Below, in pieces: positions 1 through 64,000 of a DNA stretch of 64,000 nucleotides (positions are counted from its first letter, which is position 1; every line of letters starts with the position of its first letter). Below the pieces are notes generated by a model. That model saw only the letters and a list, made by a program, of their open reading frames with translations, did no database searches and was not told the origin of the DNA. Source of the stretch: Agathobaculum butyriciproducens (lineage in GTDB: Bacteria > Bacillota > Clostridia > Oscillospirales > Butyricicoccaceae); contig QEKJ01000001.1 in assembly GCA_003096535.1 (NCBI GenBank), positions 186,001-250,000 on the forward strand. The letters run 5' to 3'. A program made the position numbers and the translations under genes.

Positions 1-932
1 AGCAGCGCCTTGAGGAACTGGATCGGCACGATCTGGTGGCCCTCAAACTCGATCGGGGTGGTGGACAGCATGCCGACGTTCTCCAGGCAGTTCATGTGGG
101 TCAGGTAGGACTGACCGAAGGTCATGAAGAAGCGGATGCGCTGCACGCCCGGAATATTCTTCGCCAGGGACTCAATCTCCTCGTGGTGGAGCAGGTACAT
201 GTCCTTGTGACCGACCTGATCGAAGTCGTACTCGCGCTTGATGCTCATCGCCGGAATTTCAACCCAGTGACCGTCCTCCCAGTACGAACCCGGTGCGGAT
301 ACCTCACGCAGATTGATCTCCGGGTTGAAGTTGGTCGCAAACGGATAGCCGTGGTCGCCGCCGTTGCAGTCCAGAATGTCGATGGTGTCGATTTCATCGA
401 ACAGGTGCTTCTGTGCGTAAGCGCAGTACGCCTGCGTTACACCCGGGTCAAAGCCGGAGCCGAGCAGAGCGGTCAGACCGGCCTCCTCAAACTTCTTCTT
501 GTACGCCCACTGCCAGGAGTAGTCAAAGTACGCGGTAAAGCCCTCGTCCTTGCAGCGCTTCTCGTAAATGGCGCGCCACTCCGGATCGTCGGTGTCCTCC
601 GGCTCGTAGTTTGCCGTATCCATGTAGTTTACGCCGCACTTGAGGCACGCATCCATGATGGTCAGGTCCTGATACGGCAGCGCAATGTTCATCACGATGT
701 CCGGCTTGTACTCGTCGATGAGCGCGCACAGCTCGTCCACGTTGTCCGCATCCACCTTGGCGGTGCGGATCTTGGTTGCGGTCGTACCGTCCAGCTTCTC
801 CTTAATCGCGTCGCACTTGCTCTTGGTGCGGGACGCAATCATAATTTCCTCGAAAACGTCGCTGTTCTGGCAGCACTTGTGGATAACTACGCCGGCAACA
901 CCGCCGCAGCCGATGATCAATGCTCTTCCCAT
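1..932 (-). CDS. Carboxynorspermidine/saccharopine dehydrogenase family protein (3' end outside window)
   Basis: An NAD(P)-dependent dehydrogenase of the saccharopine dehydrogenase (LYS1-like) family. Next to speD, speE and a basic amino acid decarboxylase it most likely forms carboxy(nor)spermidine from aspartate semialdehyde and a diamine in the cytoplasm. About 310 residues are visible. The N-terminus MGRALIIGCGGVAGVV has the Rossmann glycine signature. Further along are conserved stretches such as GSGFDPGVTQAY (about residue 140) and CNGGDHGYPFATNFNPE, typical of this family. The ATG at 932 follows a GAGGAGGAATT ribosome site. Family members are about 400 residues, so roughly the last quarter is missing. 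Family assignment is firm; the exact substrate is inferred from neighbours. Confidence 0.85.
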   Translation of the reverse strand, partial: MGRALIIGCGGVAGVVIHKCCQNSDVFEEIMIASRTKSKCDAIKEKLDGTTATKIRTAKVDADNVDELCALIDEYKPDIVMNIALPYQDLTIMDACLKCGVNYMDTANYEPEDTDDPEWRAIYEKRCKDEGFTAYFDYSWQWAYKKKFEEAGLTALLGSGFDPGVTQAYCAYAQKHLFDEIDTIDILDCNGGDHGYPFATNFNPEINLREVSAPGSYWEDGHWVEIPAMSIKREYDFDQVGHKDMYLLHHEEIESLAKNIPGVQRIRFFMTFGQSYLTHMNCLENVGMLSTTPIEFEGHQIVPIQFLKAL

Positions 933-1009
933 TGTTAATTCCTCCTCATTTTTAACTGTATATATAATTTAGATTTATTGAATGGTCTTTATTTGTTAAA
1001 CTGCCGCTT

Positions 1010-1775
1010 GAGAAGCGAACGGAACTGCGCCGCACCCGCGGCGGGGGCAAAAAGGGTAGACACCTACGGTTTCTACCCTCTTTGAACACCCGTTTCCCTT
1101 GTTGGGATAGCTTGGGTGCAGACGGTAGACTGCGTAAGCAGGAAAAGGGGAACGGCAGTCGGGTTACTCTTGCGTGATTTTCGCAAAATATTCGCAGTTC
1201 ACAGACAGCGTACTGCTACACATGCGGGTTACTCAACGCAAGGCGCGGCATAGCAGTGCCGCGCAACTCTTTAACGTGTTATACCGGAAGGCACCTGTGG
1301 AGTAAGCGTTTGGTATAATTTATCCTGCGTAGGTGCTGTCCGTAACCTCCGGACTAACGAATTGCGCAACACGGGTATGTTGCGCCTGCTGGAAGTAGCC
1401 GACCTGTGTAGCAGTAATGTATCCGACACTGCGAACAGGTTGAGAAAGACACGGAAGAAAAAATCCTCTGTCGTTCCCCTATTTCGCAGCGGTCACATGT
1501 AGGCAATCTGCGCCAGACTATCCAAGGGAAAGGGGTGATTCACAAGAGGGTGGAAACCGTAGGTGTCTACCCTCTTGTGCCCCCGCCGGGTAGGCGCACT
1601 CCCCGCTGAGGTTCAGCGAAAAACTCTCCGCCCGTCAGGGGCGAACCCGCCTGCGGCAGTTCGCGTCCCCCGCTCAGCCGGTGCAGAGAAAAAGGCTGCC
1701 GCCCGGATAGGGCGAACCCGCCTGCGGCAGTTCGTGTGCCCCGCTCAGTCGGTGCAGAGAAAGCGGTTGTCCAAC
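1010..1775. repeat. Repeat R copy A: two inverted arms plus tandem S modules
   Basis: This fills most of the 850-base gap between the dehydrogenase and speE. The left arm (about 1035-1290) has a hairpin based on GGGTAGA/TCTACCC and a CGGCGGGGGC block. The right arm (about 1330-1590) is the same sequence inverted, ending in CCCCCGCC. The centre is AT-rich around 1310-1325. A ~65-base module (core GGGCGAACCCGCCTGCGGCA) follows twice in tandem at about 1640-1770. The same modules recur at 28.97, 33.8, 39.6, 50.8 and 55.0 kb. No protein is encoded that resembles a known family; short reading frames here are repeat artefacts. Confidence 0.8.
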
Positions 1776-1782
1776 GCTTACG

Positions 1783-2637
1783 TTACTCTACCTTTTCCAG
1801 CAGCTTCTGCACATAATTCGGCAGATAGAACGCGCCCTTGTGCAGATTGGTATTGTAATATTTGGTTTCCAGTCCCAGACTGTTCCACCAGTCCGGATTC
1901 AGATCGCGCACCGGATGCACGCCGCGCGACGAAAAGCCGAACAGCCAGTGTCCGGACGGGTAGGTCGGGATATGCGCCTGAAACAGACGGCTCAGCTCAA
2001 ACGAGTGCACGATATTGCGGTGCGCTCTCTGGCACGCCAGCGCATCGCCCTTGTAGAACGGGCTTTCGTGCTGATTGACGAGCACGCCGTGCTCCTTGAG
2101 CGCCTTGTAGCAGTTGCCGTAAAATTCCATCGTGAACAGGCCCTCGCCCGGGCCGAACGGGTCGGTCGAGTCGATGATGATAAGGTCGTACTCGTCCTCA
2201 ATCCGGCGGATATACTTTAATCCGTCCTGATAGAGAATGTGCACGCGCGGGTCGTCGAGCGAGCACGCCACACCGGGCAGGTACTCTTTGCAGACCGCGA
2301 CAACGCGCTCGTCGATCTCCACAAGGTCGATATGCTCGATGTGCTGATAGCGGCACAGCTCGCGGACGCAGCCGCCGTCACCGCCGCCGATGACAAGCAC
2401 CTTTTTAATCTTCTCGCCGAGCACGGCCATCGGCACATGCACCATCATTTCGTGATAGATGAACTCGTCCCGCTCGGTCAGCATCATGTAGCCGTCAAGC
2501 GTGAGAAACCGACCGAACTCCTCGCATTCAAACACGTCGATGCGCTGAAAATCGCTCTGTTCGGTGTAAAGCTGACGGTCTACCTGTATCTGCAGCCCAA
2601 CCGTCGGCGTATGCATTTCAGTAAAGGTAAGTTGCAT
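1783..2637 (-). CDS. speE: Spermidine synthase (polyamine aminopropyltransferase)
   Basis: Transfers an aminopropyl group from decarboxylated S-adenosylmethionine to putrescine or a related diamine in the cytoplasm. The protein has 284 residues, the normal length. It shows the nucleotide-binding motif VLVIGGGDGGCVRE near residue 80, an acidic VEIDERVV strand end, and the catalytic DSTDPFGPGE motif near residue 155. The ATG at 2637 has an AAAGGAGCG ribosome site and gives the family-typical start MQLTFTEMHTP; an upstream in-frame start at 2670 lacks a site. The gene lies 16 bases downstream of the decarboxylase, consistent with one transcript from speD. Repeat copy A follows directly. Confidence 0.96.
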   Translation of the reverse strand: MQLTFTEMHTPTVGLQIQVDRQLYTEQSDFQRIDVFECEEFGRFLTLDGYMMLTERDEFIYHEMMVHVPMAVLGEKIKKVLVIGGGDGGCVRELCRYQHIEHIDLVEIDERVVAVCKEYLPGVACSLDDPRVHILYQDGLKYIRRIEDEYDLIIIDSTDPFGPGEGLFTMEFYGNCYKALKEHGVLVNQHESPFYKGDALACQRAHRNIVHSFELSRLFQAHIPTYPSGHWLFGFSSRGVHPVRDLNPDWWNSLGLETKYYNTNLHKGAFYLPNYVQKLLEKVE

Positions 2638-2653
2638 GAGTGAAACGCTCCTT

Positions 2654-4111
2654 TTATTCCGGGCTGACAACGCCGCGGATGACCTGCAGGTTGTTCACCT
2701 CGGGGTCCTCGGTGCCGAGCAGCATGCAGTTCTTTTCCTTGGCGTAGCGAATATAATCAAGAATATCGCGGGTAATACGCTCACCGGGCGCGAGAATCGG
2801 GATGCCGGGCGGATAGCACATGACAAACTCCGCGCAGATGCGTCCGACCGACTCCTCGAGCGGCATGGCCTTCTTGTCCGCGTAGAACGCCTCCTGCGGG
2901 CCGGCAACCACCTGCGGCGAGATGTACTCCTGCCGCATGAGCGTCGCCTTGTCGCGCTTGTAGCGGCGGCGAATGTCCGCGAGAGCGGCTACCAGACGTT
3001 CGAGGTCGCGCTCACGGTCGCCCACCGAAACATAGGCGAGCAGATTGCCAAGATCGCCGAACTCGGTCTGAATATCGTAAAAGTCGCGCAGAATGTCGTA
3101 CACCTCGATACCCGCCAGACCAACATCCAGCGTGTTTACCGCCAGCTTGGTTGTGTCGAAGTCGTATACCGTGTCGCCGTTGATCAGCTCACTGCCGTAG
3201 GCGTAGTAATCGCCGAGCGCGTTGATCTCCTCGCGGGCGTAGGTTGTCAGGTCAACGACTTTTCGGAAAATCTCCTTGCCGTGCAGTGCAAGGTTCTTGC
3301 GCGAAATATCCAGGCTGACCATCAGCAGGTACGAACCGGAGGTCGTCTGCGTCAGGTTGATGATCTGGCGAACGTGCTCCGCGTTCATGGACGGGCCGCA
3401 CAGCAGAAAGCTGGACTGCGTGAGCGAGCCGCCCGACTTGTGCATGGAAACGGATGCTAAATCCGCGCCTGCCGCCATCGCGGAGACCGGCATATTTTCA
3501 CCGAAGTAGAAATGCGTGCCGTGCGCCTCATCGGCCAGCACCTTCATGCCTGCCGCGTGCGCGAGCCTTACGATTTCCCGAATGTTCGAGCAGATGCCGT
3601 AGTAGGTCGGGTTGTTGACGAGCACCGCCTTTGCGGACGGGTGCTTCTCAATAGCGGCCTTCACGTCCGCGACTGACATGCCGAGCGAAATGCCCAGCCG
3701 GTCATTCATCTGCGGGTTGACGTAAACCGGAATCGCACCGGTCAGCACGAGTGCGTTGATGACGCTGCGGTGTACGTTGCGCGGCAGAATGATCTCGTCG
3801 CCGCGTTTGACCACGGACAGAATCATCGCCTGTACGCTGCTCGTCGTGCCGCCCACCATCAGGAAGGCGTGCGCCGCACCGAACGCATCCGCGGCCAGCT
3901 CCTCGGCCTCGCGGATAACGCTGGTCGGGTGGCACAGATTGTCGAGCGGCTTCATCGAGTTGACGTCCACCGTCATGCACTGCTGACCGAGGAATTTCGT
4001 TAATTCCGGTGAGCCGCGTCCGCGCTTGTGGCCGGGTACATCGAACGGCACAATGCGCATGTCTTTGAAGTTTTCGAGCGCCTCCATGATTGGCGCACGG
4101 GATTGATCCAT
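2654..4111 (-). CDS. Orn/Lys/Arg decarboxylase family protein, PLP-dependent
   Basis: A fold-type I pyridoxal phosphate decarboxylase that should supply the diamine (putrescine, cadaverine or agmatine) used by speE. It has 485 residues, the length of the short Bacillus SpeA/YaaO type without the wing domain of E. coli enzymes. The PLP lysine lies in SVSMHKSGGSLTQ (about residue 230), preceded by the cofactor-binding stretch LADEAHGTHF. The N-terminal DVPGHKRGRG motif is characteristic. The ATG at 4111 has an AGAAGG site; the upstream start at 4171 lies in the hairpin array. No motif separates arginine from lysine or ornithine specificity. A 130-base hairpin array separates it from speD. Confidence 0.9.
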   Translation of the reverse strand: MDQSRAPIMEALENFKDMRIVPFDVPGHKRGRGSPELTKFLGQQCMTVDVNSMKPLDNLCHPTSVIREAEELAADAFGAAHAFLMVGGTTSSVQAMILSVVKRGDEIILPRNVHRSVINALVLTGAIPVYVNPQMNDRLGISLGMSVADVKAAIEKHPSAKAVLVNNPTYYGICSNIREIVRLAHAAGMKVLADEAHGTHFYFGENMPVSAMAAGADLASVSMHKSGGSLTQSSFLLCGPSMNAEHVRQIINLTQTTSGSYLLMVSLDISRKNLALHGKEIFRKVVDLTTYAREEINALGDYYAYGSELINGDTVYDFDTTKLAVNTLDVGLAGIEVYDILRDFYDIQTEFGDLGNLLAYVSVGDRERDLERLVAALADIRRRYKRDKATLMRQEYISPQVVAGPQEAFYADKKAMPLEESVGRICAEFVMCYPPGIPILAPGERITRDILDYIRYAKEKNCMLLGTEDPEVNNLQVIRGVVSPE

Positions 4112-4144
4112 AAAAATGCCTTCTTTCGGCAGAGAATGATATGC

Positions 4145-4243
4145 TGCGCTTTCGCGCGAAGCGACGCGCAAATTTTATTGTGAGACAAATCCGAACATCG
4201 TTCGGTTTGTCTTTCTCGATTGAAAATGTATTTTCAATCGAAA
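4145..4243. repeat. Hairpin array 1 (three hairpins) between speD and the decarboxylase
   Basis: Three consecutive near-perfect inverted repeats fill the short gap: 4147-4163 (CGCTTTCGCGCGAAGCG), 4184-4211 (GACAAATCC to GGTTTGTC) and 4216-4241 (TCGATTGAAAA to TTTTCAATCGA). They share no sequence with each other. The last one lies directly after the speD stop and could be a weak terminator or an mRNA stabiliser. The same architecture recurs at 19.9, 37.2 and 42.9 kb. Confidence 0.75.
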
Positions 4244-5008
4244 TCAGTAGATGTTCTTGCCCGAAAATATCTCAATCATCTCTCGTCTGAGGTCGGAGTG
4301 AATCTTGAGTCTGGTCTTGGGCGGCAGCTCATAGATGTCGGTGTTGAACAGGTAGTTCTGCAGATCGACCTCCTTGAGCAGCATTCTCGTGTGGAACAGG
4401 TTGGACTGGTACACGTTAATGTCGTATGCGTCGTACCGCTCGAGCGTTTTCGGGTCGATAAAGTCCTGAATGGACGTCATATGGTGATCCATGAACAGCT
4501 TTTTGCCCTCGATATCGCGGGTAAAGCCGCGCACGCGGTAGTCCATGGTGATGATATCCGAATCGAACGAGCCGATGAGGTAATCGAGCGTAGACAGCGG
4601 CGTGATCTCACCGCAGGTGGCAACATCAATATCCACGCGGAAGGTGGCAAGGCAGGTATCCGGATGGTATTCCGGATAGGTATGCACGGTAACATGGCTC
4701 TTGTCGAGGTGCGCGACAATGGTATCCGGCTCGAGCGCGGGCTTCATGTGCTCCTCCGCGATGAGAAAGGTTACGGAGGCGCCCTGCGGGTCGTAATCCT
4801 GCTTGGAAATGTGCAGCACATGCGCACCGATCATCTCGGTCACCCGCTCGAGAATGCCGGTCAGTCGTTCGGAGTTGTACTGCTGGTCGATATATTTGAT
4901 GTAGTCACGCTGTTCGCGCTCGGTCTTTGCATAGCAGACATCATAAATGTTGAAGGACAGCGCCTTGGTCAGGTTGTTAAACCCGTAAAGTTTGAGCTTG
5001 TTCTGCAT
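4244..5008 (-). CDS. speD: S-adenosylmethionine decarboxylase proenzyme
   Basis: Makes decarboxylated SAM, the aminopropyl donor for speE. It is a self-cleaving pyruvoyl enzyme. The 254 residues match the E. coli-type long bacterial proenzyme rather than the short Bacillus type. The cleavage motif [16 protein letters not shown] is near residue 100, where the serine becomes the pyruvoyl group. The ATG at 5008 has a TGAGGAT site. First gene of the polyamine cluster. A structured leader with a terminator-like hairpin lies upstream, suggesting conditional expression. Confidence 0.96.
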
Positions 5009-5026
5009 TTCATATCCTCACAATAC

Positions 5027-5147
5027 CAAAAAATCCCCAGGCGAAAGGGGTACACACGGTACGCTTTCACTTGGGGATGATCATTCTCTTTTTGCAGATG
5101 CTTCTGCACATTCCGTAGGTTTTATGGAAGAGGAAAGAGTCTATATA
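5027..5147 (-). promoter_or_regulatory. speD leader with promoter and attenuator-like terminator
   Basis: On the minus strand a -10 box TATATA (5142-5147) is spaced 18 bases from TTGCCT (5166-5171); the latter is the terminal repeat of P element copy 1. The ~100-base leader can form CTCTTT/AAAGAG enclosing a small TTCC/GGAA hairpin and GCAGA/TCTGC. A hairpin with ATCCCCA/TGGGGAT arms (5033-5078) follows, with a run of T right after it, only about 20 bases before the speD start. That is the layout of a transcription attenuator. No known riboswitch consensus was recognised. Confidence 0.45.
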
Positions 5148-5166
5148 GCAAGAATCGTTACTTTTA

Positions 5167-5326
5167 GGCAATACCGCATAATGAAGCAAGAGCGATTTGC
5201 GAGTAAATTTTGTGCTCTGATAAGGCGTGGTTTTGCGTCAATACTTGCTGTATTGCAAAAAATCACAACGAAATCAGGGGGCAAAATTTCCGCAAAGCGC
5301 CGCAGTCTTAATTGTGCGGTGTTGCC
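5167..5326 (+). repeat. Repeat P copy 1 (160 bp, MITE-like)
   Basis: A palindromic element with terminal inverted repeats GGCAATACCGCATAAT at the left and ATTGTGCGGTGTTGCC at the right, and subterminal GAGCGATTTGCGAGTAAATTTT matched by AAAATTTCCGCAAAGCGCCGC. The internal ~70 bases also fold back. The same sequence recurs at 34947 and 35441 (160 bp) and in shorter form at 5608 and 61281. It has no coding capacity. It sits in the speD promoter region. Confidence 0.8.
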
Positions 5327-5404
5327 TTTGTACTCTTATTGATCGTTTCACAAGTGTGATGCGCCCGCGGCACACGGCTTTTAGTCAGCCAACTTATAAA
5401 ATTC

Positions 5405-5528
5405 AATAAGGCAACAAAGTTGCCAGTTTCGGCATTTGACCCGGCTGTCCGTATGGCCTTAGCACCGTTTTCGCGCAGAAACCGGGCGGTCAAAGAAATT
5501 CTGCTGAAAGGCTTCGCCTCTCCGAGTA
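5405..5528 (-). ncRNA. Candidate small structured RNA with strong sigma-A promoter
   Basis: A near-consensus promoter lies on the minus strand: TTGCAT (5558-5563), 17 bases, TATAAT (5535-5540). The predicted ~120-base transcript contains GAGAGGC-GAA-GCCTTTC, a helix closing TTTGACC..GGTCAAA around CCCGG/CCGGG, a GCC/GGC hairpin, and ends in GGCAAC-TTT-GTTGCC (5410-5424) followed by a T-rich stretch. No reading frame follows it before speD, 400 bases downstream and beyond P copy 1. It does not match a riboswitch, 6S or other RNA family I can recognise, so identity is open. Confidence 0.45.
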
Positions 5529-5607
5529 ACTTTTATTATACCCGAGCATGGATACAAATGCAAGATTTTATTGCGGATTTTACAGATGTTGTGCCGAAAT
5601 TTTCCCG

Positions 5608-5694
5608 GGCAGCATCATATAATTAGACAAGCGCGATTTACGAGCAAATTTTATGCACTGATAGCGCCACAGTCCTGATTGTATGATGTTGCCC
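5608..5694 (+). repeat. Repeat P copy 2 (87 bp, diverged)
   Basis: A shorter, more diverged P element with terminal repeats GGCAGCATCATATAATTAG and CTGATTGTATGATGTTGCC, keeping the GCGATTTACGAGCAAATTTT subterminal block. It lies between the candidate small RNA and the amidase gene. Confidence 0.65.
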
Positions 5695-5795
5695 TTGTAC
5701 ATAGAAAGTTTACAGTCTTTGTTTTGAAAAATCGCGTAAAACGTAGTACAATGGAAAAAGCAAGACGATGTAATTCTGAAAAGACAAGGTGAATC

Positions 5796-6479
5796 ATGGC
5801 ACGCAAAAAGAAAAGCAAGGGACTTCGGGTCAGCCTGATGCTGACGGTCGGACTGATGATCGTGTCGTTTGCGGCGGGCATGCTGACACAGAAGATCGTG
5901 TTCCGCGAGCCGCAGACCGACGCTGGTCTGACCTACATTGAGGATATTCCGGTAATGACTGACTTTCTTCCCGAGGGCACACGCGCCCGTCCGGGACAGA
6001 AGCGCGAGATCAGGTATCTCGTCATCCACGAGACCGACAACACCGGCACCGGCGCAAATGCGGCCGCGCACAACTCGTTCATCCACCAGAACGCCAACGC
6101 CGAGGAGGGCATTGTTTCGTGGCACTACACGGTGGACGATCACGAGATCTACCATCATCTGCCGGATGATGAGACTGCCTATCACGCAGGCGACGGCATG
6201 GAGAAGAACGGCGGCAACATGAACGGCATCGGCATTGAAATGTGCGTCAACTCGGACGGCAACTACGAACAGACGCTCATCAACACCGAAAAGCTGTGTG
6301 CGCGGCTGCTGATCGAGTACGATCTGAACCCGTCCAAGGCACTGAAAAAGCATCAGGACTTTTCGGGCAAAATCTGTCCGTCCACCCTCATCAACAGCGG
6401 CCGCTGGGACGAGTTCTGCAGCGCGGTAACCGCAAAATACAAGGAGCTGAAGGCCGACGAAGCGGCAAAAGCATCATAA
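5796..6479 (+). CDS. N-acetylmuramoyl-L-alanine amidase (Amidase_2 family), membrane-anchored
   Basis: Cleaves the bond between muramic acid and the peptide stem of peptidoglycan, acting outside the membrane. It has 227 residues. A basic N-terminus (MARKKKSKG) is followed by one membrane segment at about 10-30. The Amidase_2 domain covers about 60-200, with zinc-ligand regions YLVIHETDNTG (His), WHYTVDD, TAYHAGDG and a C-terminal KHQDFSGKICP. The arrangement resembles CwlA/XlyA-type amidases, without a wall-binding domain. The start has AAGGTGAATC upstream. It stands alone and ends in its own terminator. Confidence 0.88.
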   Translation: MARKKKSKGLRVSLMLTVGLMIVSFAAGMLTQKIVFREPQTDAGLTYIEDIPVMTDFLPEGTRARPGQKREIRYLVIHETDNTGTGANAAAHNSFIHQNANAEEGIVSWHYTVDDHEIYHHLPDDETAYHAGDGMEKNGGNMNGIGIEMCVNSDGNYEQTLINTEKLCARLLIEYDLNPSKALKKHQDFSGKICPSTLINSGRWDEFCSAVTAKYKELKADEAAKAS

Positions 6480-6526
6480 GTATCCGGTTAGCAGCATGCA
6501 ACCATGTGCAAAAACCGTGGAAAATC

Positions 6527-6562
6527 AAAGGGCGATTTGTCGTAAATCGCTCTTTCTTTTTA
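6527..6562 (+). terminator. Terminator after the amidase
   Basis: Hairpin AAAGGGCGATTT/AAATCGCTCTTT followed by a T-rich run, 48 bases past the stop codon. Confidence 0.85.
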
Positions 6563-6672
6563 TCCTCTGATATGGTATACTTCAAATCGTACGCTGTAAA
6601 AAAAACTGAAAAAATTTAAGCGTACCGTAAATCCTACTTAAAATTTATCACATTGTGAAGGAGTGAACTGAA

Positions 6673-7689
6673 ATGATCGTTGTACTCAAACGAAACAGCG
6701 ACAAGGAACATGTCGAAAAACTGATGCAGCATTTCACGGATATGGGGCTGCGGATCAACTATTCCCAGGGTGCGGATACACTTATCCTCGGCCTGATGGG
6801 CGACACGACCCGGCTCGATGAAGGGGACATTATGGCGTATGACGTGGTCGAGCGTGTACAGCGCGTGACCGAGCCGTTCAAGGCCGTCAACCGCAAATTC
6901 CACCCCGAGGACACGATCATCGAGGTTGCGGGCCGCAAGATCGGCGCCGGCTACTTCAATGTTATGGCAGGTCCGTGCTCGGTCGAGAACGAGGCGCAGA
7001 TCATCGAGTGTGCCGAGCGCGTTAAGGCTGCCGGTGCATCCTTCCTGCGCGGCGGTGCATTCAAGCCGCGTACCTCCCCGTACTCGTTCCAGGGTCTGGA
7101 GGCCGAGGGCCTCAAGCTGCTGCTCGAGGCAAAGCGTCAGACCGGTCTGCCGATCGTCACCGAGATCATGAGCGAAAAGCATCTCGATCTGTTCGCGGAT
7201 GTTGATATCATCCAGCTTGGCGCCCGCAACATGCAGAACTTCATGCTGCTCAAGGAGCTGGGCCGCTCGAACAAGCCGATCCTCCTCAAGCGCGGTCTGT
7301 CCGCCACCATGGAGGAGTTCCTCATGGCTGCCGAGTACATTTTCGCAGGCGGCAATACCAATGTTATCCTGTGCGAGCGCGGCATCCGTACCTTTGAGAA
7401 GCTGATCCGCAATAATCTGGATATCTCCGCTGTTCCGCTGGTTAAGATGTTCAGCCACCTGCCGATCATCATCGACCCGTCCCATGCAGCAGGCCGCCGT
7501 GATATGGTGCAGCCGCTGTCCCGCGCAGCCATCGCTGCCGGTGCCGACGGCCTGATCATCGAGGCGCATAACGATCCCGCACACGCCCTCTGCGACGGTG
7601 CACAGTCGCTCGACCTCAACCAGTTCGATACCGTCATGAAGGACATCAAGCGCCGCGCCGAGTTTGAAGGCCGCGTGATGATGCCGTAA
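6673..7689 (+). CDS. aroF: 3-deoxy-7-phosphoheptulonate synthase (DAHP synthase, type I-beta)
   Basis: Condenses phosphoenolpyruvate and erythrose 4-phosphate in the first step of the shikimate pathway. It has 338 residues: an N-terminal ferredoxin-like regulatory domain of about 70 residues (MIVVLKRNSDKEHVEKLMQH), then the barrel with AGPCSVENEAQI, GGAFKPRTSPYSFQG, the HLPIIIDPSHAAGRRD metal/phosphate motif and LIIEAHNDP. This is the Thermotoga/Bacillus AroA type. The ATG has a GAAGGAG site. It is monocistronic, with a terminator directly after. A possible -10 TATACT lies at about 6574. Confidence 0.95.
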   Translation: MIVVLKRNSDKEHVEKLMQHFTDMGLRINYSQGADTLILGLMGDTTRLDEGDIMAYDVVERVQRVTEPFKAVNRKFHPEDTIIEVAGRKIGAGYFNVMAGPCSVENEAQIIECAERVKAAGASFLRGGAFKPRTSPYSFQGLEAEGLKLLLEAKRQTGLPIVTEIMSEKHLDLFADVDIIQLGARNMQNFMLLKELGRSNKPILLKRGLSATMEEFLMAAEYIFAGGNTNVILCERGIRTFEKLIRNNLDISAVPLVKMFSHLPIIIDPSHAAGRRDMVQPLSRAAIAAGADGLIIEAHNDPAHALCDGAQSLDLNQFDTVMKDIKRRAEFEGRVMMP

Positions 7690-7700
7690 AAGCAAACAGA

Positions 7701-7729
7701 AACCTCTCCGGTTTTCGGAGAGGTTTTTA
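7701..7729 (+). terminator. Terminator after aroF
   Basis: AACCTCTCCG and CGGAGAGGTT arms with a TTTT loop edge and a following T run. Confidence 0.9.
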
Positions 7730-7747
7730 TTTTATATATTGTTTTCC

Positions 7748-7961
7748 CGTAGGGTGCGACGACCTCGGCGCACCGTTGTAAACCATCTGCACACGCATAA
7801 CCGTAGGGGCGCACAGTGTGCGCCCGCAGCGCGACCGGAGCCTGCGCAAGGAACGGCCAAGAACCGTTTGATTTTACGTTGCGTGGGAGCACACTGTGCT
7901 CCCCTACGAGATAACGTGTACCAATCGTTAGATACGGTGCGCCGAGTCGTCGCACCCTACG
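7748..7961. repeat. REP-like composite palindrome, nested inverted repeats
   Basis: The outer arms CGTAGGGTGCGACGACC and its inverse GTCGTCGCACCCTACG enclose inner arms CGTAGGGGCGCACAGTG and CACTGTGCTCCCCTACG. The whole 214-base gap between the convergent aroF and pdaA-like genes is one symmetric element. Related arms occur at 13185, 14409, 14905, 29368 and 34202. Confidence 0.8.
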
Positions 7962-7963
7962 TT

Positions 7964-8794
7964 TTAGCTATTGACCGACAATTCAGCCAGTGAACCAAAT
8001 TGATAACCCGCACTCTCCCACTTCGTCAGCAATTCATCGAGAATCCTCGCATTGGTCTCACTGGTGGAATGCAGCAGCACGATCGCCCCGTTATGAATCC
8101 TCGGCAGCAGCTTGGAGAATGCCTGCTCATCGGTCGGCTGGTTATCCGTATACCAGTCCACATACGCGAGCGACCAGAAAACCGTAGTATACCCCAGCTC
8201 CTGCGCCTGCCGGAGATTCTCCTCGCTGAACTTGCCCTGCGGCGGACGATAAAATTTCTGCATCGGCTGACCGGTCAGCGCGGTGTATTTCTCCTCGAGA
8301 CCGTTCAGCTCCGCCGCAAACGCACTCTTATCCGCAATGCCGGACATATCCGGATGGTGCAGCGTATGGTTGCCCACGATATGCCCCTCCGCTGCCATGC
8401 GCTTTACGAGTTCCGGTGCGGTATCAATAAAGTTGCCCACCACGAAAAAGCAGGCAGGCGCGTTATGCTTTTTGAGCGCATCCAGAATAGCAGGCGTGCA
8501 GCCGTTCTCGTAGCCCGCGTCAAACGTCAGGTAGATGGTCTTTCGGCTCGTGTCACCGACGTAAAACGCGTTGTACTGCCGCAGTTCCTCGGCGGAGACA
8601 TTGCCGACCGGCGGCTGACCCTCGGTTTGGAACGACAATCCCCAGTCGCTGACAGACGCGGAAACCGCCTGTTCGGCGGCTGTCGGCTCAGCATTTTCAC
8701 GCGGAAACAGGATGAAAACTGCGGTCAGAACCGCAAAAACGCTAAGTCCCACACCAATTCGGTGCAGACCCGTGCGTGTGATCGTGATAAACAT
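7964..8794 (-). CDS. Polysaccharide deacetylase, PdaA-like (delta-lactam-type de-N-acetylase)
   Basis: Likely removes N-acetyl groups from muramic acid residues in spore cortex peptidoglycan, which allows delta-lactam formation. It has 276 residues with an N-terminal membrane anchor/signal segment (about 12-32). The NodB domain shows YLTFDAGYENG near residue 88, where PdaA proteins have TFDNGYENG, then GHIVGNHTLHHPD metal-binding histidines, YRPPQGKF and IVLLHSTSETNA. The substitution of alanine at the position after the catalytic Asp is noted. ATG at 8794 with GGGAGGGCA. It is divergent from the stalk-domain gene. Confidence 0.85.
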   Translation of the reverse strand: MFITITRTGLHRIGVGLSVFAVLTAVFILFPRENAEPTAAEQAVSASVSDWGLSFQTEGQPPVGNVSAEELRQYNAFYVGDTSRKTIYLTFDAGYENGCTPAILDALKKHNAPACFFVVGNFIDTAPELVKRMAAEGHIVGNHTLHHPDMSGIADKSAFAAELNGLEEKYTALTGQPMQKFYRPPQGKFSEENLRQAQELGYTTVFWSLAYVDWYTDNQPTDEQAFSKLLPRIHNGAIVLLHSTSETNARILDELLTKWESAGYQFGSLAELSVNS

Positions 8795-8938
8795 AGCAGT
8801 GCCCTCCCTTGCTCTACCCTATGCGCCCGCATGGACAGTATGACGGTTTTTGCCCGCCAATTTGCGCCAAACTGCGGATAGACAAATCCCACCGTTTTCC
8901 TGTATAATGGCAGTAACACCTATGTGAGGGGGCACAAT

Positions 8939-10633
8939 ATGAAAAAGAGAAACCGTTTTACCGCTGCCGCACTCGCAGCGCTGCTGCTCGCCGGCTCCGC
9001 GCCGAGCGCGCTCGCACTGGATGCCACACCGCCGATGTATCAGCAGTTTGGGTATGACAGTGCGGAGGAGTACATGGAACAGGAATCATCCTACGGCGTT
9101 TTCGATTATGATACGCTCAGTGACCATTATCGGCAGCACTTGGACGCCGTGCGCAGCAATCCCACGCTGGCGGTTGAATACTGGGGGTATGACGATCTGG
9201 AGGGGCTGTCCTTCGGCTGGGACGGTGATTTAGAGGAATGCTATCGTGATACAGCGCGTGCCATGACAGAGGGCGATGAATACAAACTCCGCTGTCAGCT
9301 TTCCGTGCAGCTCAACGGCGCGTATGTCCACTTTGCGGACGCACAGCCGGAAAAGGTAAACGGGCGCGTGATGGTTCCCTTCCGCGCCATTGCCGAGGTG
9401 CTCGGCGCCGAGGTCACATATGACGCCGGAGCAATCACCGCGAAAAAGGGCGGCGAAACGCTGTCGTTCGCGCTCGGCGGCAAGCAGCTTACCGTCACGG
9501 ACAGCGCGGGCAAAACCGTCAAAACCGTGCAGCTTGATACCGCGCCGTACAAAAAAGGCGGACGCACCTATGTTCCGGTGCGCTTTTTTGCCGAAGCGTT
9601 CGGCCTTACCGTGCAGTGGGATCAGGATATGCAGACCGCCGTGCTGTATGACCGCGCGGCGCTTGTAAGCGACATTGACAGCAAGTTTACCGTGCTCAAC
9701 AAGTGGATCAAGGCACAGCCATCCACCGAAAACGCCAAGGCGCTGCGCACGGTGGCGACGATCGGCGCGGTGTACACCGCCTTCGACACCATCGACGGCA
9801 ACAAGGATTACAAGGTTGATGTCAAAACCGAAATTCTGGCGAACGGACAAGCCATTGAGGCGACCGTGACGGTCGATCTGCGCGTGCTGGCGTCTTATTT
9901 CCTCGGCGATTCGCAGGCGGATGACGTACTCACCGCCGCACAGGCAGCCCTCCTGCGCAGTGCGCTGAGCAACGTCAAGCTCGAGCTCCTATGCAGCGCG
10001 GACAGCGGCGACCTGTATTTGAAGTGCCCTGCCGTGGCAAAGATTCTGGCGATGGACGAAACGGACGACGCCGATCTCAAGGCGCTGTCGAACGGCGCGT
10101 GGCTGCACATCAACTGGGCGGACAGCACATTCGGCACTCTGTTCAGCGAAAATCTGAAGATTCCGAAGAACAATACCTTTACCTCGGTGGGCGAAAGCAT
10201 CGTTGCCGCGAACGAATCCAACATGACCGCATATGAGCTTGGCTGGGAGGATTTTTATCTCAACATAAAGAATGACGTAAACCGCCTGAACAACCTGTTG
10301 GGCGATGAACAATTCACCGCAAGCGGCTCGCGTTACACCGCAAAAATCAACGGTCTGAGCAACGATTCGTATGACAACCTGACCGGCAGCTACACGCTGA
10401 ACACGGCGGACGGCTCGTTCTCGGGCACACTCGAAAGCCGCTCCGATAGCTGGAACACCACCAAAACCGTGCTGACGTTCTCCGGCAGTGTGCAGAACTG
10501 CAAATTGAGCGTGACCTACCACACCAAGAACACCGGCATTTTGTCGCTCGATATCACGCTGACCACGACCGAATCCAGTGTCGAGCCGAAGAACGCGCCG
10601 CCTGCAGGCGACAAAATCGTCGAATGGACATAG
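8939..10633 (+). CDS. Secreted protein with copper-amine-oxidase-like stalk domain
   Basis: Exported protein of 564 residues and unknown function. Signal peptide: MKKRNRFTAAALAALLLAGS with a likely cut after SALA. Residues about 120-240 carry the stalk-type domain (HFADAQPEKVNGRVMVPFRA and KKGGRTYVPVRFFAEAFGL) found in many Clostridia surface proteins. The rest, about 320 residues, resembles no family I recognise. The start at 8939 follows GAGGGGG; a -10 TATAAT lies at 8902. Reading past the TAG stop continues in frame with NDYYDDWEYDDWE before a TGA, see findings. Confidence 0.8.
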   Translation: MKKRNRFTAAALAALLLAGSAPSALALDATPPMYQQFGYDSAEEYMEQESSYGVFDYDTLSDHYRQHLDAVRSNPTLAVEYWGYDDLEGLSFGWDGDLEECYRDTARAMTEGDEYKLRCQLSVQLNGAYVHFADAQPEKVNGRVMVPFRAIAEVLGAEVTYDAGAITAKKGGETLSFALGGKQLTVTDSAGKTVKTVQLDTAPYKKGGRTYVPVRFFAEAFGLTVQWDQDMQTAVLYDRAALVSDIDSKFTVLNKWIKAQPSTENAKALRTVATIGAVYTAFDTIDGNKDYKVDVKTEILANGQAIEATVTVDLRVLASYFLGDSQADDVLTAAQAALLRSALSNVKLELLCSADSGDLYLKCPAVAKILAMDETDDADLKALSNGAWLHINWADSTFGTLFSENLKIPKNNTFTSVGESIVAANESNMTAYELGWEDFYLNIKNDVNRLNNLLGDEQFTASGSRYTAKINGLSNDSYDNLTGSYTLNTADGSFSGTLESRSDSWNTTKTVLTFSGSVQNCKLSVTYHTKNTGILSLDITLTTTESSVEPKNAPPAGDKIVEWT

Positions 10634-10691
10634 AATGATTATTACGATGACTGGGAGTACGACGACTGGGAATGACATGATCCGAATAAGC

Positions 10692-10727
10692 AAAAGAGCA
10701 GATACTTTCGTATCTGCTCTTTTTTGT
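10692..10727. terminator. Bidirectional terminator between the stalk gene and pheT
   Basis: AAAAGAGCAGATA/TATCTGCTCTTTT hairpin with A run on one side and T run on the other, serving two convergent genes. Confidence 0.88.
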
Positions 10728-10741
10728 ACTTTTTCGGAAAC

Positions 10742-13150
10742 TTAACCGCGCAGCTGAGCGCCGAACTCGGTCTCAAGCGCCGAGATAGCGGCACGCATTG
10801 CCTTGTCGCACTCCTCGTCGGTGAGGGTACGGTCGGGCGCGCGCAGGGACAGCGAATACGCCACGGACTTCTTGCCCTCCGGGATGCCCTTGCCCTTGTA
10901 AACGTCGAACAGCTTGACCGACTCGAGCAGCTTGCCTGCTGCCTTCTCAACAGTGGCCTGCATGGAGGCTGCCGGAACGGCATCGTCAACCAGAACCGCG
11001 ATATCGCGGGTGGAAGCCGGGAACTTGGGCAGCGGATGATAGAGCTTCTCCGGGTCGATGGCAGCCAGAAGTGCGTCCATCTGCAGCTCGGCAGCGAGCA
11101 CCTCGCCGGACAGACCGTAGCGTGCGGCAACGGTCGGATGAATGGTGCCGAATACGCCGATCTCCTTGCCGTCGATCAGCACCTTGGCGCAGCGGCCCGG
11201 GTGATAGGACGGATTGGACTTCTCAGGAGCGAAGGACGCGCCCTTGATATTCAGCTCACGCAGCAGCGCCTCGATGGCGCCCTTGAACTGGAAGAACGAC
11301 AGGCGGCCGTAGCTGCCGAGGGTCAGGATCTTCTCCTCGTGCGGCAGAACGTCCGGGTCAGCCTTGCCATCCTTGACGGTCGGGGTGTAGATGGTGCCCA
11401 GCTCGTACAGCGAAGCGGTCGGGTTGCGGTGTGCGTGGTTGTGCGCCAGATTATCCAGCATGGACGGCAGCACGGTGGTGCGCATCACGCTGAAATCCTC
11501 ACCAAGCGGGTTGAGTATGGTGGTGGAGATACGGCGCGGGTCGTTCTCGTCCCAGCCGATCATGTCGTAGAACTTCGGGGAGATGAACGAATGGCTCATG
11601 GACTCGTCAAAGCCTGCCTCGCGGCAAACCAGAGCGGCAGCGCGCTCCGCCTGCTGAGACGGCGTGAACTCACCCTGTACCATCTCGCCTGCGTACAGCG
11701 TGGTCGGGATCTTGTCGTAGCCGTACATGCGGGCAACCTCCTCGGCCACATCGCACATGCGGTTGATGTCGGTGCGGAAGAACGGCACAACGACCTCGTT
11801 ATTCTCGATCTTGAAGTCCAGCTTCTCGAGCAGCTTCTGCTGCTCCTCAGCGGGCAGCTCCAGACCGAGCAGGGCGTTCATCTTGTCCGGCTCGAACGGC
11901 AGACGCTTGTGGTTCGGGTCGGAGTTGTCAACGTCGATAATGCCGTCGATGACCTCGCCTGCGCCCAGCTGCTCCACCAGCTCGCACGCACGGTTGACCG
12001 CATCGAGGGTCATGCGCGGATCAAGGCCCTTCTCAAAGCGGCCGGAGGCCTCGGTACGCATGCCGAGCGCCTTTGCGGTGATACGAACGGTAGCGCCGTG
12101 GAAGTTTGCAGACTCGAAAACGACGGTCTTGGTGTCGTCCATAATCTCGGAGTTTGCGCCGCCCATAACGCCTGCAACAGCAACCGGCTTGTCGTTGTCG
12201 CAGATGGCGAGCATCTTGTCGCTCAGGTCGTGATCCACGCCGTCCAGAGTCTGGATGGACTCGCCGTTGCGGGCACGGCGGACAACGATGCGGCCGTCGG
12301 ACAGGCACTTGTAGTCGAACGCATGCATCGGCTGGCCGTACTCGAGCATAACATAGTTGGTAATATCAACGATGTTGTTGATCGGACGAACGCCGCAGGC
12401 GTGCAGACGCTCGCGCATCCACGCCGGAGACGGCTCGATCTTGATATTCTTGACAATGCGGGCGGTGTAGCGCGGGCACAGGTCGGTGTCCTTGACCTCG
12501 ACGGACATATACTTGTTGATGTCGTCGCCCACGCCCTTTACCTCCGGGGTCTTGACGCTGAACGGACGGTCGAAGGTAGCCGCAGTCTCGCGGGCCAGAC
12601 CGATCACGCTCAGGCAGTCCGGGCGGTTGGACGTAATCTCAAAATCGGAAACCCAGTCGTCCAGACCGAGTACCTTCTTGATGTCCTCGCCAACCGGGGT
12701 GCCGGCCGGCAGGAACAGGATGCCGTTCTCGCACGCATACGGTACGCAGCCGTGGGACAGACCCAGCTCCTGGAACGAGCACATCATGCCGTTGGACGGC
12801 ACGCCGCGCAGCTTGCCCTTGGTGATCTTCACGCCGCCCGGCAGGGTGGACTTGTGCAGGCAGACCGGGCAGATCTCGCCAACGGACGCAGGCGTTACAT
12901 TGGGTGCGCCGGTGACGATCTGCACCGGCTCCTCCTTGCCGACATCGAGCTGGCAGATCTTCAGATGGTCGGAATCCGGGTGATCGACAACCTCGAGGAT
13001 CTTGCCGGTCACAACGTTGTCGATCTCCGCGCCGAGGTAGTAAACCTCCTCGACCTTGGAGCCGGACATAGTCAGCTTAGCATCATACTCCTTCGGGGTG
13101 ATGCCGTTCATATCGGTATAATCCGAAAGCCAGGATAATGGCAGTTTCAT
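10742..13150 (-). CDS. pheT: Phenylalanyl-tRNA synthetase beta subunit
   Basis: Partner of PheS in the alpha2-beta2 enzyme that charges tRNA-Phe. It has 802 residues, full length. The order is N-terminal tRNA-binding fold (ILEVVDHPDSDHLKICQLDVG, about 40-60), B3/B4 editing domain, B5 domain, core, and a C-terminal FDX-ACB domain ending in ALETEFGAQLRG. The ATG at 13150 gives MKLPLSWLSDY, with AAGGAG upstream; a GTG at 13162 is less likely. It is transcribed after pheS, but a REP palindrome lies between them. Confidence 0.97.
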   Translation of the reverse strand: MKLPLSWLSDYTDMNGITPKEYDAKLTMSGSKVEEVYYLGAEIDNVVTGKILEVVDHPDSDHLKICQLDVGKEEPVQIVTGAPNVTPASVGEICPVCLHKSTLPGGVKITKGKLRGVPSNGMMCSFQELGLSHGCVPYACENGILFLPAGTPVGEDIKKVLGLDDWVSDFEITSNRPDCLSVIGLARETAATFDRPFSVKTPEVKGVGDDINKYMSVEVKDTDLCPRYTARIVKNIKIEPSPAWMRERLHACGVRPINNIVDITNYVMLEYGQPMHAFDYKCLSDGRIVVRRARNGESIQTLDGVDHDLSDKMLAICDNDKPVAVAGVMGGANSEIMDDTKTVVFESANFHGATVRITAKALGMRTEASGRFEKGLDPRMTLDAVNRACELVEQLGAGEVIDGIIDVDNSDPNHKRLPFEPDKMNALLGLELPAEEQQKLLEKLDFKIENNEVVVPFFRTDINRMCDVAEEVARMYGYDKIPTTLYAGEMVQGEFTPSQQAERAAALVCREAGFDESMSHSFISPKFYDMIGWDENDPRRISTTILNPLGEDFSVMRTTVLPSMLDNLAHNHAHRNPTASLYELGTIYTPTVKDGKADPDVLPHEEKILTLGSYGRLSFFQFKGAIEALLRELNIKGASFAPEKSNPSYHPGRCAKVLIDGKEIGVFGTIHPTVAARYGLSGEVLAAELQMDALLAAIDPEKLYHPLPKFPASTRDIAVLVDDAVPAASMQATVEKAAGKLLESVKLFDVYKGKGIPEGKKSVAYSLSLRAPDRTLTDEECDKAMRAAISALETEFGAQLRG

Positions 13151-13184
13151 TGATAGGAACACTCCTTTTGGTGTTATTGTTGTC

Positions 13185-13266
13185 CGTAGGGCGCGACGAC
13201 TCGGCGCGCCGTATTTGCCGCCTGCATATACTTACGAGCGGCGCGCCGGGGTCGTCGCGCCCTACG
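13185..13266. repeat. REP-like palindrome between pheS and pheT
   Basis: Arms CGTAGGGCGCGACGACTCGG and its inverse around a ~30-base spacer, inside the pheST transcription unit. A smaller GGCGGGATGA/TCATCCCGCC hairpin follows at about 13300-13325. Confidence 0.85.
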
Positions 13267-13337
13267 ATAATACGTATCGCTTGTAACATGCGGGAGAGTG
13301 CGGCGGGATGAGGTCATCCCGCCCTACGGGTGCAGGT

Positions 13338-14357
13338 TTAGAACTGGTGCAGGAATCGAACGTCGTTCTCATAGAACAGACGGATATCGTCGATCTTGAA
13401 GCGGCCCATAACCATACGCTCCAGACCGATGCCGAAGGCGTAGCCGGAGTATTCATTCGGGTCGATGCCGCTCATCTCAAGCACCTTGGGGTGAACCATG
13501 CCGCAGCCGAGGATCTCGATCCAGCCCTCGCCCTTGCAGAGCGGGCAGCCTTCACCGTGGCAGCGGTAACACTGGATATCCATCTCCGCAGACGGCTCGG
13601 TGAACGGGAAGTGATGCGGACGGAAACGAACAACCGTGTCCTCGCCGTACAGCTTCTTTGCGAACAGCTCGAGAATGCCCTTCAGGTCGCTCATGCGGAT
13701 GCCCTTATCGACAACCAGACCCTCGATCTGATGGAACAGCGGAGAGTGGGTTGCGTCAACGGCGTCCGAACGGTAAACACGGCCCGGCGCGATAATGCGG
13801 ATCGGCGGCTTGCGCTTTTCCATCGTGCGGACCTGCATCGGAGAGGTCTGCGTGCGGAGCACAACATTATCCGAAATATAGAAGGTATCCTGCGTGTCGC
13901 GTGCCGGATGGTCCTTCGGGATGTTCAGCGCCTCGAAGTTGTAGTGGTCGAGCTCGACCTCCGGGCCCTCTGCGATGGAGAAGCCCAGACCGAGGAAAAT
14001 TTCCTTGAACTCGTCGAGCACGATGTTCAGCGGATGCTTCTTGCCGATGACAACGTCCTCACCCGGCAGGGTAACGTCGATGGTCTCCGCCTCCAGCTTC
14101 TTTTCGAGCGCAGCCTGCTCGATCAGCTTCTTCTGCTTGTCAATGATGGTTTCGATCTCCGCACGAACGTCGTTGATCAGCTGACCAACAACCGGACGCT
14201 CCTCTGCGGCAACGTCCTTCATTCCCTTGAGCAGCGCGGTCAGCTCACCCTTTTTGCCGAGGAACTTAACGCGGGCCTCGTCCAGCGCGCGCGAATCCTT
14301 CGCGGCAGCGAGCTGCTCCTTCGCGGTCTGCAAAATGCCTTGCAGCTTTTCTTTCAT
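13338..14357 (-). CDS. pheS: Phenylalanyl-tRNA synthetase alpha subunit
   Basis: Catalytic subunit of the enzyme that attaches phenylalanine to its tRNA. It has 339 residues with an N-terminal coiled-coil arm (about 1-100) and class II motifs: [34 protein letters not shown] (motif 2) and [18 protein letters not shown] (motif 3). The ATG at 14357 gives [16 protein letters not shown] with an AAGGAGAATT site; the frame is open further upstream but through the REP element. Expression is expected to respond to uncharged tRNA-Phe through the T-box upstream. Confidence 0.97.
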
Positions 14358-14408
14358 ACCAATTCTCCTTTGGAATGTGATTTTGTGATAGAGTGAGGGC
14401 GGATAGTT

Positions 14409-14490
14409 CGTAGGGCGTGACGACCTCGGCACGCCGTCTGAAATCATCAGCTGCCGTTCGATGCGGCGCGCCGAGTCGTCGCGCCCTACG
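14409..14490. repeat. REP-like palindrome between the T-box terminator and pheS
   Basis: Arms CGTAGGGCGTGACGACCTCG and CGAGTCGTCGCGCCCTACG. It lies within the leader RNA downstream of the T-box decision hairpin and ahead of the pheS ribosome site. Confidence 0.8.
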
Positions 14491-14515
14491 GGTATCATCC
14501 ATTACAGTGGTAATA

Positions 14516-14770
14516 AAAAACGCCTTCCGTCCCCGTAAAATAGGGACGAAAGGCGTAAAACTTCCGTGGTACCACCCTGATTCCCGAAAAAATCGGGCAC
14601 TCATTGAACGCCGGTAACGGAGCGTTACTTCGCCGGCGCCTACTGCATCTATTCAGCACCGGTGCTCACAGGGGAACTTCGCGCCATACCTCGATAAACG
14701 GCTTACAGCCATGGGACCGTTCTCTCTGAGAAAGAGGATCACAGCGTTACTTTTCCTGCTCATCGCATTG
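14516..14770 (-). promoter_or_regulatory. T-box riboswitch leader of pheST
   Basis: Read on the minus strand it begins with the stem I region (GATGAGCAGGAAAAGTAACG, then AGAGAG and GGCTG..AGCC elements). It contains the invariant AGGGTGGTACCACGG antiterminator sequence at 14564-14578. It ends in a strong terminator (ACGCCTTTCGTCCC stem, 14520-14556) followed by a T run. A TTC within GCGAAGTTCCCC is a plausible phenylalanine specifier, matching the genes downstream. Uncharged tRNA-Phe should stabilise the antiterminator and switch the genes on. Confidence 0.93.
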
Positions 14771-14904
14771 AAATATTTATAACAGAATAATTAAAACACA
14801 TTTTGCGGGAAAATGCAAGAGGAAAACGCGAAATTTACCTAAAATATATGAATTTTTGCATCAGAAAACAACGGATTTCCAAATCAATCGCATCAAAAAT
14901 TCAT

Positions 14905-14988
14905 CGTAGGGGCGGACCAGTGTGTCCGCTCTGATTAAGCGATATGCAGATGGTTTACAAGCGGTGCGCCGAGTCGGCGCACCCTACG
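14905..14988. repeat. REP-like composite palindrome upstream of the T-box
   Basis: Left arm CGTAGGGGCGGACCAGTG with its own GGACCAGTGTGTCC hairpin; right arm GCGCCGAGTCGGCGCACCC ending in CTACG. The stretch 14989-15190 holds AT-rich sequence with a possible minus-strand TATAAT at about 15036-15043 and a short fragment (about 15008-15030) resembling the end of an R arm; no gene is seen. Confidence 0.65.
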
Positions 14989-15196
14989 GTAAAGCCTTAC
15001 ATCAAATATAACCCGCAGGTGCCGTCCATAGCTATCGAATTATATCACAAATTTGTTTCACACACAAAATAATTTAACATGTTAGATATTCACCACAATT
15101 CAATTCTTAAACATCATTGATAGCGTGTAAACGCCGCCCAGCAACAACGTATTGCTACGCAACTCGTGTGCACCGCTTACTTTCTGCCTGAAGACA

Positions 15197-15227
15197 TAAA
15201 AAAAGGAACCCTTACGGGTTCCTTTTT
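15197..15227 (-). terminator. Terminator after rpsZ, end of ribosomal operon
   Basis: AAGGAACCCGTAAGGGTTCC hairpin followed by seven T on the minus strand, 15 bases past the rpsZ stop. Confidence 0.93.
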
Positions 15228-15241
15228 GAAATCGCTCTTCC

Positions 15242-15427
15242 TTACCAGGATGCCTTGCGGACACCCGGGATCTGGCCCTTGTAAGCCAGCTCGCGGAAGC
15301 AGATACGGCAGATACCGAAATCACGCAGGTAAGCGTGCGGACGGCCGCAGATCTTGCAGCGGTTGTAAGCTCGGCTGGAGAACTTCGGCTTAGCCTGCTG
15401 CTTGAGAACCATCGACTTCTTAGCCAT
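15242..15427 (-). CDS. rpsZ: 30S ribosomal protein S14 type Z
   Basis: Small-subunit head protein that contacts 16S rRNA. It has 61 residues, the zinc-binding short form, with CKICGRPH and CRICFREL as the four-cysteine site and C-terminal [11 protein letters not shown]. It is the last gene of the operon here; rpsH, rplF and the rest of the spc genes do not follow, and a terminator lies directly downstream. Confidence 0.98.
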
Positions 15428-15441
15428 TTAACTTCTCCTCC

Positions 15442-15987
15442 TTACTTCTCAAACGGAGCGCCCATCAGAGTAAGCAGCTCCTTTGCTTCTTCATCGGTAT
15501 TTGCAGTGGTGCAGATAACGATGTTCATGCCGCGGATCTTGTCGATCTGATCATAGGAAATTTCCGGGAAGATCAGCTGCTCGCTCAGACCCAGAGCGTA
15601 GTTGCCACGGCCGTCAAATGCGTTGCCGTTGATGCCGCGGAAGTCGCGTACACGCGGCAGAGCTACGTTGAACAGACGATCCAGGAACTCCCACATGCGG
15701 TCACGGCGCAGGGTTACCTTAACGCCTACCGGCATGCCGTCACGCAGCTTGAAGTTTGCGATGGACTTCTTAGCGTGGGTGATGATCGGCTTCTGGCCGG
15801 AGATCAGGGTGATATCACGGACAATAGCCTCGATAACCTTGGAGTTACCGTTTGCTTCCTTACCGCAGCCGACGTTGATTACGATCTTGTCGAGCTTCGG
15901 AATCTGCATTGCGCTCTCGTACTGAAACTTCTTCATCAGAGCAGGCGCAACTTCCGCAGTATACTTTGCTTTCATATTCGGAACCAT
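15442..15987 (-). CDS. rplE: 50S ribosomal protein L5
   Basis: Binds 5S rRNA in the central protuberance. It has 181 residues; the conserved [35 protein letters not shown] and [17 protein letters not shown] blocks are present. The ATG at 15987 ([13 protein letters not shown]) has a GAGGAGGTT site; a second Met four codons on is an alternative. Confidence 0.98.
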
Positions 15988-16006
15988 TTATTGCAACCTC
16001 CTCTTC

Positions 16007-16324
16007 TTAAAGCGTTTCGCCGCAGTGCTTGCACACCGTCAGCTTAGTGCCGTTCTCGGTGATCTTGTGAGCAACACGAGTCGGCTTGTCGCACTTCGGG
16101 CATACGCGCATTACCTTGCAGGCACGCAGCGCACCCTCGCGCTCGATGATGCCGCCGGTTTCACCCTGACGGCGGGGCTTGGTGTGGCACTTGATCATGT
16201 TCACACCTTCGATTACTACCATACCCTTCTTCGGGTTTACGGACAGGATCTTGCCGCGCTTGCCCTTTTCCTTGCCGGAAAGAACGACTGCGGTGTCGCC
16301 CGTCTTAACGTGCAAATTGTTCAT
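16007..16324 (-). CDS. rplX: 50S ribosomal protein L24
   Basis: Assembly-initiating protein of the large subunit. It has 105 residues, with a KOW motif (KTGDTAVVLSGKEKGKRGKI) at the N-terminus and IEREGALRACKVM later. Two CxxC-like pairs (CPKCDKPT and CKHCGETL) at the C-terminus could bind zinc, as in many Firmicutes L24 proteins. Confidence 0.97.
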   Translation of the reverse strand: MNNLHVKTGDTAVVLSGKEKGKRGKILSVNPKKGMVVIEGVNMIKCHTKPRRQGETGGIIEREGALRACKVMRVCPKCDKPTRVAHKITENGTKLTVCKHCGETL

Positions 16325-16339
16325 TTGTTGGCGACCTCC

Positions 16340-16708
16340 TTACAGTACTTCCGGAGCAAGCGACAGGATCTTCATGTAATCCTTGTCACGCAGCTCACGA
16401 GCGACAGGCCCAAAGATACGGGTGCCGCGGGGGTTTTTGTCATCACGAATGATAACGCCAGCGTTCTCGTCAAAGCGGATATAGCTGCCGTCAGCGCGGC
16501 GCAGGCCCTTAACGGTGCGGACGATAACTGCCTTAACGACATCGCCCTTCTTTACGCCGCCGCCCGGGGTGCACTTGCGCACCGAGCAAACAACTACGTC
16601 ACCGATGTTGCCGTACTTGCGTGCGGAGCCGCCGAGAACACGGATTACCTTCAGTTCCTTTGCGCCGCTGTTGTCAGCTGCACGCAGAAAGCTTTCCTGC
16701 TGAACCAT
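16340..16708 (-). CDS. rplN: 50S ribosomal protein L14
   Basis: Interface protein contacting 23S rRNA and helix 14 of 16S rRNA. 122 residues, canonical length, starting [18 protein letters not shown] and ending [12 protein letters not shown]-like ([12 protein letters not shown]). It follows rpsQ by 12 bases. Confidence 0.98.
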
Positions 16709-16720
16709 GTGCTCTCCTCC

Positions 16721-16978
16721 TTACTTTGCCTTCTCGATGATCTCGACCAGGCGCCAGCGCTTGTCCTTGGACAGCGGACGGGTCTCCATCACCTTAACCT
16801 TATCACCGATGCCACACTCGTTGTTCTCGTCGTGTGCCTTCAGCTTATAGGTGTGCGGAATAACCTTCTTGTACAGAGGATGTGCTACACGATCCTCAAT
16901 TGCTACGACAATGGTCTTATCCATCTTATCGGAAACGACCTTGCCTACTCGCGTTTTGCGTAATGCTCTTTCGCTCAT
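16721..16978 (-). CDS. rpsQ: 30S ribosomal protein S17
   Basis: Primary 16S rRNA-binding protein with an OB fold. 85 residues; the family signature [18 protein letters not shown] is present near residue 60. Confidence 0.98.
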
Positions 16979-16996
16979 AATATTCGTTTCCCTCCC

Positions 16997-17200
16997 TTAT
17001 GCCTTCTCCGCGATCTGCTTCTCGCGGATAACGGTATTGATACGAGCAATGTCGTGCTTGACTTCATTGATCTTGTTGGTGTTGTCGAGCTGATTGGTAG
17101 CGAGCTGCAGACGGAGGTTGAAGAGGTCCTTCTTCAGCTCACCGAGCTTTGCAGACAGCTCCTCAGCCGTCAGTTCTCTGATCTCAGATGCCTTCATCAT
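16997..17200 (-). CDS. rpmC: 50S ribosomal protein L29
   Basis: Located at the peptide exit tunnel, where it helps form the docking site for SRP and trigger factor. 67 residues, two-helix protein with [16 protein letters not shown]. Its first codons overlap the end of rplP by four bases, suggesting translational coupling. Confidence 0.97.
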
Positions 17201-17622
17201 GCTTCACCGCCATTCTTCTCACGGGCAACGAACTTGGTCTTGCAGGGCAGCTTGTGGCTTGCCAGACGCAGTGCCTCACGAGCAACTTCCTCGGAAACGC
17301 CTGCGATCTCAAACAGTACACGGCCCGGCTTAACTACTGCAACCCAGTACTCGGGTGCGCCCTTACCGGAACCCATTCGAGCACCAGCCGGATGCTTGGT
17401 AACCGGCTTGTCGGGGAAAATCTTGATCCATACCTGACCGCCACGCTTGGTGTAACGGGTCATAGCGATACGGGCTGCCTCGATCTGATTCGAGGTAATC
17501 CAGCACGGCTCGGTAGCCTGGATACCGAACTCACCGTTCGATACGAAGTTACCGCGGGTAGCCTTGCCGGTCATACGGCCGCGATGAACGCGACGATACT
17601 TAACTCTCTTAGGGAGCAGCAT
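17197..17622 (-). CDS. rplP: 50S ribosomal protein L16
   Basis: Large-subunit protein near the A-site tRNA elbow. 141 residues, starting [20 protein letters not shown] and containing [22 protein letters not shown]. It overlaps the stop of rpsC by one base. Confidence 0.98.
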
Positions 17623-18389
17623 TAACGGTTGCCTCCTTCCTGACGGGGAGCACGACGCTCGCCACGGTTGAAGTCACGACGGCCGCGACGGTCACCGCGA
17701 CGATCGCGGCGCTCGAATGCCGGCTTCGGAGCTTCAATGGAGCGACCCAGACGCGGACCGCCGTGGAGAACCTCACCCTTGTAGATCCATACCTTAACAC
17801 CGATGCGGCCGTAGGTGGTCGCAGCTTCAGCAAAACCATAGTCGATGTCCGCACGCAGGGTCTGCAGCGGAATGGTGCCCTCGTGGTAATGCTCGGTGCG
17901 TGCGATTTCCGCGCCGCCCAGACGGCCGCCGCAGGAAACCTTGATGCCCTTGGCGCCCATGCGCATTGCACGGCCCATGGACTGCTTCATTGCACGGCGG
18001 AAACCGATGCGCTTCTCGAGCTGAGCTGCAATGTTCTCAGCAACCAGGGTAGCGTTGGTGTCCGGGTTCTTGATCTCGATGATGGAGCAGCGAACCTTCT
18101 TGCCGTACTTCTTGGTCAGCTCTTCTTCGAGCTTCTTGATGTCCTCGCCGCCGCGGCCGACAACCATGCCGGGACGTGCGCACTGGATCATGATCTTGAT
18201 TTCGTCGTTCTTGCGCTCGATCTCGATCGCCGGAACGCCTGCGTCGTACAGACGCTTCTTCAGATCCTTACGGATCTCGTAGTCTTCCACGAGGAGGTCG
18301 CCGAACACATTGTCCTTAGCGAACCAACGGGAATCCCAATTCTTGATAACGCCGACACGGAGACCGTTCGGATTTACTTTCTGGCCCAT
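17622..18389 (-). CDS. rpsC: 30S ribosomal protein S3
   Basis: Head protein at the mRNA entry site. 255 residues with a KH-2 domain ([20 protein letters not shown]) and the C-terminal RNA-binding domain ([20 protein letters not shown]). The tail has an extra run rich in Arg and Asp ([20 protein letters not shown]), a lineage-specific extension about 30 residues beyond B. subtilis S3. Confidence 0.98.
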
Positions 18390-18402
18390 TGATTACCCTC
18401 CC

Positions 18403-18738
18403 TTATTCTTTCTCGCCAAGAACCAGCGTTACGTGCGAGGTTCTCTTGAGGATTCTGAATGCACGGCCCTGTGCACGCGGCATAACGCGCTTCATGATCG
18501 GACCGGGACCGACGTGAACTTCCTTAACGTAAAGCTTGTCGGTGTTCATGCCGTGATTGTTCTCGGCATTGGCAACTGCGCTCTTGAGGAGCTTCTCCAT
18601 CGGCTCGCATGCTGCCTTGGGGGTATTCATGATGATGGCCATAGCTTCGCCCGCATCCTTGCCGCGGATCAGATCGCAGATCAGCTTGATCTTTCGCGGG
18701 GTCATGCGTACGTTGCGTACAATAGCTCTTGCTTCCAT
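18403..18738 (-). CDS. rplV: 50S ribosomal protein L22
   Basis: Lines the peptide exit tunnel. 111 residues with the conserved VRMTPRKIKLICDLIRGK start and the C-terminal hairpin region RVMPRAQGRAFRILKRTSH. Mutations here affect macrolides in other species; the sequence looks ordinary. Confidence 0.98.
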   Translation of the reverse strand: MEARAIVRNVRMTPRKIKLICDLIRGKDAGEAMAIIMNTPKAACEPMEKLLKSAVANAENNHGMNTDKLYVKEVHVGPGPIMKRVMPRAQGRAFRILKRTSHVTLVLGEKE

Positions 18739-18755
18739 GTTACTTTAACTCCTCC

Positions 18756-19037
18756 TTACTTGCCGTTATTGGAGGTCTTGCTGCCCGCGTGACCCTTGTA
18801 GGTACGGGTGGGAGCAAACTCGCCCAGCTTGTGACCAACCATGTCCTCGGTAACGTATACCGGAACGTGCTTGCGGCCGTCGTGTACTGCGATAGTATGA
18901 CCGACGAACTCAGGGAAGATCGTGGAAGCGCGGGACCAGGTCTTGAGGACCTTCTTCTCGCCCTTTTCGTTCATTTCAACGACTCTTTTGATAAGCTCAG
19001 GAGCCACAAAAGGGCCTTTCTTAACACTTCTGCCCAT
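18756..19037 (-). CDS. rpsS: 30S ribosomal protein S19
   Basis: Head protein that binds 16S rRNA with S13. 93 residues, canonical [19 protein letters not shown] start and [19 protein letters not shown] signature. Confidence 0.98.
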
Positions 19038-19055
19038 ATTAAGATAACTCCTTTC

Positions 19056-19889
19056 TTACTTGCCGTTGCGACGACGAGCGATCTGCTTGTCGGTGCGGTG
19101 GTTCTTCTTGCGGGTCTTGTAACCCATAGCCGGCTTGCCCCACGGGGTAACCGGAGACGGACGACCGATCGGGCTCTTGCCTTCGCCGCCGCCGTGCGGG
19201 TGATCACACGGGTTCATTACAGAACCACGAACGGTCGGGCGGATACCCAGATGACGGGTACGGCCAGCCTTACCCAGCTGTACGTTAGAATGATCAGAGT
19301 TACCAACAACGCCGATGGTAGCCTTGCAGTCCAGACGGACGTAACGCAGCTCACCGGAGGGCAGACGAACCATTGCCTTGCCGCCTTCCTTAGCCATCAG
19401 CTGAGCGCCGACGCCTGCGGAACGAACCAGCTGTGCGCCCTTGCCCGGGTACAGCTCGATGTTGTGGATCATGGTACCAACCGGAATGTTCTCAACCGGC
19501 AGGCAGTTGCCGGGCTTGATGTCGGCATCCTTGGAAGAAACGACCTTGTCGCCGATCTTCAGGCCCTCGGGAGCGAGGATATATGCCTTCTCGCCGTCCT
19601 CGTACTGAACGAGAGCGATGTTAGCGGAACGGTTCGGATCATACTCCAGGGTCTTAACCTCGGCATAAACGTCGAGCTTCTGACGCTTGAAGTCAATGAT
19701 ACGGTACTTCTTCTTGTTGCCGCCGCCGATGTGGCGAACGGTGATGCGGCCGTAGCTGTTGCGGCCAGCGGTCTTCTTGACCTTTTCGAGAAGGCTCTTC
19801 TCGGGCTTCACCTTAGACAGACCCTTGTAGGAAAGCACAGTCATATTTCTGCGCGAGGGCGTCGTCGGGTTGAAAGTCTTGATAGCCAT
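19056..19889 (-). CDS. rplB: 50S ribosomal protein L2
   Basis: Core large-subunit protein required for subunit joining and peptidyl transfer. 277 residues, with [18 protein letters not shown] carrying the conserved histidine near residue 229. The ATG at 19889 gives [14 protein letters not shown]; an upstream TTG at 19901 is unlikely. A 250-base hairpin array separates it from rplW, a large gap for this operon. Confidence 0.98.
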
Positions 19890-19944
19890 TTGGAATTTCA
19901 ACTCCTTGATACGTTATTATCGGGGTGGCTTCCCCATACAAATG

Positions 19945-20146
19945 CTTCATTCAAAACTACAGTTTTGAACGAGTTGTTAATCACCCCGCAGGGGTGTTCG
20001 TAAAAGTGCGGCTGCGCCGTACTTTTACACCACTGCCCGCGCCTTAGAGGCGCGTTCTCGAATGTATTCATTCGAGAGGGGGTTATCCGAAAAAGTTTCC
20101 GAAGGGAACTTTTTCGGTATCTAAGGGGGAAGGATTCCCCCTTAGA
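19945..20146. repeat. Hairpin array 2 (seven hairpins) between rplW and rplB
   Basis: Seven consecutive inverted repeats with unrelated sequences: 19950-19969 (TTCAAAACTA centre), 19982-19996 (CACCCCGCAGGGGTG), 20000-20028 (GTAAAAGT/ACTTTTAC), 20038-20054 (CGCGCC/GGCGCG), 20055-20078 (CTCGAATG/CATTCGAG), 20087-20117 (CCGAAAAAGTT/AACTTTTTCGG), 20121-20145 (CTAAGGGGGAA/TTCCCCCTTAG). None is followed by a T run on the minus strand, so they are not obvious terminators. The array lies inside the S10 operon. Confidence 0.85.
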
Positions 20147-20150
20147 ATAT

Positions 20151-20444
20151 TTACATCATGTTCTCGAAGATCTCGATCTTCTTGGAGTCAGCGGTCAGGG
20201 TTACGATCGCCTTCTTGATGTCGGAACGCTTGCCAACGTGAACGCCCATGCGCTTCCACTTGCCCGGCAGCTTGATGGTGTTAACCTTGGCAACCTTAAC
20301 GCCGAAGATCTCCTCTACAGCCTTCTTGATCTCTACCTTGCCGGCATCGATTGCAACTTCGAAGGTGTACTTGTTGTCCTGTGCGCCCATCATGGAACGC
20401 TCGGTGATGATCGGCTTCTTGATAATGTCGTATGCGTACTTCAT
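20151..20444 (-). CDS. rplW: 50S ribosomal protein L23
   Basis: Exit-tunnel protein that docks trigger factor and SRP. 97 residues; [20 protein letters not shown] and [15 protein letters not shown] are family blocks. Its ATG overlaps the TAA of rplD by one base (TAATG). Confidence 0.98.
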
Positions 20445-21067
20445 TATGCGTATACCTCCTGCAGCTTCTCAACTGCTGCCTTGTCGATGATGAACTTGTC
20501 AGCATTGAGGATGTCGTATACATTGAGGGTAGACGCGATCGTGGTGCGTACGCCCGGGATGTTTGCCGCAGACTTAACTACGTTGGTGCGAACTTCCGGA
20601 GTAACTACCAGGCTCTTGCCGGTTGCCTCAACTGCGTTCAGGAAACCAACGAAGGACTTGGTCTTGATCTCGCCCATATCCAGGCCATCGATTACGATGA
20701 TCTCGCCTGCTGCTGCCTTTGCAGACAGAGCGGACAGCATAGCCAGACGCTTGGTCTTCTTGGTCAGGCTGTAGTTGTAGGAACGGGGCTTCGGGCCGAG
20801 GGCAATACCACCATGGGTCCACTGCGGAGAGCGGATAGAACCCTGACGAGCACGGCCGGTGCCCTTCTGACGCCACGGCTTGATGCCGCCGCCACGAACC
20901 TCGGCGCGGGTCAGCGTGGACTGAGTGCCCTGACGCTGGTTAGCCAGATAATTCTTTACTGCAGCGTGTACAACGGTCATGTTCGGCTCGATACCGAAAA
21001 CAGCCGCGTTCAGCTCCATCTCGCCGGTCTTCTTACCGGTCATATCAAAAACTGCTACTGTAGGCAT
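20444..21067 (-). CDS. rplD: 50S ribosomal protein L4
   Basis: Large-subunit assembly protein with a tunnel loop. In some bacteria it also autoregulates the S10 operon. 207 residues, with [19 protein letters not shown] near residue 65 and RSPQWTHGG. It has a GGAAGGAGGAG site. Confidence 0.98.
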
Positions 21068-21085
21068 GATTTGCTCCTCCTTCCC

Positions 21086-21784
21086 TTACTTTCTTGCGGA
21101 AGCCTTCTGCGGGTTCTTGCTGATGCCAGCCTCGCCCTTGGCAACCTTGTTGTTCTTAACGGTGTTCTTCAGCACTACGATGCCGCCCTTCGGGCCCGGA
21201 ACTGCGCCGCAAACGGCGATCAGGTTAAGCTCAGCGTCAACCTTTACAACGTCCAGGTTCTGAACAGTAACCTGCTCAGCGCCCATGTGACCCGGCATCA
21301 TCTTGCCCTTCATGATCTTGGACGGATCAGAGCAAGCGCCCATAGAACCCGCATGGCGGTGTACAGGGCCGGTACCGTGGCTTTCCTTCAGGCGGGATGC
21401 GTTGAAGCGCTTGATTACGCCAGCGTAGCCCTTGCCCTTGGAAGTGCCGGTAACGTCAACATAATCGCCGGTAACGAACATGTCAGCCTTAACAACATCG
21501 CCGAGCTGGAACGGAGTGCAGTCCTCAAAACGGAACTCCTTCAGGTACTTCTTCAGGGAGTCGCCAGCCTTCTTCAGGTGACCCTTCTGGGGCTTGTTCA
21601 GGCGAGCTTCCTTAACATCCTCAAAACCGAACTGTACAGCATTGTAGCCGTCCTTCTCTTCGGTCTTGAGCTGAGTTACAACGCAAGGACCTGCTTCGAT
21701 TACGGTGCAGGGAATAACCTTGCCGTCAGCATTGAAGATCTGGGTCATACCGACCTTCTTGCCGATGATTGCTTTGTTCAGCAT
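21086..21784 (-). CDS. rplC: 50S ribosomal protein L3
   Basis: Early assembly protein near the peptidyl transferase centre. 232 residues, starting MLNKAIIGKKVGMTQIF (ATG 21784, AAGGAGGAAAA site). It has the loop motif HGTGPVHRHAGSMGACSDPS near residue 150. The C-terminus is ~20 residues longer than E. coli L3. About 120 bases of small hairpins separate it from rpsJ. Confidence 0.98.
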   Translation of the reverse strand: MLNKAIIGKKVGMTQIFNADGKVIPCTVIEAGPCVVTQLKTEEKDGYNAVQFGFEDVKEARLNKPQKGHLKKAGDSLKKYLKEFRFEDCTPFQLGDVVKADMFVTGDYVDVTGTSKGKGYAGVIKRFNASRLKESHGTGPVHRHAGSMGACSDPSKIMKGKMMPGHMGAEQVTVQNLDVVKVDAELNLIAVCGAVPGPKGGIVVLKNTVKNNKVAKGEAGISKNPQKASARK

Positions 21785-21907
21785 TTGTTTTTCCTCCTTA
21801 AAGGTTATTGGTTGACGGCATTTGACCGCCAACATGACCTCGCCGCGCGTGTCGCGGCAGGGCTTCAAACCGCCGGTGGGTTAATCCGGTCAGCTTGTTA
21901 ACTTAAA

Positions 21908-22219
21908 TTAGAGCTTAACCTCGAACTCGACGCCAGCCGACAGGTCGAGAGTGGTCAGAGCCTCGATGGTAGCCTGATTCGGGTTGATGATGTCGATCAG
22001 GCGCTTGTGGGTGCGGCGCTCGAACTGCTCACGAGAATCCTTGTACTTGTGAACAGCACGCAGGATGGTAACGATCTGCTTCTCGGTCGGCAGCGGGATC
22101 GGGCCGGAAACCTTAGCGCCGTTGCGCTTAGCGGTCTCGATGATCTTCTCTGCGGACTGGTCGATCAGCTCGTGATCATACGCCTTCAGGCGAATGCGAA
22201 TCTTCTGTGCGTTTGCCAT
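21908..22219 (-). CDS. rpsJ: 30S ribosomal protein S10
   Basis: First gene of the operon; small-subunit head protein, also the NusE transcription antitermination partner. 103 residues, starting [20 protein letters not shown] (ATG 22219, GAGGAGGAAA site), with [21 protein letters not shown]. Preceded by a ~360-base leader from a consensus promoter. Confidence 0.98.
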
Positions 22220-22615
22220 TGTGGAATTTCCTCCTCGTATGTGTGCCATACATTAAATAATGTTTTGACTCGCTACGGAGAGAAACTGCAACTCCGCCGT
22301 GCGTATCACGCAACGGGCATGAAAATAACCGGGCGCACTGACTCCGCAGCGCAACAATCCGGTCACGATAAGAAACGTAAGTGGTTCAAACCATCGGCTT
22401 GACGGCGCACGCGCCGCGAGTCCCGAATTTACGCATGAACATTGCGTTTTTGCTGAATATCTGAATTCAGCTGATAGCAGTTATCTCAACCGCCCGATTG
22501 TCGGACCTACTCCACCGAAGTTACCTGCTCACAGCAGCAATCTCCGGTATCATCGCGTTTTAACTTGCTCTCGCAAGTGCTTATACATAATACAATACTT
22601 TCATAGGAAAGTCAA
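22220..22615 (-). promoter_or_regulatory. S10 operon promoter and ~360-base structured leader
   Basis: The promoter on the minus strand is TTGACT (22610-22615), 17 bases, TATTAT (22587-22592). The leader from about 22580 begins with ACTTGCGAGAGCAAGT and continues with several short hairpins (for example CCGGAGATT..AACTTCGG near 22530, GACGGCGCACGCGCC near 22412) up to the rpsJ ribosome site. A leader this long in front of rpsJ suggests autogenous control. No known r-protein leader motif was matched by eye. Confidence 0.7.
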
Positions 22616-22675
22616 GTGTTTGCACAAAATTTTCAGCGATTTTTTGTGGGAAACGGAATTTTTCGCGTTATGCAC

Positions 22676-22714
22676 AAAAACAGACCCGAAAACCATCGTT
22701 TCAGGTCTGTTTTG
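22676..22714 (-). terminator. Terminator after the anti-sigma gene
   Basis: AACAGACCTGAAACG/CGGGTCTGTT hairpin with T run on the minus strand just past the stop codon. Confidence 0.88.
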
Positions 22715-22721
22715 CCCAATC

Positions 22722-23681
22722 TCAACCGGTAACAACCGCTAAGATCCACGAATCTGCATGGCTGTCGATCGTCAGATCGACCTTATCATAGGCAGTCACC
22801 GTGCAGCCTGCCTGTTCTACTGTCTGCAGCGTCTTTTCGAGCGTTTCCATACTGTTGTCCAGCCGGAACCACGAAACGCCGTTCTCCTGCGCGAGCAGCT
22901 CACCATCGATATCCGGCAGGCTGCTGCCGCCGATGGCCACATAGCAGTACGCGGTGTGCGCGCCGTGCAGGCTTTGCGGCAGCGTGAGCACCGGACGAGT
23001 CTGCACCTGCGCCGGTACCGGCTCCTCCGTGACCGGCTCGGGAGCTGCGATCGACCGATCGCTGTCTGCATACTGCTCGGCATCGATGCCCGCATCGCTC
23101 TGCGTATTCGCCGCAGAGTCCCCGCCGGTGTCATTCTGCCCGCTGTATGCGCTGCCGTTCATGCTCTGCGAAGCCGTGCCGCTCTGCTGCACGCTCGAAT
23201 TCGATGCTCCGCCGCTCGATGCATCGGCGTTCTCCCGCACAGACTGCTCGATCTCATCCTGCATACCGCCGTCCGCCGTGCCGTCTCCTGCGTCCGCCGA
23301 AGCGGAATCCGCTGCCGCCGTGCTGCCGCTGCCCACCGTACTGAACGCGGGCATCAGTCCGCCGCCGAGCACAACCAGCACGACAACCGCCGCAGCGGCT
23401 ACCATCGTAAACACCGGCAGACGGCGCATCGGCTTTTGCGGCGCGACCACCCGAACGGTTTCCTCCTGCCGCAGACGTTCCATTATGCTGTCATGCAGTC
23501 CGGCCGGCGGCTCGGTTTCGTCCACCGCCAGCATACTGTGCATCTGCTCCAGATCCTCTTTCAGCGCGGCGCACGATGGGCACTCTGCCAGATGCTCCTC
23601 CAGCTTTTGCTTTTCGGAATCGGTCAGGGTTCCGTCCACACTGTTCGAGCAAAGCTGTTCAAAATATTCCTCCTCATTCAT
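22722..23681 (-). CDS. Zinc-finger anti-sigma factor, membrane-spanning
   Basis: Probably holds the ECF sigma factor encoded just upstream at the membrane. It has 319 residues. The N-terminus carries a zf-HC2-type motif, HLAECPSCAAL (HxxxCxxC) near residue 30. One membrane helix spans about 88-108 (VFTMVAAAAVVVLVVLGGGL). A long Ser/Gly/Ala-rich linker follows (about 110-215), and then a C-terminal domain I do not recognise. The ATG at 23681 lies inside the end of the sigma gene (8-base overlap), a strong sign of a coupled pair. Confidence 0.85.
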   Translation of the reverse strand: MNEEEYFEQLCSNSVDGTLTDSEKQKLEEHLAECPSCAALKEDLEQMHSMLAVDETEPPAGLHDSIMERLRQEETVRVVAPQKPMRRLPVFTMVAAAAVVVLVVLGGGLMPAFSTVGSGSTAAADSASADAGDGTADGGMQDEIEQSVRENADASSGGASNSSVQQSGTASQSMNGSAYSGQNDTGGDSAANTQSDAGIDAEQYADSDRSIAAPEPVTEEPVPAQVQTRPVLTLPQSLHGAHTAYCYVAIGGSSLPDIDGELLAQENGVSWFRLDNSMETLEKTLQTVEQAGCTVTAYDKVDLTIDSHADSWILAVVTG

Positions 23682-24288
23682 GCTCCTCGCCTCCTTCCAT
23701 ATCTTTAGACGAAGGCAAATGAAAAAGGTTCCCTCGTTTGAGTAAAATTTTGCGTAAAGCGATGCGTGCGCGTGACAGCCGCGACTTTACCGTGCCTTCG
23801 CTGACCTCGAGTATCTCAGCGATCTCGGTGTAGCTCATGCCGGAAACGTCCCGCAGCAGGACGATTCTGCGGTGCTCGTCGCTCACCTCATCGAGCGCGG
23901 CGGCAAGCTCACGTCCCAGCTCGCTGTTCTCCAGGTGCTCCTCGGGAGATGGAGCCGTATCCGGAAGCGGCAGTTCGCGTTCCTCGTCATCCTCGCCCTG
24001 CACGAGCGGCTGCGTCGGCGGCTGGCTCTGCTTATGCCGCGCGTAATCGACGCACTGGTTCATCGTGATGCGGAACAGCCAGGTCGCAAAGCCGCTGTCC
24101 CCGCGGAAGTCCTTCATCGAGCGCCATGCCCGAAGGAAAACCTCCTGCGTGATATCTGCGGCATCCTCCGGCGAGCCGGACGAGCGCAGCGCGATCGCAT
24201 ACACGCGCTTTTCGTAGCGCGTCACCAGTTGCTCAAAGGCGGAAAGCTCGCCGCGCCGCGCCTGCGCCACAATATGCTTGTCGTCCAC
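23674..24288 (-). CDS. ECF RNA polymerase sigma factor (SigW/RpoE-like)
   Basis: Alternative sigma factor that redirects RNA polymerase in response to envelope signals. 204 residues: region 2 with YEKRVYAIALRSSGSPEDAA and DITQEVFLRAWRSMKDF (about 25-65), an acidic linker (about 85-120), and region 4 with RDVSGMSYTEIAEILEVSEG and TVKSRLSRARIALRK (about 145-185). It uses a GTG start at 24288 with GAGAGGGGAG. It forms a pair with the downstream anti-sigma gene; the regulon is unknown. Confidence 0.92.
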   Translation of the reverse strand: MDDKHIVAQARRGELSAFEQLVTRYEKRVYAIALRSSGSPEDAADITQEVFLRAWRSMKDFRGDSGFATWLFRITMNQCVDYARHKQSQPPTQPLVQGEDDEERELPLPDTAPSPEEHLENSELGRELAAALDEVSDEHRRIVLLRDVSGMSYTEIAEILEVSEGTVKSRLSRARIALRKILLKRGNLFHLPSSKDMEGGEEHE

Positions 24289-24321
24289 TGCGTCTCCCCT
24301 CTCTTTCTCTTACCTTATTTA

Positions 24322-25305
24322 TTATATGTTCTCCTTCGCCGAAACGAAGGCTTTCAGTTCGTCTGCAATTTCATACAGATCACTCAGCTTGGTGAGTGCG
24401 CAAATGCGGTTCTTGAACGCCTTGACACCGCTTTCCCGCTTGAGATAGCAGTTAACGTGTCGGCGTGCCTCGAGCATGGCGATATGCTCGCCCTTCTGCT
24501 CGGCGGCAAGCTCGATCTGCCGCACGGCTGTGTCAATGCGCTCCGCGAACGGCGGCAGCGCCGGACAGATGCCGGTCTCGAGCAGTGCATTCGCCCGCTC
24601 GAACAGCCACGGATCACCGAGCGAACCTCGCCCGATCATCACGCCGTCCGCGCCGGTGTGCGCGAAAATGCGGACCGCGTCCTCGGGCTCGGCCACATCT
24701 CCGTTGGCGAACACCGGAATGCAAACCGCCTGCTTGACTTCACGAATCACATCCCAGTCGGCGGTGCCGCTGTACTGCTGCGAGCGCGTGCGTCCGTGCA
24801 GCGTGATCGCTGCCGCGCCGGACTGCTCAGCCATTTTTGCAAATTCCACGCAGTTGACGCTTTTTTCATCCCAGCCCTTGCGAAACTTGACCGTTACCGG
24901 CACATCGACCGCGTTTACGACCGCTGTAATCACCTTGGACGCAAGCTCCGGGTCCTTCATCAGCGCGGAGCCGTCACCGTTGTTTACGATCTTCGGCGCC
25001 GGACAGCCCATGTTGATATCGATGATATCACAGCCGGATTTCTCCAGCGCCAGTTTCGCGCCTTCGGCCATCGTGTCCGGCTCGTGCCCGAAAATCTGGG
25101 CAGCCGCCGGATGCTCGTCCGCCCCCAGCTCGAGCAGACGCGGCGTTTTCTTATCCTTATAGCACAGCGCCTTTGCGGAGACCATTTCGGTCACGGTCAG
25201 CGCCGCGCCGTGCTCCCGGCAGATATGGCGGAATGCAAGATCGGTCACGCCTGCCATCGGTGCAAGCGCCAGTTTTCCGTTGATTGTTACGTTGCCGATC
25301 TGCAT
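24322..25305 (-). CDS. dusB: tRNA-dihydrouridine synthase, DusB family
   Basis: FMN-dependent reduction of specific uridines in tRNA D-loops. It has 327 residues: a TIM barrel with LAPMAGVTDLAFR at the N-terminus, INMGCPAPKIVNNGDG (catalytic Cys region, about 100), VTVKFRKGWDE, ITLHGRTRSQQYSG and VMIGRGSLGDPWLF, followed by the helical domain. ATG with GGAGGAACG. It lies 33 bases before the sigma gene and could be co-transcribed. Confidence 0.95.
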   Translation of the reverse strand: MQIGNVTINGKLALAPMAGVTDLAFRHICREHGAALTVTEMVSAKALCYKDKKTPRLLELGADEHPAAAQIFGHEPDTMAEGAKLALEKSGCDIIDINMGCPAPKIVNNGDGSALMKDPELASKVITAVVNAVDVPVTVKFRKGWDEKSVNCVEFAKMAEQSGAAAITLHGRTRSQQYSGTADWDVIREVKQAVCIPVFANGDVAEPEDAVRIFAHTGADGVMIGRGSLGDPWLFERANALLETGICPALPPFAERIDTAVRQIELAAEQKGEHIAMLEARRHVNCYLKRESGVKAFKNRICALTKLSDLYEIADELKAFVSAKENI

Positions 25306-25411
25306 ATCGTTCCTCCGTCTTATACATATTATATAACGGTGTATATTTTACCATAACGCGACTGCAAATGCAACTTACAGAATGGATGCACCCATTTTTC
25401 GACCGAAAAAC

Positions 25412-25446
25412 GCAAAAACAGGGCAAATCCGAGGATTTACCCTGTC
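25412..25446 (-). terminator. Terminator after the DedA gene
   Basis: ACAGGGTAAATCC/GGATTTGCCCTGT hairpin followed by T-rich sequence on the minus strand. Confidence 0.85.
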
Positions 25447-25457
25447 GATATATTTGG

Positions 25458-25967
25458 TTACATTACCATGCTGAGAATCTTCTCGCTGAAGAAATACCCG
25501 AACGAAATGAGTGCGGTATTCCACACCGTGATGCCCGCCGCAGACCAGCCGACGAACCACTTGACCGGCATCCGGAGCAGTCCGGCCGGGATGGAAACAA
25601 TGGTGCGGATACACGGGATCACACGGATGATCGCCAGTCCGCGCCCATGCTGTGCGTCGATAAATTCATGGCATTTACGCACGAGAGACTTGAATTTCTT
25701 GCTCCTGCCGAACAGTTTCTCCATCACCGGTTCGCCGCCCCAGTAGCACACGGCGTAGATGACCAGACTGCCGAGCACACCGGCGACCACGCTCAGAAAA
25801 ACCGTCAGCGGCAGCGACAGCTCGCTCCGGGCGATCAGCACACCGACGCACGGCATGATAACGCCTGCCGGAAATCCGGGCAGGTTCATATATTCGCAGA
25901 AAACCACGGCACAGACCAGGATCAGTCCGTACTGGTTGAACAGCTGAAAAAAGGTTTCGGCCGTCAT
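25458..25967 (-). CDS. DedA/SNARE-associated family membrane protein
   Basis: Integral membrane protein of the DedA superfamily; relatives flip or transport lipids and support membrane homeostasis. 169 residues with about five hydrophobic segments. Features: GFPAGVIMPCVGVLIARSEL early, a re-entrant-type GVLGSLVIYAVCYWGG, the RVIPCIRTIVSIPAGLLRMP motif with conserved Arg and Pro near residue 120. ATG at 25967 has GGAGGCGG. The upstream gap has an inverted TACTATA/TATAGTA around 25990-26030. Confidence 0.88.
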   Translation of the reverse strand: MTAETFFQLFNQYGLILVCAVVFCEYMNLPGFPAGVIMPCVGVLIARSELSLPLTVFLSVVAGVLGSLVIYAVCYWGGEPVMEKLFGRSKKFKSLVRKCHEFIDAQHGRGLAIIRVIPCIRTIVSIPAGLLRMPVKWFVGWSAAGITVWNTALISFGYFFSEKILSMVM

Positions 25968-26084
25968 AATAGCCGCCTCCGTTTGATCTATAGTAAGCGA
26001 AAACCGAAATTTTCGTCTGTGTACTATAGTATACCAACCAAAACCGGATGGTACAAGGGAACGGCCGCTCATTTTATAATCTGT

Positions 26085-26345
26085 TTACAAAACGAGCGCC
26101 GTCAGCGCCCAAATGGTGCCGATGAGCAGTGCGCCTGCGCTGAATCCGGCAAGCAGAGAAAGACCGTCCGCCTTTCTTCTCGACCGCCGTCTGCGCGGCA
26201 GATAGCTGTTGGCGATGCGGCAGGCCTCTCGCACCATGTCGCCGCGCGGCGCATTGTAGTCCCGCACAAGGAAAATAGCCTGCTCGAACAGCGCCGGCTG
26301 CTCCGGCTTGACGACAATGACGCGGCGGCTGACACCTCGTACCAT
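26085..26345 (-). CDS. Small basic membrane protein of unknown function
   Basis: It has 86 residues and no family I recognise. The N-terminal 45 residues are soluble (PEQPALFEQAIFLVRDYNAP). A strongly basic stretch PRRRRSRRKADG (about 50-61) precedes a single C-terminal membrane helix (LSLLAGFSAGALLIGTIWAL). The AAAAGGAGGAA site supports the ATG at 26345. It lies 60 bases downstream of spoIIE on the same strand; a link to sporulation is possible but only by position. Confidence 0.65.
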   Translation of the reverse strand: MVRGVSRRVIVVKPEQPALFEQAIFLVRDYNAPRGDMVREACRIANSYLPRRRRSRRKADGLSLLAGFSAGALLIGTIWALTALVL

Positions 26346-26405
26346 ATAGATTCCTCCTTTTCCCTTTGTTCCATCATTCCCCTCTTTCGTGATTTTATAC
26401 CAGTC

Positions 26406-28760
26406 TCATTCCAGCTTTTCAATTTTCATGACCATTACGGTCCTATCGTCATCGTGTCCGCGGCCTTTCGCCTCGTTCACAAGCTGTGCCGCGATCTCCT
26501 TCGGGCTGTCGCCTGCATGCGCGATGAGCAGCTGCCGCACCCATTTATCGTCCGTGCCGTCGGTCACGCCGTCCGAGAGCATAACCACGATATCGCCGTC
26601 GTTCATCTGCAGCGGCACGGCATCGCCAAGTTCGTCCTCCTCCGCCAGACCGATGGGCAGCGCCGTGCCCGGCAGAATGGTCCACCGGCCGTTCAGCCGC
26701 ATGTAGGTCGGTGCGGCGCCGCACTTGAGGTTTTCCGCGCGTCCGCTGAACAGATCGAGCGTGAATGCGTCCAGTGTGGTGAAGCGCATGCCGTCTGACC
26801 GCAGGCGCAGCGCCGGAGAGACCGCGTGCAGCGCGTCTCCGACCGAAATGCCTGCACGCAGGAACCGCTCGAGCGAGGTGATGAGCATGCGGCTGTCCCG
26901 CGACGCGGCGGCACCCGAACCCATGCCGTCCGACAGGAGCAGGCACGCCGTTCCGGTGTCGGTGAGAAAGTAGCACGCGTTGTCGCCCGAGACCGACGCG
27001 CCCTCCTTCTGCTGACGGCCAATACCGACCACCGCACGGTACGGCGCCCGTTCATGCATCTCAACATGGATGCCCTGGCTGCCCTTTTTCTTCTCCGGTG
27101 CGGTCAGCGTCACGCCCAGCAGCGCCGACAGGCCGGCTGAAAAGCCGTCCCCCTGCTTCATGATGTCGTCGATGCCCTCGCCGTACAGTTCAACGGTCAG
27201 CCTGCCCTGCGAATCCCGCACCGCGCACACGCGGTCGATCCATCCGAACGCTGCTGCGTACCGACGCACCTGCCGTTCCATCAGCGGCTGCGCCGTTTCA
27301 TCCTGTGTGACCTCCGCGCCAAGCTGCCGAAGAATGTCCGTAATGCCTGCGTATTGCCTGGCAAGCAGGCTCTGGTTTTCCTCCTGCTGCCGCCGAAGGC
27401 TTTCGCGCTCGCGCAGCGCAAACAGTGCACTGTTGATGGCACGCATCAGCTCGGGCAGACGCGCACACCGTGCCGCAAAATGATAGGGAAAATCGCTCAT
27501 TTCCGCTCGCCCGCGCTGCAGCATCGGCTGGGTCACATCATTGAGCGCCGCCAGCGTGCTCACATAGTCCCGCTGCCAGCACTGCGTACACAGCATGCAG
27601 TTTTTGCAGACATGATCGCTCGCGTAGTCGAATACCGCCCGAATATTCCGGTCTCCGGCGGCTTTGCCCTCGCTGACGCCATGCAGCATAGCAAGGTACA
27701 GTTCGTAGAACGCCTGCGCCGCCTCGGTCGCACAGGTGCCCGCGAGTCTGCGCACACGCTGACTGGCGGCTTCGCCCATCAGGGTATCTGGCAGCAGGCT
27801 GCGCCGGATGGCCTCCCACACGAAGGGCGGCAGCGCCGCGAACATGAGGACCGCGCAGAACAGCTCTGCAATCAGCGGAATGAACAGCGGATGCTCCACG
27901 CCGAGCATAGCCGCGCACAGTCCGCCGCCGAGCGCACAGACCGAAAACCAGCCGCGGCCGCTGTCATGAAACAGTCCGGCAACGAGCGCACACAGGCCAT
28001 AGCAGCAGGTGAACAAGGCTCCGTAGCCGATGTTGAGATCCATTGCCGCGCCGAACGCGACACCGGCTGCCGCGCCCGCCGCCGGTCCGCCGAGATACGC
28101 CGCCGCCAGCACGAGCAGCAGCGCGCCCGCTCTCGCGGGAGCGAACACGCCGAACAGATTGATACCCGAAAGCGATAACAGCACGGTTGCGGTCAGCACC
28201 AAAAGCGTTACCGGTCTGCGCCAGTCGTTTTCGTCGCGCGGCGGTGCAAAGGCCGCGCCGTACATCCAGCACACGCCAAACGTGATGCCCTGCACGAGCA
28301 GGAATGTCAGCACCGCCGGTGCGGTCAGCTCTGCGCCGAGCGGCAGAAACACGAATGTACACGCCGCGCTTGCAAACGTTGCTACACCGGGTGCAAACCA
28401 CCGCTCGGACATCACGCGCAGACCGGCGCACACGCTCATCACGCACAGCACCAGCAGCGCTGCCGCGGCGTAAATGCCGCCGTGGAATCCGTCGCCGCGC
28501 AGCATGACGCCGCACACCAGACCGCCGAGCGCGGACAGACCCGCTCCTCGAGCCATCAAGGCCGCCGTCATCGCCAGTCCGAACGGCATGTACCCGCCAA
28601 GGATGGTTCCCTGTGCCAGCACCGCACACAGCACGAATCGCTGTGCGCCTGTGATGAGCGTCCGCAAATGCTCCTGTTTCCATAATCCGGCAGCCCATGC
28701 TGCTGCATGCCCGATCCGCACCGGTATCGACGCGGACCGTCTTGCCCTTTGTTTATCCAT
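26406..28760 (-). CDS. spoIIE: Stage II sporulation protein E (SpoIIE phosphatase)
   Basis: Membrane-bound PP2C-type phosphatase that dephosphorylates SpoIIAA to activate sigma-F in the forespore. It has 784 residues. The first ~300 hold about ten membrane segments. The middle regulatory region includes a Cys cluster (HVCKNCMLCTQCWQRD). The C-terminal PP2C domain has LLLSDGMGSGAAA (about 575), TTLDAFTLDLFSG, VVMLSDGVTDG and GHDDDRTVMVMKIEKLE. The ATG at 28760 has GGGAGGCG; an open upstream extension to 28904 has no site. It is usually near yabP/yabQ and divIC, but here lies 28 kb away. Confidence 0.95.
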   Translation of the reverse strand: MDKQRARRSASIPVRIGHAAAWAAGLWKQEHLRTLITGAQRFVLCAVLAQGTILGGYMPFGLAMTAALMARGAGLSALGGLVCGVMLRGDGFHGGIYAAAALLVLCVMSVCAGLRVMSERWFAPGVATFASAACTFVFLPLGAELTAPAVLTFLLVQGITFGVCWMYGAAFAPPRDENDWRRPVTLLVLTATVLLSLSGINLFGVFAPARAGALLLVLAAAYLGGPAAGAAAGVAFGAAMDLNIGYGALFTCCYGLCALVAGLFHDSGRGWFSVCALGGGLCAAMLGVEHPLFIPLIAELFCAVLMFAALPPFVWEAIRRSLLPDTLMGEAASQRVRRLAGTCATEAAQAFYELYLAMLHGVSEGKAAGDRNIRAVFDYASDHVCKNCMLCTQCWQRDYVSTLAALNDVTQPMLQRGRAEMSDFPYHFAARCARLPELMRAINSALFALRERESLRRQQEENQSLLARQYAGITDILRQLGAEVTQDETAQPLMERQVRRYAAAFGWIDRVCAVRDSQGRLTVELYGEGIDDIMKQGDGFSAGLSALLGVTLTAPEKKKGSQGIHVEMHERAPYRAVVGIGRQQKEGASVSGDNACYFLTDTGTACLLLSDGMGSGAAASRDSRMLITSLERFLRAGISVGDALHAVSPALRLRSDGMRFTTLDAFTLDLFSGRAENLKCGAAPTYMRLNGRWTILPGTALPIGLAEEDELGDAVPLQMNDGDIVVMLSDGVTDGTDDKWVRQLLIAHAGDSPKEIAAQLVNEAKGRGHDDDRTVMVMKIEKLE

Positions 28761-28967
28761 TTCGTTACGCCTCCCTTGCTGTTTTCCCAGTATATCCCAA
28801 TACAGACGTGCCGCTTGGCGGGAAATAACATCGGGAATTGCGTTTTGAAAAAAGTTAAGCGCATATTCCAACTTTCGAGCGCGAAAAAGTGGCGGTTTCG
28901 CCACAGAAACAAAAGGATAGACAGCGGCGCTTATAAAGTATTGGAATGTGCGGATATGCGCTGTCGT

Positions 28968-29340
28968 TAGTGCGGCGGGCCAAAAGGATAGACACCAAGG
29001 TTTGCCCGTAGGCCACTAAACCTTGTTCCCGCGCCGTGCGCGGATTAAATGAGTACTATCCTCTTGGGACTCCATCTTCCTTTATTAGATAGTCTGGCGC
29101 AGACCAGAGACCAGCGACCGCTCCGAAAAGGAGAACGGCAGAGGATTTTTTCTTCCGTAGAGGCGCACAGTGTGCGCCCATGTCTTAACCTATCCGCAGT
29201 GTCGAATAATTTACTGCTACACATATCGGCTGCTCTACGCAGGCGCGGCACAAGGTGAATTGCCCAAAGGGCAAGAGAGGGTCCTCTGGAGGATGACCGT
29301 GCCGCGCAACTCTTTTACGCGTTATTACAGACAGTTCCTC
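28968..29340 (+). repeat. Repeat R copy B (single arm)
   Basis: A single arm of the R family occupying most of the gap between spoIIE and the ABC genes. It carries the conserved GAACGGCAGAGGATTTTTTC block, AAGGTGAATTGCCCAAAGGG and AGAGAGGGTCCTCTGGAGGA. The first hairpin is interrupted by ~50 extra bases (about 29000-29050) relative to other copies. No gene is seen between 28761 and 29545. Confidence 0.8.
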
Positions 29341-29367
29341 CGAATTTCATTTATCAACCAACCTTAC

Positions 29368-29445
29368 CGTAGGGTGCGACGACCTCGGCGCACCGTAGCA
29401 AACGATTTGCACACATTTAATCGTAGGGGCGGTCATTGACCGCCC
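29368..29445. repeat. REP-like arms downstream of R copy B
   Basis: CGTAGGGTGCGACGACCTCG followed by CGTAGGGGCGGTCATTGACC with its own hairpin, the left half of the composite seen whole at 7748. It is followed by AT-rich TTCTCCATT repeats to 29500. Confidence 0.7.
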
Positions 29446-29507
29446 ACACAACGGAAAACCACCATGTCAATTCTCCATTCTCCATTTTCAATTCTCAATT
29501 CGGCGCA

Positions 29508-29541
29508 AAAAAGAACCCGAAACTCTCGTTTCGGGTTCTTT
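29508..29541 (-). terminator. Terminator after the ABC exporter genes
   Basis: AAAGAACCCGAAA/TTTCGGGTTCTTT hairpin with a T run on the minus strand. Confidence 0.9.
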
Positions 29542-29545
29542 GATC

Positions 29546-31471
29546 TTACTCCAGCTCAAACGCTCCGGTATAGAGCTGATAATATTTGCCGTGTTCCGCG
29601 ATCAGCTGCTCATGGTTGCCGCGCTCGATGATATGACCGAGCTGCAGCACCATAATAACGTCTGCGTTTTGAATCGTGGACAGGCGGTGCGCGATAACGA
29701 ACACCGTACGTCCGTACATGAGGCCGTCCATGCCGGCCTGCACGATGGACTCCGTGCGGGTATCAATCGAGCTGGTCGCCTCATCGAGGATCATAACCGG
29801 CGGATCGGCAACAGCCGCACGCGCGATGGAAAGCAGCTGGCACTGACCCTGCGACAGACTGCCGCCGTCGCCGTCGATGACGGTATCGTAGCCGTCCGGC
29901 AGTCGGCGGATGAAGTCGTCCGCATTGGCAAGCTGCGCCGCTGCCTCGACTTCCTCGTCGGTCGCATCCAGACGGCCGTAGCGGATATTATCGCGGATGG
30001 TGCCGGTAAACAGGTTGGTATCCTGCAGAACGATGCCGAGCGAGCGGCGAAGATCGGCTTTTTTGATCTTATTGATATTGATGCCGTCGTAGCGGATCTT
30101 GCCGTCCGCGAGGTCGTAGAAACGGTTGATCAGGTTGGTGATGGTCGTTTTGCCCGCGCCGGTTGCACCGACGAACGCGACCTTCTGACCGGGCTCGGCG
30201 TACAGCGTGATGTCGTGCAGAACGATCTTATCCGGGTTATAACCGAAATCCACATCGAAGAAGCGGACATCGCCGCGGACCTGCGTGTAGGTGGTGGTGC
30301 CGTCCTCGTGCGGGTGCTTCCACGCCCAGATGTTGGTCTTTTCCGGGGTTTCAACGAGTTCGCCGTTCTTGTCGTACTTGGCGTTAACGAGAGTAACGTA
30401 GCCGTTGTCTACCTCAGGCTCCTCGTCCATCAGCTCAAAGATACGCTCGGCACCGGCAAGCGCCATAACGATGGAATTGAACTGCTGCGAAATCTGCGTT
30501 ACCGGCTGGGTGAACGACTTAGTCAGCTGCAGGAAGGACGCGATAACGCCGATGGTGATGCTGTTTCCGACCACGCCGGACAGCGCCAGCGCACCGCCGA
30601 CAACCGCCACCAGAACGTACAGCAGGTTGCCGATGTTCATCATGATCGGCATGAGGATGTTTGCGAAGGTATTCGCACTCGCAGCATTCTCACGCAGCTC
30701 ATCGTTGAGCTCATCGAACTGCTCCTTGCACTTTTCCTCGTGGCAGAACACCTTGATGACCTTCTGACCGTTGATCATCTCCTCGATATAGCCGTTGACC
30801 CTGCCGAGCGACTTCTGCTGCTCGAGGAAGTACTTCGCGGACTGACCGCCCAGCTTCTTTACCACCTTGAGCATGACGCACACGCCGAGCAGTACGAACA
30901 GCGTCAGCCATACATTCGTCACCAGCATGCCGATGAACACCGAGATAATGGTCATCGCCGAGGAAAACATCTGCGGCACGGACTGGCTGAGCATCTGCTG
31001 CAGCGTATCGGTATCGTTGGTGAAATGGCTCATCAGATCGCCGTGGGTATGCGTATCGAAGTAGCGAATCGGCAGCTTCTGCATGTGCGCGAACATCTCG
31101 TCACGCACCTTTTTGAGCACGCCCTGCGAAATGCCGACCATCAGCCAGTTGTAGATGAACGTAGTCGCAATGCCGATGAGATAGATCACCGCCATACTCA
31201 TCAGTGCATGCAGCAGACCGGTAAACACCGGAGATGCCTGCAGCAGCAGCGGAGAAATATAGTCGTCGATCAGGCTTTTGAGGAACATGGAGCCTGCCAC
31301 GTTTGCCACAGCCGACAGAAGAATGCAGATCAGTACGACCACAAACTGTACGCCGTAGCCCTTCTGAATATATTTCATAAGACGTCCGAGCGTCTTTTTC
31401 GGATTTTTGCTGCGCTTGCCGCCCATCATGCCTCTGCGGCCGCCGGGTCCGCGCATCTGAGGTCTTGCCAT
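29546..31471 (-). CDS. ABC exporter, fused membrane/ATPase half, catalytically canonical subunit
   Basis: It has 641 residues: a Gly/Arg-rich N-terminus, a six-helix exporter domain (about 40-340) and an ATPase domain. Walker A GATGAGKTT, signature LSQGQCQLL, Walker B VMILDEATSSID with the catalytic Glu, and H-loop VIAHRLSTI are all canonical except the Q in place of G in the signature. Its start overlaps the stop of the neighbouring exporter gene by one base. Together they should form a heterodimeric exporter (LmrCD/BmrCD type) for drugs, lipids or peptides. An insert of ~35 residues before the ATPase (WAWKHPHEDGTTTYT) is unusual. Confidence 0.92.
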   Translation of the reverse strand: MARPQMRGPGGRRGMMGGKRSKNPKKTLGRLMKYIQKGYGVQFVVVLICILLSAVANVAGSMFLKSLIDDYISPLLLQASPVFTGLLHALMSMAVIYLIGIATTFIYNWLMVGISQGVLKKVRDEMFAHMQKLPIRYFDTHTHGDLMSHFTNDTDTLQQMLSQSVPQMFSSAMTIISVFIGMLVTNVWLTLFVLLGVCVMLKVVKKLGGQSAKYFLEQQKSLGRVNGYIEEMINGQKVIKVFCHEEKCKEQFDELNDELRENAASANTFANILMPIMMNIGNLLYVLVAVVGGALALSGVVGNSITIGVIASFLQLTKSFTQPVTQISQQFNSIVMALAGAERIFELMDEEPEVDNGYVTLVNAKYDKNGELVETPEKTNIWAWKHPHEDGTTTYTQVRGDVRFFDVDFGYNPDKIVLHDITLYAEPGQKVAFVGATGAGKTTITNLINRFYDLADGKIRYDGININKIKKADLRRSLGIVLQDTNLFTGTIRDNIRYGRLDATDEEVEAAAQLANADDFIRRLPDGYDTVIDGDGGSLSQGQCQLLSIARAAVADPPVMILDEATSSIDTRTESIVQAGMDGLMYGRTVFVIAHRLSTIQNADVIMVLQLGHIIERGNHEQLIAEHGKYYQLYTGAFELE

Positions 31472-33201
31472 TATTCCTCACCGCCCTTTCTGTTCTGCTG
31501 GTTGTAGATTTCCTGATAGATCGTGTTGGCGACGAGCAGCTCATCGTGCGTGCCGACAGCCTGCACGGTGCCGCCGTCGAGAATGACGATCTGATCCGCA
31601 TCCTGCACAGAGGAAACACGCTGTGCAATGATAATCTTGGTCGTGTCCGGGATTTCCTCCGCGAATGCCTTGCGGATAAGCGCATCCGTCTTGGTATCTA
31701 CCGCGCTGGTCGAGTCATCAAGAATGAGGATCTTCGGCTTTTTCAGCAGCGCACGCGCAATGCACAGGCGCTGCTTCTGACCGCCGGAGACATTCGAGCC
31801 GCCCTGCTCAATGTGGGTGTCGTACTTATCCGGCATCTGCTGGATGAATTCATCCGCCTGTGCCAGACGGCATACGCGCTCGAGCTCCTCGTCCGAGGCG
31901 TTTTCGTCACCCCAGCGAAGATTTTCCTTGATCGTGCCGGAGAACAGCACGTTCTTCTGGAGCACCATGGCAACCTGATCGCGCAGCGCCTCGATATCGT
32001 AATCGCGAACATCCACGCCGCCGACCTTGACCGTGCCGTGCGTGGTATCGTACAGGCGCGGAATCAGCTGCACGAGCGTAGACTTCGCGGAACCGGTGCC
32101 GCCGAGAATGCCGACGGTCTGACCGGCCTTGATATGCAGGTTGACGTTTTTAAGCGCCAGCTTGCGCTCATCGCCCTTGTAGCTGAAGGAAACGTCATCG
32201 AACTCGATCGCGCCGTCCTTGACCTCGTGAATCGGGTTTGCAGGATTGTGCAGGTCGGACTGCTCATCGAGGATTTCGGCAACACGCTCTGCGCTCGCCT
32301 TGGCCATGGTGATCATAACGAAAACCATCGCTACCATCATCAGGCTCATCAGGATCTGCATCGCGTAGGAGAACATGCTGGTCAGCTCGCCGGTGGTCAT
32401 CGAGCCGCCGACGATCAGACGCGCGCCGAACCACGAAATGAGCAGCATGCACGCGTACATACAGAACTGCATCAGCGGCATAACGCCTGCCATGGTCTTC
32501 TGCGCCTTGGAGAACGTGCGGTACAGCATGCCGGAAACGCCCTCGAACTTTTCAGTCTCGTGGTCCTCACGCACATAGGTCTTAACAACGCGGATGCCGC
32601 GCACATTTTCCTGTACGACCGTGTTCATACGGTCGTAGATCTTGAATGCGCGCTCAAAGACCGGACCGACAACCTTCATCAGGATGCCCATGCCGATTGC
32701 CAGAATCGGCAGCACCGCGAGGAATACGAGCGCCATCCTGCTGTTGATCCTCATCGCCATGAACAGCGCAAAGACCAGCATGACCGGGCAGCGCACCGCG
32801 ATGCGCGTGCACATCTGAAAGGCGTTCTGTACGTTGGTAACATCGGTGGTCAGACGGGTGACGATCGAACCGGTGGAGAACTTATCAATGTTGGAAAACG
32901 AGAAATTCTGCACATTGTAGTACATATCGTGACGCAGATTGCGGGCAAAGCCGGTTGAGGCTCTCGCCGCAAAGGTGCCGGCCGCCGCGCCGAACATCAG
33001 CGCGAGCATGGCGCACAGCACAAGGATGATGCCGTATTTCCAAATGGCGGCCATATCCTGCCCGTCAATGCCCTTGTCGATCAGCAGCGCCATAACCAGC
33101 GGAATGATGACCTCCATCACGACCTCGAGCACAACGAAAAACGGCGTGAGCAGTGCGTCCTTTTTGAACTCACGCACACTTTTCAGCAGTCGTTTTATCA
33201 T
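31471..33201 (-). CDS. ABC exporter, degenerate-site partner subunit
   Basis: It has 576 residues: a six-helix exporter domain then an ATPase domain. The catalytic motifs are altered: Walker A GGTGSAKST (Gly to Ala), Walker B ILILDDSTSAVD (Glu to Asp) and H-loop IIAQRVSSV (His to Gln), while the signature VSGGQKQRL is intact. This is the pattern of the degenerate half in asymmetric heterodimeric exporters such as TM287/288. The ATG at 33201 overlaps the stop of the MarR gene (TAATG), so the three genes form one coupled operon. Confidence 0.92.
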   Translation of the reverse strand: MIKRLLKSVREFKKDALLTPFFVVLEVVMEVIIPLVMALLIDKGIDGQDMAAIWKYGIILVLCAMLALMFGAAAGTFAARASTGFARNLRHDMYYNVQNFSFSNIDKFSTGSIVTRLTTDVTNVQNAFQMCTRIAVRCPVMLVFALFMAMRINSRMALVFLAVLPILAIGMGILMKVVGPVFERAFKIYDRMNTVVQENVRGIRVVKTYVREDHETEKFEGVSGMLYRTFSKAQKTMAGVMPLMQFCMYACMLLISWFGARLIVGGSMTTGELTSMFSYAMQILMSLMMVAMVFVMITMAKASAERVAEILDEQSDLHNPANPIHEVKDGAIEFDDVSFSYKGDERKLALKNVNLHIKAGQTVGILGGTGSAKSTLVQLIPRLYDTTHGTVKVGGVDVRDYDIEALRDQVAMVLQKNVLFSGTIKENLRWGDENASDEELERVCRLAQADEFIQQMPDKYDTHIEQGGSNVSGGQKQRLCIARALLKKPKILILDDSTSAVDTKTDALIRKAFAEEIPDTTKIIIAQRVSSVQDADQIVILDGGTVQAVGTHDELLVANTIYQEIYNQQNRKGGEE

Positions 33202-33707
33202 TATTTCTGTCCCTCCCTGCACATATTGCATTGGTACTGCTCCAGATTGGAGCGGATTTTTTCACAGACCGCAAACCAGCCCTTCAGCTCGTCCTCTGTG
33301 ATGCCCTGCCGCAGAAGCTGCTCCATCTGCTGCATGCGCTCAGTAATGTATTCATCCATTGCACGCGCCTGCTCGGTCAGCACCAGACGTTTCAGGCGGC
33401 CGTCATGCTCCACCGGCTCACGGCGGATAATGCCGTGCTGCTCCATCAGCTGCAGTATGCCCGTTGCGGTCGAGCGGCGCATCTGGAACACGTTTTCCAG
33501 ATCCTTCTGGAATATATCGCCCTGCTTTTCGTGTATGATCAGGTGATGGACGATCATCGCCTGCATGCCGGTCACATTCGCTGCATTCGCAGTCTTTTCG
33601 GTCATACACGCCATCTGCCGCCGAAGCAGATTATGCAGCATACCGATTTCTGCACCGATGCGGTCGTCCGAGTGACCGCAGCATTCATTATGGTCACAGC
33701 AATTCAT
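33201..33707 (-). CDS. MarR-family transcriptional regulator with Cys-rich N-terminus
   Basis: Winged-helix repressor probably controlling the exporter operon it heads. It has 168 residues. The helix-turn-helix region is about 70-110 (FQKDLENVFQMRRSTATGIL), the wing is EPVEHDGRLKRLVLT. The first 12 residues, MNCCDHNECCGH, hold four cysteines and two histidines, and the C-terminus has CNMCREGQK. This suggests metal or redox sensing, which is inference. GGAGGCTAAC lies just before the ATG at 33707. Confidence 0.9.
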   Translation of the reverse strand: MNCCDHNECCGHSDDRIGAEIGMLHNLLRRQMACMTEKTANAANVTGMQAMIVHHLIIHEKQGDIFQKDLENVFQMRRSTATGILQLMEQHGIIRREPVEHDGRLKRLVLTEQARAMDEYITERMQQMEQLLRQGITEDELKGWFAVCEKIRSNLEQYQCNMCREGQK

Positions 33708-33723
33708 TGTTAGCCTCCTTACT

Positions 33724-33767
33724 GTTAGCTTGCTAACATATTATACACCGTCACTCGGCAATGTCAA
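33724..33767 (-). promoter_or_regulatory. Promoter and operator of the marR-ABC operon
   Basis: Minus-strand TTGACA (33762-33767), 16 bases, TATAAT (33740-33745). A perfect 14-base palindrome GTTAGCTTGCTAAC (33724-33737) overlaps the start of transcription, right where a MarR dimer would block it. Half of the motif (GTTAGC) recurs beside the ribosome site. Confidence 0.85.
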
Positions 33768-33794
33768 CGGGTTTCACGAAATGTTCACATTTCG

Positions 33795-34180
33795 GGGAGT
33801 GGTCGCTTACGAAGCGAGAGGAATCTCACCCGCCCAGCGGGGGCGCCGTACCCACGGCGGGGGGCAAGAGGGTAGACACCAATGGTTTCTACCCTCTTAA
33901 CTCCCACTTCCTTTTGTTTCTTAACCTGACGCATACCAGAGACCGGCGACCGCTTCGAAAAAGGGAACGGCAGTCGGATTACTCTGCCGTAGGGGCGCAC
34001 AGCGTGCGCCCATTTCTCGACATATTCGCAGTTCACAGATAACGTACTACTACACATGCGGCCTGCTCTCCGCAGGCGCAACACAAGGTGAATTGCCCAA
34101 AGGGCAAGAGAGGGTCCCCTGGGGGATACCTGTGTCGCGCAACTCATTGGTCTGGTGGCTACAGACGGCACCTGCGAGTT
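33795..34180 (+). repeat. Repeat R copy C (single arm)
   Basis: R-family arm with GGGTAGACACCAATGG hairpin, GACCGCTTCGAAAAAGGGAA, GTAGGGGCGCACAGCGTGCG and AAGGTGAATTGCCCAAAGGG. It begins with part of the S/flank module (GGCGGGGGGC). Followed by a REP-like arm at 34202-34232 and two further hairpins (34260-34300, 34318-34370). No gene is seen between 33708 and 34380. Confidence 0.8.
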
Positions 34181-34380
34181 TAATTTGATAATGAATGTTT
34201 ACCGTAGGGTGCGCCGACCTCGGCGCACCGTGCTATCCGGCTGGCACTCAATAAAAATGAAAAAATGGAGAATGCCCTACCTCGGGGTTCATTCTCCATT
34301 CCGACTCGCTAAGAGCCGCCCTATGGGCGGTTGCTCGCTGGACGCCCACTGCGGTGGGTGTCTCCATTTTCAATTTTCCA

Positions 34381-34890
34381 TTATTTCGCCTGATATGCCG
34401 GTTTGAGAAACATTTCTCCAAGATACTGCTTGCCGGTTTCGGTTCGGAACACGCGGTCTTTCGCGGTTTTACACTGCTCTGCCGTCATACCGTCCTCGTA
34501 GGCGTTGACAAGGAAATCCGCTTCAAGCAGAATACGGAAATCTTTTTCCTCTCCGGCGGTATAGGTATGGTGATGCGCGATGAGCCACTGCACGCGCTCG
34601 CTCTCCCGCTCATCTGCGCCGCACTGCTGCAGCATGGGAGCCGCGACCGCCGGGCCTTCCATCTCCTGCCAGTGTCCGCCGCTCGAGCCGTGCTTCCGTT
34701 CGGCTTCGTGGATGCCGATATCGTGCAGAACGGCTGCAGCTTCGAGTATATTCTGCTTCTGCTCATCCAGACCTTCCCTGCGCCCGAGCAGGCGGCTGTA
34801 CGCGTATACCTTTATAAAGTGCTGAATCCGTTTTGCGTCGCCTGCGTCATACGCGATGGCGAGCGCGGTCAGCTTTTCGATGTCGATCAT
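34381..34890 (-). CDS. HD-domain phosphohydrolase
   Basis: Small HD-superfamily hydrolase of 169 residues, substrate unknown. Metal-binding motif: HFIKVYAYS early, then VLHDIGIHEAERKHGSSGG (HD pair near residue 55), and LIAHHHTYTAG (about 105). The ATG at 34890 follows AAAGGAGTG. The frame is open further upstream into P copy 3, but without a start signal. It stands alone between R copy C and P copy 3. Confidence 0.85.
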   Translation of the reverse strand: MIDIEKLTALAIAYDAGDAKRIQHFIKVYAYSRLLGRREGLDEQKQNILEAAAVLHDIGIHEAERKHGSSGGHWQEMEGPAVAAPMLQQCGADERESERVQWLIAHHHTYTAGEEKDFRILLEADFLVNAYEDGMTAEQCKTAKDRVFRTETGKQYLGEMFLKPAYQAK

Positions 34891-34946
34891 GCGTGTCACT
34901 CCTTTGGCGCAAGCATAGCACCGCACGACCGGATTTGTCAAGTCAG

Positions 34947-35107
34947 GGTAATACCACATAATTGAACAAGAGCGATTTACGAGTAAATTTTGCGGTCTGA
35001 CTAGGCGTGATTTTGCGGTAATACTTTGTGTATTACCGTGAAAGCACAACGACGTCAGAGCACAAAATTTCCGTAAAGCGCCGCAGTTTAATTGTGCGGT
35101 GTTATCC
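34947..35107 (+). repeat. Repeat P copy 3 (161 bp), right next to the atl gene
   Basis: Ends GGTAATACCACATAATTGAA and TTTAATTGTGCGGTGTTATC; subterminal AAGAGCGATTTACGAGTAAA matches its inverse before GCGCCGC. Its right end supplies the stop codon of the alkyltransferase-like gene. Confidence 0.85.
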
Positions 35108-35416
35108 TAATCCTGTCCAGCCGTATTTCGCCATATCCACACGGCCGTCCTCGGTGAACTCGATGCCGTCCGCTTCGAGCAGTGCGCGCTGGATATCCGC
35201 GCCGCCGAACGCAAACGCCGGTGACGTTCGTCCGTCTTTCGTTACCACGCGGTAGCACGGAATCCCCTCCGGATCGGGATTGGCATGCAGCGCATAGCCA
35301 ACAACGCGCGCCCATCTCGGATTGCCCGCGAGCAGCGCGACCTGCCCGTAGCTGGCCACCGTTCCGCGCGGAATTTTCTTCACCACTGCATATATTCGCT
35401 CAAAGCTGTTTGCCAT
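35102..35416 (-). CDS. Alkyltransferase-like protein (MGMT C-terminal domain family)
   Basis: It has 104 residues, only the DNA-binding/active-site domain of O6-alkylguanine-DNA alkyltransferase. IPRGTVASYGQVALLAGNPR is the helix-turn-helix part and NPDPEGIPCYRVVTKDGRTS holds the active site. The usual PCHRV motif reads PCYRV: the cysteine is kept but the histidine is replaced by tyrosine, so activity is uncertain; it may instead flag alkylated bases as ATL proteins do. ATG at 35416 has a weak AAAGGTGG site. The gene is enclosed by P copies 3 and 4 in the same orientation. Confidence 0.85.
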   Translation of the reverse strand: MANSFERIYAVVKKIPRGTVASYGQVALLAGNPRWARVVGYALHANPDPEGIPCYRVVTKDGRTSPAFAFGGADIQRALLEADGIEFTEDGRVDMAKYGWTGLG

Positions 35417-35440
35417 AGCTAATCCACCTTTCTTTTTACC

Positions 35441-35602
35441 AGTCAATACCACATAATGAAACAAGAGTGATTTGCGAGTAAATTTTCTTTTTTTGACGAG
35501 GCATGGTTTTGCAGCAATACTTTCGGATTGCAAGAAAACACACCGAAGTCAAGAAAGTAAATTTTCGCAAAGCACCGCCGCTTTAATTATGCGGTACTGG
35601 CT
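35441..35602 (+). repeat. Repeat P copy 4 (162 bp)
   Basis: Ends AGTCAATACCACATAATGAA and AATTATGCGGTACTGGCT; shares AAGAGTGATTTGCGAGTAAA with the other copies. It is in the same orientation as copy 3, so the two flank the atl gene as direct repeats of a palindromic element. Confidence 0.85.
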
Positions 35603-35680
35603 TTATTATATCAAGTCAGATTGCCAATATCCATAGGTTTTTCGGCCTAAAAAACTGTATAATTTTATCGTGCTAAAGTA

Positions 35681-35709
35681 TTGCATATGCAAAAAAATTG
35701 CTATATAAT
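35681..35709 (+). promoter_or_regulatory. gdhA promoter
   Basis: TTGCAT (35681-35686), 17 bases, TATAAT (35704-35709); a TTGCATATGCAA palindrome overlaps the -35 box. The leader to gdhA is ~85 bases and AT-rich. No other feature lies between P copy 4 and gdhA. Confidence 0.8.
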
Positions 35710-35775
35710 AGAACCGTCATCAAATATAAAAGCATTCCACTCGGATTACTTACGAAAGTTAAGCGAGTGGTATAG

Positions 35776-37140
<1,365 letters not shown>

Positions 37141-37745
37141 TTTTCGATTGAAAGGGCGCAGCCCTTTCAATCGAGGGACGCCCTTGACAGGCGCTGCCTG
37201 TAAGGGCTACCGCAATAAAAGAGCACCGGAATTTCGATTCCGGTGCTCTTTTATTGTTTGCTAAAAATGACCCGGCAAAGCTGAGCCATTTTTGTCGCGC
37301 TGAAAGCGCTCCATTTGATGCGCTCCGTGGCGTGATAGGTTATCTGGGTGCTGAAATCCCCGTCGAGGATTTTATGGGTTGGCGTGAACGCTGTCGCCCG
37401 CGAAGGACTCACCGCCGACAGGCGGCTGTCCTGTGGGTGTGGTTTGCGGGGCATACTGCGTATTTTATGCCGCGAACTGCGTTCGCGGGTGCGGGACCCG
37501 GCGGCACAGCCGCCTGTGTCCCGTATTTCGCGCGTCAGCGCGCTTCAAATAGAATTTGCTATGCAAATTCATAGCCCGTAGGCCTCTATCCTTAAAAAGA
37601 TTTAATGAGAGCAAACCGGGAGCATGTATCTCGGTTTTTATACTTCTGGAGGGAGAAAGTTTCGACCATCAGGAGGAACTTTCGGACGACTTTGGAACGG
37701 CCCACGGTCCGTTCCCCCTTGTCGGCGAAACTGTAGTTTCGCGAC
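37141..37745. repeat. Hairpin array 3 (about twelve hairpins) downstream of gdhA
   Basis: The 610 bases between gdhA and prfC hold hairpin after hairpin: 37144-37174 (TCGATTGAAAGGG stem), 37181-37206 (CCCTTGACAGGC stem), the gdhA terminator, 37264-37293 (AAAAATG/CATTTTT), 37297-37309, about 37353-37372, CCGCCGACAGGCGG near 37410, GCATACTGC..TATGC near 37452, CCGCGAAC..GTTCGCGG near 37470, GGGAC..GTCCC with inner GGCGGCACAGCCGCC near 37494-37523, GCGCGTCAGCGCGC near 37530, GAATTTGCTATGCAAATTC near 37552, GGAACGGCCCACGGTCCGTT near 37696, GCGAAACTGTAGTTTCGC near 37725. Stems are unrelated in sequence. No gene is seen. Confidence 0.8.
37213..37256 (+). terminator. Terminator after gdhA
   Basis: CAATAAAAGAGCACCGGAAT with its perfect inverse; T-rich arm, works in either direction. 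Confidence 0.88.
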
Positions 37746-37752
37746 AGGCATT

Positions 37753-39348
37753 TTATGCGTTTTCCGAGAAATCCGCAAGACGCAGATTCTCGTTATGGTC
37801 GGTTGCGTAGGTGATATTCCACGGCGAGGTGAACAGCAGCAGGCTGTTGCCCTTGAGATCCTCGACGATTTTGGTATCGCTCGTGAGCTGGAGCTTCTTA
37901 ATGTCGAAGTCATCCTCGTCATTCTCAACCCAGCGAACGTGCTCATACGGCAGGTTTTCGCGGATGATCTCAACGTTATACTCGTTCTTCAGACGGTACT
38001 CGAGCACCTCAAACTGCAGCACGCCGACAACGCCGACGATAACCGATTCCATACCGGCATTCGGCTCGCGGAAGATCTGGATGGCGCCCTCCTGTGCGAT
38101 CTGCTCGACACCCTTGACGAACTGCTTGCGCTTGAGCGTGTCCTTCTGGCGGACAACGGCAAACAGCTCGGGTGCGAACGTCGGGATGCCGGAGAACACG
38201 CACTTATGCTTGGGATCGCACACGGTATCACCGATGGAGAACACGCCCGGATCGAAAATACCGATAATATCGCCCGCGTAGGCTTCGTCTACGACCGAAC
38301 GATCCTGTGCCATCAGCTGCTGCGGTGCGGCGAGCGCCATCTTCTTGCCGGACTGAACGTGCAGCACGTCCTGACCGCGCTCGAACTTGCCCGAGCAAAT
38401 ACGCATGAACGCAACACGGTCGCGGTGCGCCTTGTTCATGTTCGCCTGAATCTTGAACACAAACGCGGAGAAATGCGGGTCGAACGGGTCGATCACACCG
38501 ATGTCAGCGGTACGCGCGGTCGGCGGCGGCGTCATCTGCAGGAACTTCTTCAGGAACGGCTCAACACCGAAGTTGGTCAGCGCGGAACCGAAGAACACCG
38601 GCGACAGCTTGCCCTCGTGCACAGCCTTGAGATCAAACTCATCGCCTGCACCGGAGAGCAGCTCCACATCGTCGATCAGCGTCTGGTACTGGTCCTCGGG
38701 CAGCAGACCCTCGAGGATCGGATCGTCGATCGACAGGCGCTGCGCCTTGACCTCGTGACGGAAATCCGCGCCCTCAAAGGCAATGACCTCATCGTCCATG
38801 CGGTCGTACACGCCCTTGAAGCGCTTGCCCGAACCGATCGGCCAGTTTACCGCATAGGTGCCGATGCCCAGCTCGTTCTCGATGTCCTCGAGCAGCTCGT
38901 ACGGGTCGCGTGCCTCACGGTCCATCTTGTTGATAAAGGTGAAGATCGGCACGCCGCGCATCGCGCAGACCTTGAACAGCTTGCGGGTCTGTGCCTCGAC
39001 GCCCTTGGAAGCGTCAATGACCATCACCGCAGAGTCAGCCGCCATCAGCGTGCGGTAGGTATCCTCCGAGAAGTCTTGATGACCCGGGGTATCCAGAATG
39101 TTGATGCACTTGCCCTCATAGCGGAACTGCAGCACCGAGGATGTTACCGAAATACCGCGCTGCTTCTCGATCTCCATCCAGTCGGAAACCGCATGACGGC
39201 TGTTTTTCTTGCCCTTGACCATGCCGGCCTCCTGAATGGCTCCGCCGTAGAGCAAAAACTTCTCCGTAATGGTGGTTTTACCGGCGTCAGGATGCGAAAT
39301 GATTGCAAATGTGCGCCGATTTTCAATTTCTTTTTTCAGGTCTGCCAC
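37753..39348 (-). CDS. prfC: Peptide chain release factor 3
   Basis: GTPase that recycles RF1/RF2 from the ribosome after termination. It has 531 residues. G1 ISHPDAGKTTITEK, switch and G3 DTPGHQDFSEDTYR, G4 TFINKMDREARDP are in place, followed by the EF-Tu-like and C-terminal domains. GTG start at 39348, nine bases after GGGAGGAAA. It is monocistronic. Confidence 0.97.
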   Translation of the reverse strand: MADLKKEIENRRTFAIISHPDAGKTTITEKFLLYGGAIQEAGMVKGKKNSRHAVSDWMEIEKQRGISVTSSVLQFRYEGKCINILDTPGHQDFSEDTYRTLMAADSAVMVIDASKGVEAQTRKLFKVCAMRGVPIFTFINKMDREARDPYELLEDIENELGIGTYAVNWPIGSGKRFKGVYDRMDDEVIAFEGADFRHEVKAQRLSIDDPILEGLLPEDQYQTLIDDVELLSGAGDEFDLKAVHEGKLSPVFFGSALTNFGVEPFLKKFLQMTPPPTARTADIGVIDPFDPHFSAFVFKIQANMNKAHRDRVAFMRICSGKFERGQDVLHVQSGKKMALAAPQQLMAQDRSVVDEAYAGDIIGIFDPGVFSIGDTVCDPKHKCVFSGIPTFAPELFAVVRQKDTLKRKQFVKGVEQIAQEGAIQIFREPNAGMESVIVGVVGVLQFEVLEYRLKNEYNVEIIRENLPYEHVRWVENDEDDFDIKKLQLTSDTKIVEDLKGNSLLLFTSPWNITYATDHNENLRLADFSENA

Positions 39349-39499
39349 AGACTTTTTCCTCCCGATCTATCAAAAATCTAATATTGTTGTAGAATGTACA
39401 CAGAATGTTCACAATTCACCAGTATTATAAATGACGTGGAAAGCGTAAGATCCCCCCACATGTTCTTGCTTTCTACTCTCTATCCTACCTTTTATTGCG

Positions 39500-39538
39500 G
39501 GAGCAGCCGGACGAAAGTTCGGCTGTTCCTGTTTTTTT
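39500..39538 (+). terminator. Orphan plus-strand terminator upstream of prfC
   Basis: GGAGCAGCCGGAC/GTTCGGCTGTTCC hairpin followed by seven T. No plus-strand gene ends here. It may close a short unannotated RNA starting near 39430, or be a repeat remnant. Confidence 0.6.
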
Positions 39539-39639
39539 ACCTTTTTCAAAGGTAAAATGAGAGTTTACGTTGTAAATTCTATTCAGCACCATCTATACGC
39601 TAACAAGTACAATCTTGTCATAAACAACGGTGCCGAGCA

Positions 39640-39950
39640 CAGCAACCAACCAAATCATTGGGCGGCACTGCCATCCTCCAGAGGACCCTCTCTTGCCCTT
39701 TGGGCAATTCACCTTGTGCCGCCCTCTGCGTTGACTTTCTGTCCTGTGTAGCAGCAAGGAATCTGACACTGCGTACAGGCAGAGACATAGGCGCACACTG
39801 TGCGCCCCTACGGTAGAAAAAATCCTCTGCCGTTCCCTTATAGTCTCAGTTCTCTGATTGCCGCCGTGCCCTCTAATGGAAAAGGGGTGAAAATCAGAGG
39901 GTGGAAACCTTGGTGTCTACCCTCTTGTGCGCCTGCCGCGTAGGCAAGAA
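39640..39950 (-). repeat. Repeat R copy D (single arm, minus orientation)
   Basis: R-family arm read on the minus strand, with AGAGGGTCCTCTGGAGGATG, AAGGTGAATTGCCCAAAGGG, GTAGGGGCGCACAGTGTGCG and the GGGTAGACACCAAGG hairpin. It fills the gap between prfC and recR together with the orphan terminator; no gene is seen from 39349 to 40003. Confidence 0.8.
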
Positions 39951-40003
39951 CCGCCGCATACTGCGGCACCAATTTCCGTCAAACGCAAACCTTACAAGGA
40001 TGC

Positions 40004-40026
40004 AAAGGAGCCATCACAGCTCCTTT
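40004..40026 (-). terminator. Possible weak terminator at the end of recR
   Basis: AAAGGAGCTGTGATGGCTCC hairpin spanning the recR stop codon, with only a short T-rich tail. Confidence 0.4.
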
Positions 40027-40613
40027 CGCCCCTCCAGTGCACGGGTCAGCGTCACCTCATCAACAAACTCCAGATGCCCGCCAACCGGAATACCATACGC
40101 CAGCCGCGTAATCTTGATGCCGAACGGCTGCAGCAGCCGCGAAATGTACATCGCCGTGGCTTCGCCCTCGGTGTCCGGATTGGTGGCGAGGATAACCTCC
40201 TCGGTCTCCTCCTCCGCCACGCGCTTGACCAGCTCACGGATACGGATGTCGTCCGGTCCGACGTGTCCCATCGGAGACAGCGTACCGTGCAGCACATGAT
40301 ACAGACCCTTGTACTCCTTCGTGCGCTCGAACGCGATTACGTCGCGCGGCTCTGCCACCACGCAGATCACCTTCTGGTTGCGCGTCTTGTCCGAACAGAT
40401 CGGACAGATCTCGCTGTCCGTCAGATTCTGACAACGCTTGCAGGTGAACGTCTTGGCTTTTGCTTCACGGATGGCATCCGCAAACCGCTCGGCGTCCTCT
40501 TTCGGCAGGTCGAGCACATGAAACGCCAGCCGCTGTGCGGTCTTCTGGCCGATGCCCGGGAGCTTTGCAAACTCCTCGATCAGCCGTTCGACCGGCGGTG
40601 CAAAAAGCTCCAT
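40014..40613 (-). CDS. recR: Recombination protein RecR
   Basis: Loads RecA with RecF/RecO at gaps. It has 199 residues: HhH region LPGIGQKTAQRLAFHVLDLP, four-cysteine zinc site CKRCQNLTDSEICPIC (about 57-72), TOPRIM domain with VVAEPRDVIAFE and ATNPDTEGEATAMY. The start overlaps the ybaB stop by one base. Part of the conserved ffs-dnaX-ybaB-recR block. Confidence 0.97.
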   Translation of the reverse strand: MELFAPPVERLIEEFAKLPGIGQKTAQRLAFHVLDLPKEDAERFADAIREAKAKTFTCKRCQNLTDSEICPICSDKTRNQKVICVVAEPRDVIAFERTKEYKGLYHVLHGTLSPMGHVGPDDIRIRELVKRVAEEETEEVILATNPDTEGEATAMYISRLLQPFGIKITRLAYGIPVGGHLEFVDEVTLTRALEGRKEL

Positions 40614-40966
40614 TACAGCAGACCGCCCAGACCGCCGCCGATACCGCCCGTAATCGCGGACATCTGGCTCTGCGACTTATCGGAAGCCGCCTTGAGGGCC
40701 TCATTGACCGCTGCAACGACCAGATCCTGCAGCATGTCGATATCGTCCGGATCAACAACGTCCGGCTTGATCTCAATGCTCTTGAGCGTGGAAGTGCCGG
40801 TTACAGTCGCGGTAACCATGCCGCCGCCTGCCGTGCCGGTGGATTCCATCTGCGCGATCTCCTCCTGCGCCTTGAGCATGCTCTCCTGCATCTTCTGTGC
40901 CTGCTTCATCATCGCCTGCATATTCATGCCGCCGCCGAAGCCGCCGAAACCCTTACCCTTTGCCAT
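40613..40966 (-). CDS. YbaB/EbfC family nucleoid-associated protein
   Basis: Small DNA-binding protein found between dnaX and recR in most bacteria. 117 residues: Gly/Met-rich start MAKGKGFGGFGGGMNMQAMM, helical MKQAQKMQESMLKAQEEIAQ, and VVDPDDIDMLQDLVVAAVNE. AAGGAGGACA site. Ends GGIGGGLGGLL. Confidence 0.95.
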   Translation of the reverse strand: MAKGKGFGGFGGGMNMQAMMKQAQKMQESMLKAQEEIAQMESTGTAGGGMVTATVTGTSTLKSIEIKPDVVDPDDIDMLQDLVVAAVNEALKAASDKSQSQMSAITGGIGGGLGGLL

Positions 40967-40980
40967 AATAAATGTCCTCC

Positions 40981-42609
40981 TTAAAGCTGTTTCACTTGAA
41001 TATCCATTGATTTAGCGCGGTCGATCAGTTCATCGACTGCGATATTTTTTTTCACAACAAGCTCCTCGCCCGCTTCGCGCACCTTGACCTTGATGGGTGC
41101 ACCGTTCAGCTTGGCCGCCTGCTCCCGGATGACCGAAATGGTCGGCTCCTTTGCCGCGAGAATGGCCGTCATTTTATCCTCGCAGAGAATGACGAGCGCG
41201 TTGTCCTCGAGCACGCCTTTCGCGCTCAGCTTGATATTGGTGTGTGCGCCGATGTTGATCTTGCCGGTCAGCGCTTCGAGCAGCGACTGCCACTGGCTCC
41301 ACAGTGTCACTTCCTGCTTAGGCGTGTCTTCTGCGGTCCCGTCTTCCTCTCGCGCCCAGTCAGGCGCATCCTCGTCGCCCGGAAGCGGCGGTGCATCATC
41401 GTCACTCGGCGGAAGCGGCACATCGCCTGCCTGCTGCGCGGCTGCTGCGGGCACCATCTGCACCGGAACGCCGTTCTTCAGCTTTTCCTCGAGCGCTTCT
41501 ACACGCCCGCCGAGCGTGTCATAGCTGTCAGCCCCCAGACTGCACAGCCGCACCGCGCACAGCTCCGCCTCCACGCGGCGGTTGGCTGCCGTGCGCATAT
41601 GGTCGAGCGAATCGCTGATAATGCGGCTCCACGCGATGAGCGTGGACGACGCCAGACCGTCACACAGCGCCTGCAGCGTCTTTACGCTGTACGCCGGAGA
41701 AATAAGCGCAGAAACGTCGGTCTTGCTGGTCTTGACCAGCAGTGCATCGCGGATCAGGCCAAGCATCTGGTCGTACACGGATGCCAGATCGCGGCCCGCA
41801 TTGTAATATTCGTCCAGCAGGCCGACTGCCGCCGCGAGATCACCCGTTTTCAGGTGCTCGGCCAGGCGAATGCCATCGTCCTGACCCATCACGCCGAGCG
41901 CCGCCGTGACCGTTTTCTCGTCCACCGCACCGGCTGCCGCCGCACGGTCGAGCATGGAAAGCGCATCTCGCATGGCGCCGTCTGCCAGCCGGGCAATCAG
42001 GCGTGCCGCACCTTCGGTCAGCGCAATGCCCTCACCTGCCGCAACATCCAGCAGCCGGCGGGAAATATCCTCCGCGCCGATGCGGCGGAAATCAAACCGC
42101 TGACAGCGCGACAGAATGGTCGCAGGTACCTTGTGCAGCTCGGTGGTAGCGAGGATGAACAGAACGTGCTCCGGCGGCTCCTCGAGTGTTTTGAGCAGCG
42201 CATTGAACGCACCGATGGACAGCATGTGTACCTCGTCGATGATGAACACGCGCTTGCGGACCTGTGCAGGCGTGTAGCGCGTCTCATCGCGCAGGTCACG
42301 GATGTTATCCACACCGTTGTTGGACGCCGCGTCAATCTCGGTCACGTCCAGCACCGAGCCGTCCAGAATGCCGCGGCACGCCGCACACTCGTTGCACGGA
42401 TCGCCGTTCACCGGATGCTCGCAGTTGACTGCGCGCGCGAGGATCTTCGCACAGGTGGTCTTGCCGGTGCCGCGCGTGCCTGTAAACAGATATGCATGGC
42501 TCAAACGTCCGGACTGCAGCTGCGCGCGCAGCGTGTCCGTAATATGCTGCTGCCCAATCACATCCGCAAACGTCTGCGGCCGCCATTTGCGGTATAAAGC
42601 CTGATACAT
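40981..42609 (-). CDS. dnaX: DNA polymerase III subunits gamma/tau
   Basis: Clamp-loader ATPase. It has 542 residues. Walker A LFTGTRGTGKTTCAK, zinc site CEHPVNGDPCNECAAC, Walker B VFIIDEVHML, sensor LATTELHKVPATILSRCQRF. The linker contains an acidic Pro-rich stretch (PSDDDAPPLPGDEDAPD). ATG at 42609 with GGAAGGAGGAA gives MYQALYRKWRPQTF. No A-rich slippery site for a separate gamma form is obvious. The CRISPR remnant starts 47 bases upstream. Confidence 0.97.
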   Translation of the reverse strand: MYQALYRKWRPQTFADVIGQQHITDTLRAQLQSGRLSHAYLFTGTRGTGKTTCAKILARAVNCEHPVNGDPCNECAACRGILDGSVLDVTEIDAASNNGVDNIRDLRDETRYTPAQVRKRVFIIDEVHMLSIGAFNALLKTLEEPPEHVLFILATTELHKVPATILSRCQRFDFRRIGAEDISRRLLDVAAGEGIALTEGAARLIARLADGAMRDALSMLDRAAAAGAVDEKTVTAALGVMGQDDGIRLAEHLKTGDLAAAVGLLDEYYNAGRDLASVYDQMLGLIRDALLVKTSKTDVSALISPAYSVKTLQALCDGLASSTLIAWSRIISDSLDHMRTAANRRVEAELCAVRLCSLGADSYDTLGGRVEALEEKLKNGVPVQMVPAAAAQQAGDVPLPPSDDDAPPLPGDEDAPDWAREEDGTAEDTPKQEVTLWSQWQSLLEALTGKINIGAHTNIKLSAKGVLEDNALVILCEDKMTAILAAKEPTISVIREQAAKLNGAPIKVKVREAGEELVVKKNIAVDELIDRAKSMDIQVKQL

Positions 42610-42655
42610 TACGAAGTTCCTCCTTCCGTGTTGATAGGTGATGTAGGTGTTGCTG

Positions 42656-42844
42656 TTGATAATCCACGCTCCCGTGAAGAGAGCGACTGCCGTGCTCATC
42701 ACGCAAGGCGCGTTTCTTGCTATTTCAATCCACGCCCCTTGCAAGAGTTATAATCAACAAAACAAGCCATTAAGTTGCAATTTCGGTGTCAATTTAACAT
42801 TATCACAAACAAAATTACTTATATTGCAACATTTCAATCCACGC
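42656..42844 (-). CRISPR. Degenerate type I-C CRISPR array remnant, no cas genes
   Basis: The repeat at 42656-42687 reads, on the minus strand, GTCGCTCTCTTCACGGGAGC then GTGGATT, the type I-C repeat, with its last bases diverged as in a terminal repeat. A 34-base spacer (42688-42721) separates it from a second copy beginning at 42722 with ATTTCAATCCACGC and decayed beyond that. This gives the expected 66-base period. A third ATTTCAATCCACGC lies at 42831-42844 out of register. No cas gene is in the window. Confidence 0.75.
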
Positions 42845-42861
42845 GGACTAACAAAAATAAA

Positions 42862-43177
42862 GAGGCGGGCGTAAGCCCGCCTCAAAGCGTCTTCCGCGAA
42901 CAAAGTTCGCGCATTAAATCAACCAACCGCTGCATGCAGCGGTTGACTGCAAGGCAGGTTTTCCGAATGGAAAACCAAGCCTTTGGCCCTGCCGCAGCAG
43001 TCCGCGTCTGCGACGCGGCATTCAATCCGCATCGCTCTGCGATGCAACAAATCGCCCAGCTTTGCCGGGTGATTTGTTACCCCGACCCAGCCGCCTTGGG
43101 CGGCGTCGTTCGGGTATCAAAATACGGTTTCTCTGGAACCGTATTTTGTATATAGGGGACTTTTGAAGTCCCCTATA
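42862..43177. repeat. Hairpin array 4 (ten hairpins) between SRP RNA and dnaX
   Basis: Ten consecutive inverted repeats: 42862-42883 (GAGGCGGGC), 42895-42911 (CGCGAAC), 42924-42945 (CAACCGCTGCA), 42957-42976 (GGTTTTCC), 43002-43018 (CCGCGTC), 43029-43045 (GCATCGC), 43047-43077 (ACAAATC), 43079-43118 (nested CCCGAC/GCCGCC), 43119-43147 (AAAATACGGTT), 43151-43177 (TATAGGGGAC); stems given as left arms. They share no sequence. The last lies just downstream of the SRP RNA but has no T run. Confidence 0.85.
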
Positions 43178-43185
43178 AGGTCTTT

Positions 43186-43490
43186 CGTTCAGCGCCCCAC
43201 AAGACCGCACACAGGTAATTCGAATACACACACCCGGCTGCCTTTCCGCATTTCGGGCTCAGAATCGGCAGATCTGCGGCACACGATGGTTTCTGCTTAA
43301 TGCTGCTCGGTTCCCCGCCTGACATGGTTCACAGTCCTCCGTTGCGCAGTACCGGTTCCTCATCGCCCTGTGAGTGGCTGCCTCGCCGCATGTGTGCTCC
43401 TTGTTACCCGCATAGTCCCCGCTGAAGCGGATTGCGGGTTCAAGGCACCGCTAACGCCCCGACTTGTGCGGCCTTGTGCGGCGCTGAACG
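43186..43490 (-). ncRNA. ffs: Signal recognition particle RNA, large bacterial type
   Basis: On the minus strand the RNA has the domain IV signature ATGTCAGGCGGGGAACCGAG followed by CAGCATTAAGCA, where Ffh binds. Its 5' end CGTTCAGCGCC pairs with the 3' end GGCGCTGAACG. The helix continues through GCACAAGGCCGCACA against TGTGCGGTCTTGTG, giving the long rod with Alu domain of Firmicutes scRNA. Exact ends are uncertain by a few bases. Position directly upstream of dnaX-ybaB-recR is the classical one. Confidence 0.9.
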
Positions 43491-43526
43491 ATTTTCAGTT
43501 TTCAGTTTGTGCCGAACAATTCGGCT

Positions 43527-45917
43527 TTATGCTTCCGGATCCTCCGAGCTGTCTCCGCTGTCTCCGCTGTCGCCACCGGAATCGCCGCTGTCGCCCGAAT
43601 CGTCTCCGCTGTCACCGCCGTCTCCGCTGTCGTCACCGGAATCGCCGCTGTCGTCGCTGTCATACGATCCGCCGTCACCGGAATCCTCATTGCCGGTGTC
43701 GGTATCCGAAGAGCTGCTGTCCGAATCGCTGTCATCTTCTTCATCGTCGTAGTAATAATTATCTACGCCCATGCTCTCGAAATCATACTTGTTTTCGATA
43801 TTCTGATGACTGCAGGTCTCGGTCGGAACCTTGTCCTTCCAGAATCGGCCGGTTGCAGCACGTCCCGCAGCGCGGCACGCACCGGATGCCAGCAGACCGG
43901 TATCCATACAGTAGGTGACTTCTTCGAAATCCTGCGGATGCGAATCGAATACCAGACCGGAATCACCCGCATGCACCTTCTGCATAACGGCCAGCCAGAT
44001 TTCCGCCGCATTGCGGCCGTATAGACCATCCAGACGGTAGTTATGCTCGTAGCCTACCCATACCGCACCGGAATACTTCGGCGTGATGCCGCAGAACCAG
44101 ATATCGGTATTGGAGGTGGTGGTACCGGTCTTGCCGCCGGTTTCTACACCGTCAAGCTGAATGCCGTAGGCGGTACCGTGTGCGGTAACGTTCTGCAGAC
44201 AATCGAGCATATAATAAGCCGTGCGGACATTGGTAAAGCCCTTATCCGTGTTGGGTGTATTCTCCATTATGGTGTTGCCTTCGCTGTCCGTCACCTTGGT
44301 GTAGGTGCGGGTACCGCCGTAAACACCGTCATTGATGAAGGTCGAGAAACCGCCCGCCATCTCACGAACGGTAACGCCGTCCGTCAGTGCGCCGAGCGCC
44401 AGCGGTGCAAGGTCGATATCCGACTGCACGGTACCGTCCTCGTTGGTGCGGCTGTCTACCAGCTTAAAGCCAAGCTGCTGCGTCATGAATTCGTAGGACT
44501 TCTGCGGAGTCAGCTGTTTGAGCAGCTGTGCCGAAATGGTATTGAGCGAACGCGTCATGCCTTCCTTGACCGTCATTGCACGGCCGGTCGGATATTTGCC
44601 GTCGTTCATCGGCCACGGATTGCCTTCCTCATCCTGTATGAGCGCACGGTCGTAAACCATGGTGTCCGGCGTAGCAATACCGGCATCCATCGCAGGACCA
44701 TAGGTCGCCAGCGGCTTGATCGAGGAACCCGGCTGACGGCGTGCGTCAGACGCGTAAGAGAAGCCGCGGCTGCTGGTCTTTTCACCGCGACCGCCGGCAA
44801 TACCAACGATATCGCCCTGCTTGTCCGTGATGACCATGGCGCTCTGCGGAATTTCGCCGTACTTTTCGGTGTTCGGGAAATTATCTGCGTTAGCCCAGAC
44901 CTCATCGAGTGCATTCTGCACCTTGGTGTCGATGGTCGCATAGATGTTCAGACCGCCGGAGTAAACCATGTTCTCCGCAACCAGACGGGAATATCCCTTT
45001 TCGGTCATCAGGTCGTTGATCACGTCCTTGATGACTTCATCGGTGAAGTAGCTGTAGGTGGACTTGATCTCCTGCTGATACTCCTCGTAGGGGCGGTAGT
45101 TAAGCTCCTCTGCTACGGCAGCCTCGTACTCCTCCTGCGAGATCATCTTCTGATCGAGCATCTGTGCAAGGATGGTCTCCTGACGCTCCTTTACCTTTTC
45201 GGGATGGTTATAAACGTCGTAAATCGACGGGTTGTTGGTGAGACCTGCCAGCACGGCGGATTCTGCCAGATCCAGCTGCGATACATCCTTGTCAAAGTAC
45301 TGCATCGCCGCAGTCTGCACGCCGTAGCTGTTGTAGCCCAGATAGATCGTGTTCAGGTACATGACCAGAATACGGTCCTTGTCGTCAATCTCTTTTTCGA
45401 GTGCAAACGCGCGGAAAATCTCGTTTACCTTGCGCTTTACCGAGTAATCGTTGTCAGCCGTGATGTTTTTGATCAGCTGCTGCGTTATCGTGGAGCCGCC
45501 GTACTGCGTGCCGCCGAGCAGCCAGCCCTTGACCGCACCGATCGTGCGCACCCAGTCTACACCGTGGTGCTTGTAAAAGCGCTCGTCCTCGATTGCAACG
45601 ACTGCGTTCTTGAGGGTATCCGGAATCTTGTCGCTGTCCACCCATTCACGGTTTTCCTTGCCCTTGATGGTTTCGTACAGCGTGTATTCATCGGAATCCG
45701 ATTCCTTTGCATAGATGAATGAATTCAGATTCAGACCCAGTCCCTTGCTGATCTCCACTGCAGTTTCCTGCGCGGACGGATTGATATAGATGTGCACATA
45801 CATCGCAAACGCAATGCCGCAGAAGCAGCCGCACAGCACGCCGATCAATACCAGTGTAATCAGTATGCGGGAGAGCAGATGTCCGATCCCCGTTCCTTTT
45901 TGATTGCCAGTTGCCAA
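43527..45917 (-). CDS. Class A penicillin-binding protein 1A
   Basis: Bifunctional peptidoglycan glycosyltransferase/transpeptidase. It has 796 residues: one membrane anchor (about 15-40), glycosyltransferase domain with VAIEDERFYKHHGVDW and GGSTITQQLIKN, then transpeptidase with ARRQPGSSIKPL (SxxK), SLNTIS (SxN) and ETGGKTGTT (KTG). The last ~75 residues are a low-complexity Asp/Ser/Gly tail (SGDDSGDGGDSGDDSGD). A TTG start at 45917 is chosen because AAGGAGGAAAACAAA precedes it; the open frame upstream has no site. A possible promoter with TATAAT lies at 46152-46157. Confidence 0.93.
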   Translation of the reverse strand: MATGNQKGTGIGHLLSRILITLVLIGVLCGCFCGIAFAMYVHIYINPSAQETAVEISKGLGLNLNSFIYAKESDSDEYTLYETIKGKENREWVDSDKIPDTLKNAVVAIEDERFYKHHGVDWVRTIGAVKGWLLGGTQYGGSTITQQLIKNITADNDYSVKRKVNEIFRAFALEKEIDDKDRILVMYLNTIYLGYNSYGVQTAAMQYFDKDVSQLDLAESAVLAGLTNNPSIYDVYNHPEKVKERQETILAQMLDQKMISQEEYEAAVAEELNYRPYEEYQQEIKSTYSYFTDEVIKDVINDLMTEKGYSRLVAENMVYSGGLNIYATIDTKVQNALDEVWANADNFPNTEKYGEIPQSAMVITDKQGDIVGIAGGRGEKTSSRGFSYASDARRQPGSSIKPLATYGPAMDAGIATPDTMVYDRALIQDEEGNPWPMNDGKYPTGRAMTVKEGMTRSLNTISAQLLKQLTPQKSYEFMTQQLGFKLVDSRTNEDGTVQSDIDLAPLALGALTDGVTVREMAGGFSTFINDGVYGGTRTYTKVTDSEGNTIMENTPNTDKGFTNVRTAYYMLDCLQNVTAHGTAYGIQLDGVETGGKTGTTTSNTDIWFCGITPKYSGAVWVGYEHNYRLDGLYGRNAAEIWLAVMQKVHAGDSGLVFDSHPQDFEEVTYCMDTGLLASGACRAAGRAATGRFWKDKVPTETCSHQNIENKYDFESMGVDNYYYDDEEDDSDSDSSSSDTDTGNEDSGDGGSYDSDDSGDSGDDSGDGGDSGDDSGDSGDSGGDSGDSGDSSEDPEA

Positions 45918-46266
45918 TTTGTTTTCCTCCTTGCCCCACGATATGCACCGCAGGGTCCTGTCGGGTAAGACGCGGAACACGTCCTATTTGTTCCCGCACA
46001 CGGTCTTGTTTTTTTGAAGCACCGTGTATTGTTGGCAATACCGTAAAATTCATCGGTATTACCGTCTTATAAGGCTAAATGAATTGTACAATAGCTGCCT
46101 GTGCCGATTTTCTTCCGGCAGCTTACTGCCGATGTAATAGGCACTCTGATAGCATTATACCACAGGACTTTGCAAATTCCAAACATTTTTTACACTGCTT
46201 TTAGAATAGACCGTATTTTTGTGGGAATACTCAAAGCAAGTCCCACTGAGTGAAGGAGTTTTGACT
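45918..46266. other. Gap between PBP1A and the BofC-like gene, with a minimal P-type palindrome
   Basis: It holds the divergent promoter region. A 30-base palindrome GGCAATACCG/CGGTATTACC at 46034-46063 carries only the terminal repeats of the P family. A minus-strand TATAAT at 46152-46157 with TTTGGA 18 bases upstream is a candidate PBP promoter. No gene is seen. Confidence 0.55.
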
Positions 46267-46596
46267 ATGATGCAGGGTTTTTATCTGCTTGCCATGCAGC
46301 AGGCGCGGCGGCGCACGCTGCTTGCCGCGCTGGCGTGTATCGCGGCGCTCATCAGCATTGTGCTCGCCGGACGCGCGCTGCTGTCCGCGCCTGCCGTTCC
46401 GGCGAGCGCAGCAATTAGCTACACGGTGCAGAGCGAAAATGACCGGCTTGTCATCCGGCAGAGCGATGGCTCGGTCCTGCGCACAGGCATCGACACACGC
46501 ACGCTGCCATCCGCCGAGCAGCAGGCACTTGCGGACGGCATTACGCTCGATAACGCAGAGGAGCTGGCGCGGCTGCTGGAAAATTACAGCTCGTAA
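46267..46596 (+). CDS. Membrane-anchored small protein with BofC-C-like domain
   Basis: It has 109 residues: N-terminal basic region, membrane segment at about 20-40 (LAALACIAALISIVLAGRAL), then an extracytoplasmic domain. That part, YTVQSENDRLVIRQSDGSVL and LPSAEQQALADGITL ending ELARLLENY, follows the layout of the BofC C-terminal domain that inhibits a sporulation protease in Bacillus. In Clostridia such stand-alone domains are common and uncharacterised. GGAG lies nine bases before the ATG. Assignment is by pattern and moderate. Confidence 0.65.
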   Translation: MMQGFYLLAMQQARRRTLLAALACIAALISIVLAGRALLSAPAVPASAAISYTVQSENDRLVIRQSDGSVLRTGIDTRTLPSAEQQALADGITLDNAEELARLLENYSS

Positions 46597-46755
46597 AACA
46601 CCGTCTCCTTTTCCCTCACCATACAGTGTATGCCACAGACGGAAAAAGTTTTCATGCGAGTTTTGCGCGGATAAGGCTTTACTTTTTCTGCTTTTTGTAT
46701 TATGCTGTAAGTAACGATAAACACCGACAGGTAGGATCGGAAAGGAGAACCAAAT

Positions 46756-47001
46756 ATGCTTGACGGAACGAGAAAATTCAGTCTGGTAGACGAGTCCAAC
46801 AAGGAGATGAAGCGCACGCTTACCACTGTGTATGATGCGCTCAAGGAGAAAGGCTACAACCCGATCAACCAGATCGTCGGCTATCTTCTCTCTGAGGACC
46901 CGACTTACATAACCAACCACAACAATGCCCGCAGCCTGATCTGCAAGATCGACCGCGACGAACTCATGCAGGAGCTGGTTCAGTTCTATCTGGATAACTG
47001 A
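46756..47001 (+). CDS. IreB family regulatory phosphoprotein (UPF0297)
   Basis: Small cytoplasmic protein phosphorylated by the PASTA kinase IreK in enterococci and linked to cephalosporin tolerance. It has 81 residues: [57 protein letters not shown], all strongly conserved. GGAGAACC site. The usual followers ruvX and yrzB are absent; a terminator comes 34 bases after the stop. Confidence 0.93.
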
Positions 47002-47034
47002 GTTTTTGCAGAATAACCGTATACCTTATTTATG

Positions 47035-47074
47035 AAAAATAACCGTTACCTTTGGCGAGGGCGGTTATTTTTTA
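47035..47074. terminator. Terminator after the IreB gene
   Basis: AAAAATAACCG/CGGTTATTTTT with loop containing CTTTGGCGAGGG. The same stem and loop is repeated at 47190-47230. Confidence 0.85.
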
Positions 47075-47103
47075 TTCTGCAAAACATTTCCGTGCTCTGC
47101 GGC

Positions 47104-47131
47104 TTGACTTTTACCGCAGATTTGCTATACT
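47104..47131 (+). promoter_or_regulatory. Promoter of the candidate antitoxin RNA
   Basis: TTGACT (47104-47109), 16 bases, TATACT (47126-47131), start near 47138. Confidence 0.7.
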
Positions 47132-47137
47132 TATAGA

Positions 47138-47232
47138 TAGAAAAGGGCAATCCGACGAAAGACGGTTGACCAAAGTTTAGTTATTCACGAAAAAAATAAC
47201 CGCATCTTTGGCGAGGGCGGTTATTTTTTTAT
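47138..47232 (+). ncRNA. Candidate antisense antitoxin RNA
   Basis: A ~95-base transcript from the promoter at 47104, ending at the hairpin 47190-47230. It converges on the peptide gene and overlaps its last codons and 3' end. Its 5' block GGGCAATCCGACGAAAGACG is repeated, inverted in the DNA, at the 5' end of the peptide mRNA (47314-47349). Confidence 0.5.
47190..47230. terminator. Shared bidirectional terminator of the toxin-antitoxin locus
   Basis: AAAAAATAACCGC/GCGGTTATTTTTTT with a T run on both strands; the peptide stop codon lies in one arm. Confidence 0.85.
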
Positions 47233-47289
47233 GGTTTTTACAAACTCGAGCAGAATAAGTAACATAATGATCTGCCAAATCTGATCCAT
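47221..47289 (-). CDS. 22-residue hydrophobic peptide, candidate type I toxin
   Basis: ATG at 47289 with GGGAGGTG five bases upstream encodes a 22-residue peptide starting MDQIWQIIMLLILLEF and ending in a basic VKTIKK: an amphipathic start, a membrane-spanning core and a positive tail, typical of type I toxins (Fst, TxpA, Ldr-like). The ribosome site lies in a hairpin CTCCC-TGAA-GGGAG. The mRNA should start near 47351 from TTTACA (47381-47386), 17 bases, TACAAT (47358-47363). The mRNA 5' end can pair with sequence beyond its 3' end (TGGTCAACCGTC block). No family match could be checked. Confidence 0.6.
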   Translation of the reverse strand: MDQIWQIIMLLILLEFVKTIKK

Positions 47290-47401
47290 AATACCACCTC
47301 CCTTCAGGGAGTATGGCCAACCGTCTCTCAATCTTTTGCCGGATTACCCGTTTTTTTATTGTAACCTATAATTTTCACCTTGTAAAGCCAAAGAGGTATA
47401 T

Positions 47402-49417
47402 ATGAACGGTTTTCTTCCTATTTCCAAACAAGATATGACCGATCGCGGATGGTATTACTGCGATTTTCTCATCGTCACCGGCGATGCGTACGTCGATCAT
47501 CCGTCGTTCGGCACGGCGATCATTTCACGCGTGCTGGAGGATGCAGGCTACAAGGTCGCTATCCTCAGCCAGCCGGATTTCCGCGATGAGCACGATTTTC
47601 TCGAAATGGGCCGTCCGCGCTATGCGGTGCTCATCAACGGCGGCAACATCGACTCGATGGTCGCGCACTACACCTCGGCGAAAAAGCGCCGTTCGGACGA
47701 TGCGTACACGCCGGGCGGTGTGGGCGGCAAGCGCCCGGACCGTGCGGTAACCGTCTATTCCATGCTTGCGCGGCGCGCCTTCCCGGAAACGCCGGTCTAT
47801 CTCGGCGGCATTGAAGCCAGTCTGCGCCGATTTGCACACTATGATTACTGGGCTGACCGCGTTATGCCGTCCATTCTGGAATCCACCGGCGCGGACGGCG
47901 TGATGTTCGGCATGAGCGAGCACTCGGTCGTTGAGCTGGCAAACAACCTCAAGCACGGCAAAAAGGGCGCAGACGCGTGCAAGGGAGTCCGCGGCACTGC
48001 CTATATGGTGCATGATACGGACGATCTGGAGTATGATGCGGTCGAATGTCCCTCGTACGAGGATGTCTGCGCCAGCAAGCCGGACTACGCCCGTTCGGTC
48101 AAAATCCAGTACGACGAACAGGATGCCGTGCGCGGCAAGGCGATTCTCCAGCGGCACGGCAAGCGCATCCTTGTGCAGAACCCGCCCGCAAAGCCGCTGA
48201 CCACCGAAGAGATGGATCACGTTTATGCGCTGCCGTATATGCGAACTTATCATCCGTCCTACGAAGTGCTCGGCGGCGTGCCCGCTATTCAGGAGGTGCA
48301 GTTCTCCATCATCCACAACCGCGGCTGCTTCGGCGCGTGCAACTTCTGCGCGCTGGCGTTCCATCAGGGACGGTACATTCAGGTGCGCAGCCACGAGAGC
48401 GTGATCGAGGAAGCGAAAAAGATCACCCAAATGCCCGGATTCAAGGGATACATCCACGATGTCGGCGGCCCGACCGCGAATTTCCGCTTTCCGGCCTGCA
48501 AAAAACAGGAGAAATACGGCTGCTGCAAGGACAAGCGCTGCCTGTTCCCCACCACCTGCCAGAACATCGAAGCAGACCATACCGACTACCTTGAGCTGCT
48601 GCGCGAGCTGCGCCGCATCGAGGGCGTGAAGAAGGTGTTCGTGCGCTCCGGTCTGCGCTACGACTACATGATGGCCGAGAAGAACGATGCGTTCTTCCGC
48701 GAACTGGTCGAGCACCACATCTCCGGTCAGCTGAAGGTCGCGCCGGAGCACATGAGCGACAACGCCCTGTACTACATGGGCAAGCCGTCCTTCAAGGTGT
48801 ACGAGCAGTTCCGCGAGCGGTATGCCCGCATCAACGAAAAGCTGGGCCGCAAGCAGTATCTTGTGCCCTATCTGATGAGCTCGCATCCGGGTGCAACGCT
48901 TGATGACGCCATCATGCTCGCGCAATACCTCAACCGCGTCGGCTACATGCCCGAGCAGGTGCAGGATTTTTATCCCACGCCGGGTACGCTGTCCACCGCG
49001 ATGTACTACACCGAGATTGATCCACGCACCATGAAGCCGGTCTTTGTGGCGAAAACGCCCGAGGACAAGGCGATGCAGCGTGCGCTGCTGCAGTGGCGCC
49101 GACCGGACAAGCGCCCGATCGTCATTGCCGCGCTCAAAAAGGCGCACCGTGAGGATCTCATCGGCTTTGGCAGGGAATGTCTCATTCGTCCGGGCAGAGG
49201 CAGCGACCAGCGCATGCCGGGCAGCAAGCAGCACAGCGTCAGCCGCCACGGCGTGTCCAACGGCGGCAGACAGCAGAATAACGACCGCCGTCATTCTGCG
49301 CCTAATAACGGCAAGCACAGTGCACCGAACGGCAAACGACCGGCTTCACGTCCGGCACAGGGCAAGCCGAATCAGGGTAAAAAAACCGGCTGGGCAAAAC
49401 CGAAAAAGAAAAAATAA
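47402..49417 (+). CDS. YgiQ family radical SAM protein
   Basis: Radical SAM/B12-binding-like enzyme of unknown substrate found across bacteria. It has 671 residues. The N-terminal YgiQ domain starts MNGFLPISKQDMTDRGW and holds GDAYVDHPSFG. The iron-sulfur motif is GCFGACNFCALAFHQGR (CxxxCxxC, about 310). The tail from about 595 is a basic Asn/Lys/Pro-rich stretch (NGKRPASRPAQGKPNQ) common in relatives. AGAGGT precedes the ATG. Its promoter region overlaps that of the divergent peptide gene. Confidence 0.93.
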   Translation: MNGFLPISKQDMTDRGWYYCDFLIVTGDAYVDHPSFGTAIISRVLEDAGYKVAILSQPDFRDEHDFLEMGRPRYAVLINGGNIDSMVAHYTSAKKRRSDDAYTPGGVGGKRPDRAVTVYSMLARRAFPETPVYLGGIEASLRRFAHYDYWADRVMPSILESTGADGVMFGMSEHSVVELANNLKHGKKGADACKGVRGTAYMVHDTDDLEYDAVECPSYEDVCASKPDYARSVKIQYDEQDAVRGKAILQRHGKRILVQNPPAKPLTTEEMDHVYALPYMRTYHPSYEVLGGVPAIQEVQFSIIHNRGCFGACNFCALAFHQGRYIQVRSHESVIEEAKKITQMPGFKGYIHDVGGPTANFRFPACKKQEKYGCCKDKRCLFPTTCQNIEADHTDYLELLRELRRIEGVKKVFVRSGLRYDYMMAEKNDAFFRELVEHHISGQLKVAPEHMSDNALYYMGKPSFKVYEQFRERYARINEKLGRKQYLVPYLMSSHPGATLDDAIMLAQYLNRVGYMPEQVQDFYPTPGTLSTAMYYTEIDPRTMKPVFVAKTPEDKAMQRALLQWRRPDKRPIVIAALKKAHREDLIGFGRECLIRPGRGSDQRMPGSKQHSVSRHGVSNGGRQQNNDRRHSAPNNGKHSAPNGKRPASRPAQGKPNQGKKTGWAKPKKKK

Positions 49418-49485
49418 TTTTATACGGAACTTTTTACGCCGTCTTTCGTCTATACTATCAGAGTTACGAAAGGCGGTGTTTTTTT

Positions 49486-50139
49486 ATGACAAAACGTACT
49501 TTAGCAATGCTTCTTGCACTTCTGGCGCTGCTGCTGACCGGCTGCGGCAATGCCGAGCCGAAAACCACGGAAGCCGAAATCGGCAGCCAGAGCACGGATG
49601 ACGCAGCTGCCCTGCCCGATACGACTGAGCAGAAACCGGTCGCAGATGCACCCATGATGGTGATGGTGGATAACACGCTGTATCAGTCTACCGGTGAGGT
49701 CAGCACGGTCGATGGCCGCTGCGGCAACATGGACGGCGAAATCACCTCGCAGACGGCAAACGGCACGGACGCACCCACCGAGAACGGCCAGTCCAACTTC
49801 GGCACAGGCTACGGCTATCAGCGCATAGACGACCATATCGAGGTGCTGATTGATAACCAGTGGATCGTGTTCGAGCAGGATGCCACCGTACCGCGGATGG
49901 TCATGGTGGATGGCAAGCTGTATCAGGAGACCGGAAACCTGCCTTCCGAGCCGTTCTGCGGAACGCCTGACGGTTCGATCACCTCGAAAACGGCAAACCG
50001 AAACGATGTTCCGACCGAAAACAACCAGTCCAATTTCAGCGATAACCGGGATTTTGTGTTCATTGACGAAGATACCATTTACGTTTCCGCAACGCCGGAC
50101 TGGATGGAATTCAAGGTCATCACCGACTCGGATGTATAA
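49486..50139 (+). CDS. Lipoprotein with two tandem repeats, unknown function
   Basis: It has 217 residues. Signal peptide with lipobox LLLTGC (Cys about 20), so anchored outside the membrane. After an acidic linker, two ~75-residue repeats follow: MVMVDNTLYQSTGE..IDNQWIVFE and MVMVDGKLYQETGN..TPDWMEFK, each containing GxPTENxQSNF-like segments. This duplication suggests a binding module. No family recognised. AAAGGCGGTG site; the next gene has its own promoter. Confidence 0.75.
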   Translation: MTKRTLAMLLALLALLLTGCGNAEPKTTEAEIGSQSTDDAAALPDTTEQKPVADAPMMVMVDNTLYQSTGEVSTVDGRCGNMDGEITSQTANGTDAPTENGQSNFGTGYGYQRIDDHIEVLIDNQWIVFEQDATVPRMVMVDGKLYQETGNLPSEPFCGTPDGSITSKTANRNDVPTENNQSNFSDNRDFVFIDEDTIYVSATPDWMEFKVITDSDV

Positions 50140-50166
50140 AAACTTTTGTTCGAAGCCTTATTTTAT

Positions 50167-50255
50167 TTGACAACAACCCGGTCGTGCTTTATAATAAACA
50201 GTGAACAAAGGAGTTCGTCCCGCGAAGGCGGGTCGGACTCCTGTTTTTATTTTTA
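50167..50255 (+). promoter_or_regulatory. Promoter followed by terminator-like hairpin ahead of the Lrp gene
   Basis: TTGACA (50167-50172), 17 bases, TATAAT (50190-50195), a consensus promoter. The hairpin AGGAGT..GACTCCT with inner CCCGCGAAGGCGGG (50209-50242) and a T run lies only ~10 bases past the expected start, then the GGAGGG site. It is either the lipoprotein gene terminator overlapping the promoter, or an attenuator. Confidence 0.7.
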
Positions 50256-50278
50256 GGATAAGGAGGGCTATTTGCCCC

Positions 50279-50710
50279 ATGGACGAAATTGATCTGAAGC
50301 TCTTGCGGCTGCTGCAGAAGAATGCCCGCACCCCCATCAAGGCCCTTGCAGGTGAGGTTCGCCTTTCCTCCCCTGCGGTTTCCGCGCGTATTGAGCGGCT
50401 GGAAAAACAGGGTGTTATTCGTGCGTATACGCTCGATCTGGACCCGCTGCAGCTTGGCCATCACATTCTCGCGTACATTCATCTGGATATGCAGCCCACC
50501 CAGAAAGAGGAATTTTATCCGTTCATTGCTGCGTGCTCGAATGTGCTCGAGTGCAACTGCGTGACCGGCAACTACTCCATGCTGATCAAGGTGTCGTTCG
50601 CCTCGACGCAGGAGCTGGACGGCTTTATCGGACGTCTGCAAAAATTCGGCAAGACCGAAACACAGATCGTGTTTTCCTCGCCGGTGCCGCCGAGAGCCAT
50701 TGTGGTATGA
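50279..50710 (+). CDS. Lrp/AsnC family transcriptional regulator
   Basis: Feast/famine regulator of amino acid metabolism. It has 143 residues: N-terminal winged helix (MDEIDLKLLRLLQKNARTPI, then LSSPAVSARIERLEKQGVI) and a C-terminal RAM/ligand-binding domain (CNCVTGNYSMLIKVSFAS, where the Gly-Asn-Tyr is typical). Start chosen at 50279 with AAGGAGGG. Target genes are not evident nearby. Confidence 0.92.
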   Translation: MDEIDLKLLRLLQKNARTPIKALAGEVRLSSPAVSARIERLEKQGVIRAYTLDLDPLQLGHHILAYIHLDMQPTQKEEFYPFIAACSNVLECNCVTGNYSMLIKVSFASTQELDGFIGRLQKFGKTETQIVFSSPVPPRAIVV

Positions 50711-50711
50711 G

Positions 50712-50742
50712 AAAAAGCCTGCGTGTGCAGGCTTTTTCTTTT
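50712..50742 (+). terminator. Terminator after the Lrp gene
   Basis: AAAAAGCCTGC/GCAGGCTTTTT hairpin with T-rich end. Confidence 0.92.
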
Positions 50743-50804
50743 GTCCACAGGGTGGGGATAGTTTTGATTTATCTGTTTGCTAAAGCAGCGGGAATGAGCG
50801 CCAA

Positions 50805-51165
50805 CCTTTGGCGGGGAGGTTCGCCGCATCCGCGGCGGGGGCAAGAGGGTAGACACCTACGGTTTCTACCCTCTTAACTCCCGTTTCCCTTTATTTGTTC
50901 GTCTGGCGCAAACCAGAGACCGGTGACCGCTCCGAAATTTTGGAACGGTAGAGGATTTTTTCTTCCGTAGGAGCGGCCAGTGGCCGCCCATTTCTCTACC
51001 GCTTCGCAGTGCCAGATTCCTTGCTGCTACACATGCGGTTTAGTCTCCGCAGGCGCAACACAAGGTGAATTGTCCGAAGGGGCAAGAGAGGGTCCCCTGG
51101 GGGATAACAATGTTGTGCAACTCGTTTGCGCGTTGTTATGCACGGCACCTGCGAATATTTCTTTG
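50805..51165 (+). repeat. Repeat R copy E (single arm)
   Basis: R-family arm with CGCGGCGGGGGCAAGAGGG, GGGTAGACACCTACGG hairpin, ACGGTAGAGGATTTTTTC and AGAGAGGGTCCCCTGGGGGA. It fills the gap between the convergent Lrp and rsmA genes; nothing else is seen between 50743 and 51210. Confidence 0.8.
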
Positions 51166-51210
51166 CAAACACGCTTTATCTTACAAACTCTTCACTCTAA
51201 TTCTCAATTC

Positions 51211-52077
51211 TCAATTACTGAGTTTTTCCGCCGCGAGATCTGCCAGTTTCGCATACTCTGCAAGGCTGAGCCGCTCACCGCGAACGCGGGCATCCAGACC
51301 GGCTGCTTCTACGAGTGCGGTGATCTCCTCCTTGCTCATCGACGAGCCGAGCACCGGACCGAGCGCGTTCACGAGCGTCTTACGGCGCATATTGAAGGCT
51401 GCGCGCACGAGGGAAAAGAACAGCTTTTCGTCCTTGGTCTCAACCGCCGGCTTGTCGAGCGGCACGAGCTTGAGCACCGCCGAATCCACCTTGGGTCTGG
51501 GCACAAAGCAGTCCGCCGGAACATCAAACAAAATTTCCGCCTTGGCGTGGTACTGCACATAAATCGAGAACGCCGAGTACGCCGCCGTGCCCGGCTCTGC
51601 ACAGATGCGCTGCGCGACCTCCTTCTGCACCATGACCGTCACCTGCTCGAACGCGCCGCTCTCGAGCAGCGCCGTAATCGCCGGTGTGGTGATGTAATAC
51701 GGCAGATTGGCGCACGCGATCGCCTTTCCGTCACCGAATTTCTCCTTGCAGAGCGCGGCAAGGTCGGTTTCGAGCACATCGCCGTGCACGACCTCGAAGT
51801 TATCGTAATCCGCAAGTGTCTCTGCCAGAACCGGCATGAGCGCACGATCCAGCTCGACCGCTACGACCTTATCCGCGCGCTGGCACAGCTCCGCCGACAG
51901 GCAGCCCATGCCCGGGCCGACCTCAATCGCGTTGCCGCACTCGGCCGCGCCGCTCATCTCCGCAATGCGGCGCGGCACGCTTTCGTCCGTCAGAAAGTTT
52001 TGTCCGAGCGATTTGGAAAAATGGAATCCGTGACGGCCCAGAACCGCTCGGATTGTCTCAATATCACATAAATTCAT
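51211..52077 (-). CDS. rsmA: 16S rRNA (adenine1518/1519-N6)-dimethyltransferase
   Basis: Dimethylates two adenines near the 3' end of 16S rRNA during small-subunit assembly (KsgA). It has 288 residues: SLGQNFLTDESVPRR, SAM motif AIEVGPGMGCLSAEL, and the catalytic ACANLPYYITTPAITALL. AAAAGGGGAAAA site. Monocistronic or co-transcribed with hpf past a terminator. Confidence 0.96.
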   Translation of the reverse strand: MNLCDIETIRAVLGRHGFHFSKSLGQNFLTDESVPRRIAEMSGAAECGNAIEVGPGMGCLSAELCQRADKVVAVELDRALMPVLAETLADYDNFEVVHGDVLETDLAALCKEKFGDGKAIACANLPYYITTPAITALLESGAFEQVTVMVQKEVAQRICAEPGTAAYSAFSIYVQYHAKAEILFDVPADCFVPRPKVDSAVLKLVPLDKPAVETKDEKLFFSLVRAAFNMRRKTLVNALGPVLGSSMSKEEITALVEAAGLDARVRGERLSLAEYAKLADLAAEKLSN

Positions 52078-52097
52078 TCGTTTTCCCCTTTTAACCG

Positions 52098-52128
52098 AAA
52101 AGAACCGGCGGCAGAACGCCGCCGGTCC
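52098..52128 (-). terminator. Terminator after hpf
   Basis: GACCGGCGGCG/CGCCGCCGGTTC hairpin with TTTT on the minus strand. Confidence 0.88.
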
Positions 52129-52165
52129 CTATGTAATGCAACTTTTTTACTGTTTGACGCGAATT

Positions 52166-52693
52166 TTACTCCTCGCCCTCGATCAGACCATAACCGCCTG
52201 CCGCACGCTTGTAAACAACGGCGTGGATATTGTCGTTGTCGGCGTTGCGGAAGAAGTAGAACTGGTGGTCAAGCAGGTTCATCTGCAGGATAGCCTCGTC
52301 CACGCTCATCGGCTTTACGTCGAAGCGCTTGCGGCGTACTACATCGAAATCCTCCTCGGTCAGTGCGGCCTTCTGCTCTGCCATCTTGTCGAATGCACCC
52401 TCACGCAGGCGCTTCTCCAGACGGGTCTTATGCTTGCGGATCTGGCGCTCGATACTGCTGATGGCACCGTCTACGGAAGCATACATATCAGTCGTCGTTT
52501 CCTCGGCGCGGACAACCAAACCAACCTGACGCACCGTGATCTCGACCGTCTGCTTGCCGCGCAGCTCGCTGAATGTAATCGTGGTATCCGAATCCTGCTG
52601 GAAGTAGCGATCCAGCTTCTCTACCTTACGCAGTGCGTACTGACGCAGCTCGTCCTCGATCTTGATTTTTCTTTCGACGATAGTGAACTTCAT
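52166..52693 (-). CDS. hpf: Ribosome hibernation promoting factor, long form
   Basis: Dimerises 70S ribosomes into inactive 100S particles in slow growth. It has 175 residues: N-terminal S30AE domain (MKFTIVERKIKIEDELRQYA, then IERQIRKHKTRLEKRLREG) and the C-terminal dimerisation domain (VVRRKRFDVKPMSVDEAILQ, LLDHQFYFFRNADND). TTAGGAGATG site. A promoter TTGGAC/TATACT (52788-52817) lies upstream, so it has its own control. Confidence 0.95.
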   Translation of the reverse strand: MKFTIVERKIKIEDELRQYALRKVEKLDRYFQQDSDTTITFSELRGKQTVEITVRQVGLVVRAEETTTDMYASVDGAISSIERQIRKHKTRLEKRLREGAFDKMAEQKAALTEEDFDVVRRKRFDVKPMSVDEAILQMNLLDHQFYFFRNADNDNIHAVVYKRAAGGYGLIEGEE

Positions 52694-52787
52694 AAAATCA
52701 TCTCCTAACAGGCGTAAACCGCCTTTGATGGCTTTATCCGCGGCCGCCGTGGTGTGGCGGAAACGGTATTGGGTTTTTGCTATCTTC

Positions 52788-52817
52788 AGTATAGCACAAC
52801 CTATGCAACTTGTCCAA
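52788..52817 (-). promoter_or_regulatory. hpf promoter
   Basis: TTGGAC (52812-52817), 18 bases, TATACT (52788-52793) on the minus strand. Confidence 0.65.
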
Positions 52818-52888
52818 CAATTTTTCAGAAGTTCACAATTTGTTCAGCATATTTCCCAAGAGGTTTTACAATTTCTTGTCCAGGTTGC

Positions 52889-53731
52889 TTACAGCTCGCC
52901 CTCTGCGTGACGGGTAACGTGACAGGAAATATTAACCACGCACGGCAGACCGGCGATATGCGTGCCGAACGGCTCAATCGCGCACGCAAGAGCGGTAACC
53001 GTACCGCCGAGTCCCTGCGGGCCGACACCGGATGCGTTGACCTTATCAAGAATCTGCTGCTCCATCTCGGCGTACAGCGGATCGGCGTTGTGCTGATCGA
53101 CCGGACGCAGCAGCGCACGCTTGGCGAGATATGCCGCCTTATCGCTCGTGCCGCCCAGACCGACGCCGATAACGATCGGCGGGCACGGGTTGGAACCCGC
53201 ATGGATGCACGCATCCGCGATAAAATCCACGATCTGCGCCTTGGTAGCGGCAGGCGTGAACATCTTCATCTGGGTCATATTCTCCGAGCCGAAGCCCTTG
53301 GGGGCAACCGTGATCTTCACCTTGTCGCCCGGAACGACCGAGGTGTACAGGATACACGGCGTGTTGTCGTTGGTGTTTTCGCGGCGCAGCGGATCACCGA
53401 CCACCGACAGGCGCAGATAACCGTCGATATAGCCGCGGCGAACACCCTCGGTGACTGCATCCTCGAACGAGCCGCCGGTCAGATGCACGTCCTGACCGAT
53501 CTCCGCGAACACGATCGCCATGCCCGTATCCTGGCAGACCGGCACGTTGTTCTCGCGCGCAAGGTCGCAGTTGGCGATCATTTCACCGAAGATGGTCTTG
53601 CCGAGCGGAGACTCCTCCGCGTTCTGACCATCCACGAACGCCTGCCGCAAATCTGCGGGCAGATAGTAGTTGGCGTCAATGCACAGCTGACGCACCAGCT
53701 TGGTTACTTCCGAAACCTCAATCGTCCTCAT
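52889..53731 (-). CDS. Class I fumarate hydratase alpha subunit (FumA-N/TtdA type)
   Basis: Iron-sulfur hydro-lyase alpha chain, interconverting malate and fumarate or related acids. It has 280 residues, complete. Cluster cysteines in VPVCQDTGMAIVF, GSNPCPPIVIGVGLGG and CAIEPFGTH region. The ATG overlaps the stop of the amidohydrolase by four bases. The beta chain that normally follows is absent: hpf is next, so it must be encoded elsewhere, or the protein serves another hydro-lyase. Confidence 0.9.
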   Translation of the reverse strand: MRTIEVSEVTKLVRQLCIDANYYLPADLRQAFVDGQNAEESPLGKTIFGEMIANCDLARENNVPVCQDTGMAIVFAEIGQDVHLTGGSFEDAVTEGVRRGYIDGYLRLSVVGDPLRRENTNDNTPCILYTSVVPGDKVKITVAPKGFGSENMTQMKMFTPAATKAQIVDFIADACIHAGSNPCPPIVIGVGLGGTSDKAAYLAKRALLRPVDQHNADPLYAEMEQQILDKVNASGVGPQGLGGTVTALACAIEPFGTHIAGLPCVVNISCHVTRHAEGEL

Positions 53732-54915
53732 TTTGTCCTCCTATATTCCGGTGTGCCGTTTACAAAAACAGCCTGCACCTGGGTTGCAATATCCAGCGGA
53801 TCGCCGCTCCACAGCACACAGTCTGCATCCAAACCGGTTTTCAGGCTGCCGATTCTGTCCTGCATGCCCGCAATTTTCGCGGGTACCGATGTGACCGCGC
53901 GCAGCGCGTCCGTTTTATCCATACCCGCGCGCACCGCCAGCATAAGCGCCATCGGCAGCAGCCGCAGCGGAATTTCCGGGTGATCGACCGTAATGGCGGT
54001 TTCGATTCCGGCCTTGCACAGCAGTCCGGGCGCGGCATCCGACAGGTTGCGGATCTCCGGCTTGGAACGGTCGGTCATGTACGGGCCGCTGACCACCGGA
54101 ACGTGCTCCTCGGCCAGCAGGTCGGCCACAAGGTGCGCCTCCGTGCCGTGAATGATAACCGCCCGCAGACCGAACTCCTTCGCAATGCGCAGTGCGGTAA
54201 AGATATCGTCCGCACGGTGCGCGTGAAAATGTGCCTCGGCCTTGCCCCAGAGAAGCGGCTGCAGCGCTTCCATCTTGATGTCGAAATCCGGCTCGTCCTG
54301 CTCCGGATCGTCCTCCGCACGCGCCTTTCGCGAGAAATATTCCTTGGCCTTGTACAGCTCCTCGCGGATGATGGCCGCCGTTGCCATGCGGGTGACGGGC
54401 GTTTCGTCCTTGTCGTGGTAGACAGACTTCGGGTTCTCGCCCAACGCGAACTTGATCGCCAGCGGCGCCTTGAGAATCATATCGTCCACACGGCGGCCTG
54501 CCGTCTTGAGCAGCGCAATCTGTCCGCCGATGGGGTTTGCGCTGCCCGGGCTGACTGCGGCAGCCGTCACACCGGCCTCAAGTGCCTCGCGGAAGCTGCG
54601 GTCGAACGGGTTGACGCCGTCCAGTGCACGCAGGTGCGGCGTCGCCGGATCGGTGTCCTCGTTGCCGTCCGCACCCTCAAAGCCAAGGCCGTCCTCGTAC
54701 AGACCGATGTGCGAGTGGATGTCGATCAGGCCGGGTGTCAGCACGCCGCCCTCGCCGTACACGACATCGCCGTCTATTTGAACCGGCATTGCAGGCGGTT
54801 CGCCTTCGCCCATGGACGCGATTTTGCCGTTTTCGAGCAGCACCCAGCCGAAAAAGCGAGAATCACGCTCATCCATCGTCCAAATGTTGATATCTTTGAT
54901 CAGTGTTTGATTCAT
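53728..54915 (-). CDS. Amidohydrolase family protein
   Basis: Metal-dependent hydrolase of the imidazolonepropionase/dihydroorotase-like superfamily, substrate unknown. It has 395 residues. N-terminal metal site LTPGLIDIHSHIGLYEDG (HxH), further ligands in EAHFHAHRADDIFTAL, VIIHGTEAH and AITVDHPEIPLR (Asp). The C-terminal SLKTGLDADCVLWSGDPLD is the usual barrel-flanking strand. GGAAGAGG site. Similar genes are annotated only as amidohydrolases. Confidence 0.88.
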   Translation of the reverse strand: MNQTLIKDINIWTMDERDSRFFGWVLLENGKIASMGEGEPPAMPVQIDGDVVYGEGGVLTPGLIDIHSHIGLYEDGLGFEGADGNEDTDPATPHLRALDGVNPFDRSFREALEAGVTAAAVSPGSANPIGGQIALLKTAGRRVDDMILKAPLAIKFALGENPKSVYHDKDETPVTRMATAAIIREELYKAKEYFSRKARAEDDPEQDEPDFDIKMEALQPLLWGKAEAHFHAHRADDIFTALRIAKEFGLRAVIIHGTEAHLVADLLAEEHVPVVSGPYMTDRSKPEIRNLSDAAPGLLCKAGIETAITVDHPEIPLRLLPMALMLAVRAGMDKTDALRAVTSVPAKIAGMQDRIGSLKTGLDADCVLWSGDPLDIATQVQAVFVNGTPEYRRTK

Positions 54916-55034
54916 GGAAAACCTCTTCCAAAAACTGTTGACAAGTATGGTAATTTATGGTATATTTATCATGGCGGTTGGGAAAGCCGCCATGCACCGT
55001 TCATATCTTTATCCCCACAATCCTACTTTTGGCG

Positions 55035-56100
55035 CTCTTTCGCAAGGAAGAGCGCGCTTTTTTTGCGCAAAAGCAGGAGCTGCGCTTCTTTTTCAGCACA
55101 AAGCATGCTGGGCACGCGAGTTGCGCAGCAATACGCCCTGTCCGGGCAGCACCTTTTCCTGCACCGATTGTCTGGTGCACACGAACCGCGCAGGCGATTC
55201 GCCCCTAACGAACGGTGGGTTTTTCACTGAACCTCAGCTGGGAGTTGCGCTCTGCGGAGCGCGGGGATTCGCCGCGCCCCGCGGCGGGGGATTTGCGCTG
55301 ACGCCGCGCGGGCGCACAAGAGGGTAGACACCTGCGGTTTCCACCCTCTTGTGAATCACCCCTTTCCCTTGGAGGGTCTGACGCAGATTACCGACATGTG
55401 ACCGCTGCGAAAAGGGGAACGGCAGAGGATTTTTTCTTCCGTGTCTTTCGCAACCTGTTCGCAATGCCGGATACTGTTCTGCTACACAGGCGATTTACTC
55501 TGCGCAGAGCGCGGCATAACAGTGCCGCGCAAATCGTAAGCGCGTTATGATAGATAGCACCTACGAAGATAAATTGTACCAAACGCCTAATTCGCAGGTG
55601 CCATGCGGTATAACGCGTTAAAGAGTTGCGCGACACTGTTATGTCGCGCCTGCTTAGATGAACCCACCTGTGTAGCAGTACGCTGTCTGTGAACTGCGTA
55701 AAGGCGGAGAAAGTCACGCTGCAGTAACCCGACTGCCGTTCCCTATTTTCGAAGCGGTCACATATAGGAAATCTGCGCCGGATTAGGAAGCAAGGGAAAG
55801 GTAGGAGTTCAAAGAGGAAGGAAAACCGCAGGTTGTCCTTCCTTTTTGCCCACCGCCGTGGGTACGGCGTCGCCCCCGCGGCGGGCGCCGCGACGCTCCC
55901 GCCGTCCGCAGACGGCGAATCCCCCGCTGAGGTTCAGCGAAAACCTTCCCGCCCGGAAAGGGCGAACCCGCCTGCGGCAGTTCGCGCACCCCGCTGGGTC
56001 GGTGCAGAAAAGGAGCCGCCCCGTCAGGGCGAACACGCTTACGCAGTTCGTATGCACCGCTCACCCGGTGCCGAAAAGCTCTGCCGACGCTTCGTGCACC
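55035..56100. repeat. Repeat R copy F: ~1.06 kb palindrome with S modules on both sides
   Basis: The most complete R copy. Inverted S modules (about 55035-55310, with CTGAACCTCAGC and GGGCAGCACC blocks) are followed by a left arm (55310-55590), an AT-rich centre near 55575 and an inverted right arm (55590-55860). Direct S modules follow (55915-56090, with GGGCGAACCCGCCTGCGGCA). The terminal hairpins GGGTAGACACCTGCGG and AACCGCAGGTTGTCC close each arm. The 54916-56142 gap holds no recognisable gene. Confidence 0.82.
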
Positions 56101-56113
56101 GGCATATAAAAGC

Positions 56114-56139
56114 AAAACCGAGGTTTCCCTCGGTTTTCT
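56114..56139 (-). terminator. Terminator after the S1-domain gene
   Basis: AAAACCGAGGGAAACCTCGG hairpin with TTTT on the minus strand, adjacent to the stop codon. Confidence 0.85.
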
Positions 56140-56142
56140 TCT

Positions 56143-56607
56143 TTATCTGCGGCGGCGCGAACCGTTCTTGCGATCGGTTGCGTGGCGCACATCGGCCTGA
56201 CGGCTTTCGCTGTCCGACATAAACGCCTTCAGCTTATCCTCAAAGCTCATCGTGGACGGGTCCTTCGGTGCCTGCTGCACACGTCCGCGCGGTGCGGACG
56301 AACGCTGGAAACGCGGCTGACGCGGCGCAAAGCCGCCCTCACGGCGCTCCTGTCTCGGCTGACGCGGCTCCTGCGGCTGCGCCTTCTTGATCGAAAGATT
56401 GATACGGCCTGCCTGATCAATATTGATGATCTTTACCTTGACCTGCTGGCCCTCCTGCAGGAAATCCTTGATGTCGTTTACAAAAGTCGAAGCGACCTCC
56501 GAAATGTGCACCATACCCGACTTGCCTTCGGGCAGCGCAACAAATGCACCAAACTTGGTGATGCCGGTTACCTTGCCCTCTACGATTGCTCCCACTGCCA
56601 AATCCAT
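56143..56607 (-). CDS. S1 RNA-binding domain protein (YabR-like)
   Basis: One S1 domain (about 1-75: VGAIVEGKVTGITKFGAFVA, HISEVASTFVNDIKDFL, INLSIKKAQ) and a basic Arg/Gln/Pro-rich tail with FEDKLKAFMSDSE near the end. It has 154 residues. Related to B. subtilis YabR and general stress protein 13. It is the last gene of the spoVB-mazG-hup-rqcP-yabPQ-divIC block, and has a CGGAGGC site. Confidence 0.9.
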   Translation of the reverse strand: MDLAVGAIVEGKVTGITKFGAFVALPEGKSGMVHISEVASTFVNDIKDFLQEGQQVKVKIINIDQAGRINLSIKKAQPQEPRQPRQERREGGFAPRQPRFQRSSAPRGRVQQAPKDPSTMSFEDKLKAFMSDSESRQADVRHATDRKNGSRRRR

Positions 56608-56640
56608 ATAAGCTGTTTTGCCTCCGTTATTATTTCCCTT

Positions 56641-56922
56641 TTACCGGCTGGACGTATCTACAAAAATACGCTCGCCCGGTTCCGCATAGCCCAGTTCTGT
56701 CCGCGCCATCTCTCCGATATCCTCCTCGGAAATGCCGCTTTGCATTTCCTGCCGGAGCGTCTCGTTCGCCTTCTGATATTCCTCCACCCGCAGGGTCAGA
56801 GACGCGAGTTCATCCCGCTTGCTCTTGATCTGCGTGCGCAGGTTTACCACATTGACGACCGCGTAAAGCAGAAACACCACTACCGCTGCCCTGATAAGGA
56901 TCATCCGCGTGCGCCTTGTCAT
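56641..56922 (-). CDS. divIC: Septum formation initiator, DivIC/FtsB family
   Basis: Division protein that joins FtsL and DivIB in the septal complex. It has 93 residues: basic cytoplasmic start, one membrane helix (about 10-28), a coiled coil (QIKSKRDELASLTLRVEEYQ), and the C-terminal ARTELGYAEPGERIF motif. The ATG at 56922 has GAGGTGAG. Position after yabQ is conserved in spore formers. Confidence 0.92.
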   Translation of the reverse strand: MTRRTRMILIRAAVVVFLLYAVVNVVNLRTQIKSKRDELASLTLRVEEYQKANETLRQEMQSGISEEDIGEMARTELGYAEPGERIFVDTSSR

Positions 56923-56968
56923 CTGCTCACCTCATATCGTTTGCTTGCGCGTCAGACTGATACAGGTT

Positions 56969-57427
56969 TTATTTTATACCTTTTTTGCGAAAAAGAAAAG
57001 AGTCTTTTTCAAATTTTTTCGTCAAAAACCGAATTTTTACCGGACTGCACCGCTGTTTTACCACCGTTTGACAGTGCATCCGCAGGCCGTATACGGCGCG
57101 TCTCAGCTTTGCAAGCACCTGCAGGAGCCGCATAAGCACTTCCAGCACGGTTTCGCTCAGCGCCGCAAAGTACAATCCCATGCCGCCTGCCGCTGTTAAG
57201 AGTACAAAGCCGCGCGGCTGACCGGCGGCCGCGATCAGCCCGAACTCGAATAAGGCCGCCAGCACGATCGCCCAGAACATCGTATCGAGCAGCGCCGCCC
57301 CTGCCCATCCGCACCGGAAATGCAGACGCAGTGCCCGCAGCATGTCATACACCGCCCCGATCCCGACACCGAGCAGCAGGCTTTGCAGCACGAGCGTGAC
57401 CTGCTGGCTGTTCGTAAACACCGGCAT
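56969..57427 (-). CDS. yabQ: Spore cortex biosynthesis protein YabQ
   Basis: Integral membrane protein needed for cortex formation in the mother cell. It has 152 residues with four hydrophobic segments; LLLGVGIGAVYDMLRALRL is the family signature, and a basic tail ends FRKKGIK. Six bases separate it from yabP. Confidence 0.88.
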   Translation of the reverse strand: MPVFTNSQQVTLVLQSLLLGVGIGAVYDMLRALRLHFRCGWAGAALLDTMFWAIVLAALFEFGLIAAAGQPRGFVLLTAAGGMGLYFAALSETVLEVLMRLLQVLAKLRRAVYGLRMHCQTVVKQRCSPVKIRFLTKKFEKDSFLFRKKGIK

Positions 57428-57433
57428 GGCCGC

Positions 57434-57718
57434 TCACCCGCCGAATATCCGCCGAAACAGGCTGTCGCGCGGCTGCACGCTGTCGTCGTACTCGAGCAGG
57501 CCGATCTCACCCTGAATGATCAACTCTCCGGCCTCGAGCTGCAGCCGCTCTACATGCAGTCCCTGACCGCGCACGACCAGCATGCCGCGCACGGTTTCGA
57601 GCAGCACCTGTTCCTCATCAAAGCTGTGCACGTCGGTCACACCGGAAATGGTCAGCTTCTCTCTCCCCTCCAGAATGACACTGTGCGGCATTTCACGGCT
57701 TCGTTCCTCCTGCGCCAT
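57434..57718 (-). CDS. yabP: Sporulation protein YabP
   Basis: Small beta-rich protein of the YabP/YqfC family, partner of YabQ in spore coat/cortex assembly. It has 94 residues: SVILEGREKLTISGVTDVHS, FDEEQVLLETVRGMLVVRGQ, ending DSLFRRIFGG. ATG at 57718 with GGAGGGGAG. A terminator and a sigma-E-like promoter lie upstream, so yabPQ-divIC can be read separately in sporulation. Confidence 0.9.
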   Translation of the reverse strand: MAQEERSREMPHSVILEGREKLTISGVTDVHSFDEEQVLLETVRGMLVVRGQGLHVERLQLEAGELIIQGEIGLLEYDDSVQPRDSLFRRIFGG

Positions 57719-57744
57719 ATAACTCCCCTCCTGACTGCAAAAAA

Positions 57745-57780
57745 GTATCCCACTCTGCAATATATGCGAGAGCGGGATAC
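57745..57780 (-). terminator. Terminator between rqcP and yabP
   Basis: GTATCCCGCTCTCGC/GCAGAGTGGGATAC hairpin followed by six T on the minus strand. Confidence 0.85.
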
Positions 57781-57787
57781 GTTATGT
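57759..57787 (-). promoter_or_regulatory. Possible sigma-E promoter of yabP-yabQ-divIC
   Basis: On the minus strand ACATAAC, 14 bases, CATATATT resembles the mother-cell sigma-E pattern (-10 CATACANT type). It overlaps the terminator hairpin. Short motifs occur by chance, so support is modest. Confidence 0.4.
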
Positions 57788-57792
57788 TCGGT

Positions 57793-58032
57793 TTACAGTT
57801 CCTTATACAGCGCAGACGCATCTGCCTTGAGCGTATGCTCCGCGATATTCAGCACTTCCACCTTCATCGTGCGCTGACCGAATGCGATCTCGATCACGTC
57901 GCCGATCTTCACCTGATACGAAGCCTTGGCCGGCTTGCCGTTGACCGTGATGCGCGCTGCATCGCATGCATCATTCGCCACCGTGCGGCGCTTGATCAGG
58001 CGGGATACCTTCAAATACTTGTCTAATCTCAC
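57793..58032 (-). CDS. rqcP: S4-domain RNA-binding protein RqcP (YabO)
   Basis: Ribosome quality control factor that works with RqcH in alanine tailing of stalled chains. It has 79 residues, almost entirely an S4 domain: MRLDKYLKVSRLIKRRTVAN, ARITVNGKPAKASYQVKIGD. GTG start at 58032, overlapping the hup stop by four bases (GTGA). Confidence 0.93.
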   Translation of the reverse strand: MRLDKYLKVSRLIKRRTVANDACDAARITVNGKPAKASYQVKIGDVIEIAFGQRTMKVEVLNIAEHTLKADASALYKEL

Positions 58033-58310
58033 TTGTTTCCGTCTACCTTATCCTTCAAAACTTTGCCCGGCTTGAACACCGGCATAGTGGCCGCTGCAAT
58101 ATTGATCTCCTCGCCGGTACGCGGATTGTGTCCTGTGCGTGCTGCGCGCTCCTTGGTCTCAAACGTACCGAAGCCGCTGATCTGCAGCTTGTCACCGGCC
58201 GCCATGATATCCGCAATGGCGGTAAACACGGTGTCGATCGTCTTTTCGGTGTCCTTCTTGGAAAAGCCGGTCTTTTCTGCGACCAGCGTCACCAGTTCGC
58301 TTTTCTTCAT
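58029..58310 (-). CDS. hup: DNA-binding protein HU
   Basis: Abundant nucleoid protein that bends DNA. It has 93 residues: MKKSELVTLVAEKTGFSKKD, GFGTFETKERAARTGHNPRT (the DNA-binding arm). ATG at 58310 with AAGGAGCAAA. Coupled to rqcP. Stands 11 bases after mazG. Confidence 0.97.
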   Translation of the reverse strand: MKKSELVTLVAEKTGFSKKDTEKTIDTVFTAIADIMAAGDKLQISGFGTFETKERAARTGHNPRTGEEINIAAATMPVFKPGKVLKDKVDGNK

Positions 58311-58321
58311 GGTTTTGCTCC

Positions 58322-59119
58322 TTATGCGTGTTCCTCGTGCTTTGCGCTGTCCCACAGTGCGTCCAGCTCGGAAAGGGACAGGTCAGCCAGCTTTTTGCCT
58401 GCGGCAGTCGCCTGACGCTCCATCTCCGCAAAGCGGCTGACAAACTTGTTGCAGGTCTTTTCGGCGGCAGCCTCCGGGTCGATCTTCAGGTGACGCGCCA
58501 CGTTGACGGATGCGAACAGCAGGTCGCCAATCTCCTCCTCCGGATCGCCGTCACCGTCGATGGCACGGCGGACCTCGTCAAGCTCCTCCTGCACCTTGTC
58601 AAGTGCATCCTTCACGTTATCCCAGTCAAATCCGACCTTTGCCGCCTTCTTCTGCAGCTTTTCTGCACGAATCAGACTCGGCAGGCTCTTTGCTACGCTT
58701 TCGAGCGCCTGCGTATCGGTCTCCTGATGCTTCTCCTTGCGCTTGAGGTCATCCCAGTTCCTGAGGACCTCCTCGGACGAGGCGACCTCGACATTGCCGA
58801 AGATATGCGGGTGACGGAAGATCAGCTTTTTGCAGATGCCGTCCGCCACATCGTCGATGTCGAATGTGCCCTTTTCCTTCTCCATCTGGGTGTGGAATAC
58901 CACCTGCAGCAGAACATCGCCAAGCTCTTCCTCCATATGCTCGGTGTCCTCGTCGTCGATGGCTTCGCAGACCTCGTAGGTCTCCTCGATGAAGTTGCGG
59001 CGGATAGAATGATGATCCTGCTCACGGTCCCACATGCAGCCGTCCGGCGCGCGCAGGATTTCCATAATGCGGAGCAGATCATCGAACTTGTAACAATCCT
59101 TTATTTCAAAATCAACCAT
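58322..59119 (-). CDS. mazG: Nucleoside triphosphate pyrophosphohydrolase MazG
   Basis: Hydrolyses non-canonical or excess nucleoside triphosphates to monophosphate and pyrophosphate. It has 265 residues with two MazG domains: RRNFIEETYEVCEAIDDEDT (EExxE, about 40) with EELGDVLLQVVFHTQM, and a second EEIGDLLFASVNVARHLK near residue 200. GGAAGTG site. Place in the spoVB-mazG-hup order is conserved. Confidence 0.95.
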   Translation of the reverse strand: MVDFEIKDCYKFDDLLRIMEILRAPDGCMWDREQDHHSIRRNFIEETYEVCEAIDDEDTEHMEEELGDVLLQVVFHTQMEKEKGTFDIDDVADGICKKLIFRHPHIFGNVEVASSEEVLRNWDDLKRKEKHQETDTQALESVAKSLPSLIRAEKLQKKAAKVGFDWDNVKDALDKVQEELDEVRRAIDGDGDPEEEIGDLLFASVNVARHLKIDPEAAAEKTCNKFVSRFAEMERQATAAGKKLADLSLSELDALWDSAKHEEHA

Positions 59120-59134
59120 TTTTGCACTTCCTGA

Positions 59135-60796
59135 TTACTTTAGATGTAAAATATCTGCGATTTTCTCGCCCTTGGGCAGCAGCAGAACATCATCCCGCTC
59201 GACTGCACCGAGCGCGAGCAGCAGAACGGCATACACGGCAACCGCCACACCGATGCACGCGAGCGTGATCAGCTTGTCAGGCATGGTGCCGGGAGCTGCG
59301 CTCAACGCACCGTTCAGCACGCGCTGCACAATGAAAATCGCCGCACTCATGCCGATGGTGGCCGCCAGCGGACGGCAGACCGTTTTTCCGATCGGCGGCA
59401 GCGAACCCGTCAGGCGCCTGATGTGGAACAGGTTGATGACCGCGATCAGCCAGTAGCAGAGCGCTGTACTGATGGGCGCACCCATGATATTCAGTGCCGG
59501 ATTGCCGATGAGAAAATAGTCGCCGAGCATTTTGACAACCGCGCCCGCAAACATCGAGACAAGCGGCAGGTCAATGCGGCCGAACGCCTGCAGCGTCGAG
59601 TTGGTGACAGCCACAAGTGCCGCCGCCGGTACGGCAAAGCCGAGCAGACCCATCAGCACACCGCCAAGCTCCGTTCCCTGCGAGTACAGCATGCGCAGAA
59701 TCGGTCCGGCGAGCATGATGAAGCCCGCGCCAGCCGGCAGGGTGATGATAACCGTCATGCGCAGCGTGGTACCCAGTGTTTTGGAGACCTTGGCATGGTT
59801 GCCCGCCGCGCGTGCGCTTGCGATGGTCGGCAGCACGCTGACCGCCAGTGCGGTGATGAGCGTCTGCGGCAGGTTGAAGAAGTTGATGGCCTGACCGGTG
59901 TAAATGCCGTAGGTGGACATTGCTTCTCTTGCCGTCATGCCGACCGCCGGACTTTGCAGACGCGTGGAGATCAGCGCCACGTCAATCAGGTCGGTCAGAC
60001 TCATAACCGCTGAGCTGATCGTGATCGGAATGGACAGACTGAGCAGCGTTTTCGCCAGCTGGCCCGCCGGACGCGCGCTGTCGTCCAGCGCGTGCACTGC
60101 CGAGCTGCTGCGATGCGTGATCGCTCCCTGAATGAGCATGTAAACAGCGGCAGCCACCTCGCCGATGGTAACGCCGAGGACGGTCATTGCCGCGACTGCC
60201 TGATCGGAAAAGTTATGCTGAACTGCATAATACGCCAGTCCAAGACCGATAAACAGCTTGCCGAGTGACTCAATCACCTGCGAAACCGCCGTCGGCACCA
60301 TGTTCGAGCGGCCCTGATAGTAGCCGCGGAACACCGCCAGAACAGCAACCATCAGCACGCTCGGTGCGATGGCCATAACCGCCAGCCGGGAATCCGCGCT
60401 CTTGATCCAGGATGCAAACGTGCCCGCGCCGAGGAACAGCACGACCGAGCAGATCGCACCGAGCGGAATGAAAATGCTTCCCGCCACACGGACGGTACGC
60501 CGCACCTCATGCTCTCTGCCGCGGGCTGTGGCCTCCGCGACCATTTTCGCCAGCGCCGCCGGAACACCGACGGTCGAGATCATCAGCATCGCCGTGTACA
60601 CGCGGTACGCCGCACTGAACATGCCGAACGCCGGCGAATCCTTGCCGCCGATCATGTTGAGCAGCGGTATCTGGAAGAATGCGCCAATCACCTTGACAAG
60701 CAGACTGGCCAGCATCAAAATGAACGCACCTTGAATGAAATTCTGTTTTTTACGCTGCAAACGCCGTACGCCCCTTCCTTTGATCAGAATGGGCAT
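59135..60796 (-). CDS. SpoVB/MurJ-like polysaccharide flippase (MATE/MOP superfamily)
   Basis: It has 553 residues with about 14 membrane helices. Begins after a basic head with QNFIQGAFILMLASLLVKVI and GAFFQIPLLNMIGG, typical of SpoVB-type lipid-linked oligosaccharide flippases used in spore cortex formation. Context (mazG, hup, yabPQ) supports a sporulation role. The ATG at 60796 has a poor site; a TTG at 60760 has GGAAGGGG ten bases upstream and may be the true start. Confidence 0.88.
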   Translation of the reverse strand: MPILIKGRGVRRLQRKKQNFIQGAFILMLASLLVKVIGAFFQIPLLNMIGGKDSPAFGMFSAAYRVYTAMLMISTVGVPAALAKMVAEATARGREHEVRRTVRVAGSIFIPLGAICSVVLFLGAGTFASWIKSADSRLAVMAIAPSVLMVAVLAVFRGYYQGRSNMVPTAVSQVIESLGKLFIGLGLAYYAVQHNFSDQAVAAMTVLGVTIGEVAAAVYMLIQGAITHRSSSAVHALDDSARPAGQLAKTLLSLSIPITISSAVMSLTDLIDVALISTRLQSPAVGMTAREAMSTYGIYTGQAINFFNLPQTLITALAVSVLPTIASARAAGNHAKVSKTLGTTLRMTVIITLPAGAGFIMLAGPILRMLYSQGTELGGVLMGLLGFAVPAAALVAVTNSTLQAFGRIDLPLVSMFAGAVVKMLGDYFLIGNPALNIMGAPISTALCYWLIAVINLFHIRRLTGSLPPIGKTVCRPLAATIGMSAAIFIVQRVLNGALSAAPGTMPDKLITLACIGVAVAVYAVLLLALGAVERDDVLLLPKGEKIADILHLK

Positions 60797-60844
60797 AGCT
60801 GCCCTTGCCCGATATTACAATATGATGCATCAAACCGTATTATG

Positions 60845-61237
60845 TTACAGCTCTGCGCCGCAGGACGAGCAGTATGCGTCATCCTTGCCGCACGGTTTGC
60901 CGCAGTGCGGGCATGCCGTTACCGAGCGCATTTCCGCCAGCTTGTCGCGCAGCACAGCCAGCTTTTCCTGCTTGGCATCGACCTGCGCCATCTTTTCGTC
61001 CATTTCCTCGTTGGTGACCTCTGCGCCGCGGTGCAGATCGTACACCAGCTTGCCGATTTCCTTGTACAGTGCTTCGCACTCGGTGTTCAGATCGAAAATC
61101 TGCAGGTTGATGCGGGTCGCCAGTGCAAGGTCGTTCGCCTTTTTGCCGGCTACGCCTGCCGCATGACGGGAGACCTTGCCGGTTTTATCCGCCATGTCCT
61201 TTACCTTATCCAGAAAAGCCTGCATTTTCATATCCAT
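60845..61237 (-). CDS. Zinc-ribbon coiled-coil protein
   Basis: It has 130 residues. About 1-100 is helical and charged (AFLDKVKDMADKTGKVSRHA; EEMDEKMAQVDAKQEKLAVL), the end is a four-cysteine ribbon: CPHCGKPCGKDDAYCSSCG. Common in Clostridia, no known role. ATG at 61237 with AAGGAGCG. Downstream of the kinase gene across P copy 5. Confidence 0.8.
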   Translation of the reverse strand: MDMKMQAFLDKVKDMADKTGKVSRHAAGVAGKKANDLALATRINLQIFDLNTECEALYKEIGKLVYDLHRGAEVTNEEMDEKMAQVDAKQEKLAVLRDKLAEMRSVTACPHCGKPCGKDDAYCSSCGAEL

Positions 61238-61280
61238 AGCTTGTCGCTCCTTCCGACGGAATGTCTCCGTTTCCGGTCTC

Positions 61281-61365
61281 ATGGTAATATTGCGTAATGG
61301 AACAAGGGCGATTTGCGGGAAAATTTCCGCAAAACGCCGCAGTTTCAATTATGTGGTATTGCCAT
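61281..61365 (+). repeat. Repeat P copy 5 (85 bp, near-perfect hairpin)
   Basis: Short P form: ATGGTAATATTGCGTAATGG and CAATTATGTGGTATTGCCAT as ends, with GGCGATTTGCGGGAAA and TTTCCGCAAAACGCC as inner arms. It lacks the ~75-base middle of the long copies. Confidence 0.8.
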
Positions 61366-61407
61366 TATACTTCATACCCTGCCAAAAAGCAAGAATACGG
61401 ACATTTT

Positions 61408-62331
61408 TCAGCCGATAAACTCATGCAGAACCGAATCCTCCGGCATATACGGCTTGTAGTCGATCGGCGAAACCCGATCCAGAATCGCGCTGAGCGGTGC
61501 AAGGTCAGCCTGCTCGAGCATGCGCTCCTCACCCTGCAGCTTTTCGCTCAAGTACTGCATGAGGATGTTGGTCTCGTACGGCAGATAGGTGTCCACCGTA
61601 AGGTCAGCCTGCCCGCGGTACGGCGAAATATACAGTCTCTCGCCTCTCCGCACCGAGTTCCACTGCTTTAAGGTGTGCTCCACCGGCGAGCTGCGGAACA
61701 GGCTGTCGCGCATGGCGCGGCGCAGGAAGCGCAGCATGTGCGGCTCAACGCGGATGTTATGGTCGGTCAGCAGCACGCTCGCCACCGAAAGATAGACGCT
61801 TGTCGCATGCTTCTCCAGATCGCCCATGATGACCGGATTAAACGCGTGAATGCCCTCGATCATCACAATTTCGTCCTTGTGCAGCTGCACCGCACGCTCG
61901 TTGCGATGCGAGGTGCGCGTTTCAAAGTCGAAGCGCGGCACCATGATCTCCTCGCCCGCCACAAGACGGGTCAGGTGGTCGCGCAGCAGATCAAGATCCA
62001 TGCACTCCGGGCTTTCGAGGTCGTTGACGCCGTTTTCCTCGTCAAACGGAATGTCGTAGGTGCCCGAGGTACGGTAATAGTCGTCCATCGAGATCATGTG
62101 CGCGTGAATACCCGCCAGCTCGAGAATGCGGCCCAGACGGTCGTTCGTGGTGGTCTTGCCCGATGAGGACGGACCGTTGAGCAGCACGACCGGCTTGCGC
62201 TTGCAGTTCGCGGCGATCTGGTCAGCCACCAGATGCAGCTGACGATGATAGCCTTCCTCGCAGTCATGCACAAAGGCCTCCGCATCGTGTTCTGCGCGGT
62301 GATTGATGTATTTCAGTGTGTATTCTGCCAT
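61408..62331 (-). CDS. Uridine kinase-like nucleoside kinase
   Basis: P-loop kinase of the uridine kinase/phosphoribulokinase family, likely phosphorylating a nucleoside. It has 307 residues: Walker A VVLLNGPSSSGKTTTNDRL (about 50), substrate region ISMDDYYRTSGTYDIPFDEE, and IVMIEGIHAFNP. It lacks the N-terminal TGS-like region of longer Clostridia homologues. AAGGGACTGG site. Separate from hemZ by 46 bases. Confidence 0.88.
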   Translation of the reverse strand: MAEYTLKYINHRAEHDAEAFVHDCEEGYHRQLHLVADQIAANCKRKPVVLLNGPSSSGKTTTNDRLGRILELAGIHAHMISMDDYYRTSGTYDIPFDEENGVNDLESPECMDLDLLRDHLTRLVAGEEIMVPRFDFETRTSHRNERAVQLHKDEIVMIEGIHAFNPVIMGDLEKHATSVYLSVASVLLTDHNIRVEPHMLRFLRRAMRDSLFRSSPVEHTLKQWNSVRRGERLYISPYRGQADLTVDTYLPYETNILMQYLSEKLQGEERMLEQADLAPLSAILDRVSPIDYKPYMPEDSVLHEFIG

Positions 62332-62377
62332 AGCCAGTCCCTTCTTACGGAATTACTCACTCATTTCCCTATCCTGA

Positions 62378-63847
62378 TCATTTCTTGGGGAACAGCAGCT
62401 TTTTCTTGCCGTTGGCCAGTCTGTCCGCCGCCTGAATGTACTCAAGCGGATATTTCGGATTGTTCGCGCGCTCGATCCAGCCGGTCTCGCGCACGACGCG
62501 CTTGGAAACACCGCCCGCACCGAGCGACAGAATGGTCTGCAGCTCCTCCATCATGCTCACGTTGTAGAAGCATTCGGTGCCCGGCTTGCACCAGCCGACG
62601 TTCTCAAAGCCGCCTGCCATAAATTTCTGCCGGTAAAGATAATACGGACCGTAGCCTGCGTTCTGCAGCGCGTGCGATGCTCCATCCAGCATTTGAGAAA
62701 CGGTCTCGCGCTGTGCGGCGGCAGCCGCCTTATCGGTCAGATCAGCGCCGCGCTTGATGGCGAGCGTATGCACCGTGATATTCTCCGGCGAAAGATTCAG
62801 CAAAGTATCCACAGTCTGTGCAAAAGTCTCGGCAGTGTCTCCGGTCAGACCCGCAATGAGATCCATGTTGATCTCGTCAAAGCCCGCCTGCCGCGCCTCG
62901 TCAAACGCGCGGAGCACGTCTGCTGAGCCGTGTTTTCTGCCGATTGCGGCCAGAACGGCGTCATTCATGCTCTGCGGGTTGATGCTCACGCGGCCAACGC
63001 CCGCGCTTTTGAGCACGCGCAGCTTTTCCGGTGTGATGGTATCCGGACGGCCCGCTTCTACAGTATATTCGCGCAAATGCGAAAAATCAAAGTGATTTTC
63101 GAGCGCCGACAGCAGCCGTGCCAGCTGATGTTCGTCCAGCGTGGTCGGTGTGCCGCCGCCAATGTAGACGCTCTGCACCTGCTTGCCCGCTGCGCGGACA
63201 AGCGCGGCTGTCTCCTCGATCTCGCGGCAGAGCGTGTCCAGATACGGCTCGATGAGTTTACCGGACTGCGCCGTGGTTGCCGATACGAACGAGCAGTAAT
63301 AGCACCTCGACGGACAGAACGGAATACCGACGTACAGCGAAATATCGTTTTCACCGATGGTCTTGTCCATCTCCATCGCAGTTGCGGCTGCACGAATCGT
63401 CAGCGCCGTGCGCTCGGGCGAAACGTGAAAGTGCTCGCGCAGCTCGACCGCCGCCTCGCCGCGCGTCATGCCGCGCTCGATCATGCCGCGCGCCAGCTTG
63501 GCCGGACGCACGCCGGTCAGGCTGCCCCAGACCGGAGCCTGCGGCAGGAACGGCACGACCGCGTCGTACACGGTCGTTTTCACCAGTTCGGTGATGGTGC
63601 GCTTGTAGTCCAGCGTTTCCAGTCCGGTAACGGACGCGCGCTTTTCCGCCTCATACACTGCGCCGTCCATGCAGACGATCGCACGTGCGGCAGCTTCGCC
63701 GTTCTCCTCGCTCAAAATGCTGCGGCAGTACGGCTCGGTGAGCTGCTCGGCGGTGTCCGCCCTGCTCAGCGTTTCGGTCGGCAGCAGATGAAACAGCATT
63801 TCCTCTACCGCGTGTTTCAGTTCGTGATTTTCCAGTGTATAGATCAT
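62378..63847 (-). CDS. hemZ: Coproporphyrinogen III dehydrogenase HemZ (radical SAM)
   Basis: Oxygen-independent coproporphyrinogen oxidase-like radical SAM enzyme. It has 489 residues: an N-terminal domain, then the cluster motif IPFCPSRCYYCSFVSAT (CxxxCxxC, about 178), VYIGGGTPTTLDEHQLARLL, and VGRVSINPQSMNDAVLAAIG. Whether this organism makes heme is not clear from the window; HemZ homologues also occur in non-heme clostridia. The ATG overlaps the stop of the upstream MBL gene by three bases. Confidence 0.93.
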   Translation of the reverse strand: MIYTLENHELKHAVEEMLFHLLPTETLSRADTAEQLTEPYCRSILSEENGEAAARAIVCMDGAVYEAEKRASVTGLETLDYKRTITELVKTTVYDAVVPFLPQAPVWGSLTGVRPAKLARGMIERGMTRGEAAVELREHFHVSPERTALTIRAAATAMEMDKTIGENDISLYVGIPFCPSRCYYCSFVSATTAQSGKLIEPYLDTLCREIEETAALVRAAGKQVQSVYIGGGTPTTLDEHQLARLLSALENHFDFSHLREYTVEAGRPDTITPEKLRVLKSAGVGRVSINPQSMNDAVLAAIGRKHGSADVLRAFDEARQAGFDEINMDLIAGLTGDTAETFAQTVDTLLNLSPENITVHTLAIKRGADLTDKAAAAAQRETVSQMLDGASHALQNAGYGPYYLYRQKFMAGGFENVGWCKPGTECFYNVSMMEELQTILSLGAGGVSKRVVRETGWIERANNPKYPLEYIQAADRLANGKKKLLFPKK

Positions 63848-64000
63848 TTTCCCATCGCCTGCAGCATATATGGATTGTATGCGCGTTCCTCGTTCAGCGT
63901 AGAAATGCCTTCGTGACCGGGGAATACCTTGTAATCGCCGTCAAGGTCATGCAGACGCTTCAAAGAGCGCAGCATGGCAGAGAAATCGCCGCCCTCAAGG
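63844..64000 (-). CDS. MBL-fold metallohydrolase, C-terminal fragment (rest outside window)
   Basis: The last ~52 residues of a metallo-beta-lactamase-fold hydrolase are visible (MLRSLKRLHDLDGDYKVFPG, then HEGISTLNEERAYNPYMLQA). YKVFPGHE..ST..ERxxNPY is the C-terminal signature of the glyoxalase II-like YqgX/YcbL group. It overlaps hemZ by four bases, a pairing common in Clostridia. Confidence 0.85.
   Translation of the reverse strand, partial: LEGGDFSAMLRSLKRLHDLDGDYKVFPGHEGISTLNEERAYNPYMLQAMGK

Follow-up and report, generated by a model that had tools for sequence, protein, structure and literature searches.

What is the palindrome of about 1 kb that occupies 55.07–56.11 kb of the window (the whole stretch of DNA that was analysed, 64,000 nucleotides), between a gene coding for an S1-domain protein (PF00575) and an amidohydrolase gene? 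The original prediction left the choice between a non-autonomous mobile element and a structured RNA. We favour the mobile reading over the structured RNA: with a probability of roughly 0.58, the palindrome belongs to a large family of composite repeats that are non-autonomous, comparable to an oversized BIME or MITE, and moved in trans.

The palindrome itself is genuine. Window positions 55134–56031 match their reverse complement with 69.6% identity along an alignment of 919 columns (E 5e-74), and the self-inverted score of 276 bits compares with a maximum of 37.4 bits in 100 dinucleotide shuffles and of 68.9 bits in 100 other window stretches of 1086 nt. Two arms of about 275 nt each (~55304–55572 and 55590–55862) face each other across a 23-nt AT-rich centre, and the multi-copy zone, 55084–56086, includes repeated modules that extend beyond both arms. 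From the centre outwards, the parts are an inner end, a core with a covarying helix (helix F), a purine tract carried by the outward strand and an end hairpin, beyond which come a variable row of small GC-rich hairpins and then, in many copies, S modules at a spacing of about 67 nt. The inverted S modules that had been predicted to flank the arms do lie outside both of them, those on the right in tandem at 67 nt. The features are as follows, with the strand where one is assigned.

55067–56113: whole inserted composite element, between the + strand terminator at 55032–55066 and the S1-gene terminator at 56114–56137; missing in 19 relatives; exact ends uncertain because of the variable stretch that the relatives have there
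55084–55223: left S-type modules, hairpin units repeated in tandem and inverted with respect to those on the right; multi-copy zone from 55084, inverted match from 55134, hairpin at 55182–55201
55224–55314: left row of small GC-rich hairpins (e.g. 55247–55262, 55272–55284, 55295–55315); the same modules lie outside other copies
55315–55353, - strand (outward strand, as used in model R3): end hairpin on the left, type 2; R2/R3 match G000:C1:241298-241372; covariation
55354–55368: pyrimidine tract in the left end hairpin (purine on the outward strand); tract also present in the 47 aligned end regions
55376–55531, + strand: core of the left arm (model R1), including helix F (55509–55530); R1 match G000:C1:241376-241531; helix F covariation
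55568–55590: AT-rich centre between the inner arm ends at 55558–55567 and 55591–55600; arm-model gap of 14–17 nt in 31 of the 40 pair rows
55627–55783, - strand: core of the right arm (model R1), including helix F (55628–55649); R1 match G000:C1:241627-241783
55792–55809: purine tract in the right end hairpin
55810–55848, + strand: right end hairpin, type 1; R2 match G000:C1:241790-241866
55849–55940: right row of small GC-rich hairpins (e.g. 55853–55867, 55901–55916, 55925–55939)
55941–56086: right S modules, in tandem with 67-nt spacing; direct repeat 55949–55976/56016–56043; end of the multi-copy zone at 56086

Besides this element, the window contains a second palindromic copy and four single arms, in agreement with the prediction that the arm also occurs alone:

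1035–1587: second palindromic copy
28974–29348, + strand: single-arm copy
33851–34183, + strand: single-arm copy
39629–39935, - strand: single-arm copy
50830–51158, + strand: single-arm copy

One detail of the prediction was misplaced: the block AAGGTGAATTGCCCAAAGGG is absent from the palindrome at 55 kb, even when 3 mismatches are allowed. It is found exactly at 29252, 34085 and 39696 and with 2 mismatches at 51062, always inside the single arms of the window, and belongs to an optional extension of helix F that a motif search recovered in 20 of 117 arm hits. Note that some arms also carry a GTAG-type palindrome, for instance near 34.0 kb.

In the host genome as a whole, the covariance model of the arm core (R1, built from 34 insert-free arms) has 112 matches among the candidates scored (up to 121 per genome, counts at this cap being lower bounds), as against 0 in 24 other genomes of the genus among the candidates scored in the same way. 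An nhmmer arm model, run on the window and on fetched host loci, returned 77 rows with 117 arm hits; after exclusion of row L212 (two weak hits of 43–52 nt) and with pair rows having shortened arms kept (L121, L128, L129, L196 and L201), the host copies sort into 39 inverted pairs and 37 single arms, i.e. about 76 intergenic places. Six truncated arms were left out of one analysis step. The gap between the two arm models is 14–17 nt in 31 of the 40 pair rows. With copies that can be aligned along hundreds of bases and that make up a large family, both a random GC-rich similarity and a decayed gene are set aside. In alignments of at least 400 nt, the best pair of host copies is 86.6% identical and the median is 72.5%; no near-identical full-length pair was found in the host genome and, judged by sequence, the copies are old relative to each other.

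At least two S motifs are present on 31 of 111 outer sides versus 0 of 36 inner sides, so that S motifs occur only outside the end hairpin. We rejected the idea that S modules are a terminator-side part, given their presence on 12 of 50 outer sides facing a gene 3' end and on 19 of 61 facing a gene 5' end. As to the outer hairpins of 37 pairs, 26 pairs combine type 1 with type 2, 10 have two hairpins of type 2 and one has two of type 1; within these 37 pairs, unlike hairpins were combined more often than equal ones. Inspection by eye revealed no apparent target duplication at the junctions, the outer ends being uncertain because of the variable module strings.

Comparison with relatives bears directly on the origin of the palindrome. 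The order S1 gene, then amidohydrolase gene, holds in 24 of the 25 relatives searched, and the stretch between the two genes measures 203–285 nt in 17 relatives versus 1227 nt in the host. An element of about 1 kb is missing from all 19 relatives in which this gap was inspected (17 records named Agathobaculum and two named Eubacteriales bacterium), and a search of the 32 loci L021–L052 with the end-hairpin model R2 yielded nothing at E <= 0.01. In the host, the insert is flanked by the terminator of the S1 gene and by that of a short, conserved unit located on the opposite strand, both terminators facing the element. By comparison with these relatives, the palindrome represents about 1 kb of inserted sequence, with a terminator on either side. 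For the copy at 50830–51158, the empty-site comparison met with one flank that is not syntenic in the relatives.

The short unit mentioned above (54938–55066, + strand) is worth describing for itself. It comprises a promoter-like TTGACA-17-TATATT (11 of 12 positions), a hairpin, a conserved stretch and a terminator, is divergent from the amidohydrolase gene and has a best Rfam match that stays below threshold at a relaxed setting. Its conserved stretch is near-identical across the 19 inspected relatives, and the unit looks like a candidate genus-wide small RNA of about 100 nt. Another region, 5429–5492 on the - strand, matches SpF59 (RF02440), a Streptococcus sRNA, with 62.9 bits for a gathering score of 37.2.

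The main rival to the mobile reading holds that the arms are structured host RNA, co-transcribed with their neighbours, in which they would stabilise transcripts between cistrons or at the 3' end, provide processing sites or have a regulatory role, and that their spread is secondary. The location of the palindrome between two facing terminators, together with a scan that found no promoter-like site inside it, does not fit this explanation. Of the pairs, 25 have tandem, 10 divergent and 5 convergent gene neighbours, i.e. no orientation preference; for single arms the numbers are 21, 3 and 8 plus 5 undecided, for a window background of 23, 4 and 4, all gene orientations being derived from codon-score ORF picking and not from curated annotation. 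Among the 21 single arms between tandem genes, 14 have their outward strand in the direction of the upstream gene, which leans slightly towards RNA. Also favourable to a host RNA is the gap between pflB- and pflA-like genes (pyruvate formate lyase-like and radical SAM genes, likely an operon), where the host carries an element (L128, 2024–2447) and where eight relatives carry one too, in varying forms and in both orientations. These relatives, in which both flanks were matched in seven cases and one flank in L011, were sampled via their best match to the query and form a biased sample. Such repeated occupation could reflect a host function. Five further sites share a common neighbour with a host element, a raw count from a comparison of 49 loci, 47 of them from relatives and some sites present twice, with the fetched host loci.

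Is the folded structure maintained? The end hairpin is 39 nt long, with a stem top of the form AACC-NNN-GGT. In an alignment of 47 end regions (7 host sequences and 40 from relatives of the family), 92.9% of the cells are paired, both partners are changed in 14 of the 17 pairs, a number attained by 2 of 500 shuffles (shuffled mean 10.0), and 115 cells have changes on both sides versus a shuffled mean of 32.1. The covariation score is 0.455 versus 0.202 after shuffling and at most 0.150 with the partner slid. Because the structure was drawn from the very sequences tested, and kinship alone can beat shuffles, most weight falls on the slid control and on how many pairs are changed. The covariance modelling that had been proposed thus yields strong covariation for the end hairpin and covariation for helix F as well, and the end-hairpin structure is, by these measures, under selection. 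Folding is also stable relative to shuffles, with z -15.4 for the palindrome and z -5.6 and -3.4 for single arms.

The long duplex that the two arms could form together was rejected as the selected structure: two arms that share an element resemble each other no better than arms from separate elements (0.685 vs 0.702 for the core overall, 0.700 vs 0.704 across outer types and 0.691 vs 0.688 across centre types). It therefore looks as if local hairpins are kept within each arm and the long duplex is not maintained. A bias of genome assembly against perfect palindromes could also contribute.

Helix F speaks to another explanation, in which the hairpin rows would act at the DNA level, as putative sites for nucleoid proteins or gyrase or as transcription insulators, the single-strand form being irrelevant. 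One of its pairs, tallied over the 110 arms scoring at least 100 bits, is G-C in 57 arms, A-T in 44, G-T in 1 and A-C in 1, i.e. it keeps Watson-Crick pairs with few wobble intermediates, and the copies are intergenic, as such an architecture would have it. The end hairpin, however, is strand-asymmetric in the host: its outward strand displays 77 G-T versus 13 A-C cells in 100 of 110 arms (10 being unscorable), which favours a single-stranded outward form and makes a purely DNA-level role improbable.

This asymmetry also suits the host RNA, the end hairpin of which would covary as observed. The excess is, however, much reduced elsewhere, with 32 G-T versus 21 A-C across species for the end hairpin and an even 13 versus 14 for helix F, and much of the host figure is inherited from a few changes. 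G-T pairs are also tolerated in single-stranded DNA. The selected structure may thus act as RNA or as single-stranded DNA, and a host RNA with secondary spread seems to us rather doubtful.

The end hairpin is far more widespread than the core. With model R3, it was found in 25 of 25 genomes of the genus, with 1 to 128 matches each among the candidates scored (up to 150 per genome), some of them one hairpin counted on both strands, the genus members whose sequences are included in the model matching by construction. Such a range would be odd for an element needed for DNA architecture. Across the order, 24 of the 147 genomes sampled have R3 matches among the candidates listed (up to 33 per genome), some of which are one hairpin counted on both strands; apart from the clear cases named next, many are isolated hits close to the threshold that could reflect chance. 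The clearest cases outside the genus are G052, of the same family, with at least 33 matches, and three genomes from one genus of another family, G024, G106 and G166, with 32, 28 and 29 matches (partly both-strand doubles; best E ~1e-6). Inverted pairs of end hairpins measure 365–540 nt end to end in seven other genomes of the genus Agathobaculum (G004, G030, G007, G009, G011, G012 and G013) and 750–857 nt in G052, and the interiors of all these pairs differ from the host core. Two end hairpins, each with an inward pyrimidine tract, long module strings and a non-palindromic core make up the G106 elements; these copies are more alike, the best listed pairs being 82–94% identical. Several G052 contigs stop no more than about 50 nt from an end-hairpin match, and short-read assemblies tend to break in this way at near-identical repeats.

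Which enzyme could be the mover? The host assembly (57 contigs, 99.7% complete) contains 0 matches to Y1 transposases/RAYT (PF01797), 0 to reverse transcriptases (PF00078) and none to TnpB, and none of these three enzymes is present in all five element-bearing genomes tested; we therefore set them aside as movers. Rfam has no family at gathering score in the element, where a relaxed threshold gives only sub-threshold matches, and no match over the elements in L105, L131 and L132, so that a known RNA family was rejected, a result that also counts against the host RNA. The idea that the end hairpin resembles 16S rRNA at its 3' end was dropped, there being no rRNA family among the Rfam matches, and a search for a plasmid or phage origin gave no match. 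These results likewise bear on the idea that the family is the relic of a known class of transposon or intron (IS200/IS605, group II intron or RNA-guided system) that has lost its protein gene. End hairpins in inverted pairs and a high copy number are usual for such derivatives (for REP, see PMC3733652), and the sub-threshold Rfam matches in the 55-kb region, the absence of any over L105, L131 and L132 and the enzyme searches leave this origin quite unlikely.

Returning to the mobile reading, the repeat unit would be the arm: a core with structure of its own, then a purine tract together with the long end hairpin, and on the outside a row of smaller hairpins. Such units occur singly or head to head. 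They would be mobilised in trans by an enzyme reading the folded end hairpin of one strand, either as single-stranded DNA or as an RNA copy, and amplification would have proceeded lineage by lineage, with a separate core in each but an end that remained readable. Since no two full-length host copies are near identical, this enzyme may have been lost in the host.

Altogether, the arguments for mobility are (i) the copy number, the insertion relative to the 19 relatives, the mixed gene orientations and the outer-only S motifs; (ii) the covariation of the end hairpin and its genus-wide presence with differing interiors; (iii) the similar copies of G106 and the contig ends of G052. Against it stand the lack of a recent host copy, of a target duplication visible by eye and of Y1, TnpB and RT, the occupied pflB–pflA gap and the outward single arms. 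The original prediction is partly supported: the dispersal of about 76 copies, the insertion and the lack of Rfam, plasmid or phage matches fit it. Movement as such we only infer, as no transposase of the types searched, no target duplication visible by eye and no near-identical copy was found in the host. We also raise, tentatively, the possibility of an unrecognised class of hairpin-ended mobile elements of Oscillospirales, with a readable end and a freely replaced core, that would propagate through a single strand by means of an enzyme other than those tested. The literature covered, mostly outside subscription journals and in part, describes no such repeats for Agathobaculum, Butyricicoccus or Faecalibacterium, a silence that hints weakly at novelty.

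Two other repeats of the window deserve mention. GTAG-type palindromes CGTAGGGNGCGNCGACC have 10 matches with at most 2 mismatches versus 0.15 expected, several in inverted pairs (sites at 7748–7961, 13185–13328, 14409–14490, 14972–14988, 29368–29384 and 34203–34219), and are present despite the lack of a Y1 transposase match in the host. A second repeat of about 160 nt lies at 5166–5334, 34947–35103 and 35441–35604 (75–82% identical), and also at 5616–5663 and 61279–61371; its ends, GCAATACCGCA and TGCGGTGTTGCC, appear inverted by eye, making it a MITE candidate.

How does the family compare with known systems? TnpB/IscB guide RNAs and group II introns are large covarying structures on repeated elements. 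The host element shares this property but differs from them by its two opposed copies per element and by the lack of Rfam, TnpB or RT matches; a group II intron derivative would be expected with a reverse transcriptase in the genome or an Rfam intron match, neither of which the host offers. It resembles MITEs in being non-coding, with inverted conserved ends, a variable interior and many copies, but its ends are covarying hairpins instead of inverted repeats of fixed sequence, and no autonomous partner was found among the enzymes searched (Y1, TnpB and RT).

There is also a likeness to REP/BIME in organisation: the host repeat is dispersed, intergenic, palindromic and multi-copy, forms inverted pairs (39 in the host, with others in relatives) and mosaics, and is presumed mobile in trans. 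REP units, as described in PMC3733652, are 20–40 bp palindromes with a GTAG or CGTC tag at one end. The host unit, in contrast, consists of an arm of about 275 nt plus modules, with an end hairpin that alone reaches 39 nt, shows by eye no GTAG or CGTC at a fixed place beside the hairpin in the 47 aligned end regions, and has no Y1/RAYT match in its genome. The practical side is already apparent in G052, with its contigs that end close to end hairpins. The host repeats are thus far larger and more elaborately folded than the REP units in print, and the combination of one end hairpin with a different core in each lineage turns the comparison into a testable question: what reads the hairpin?
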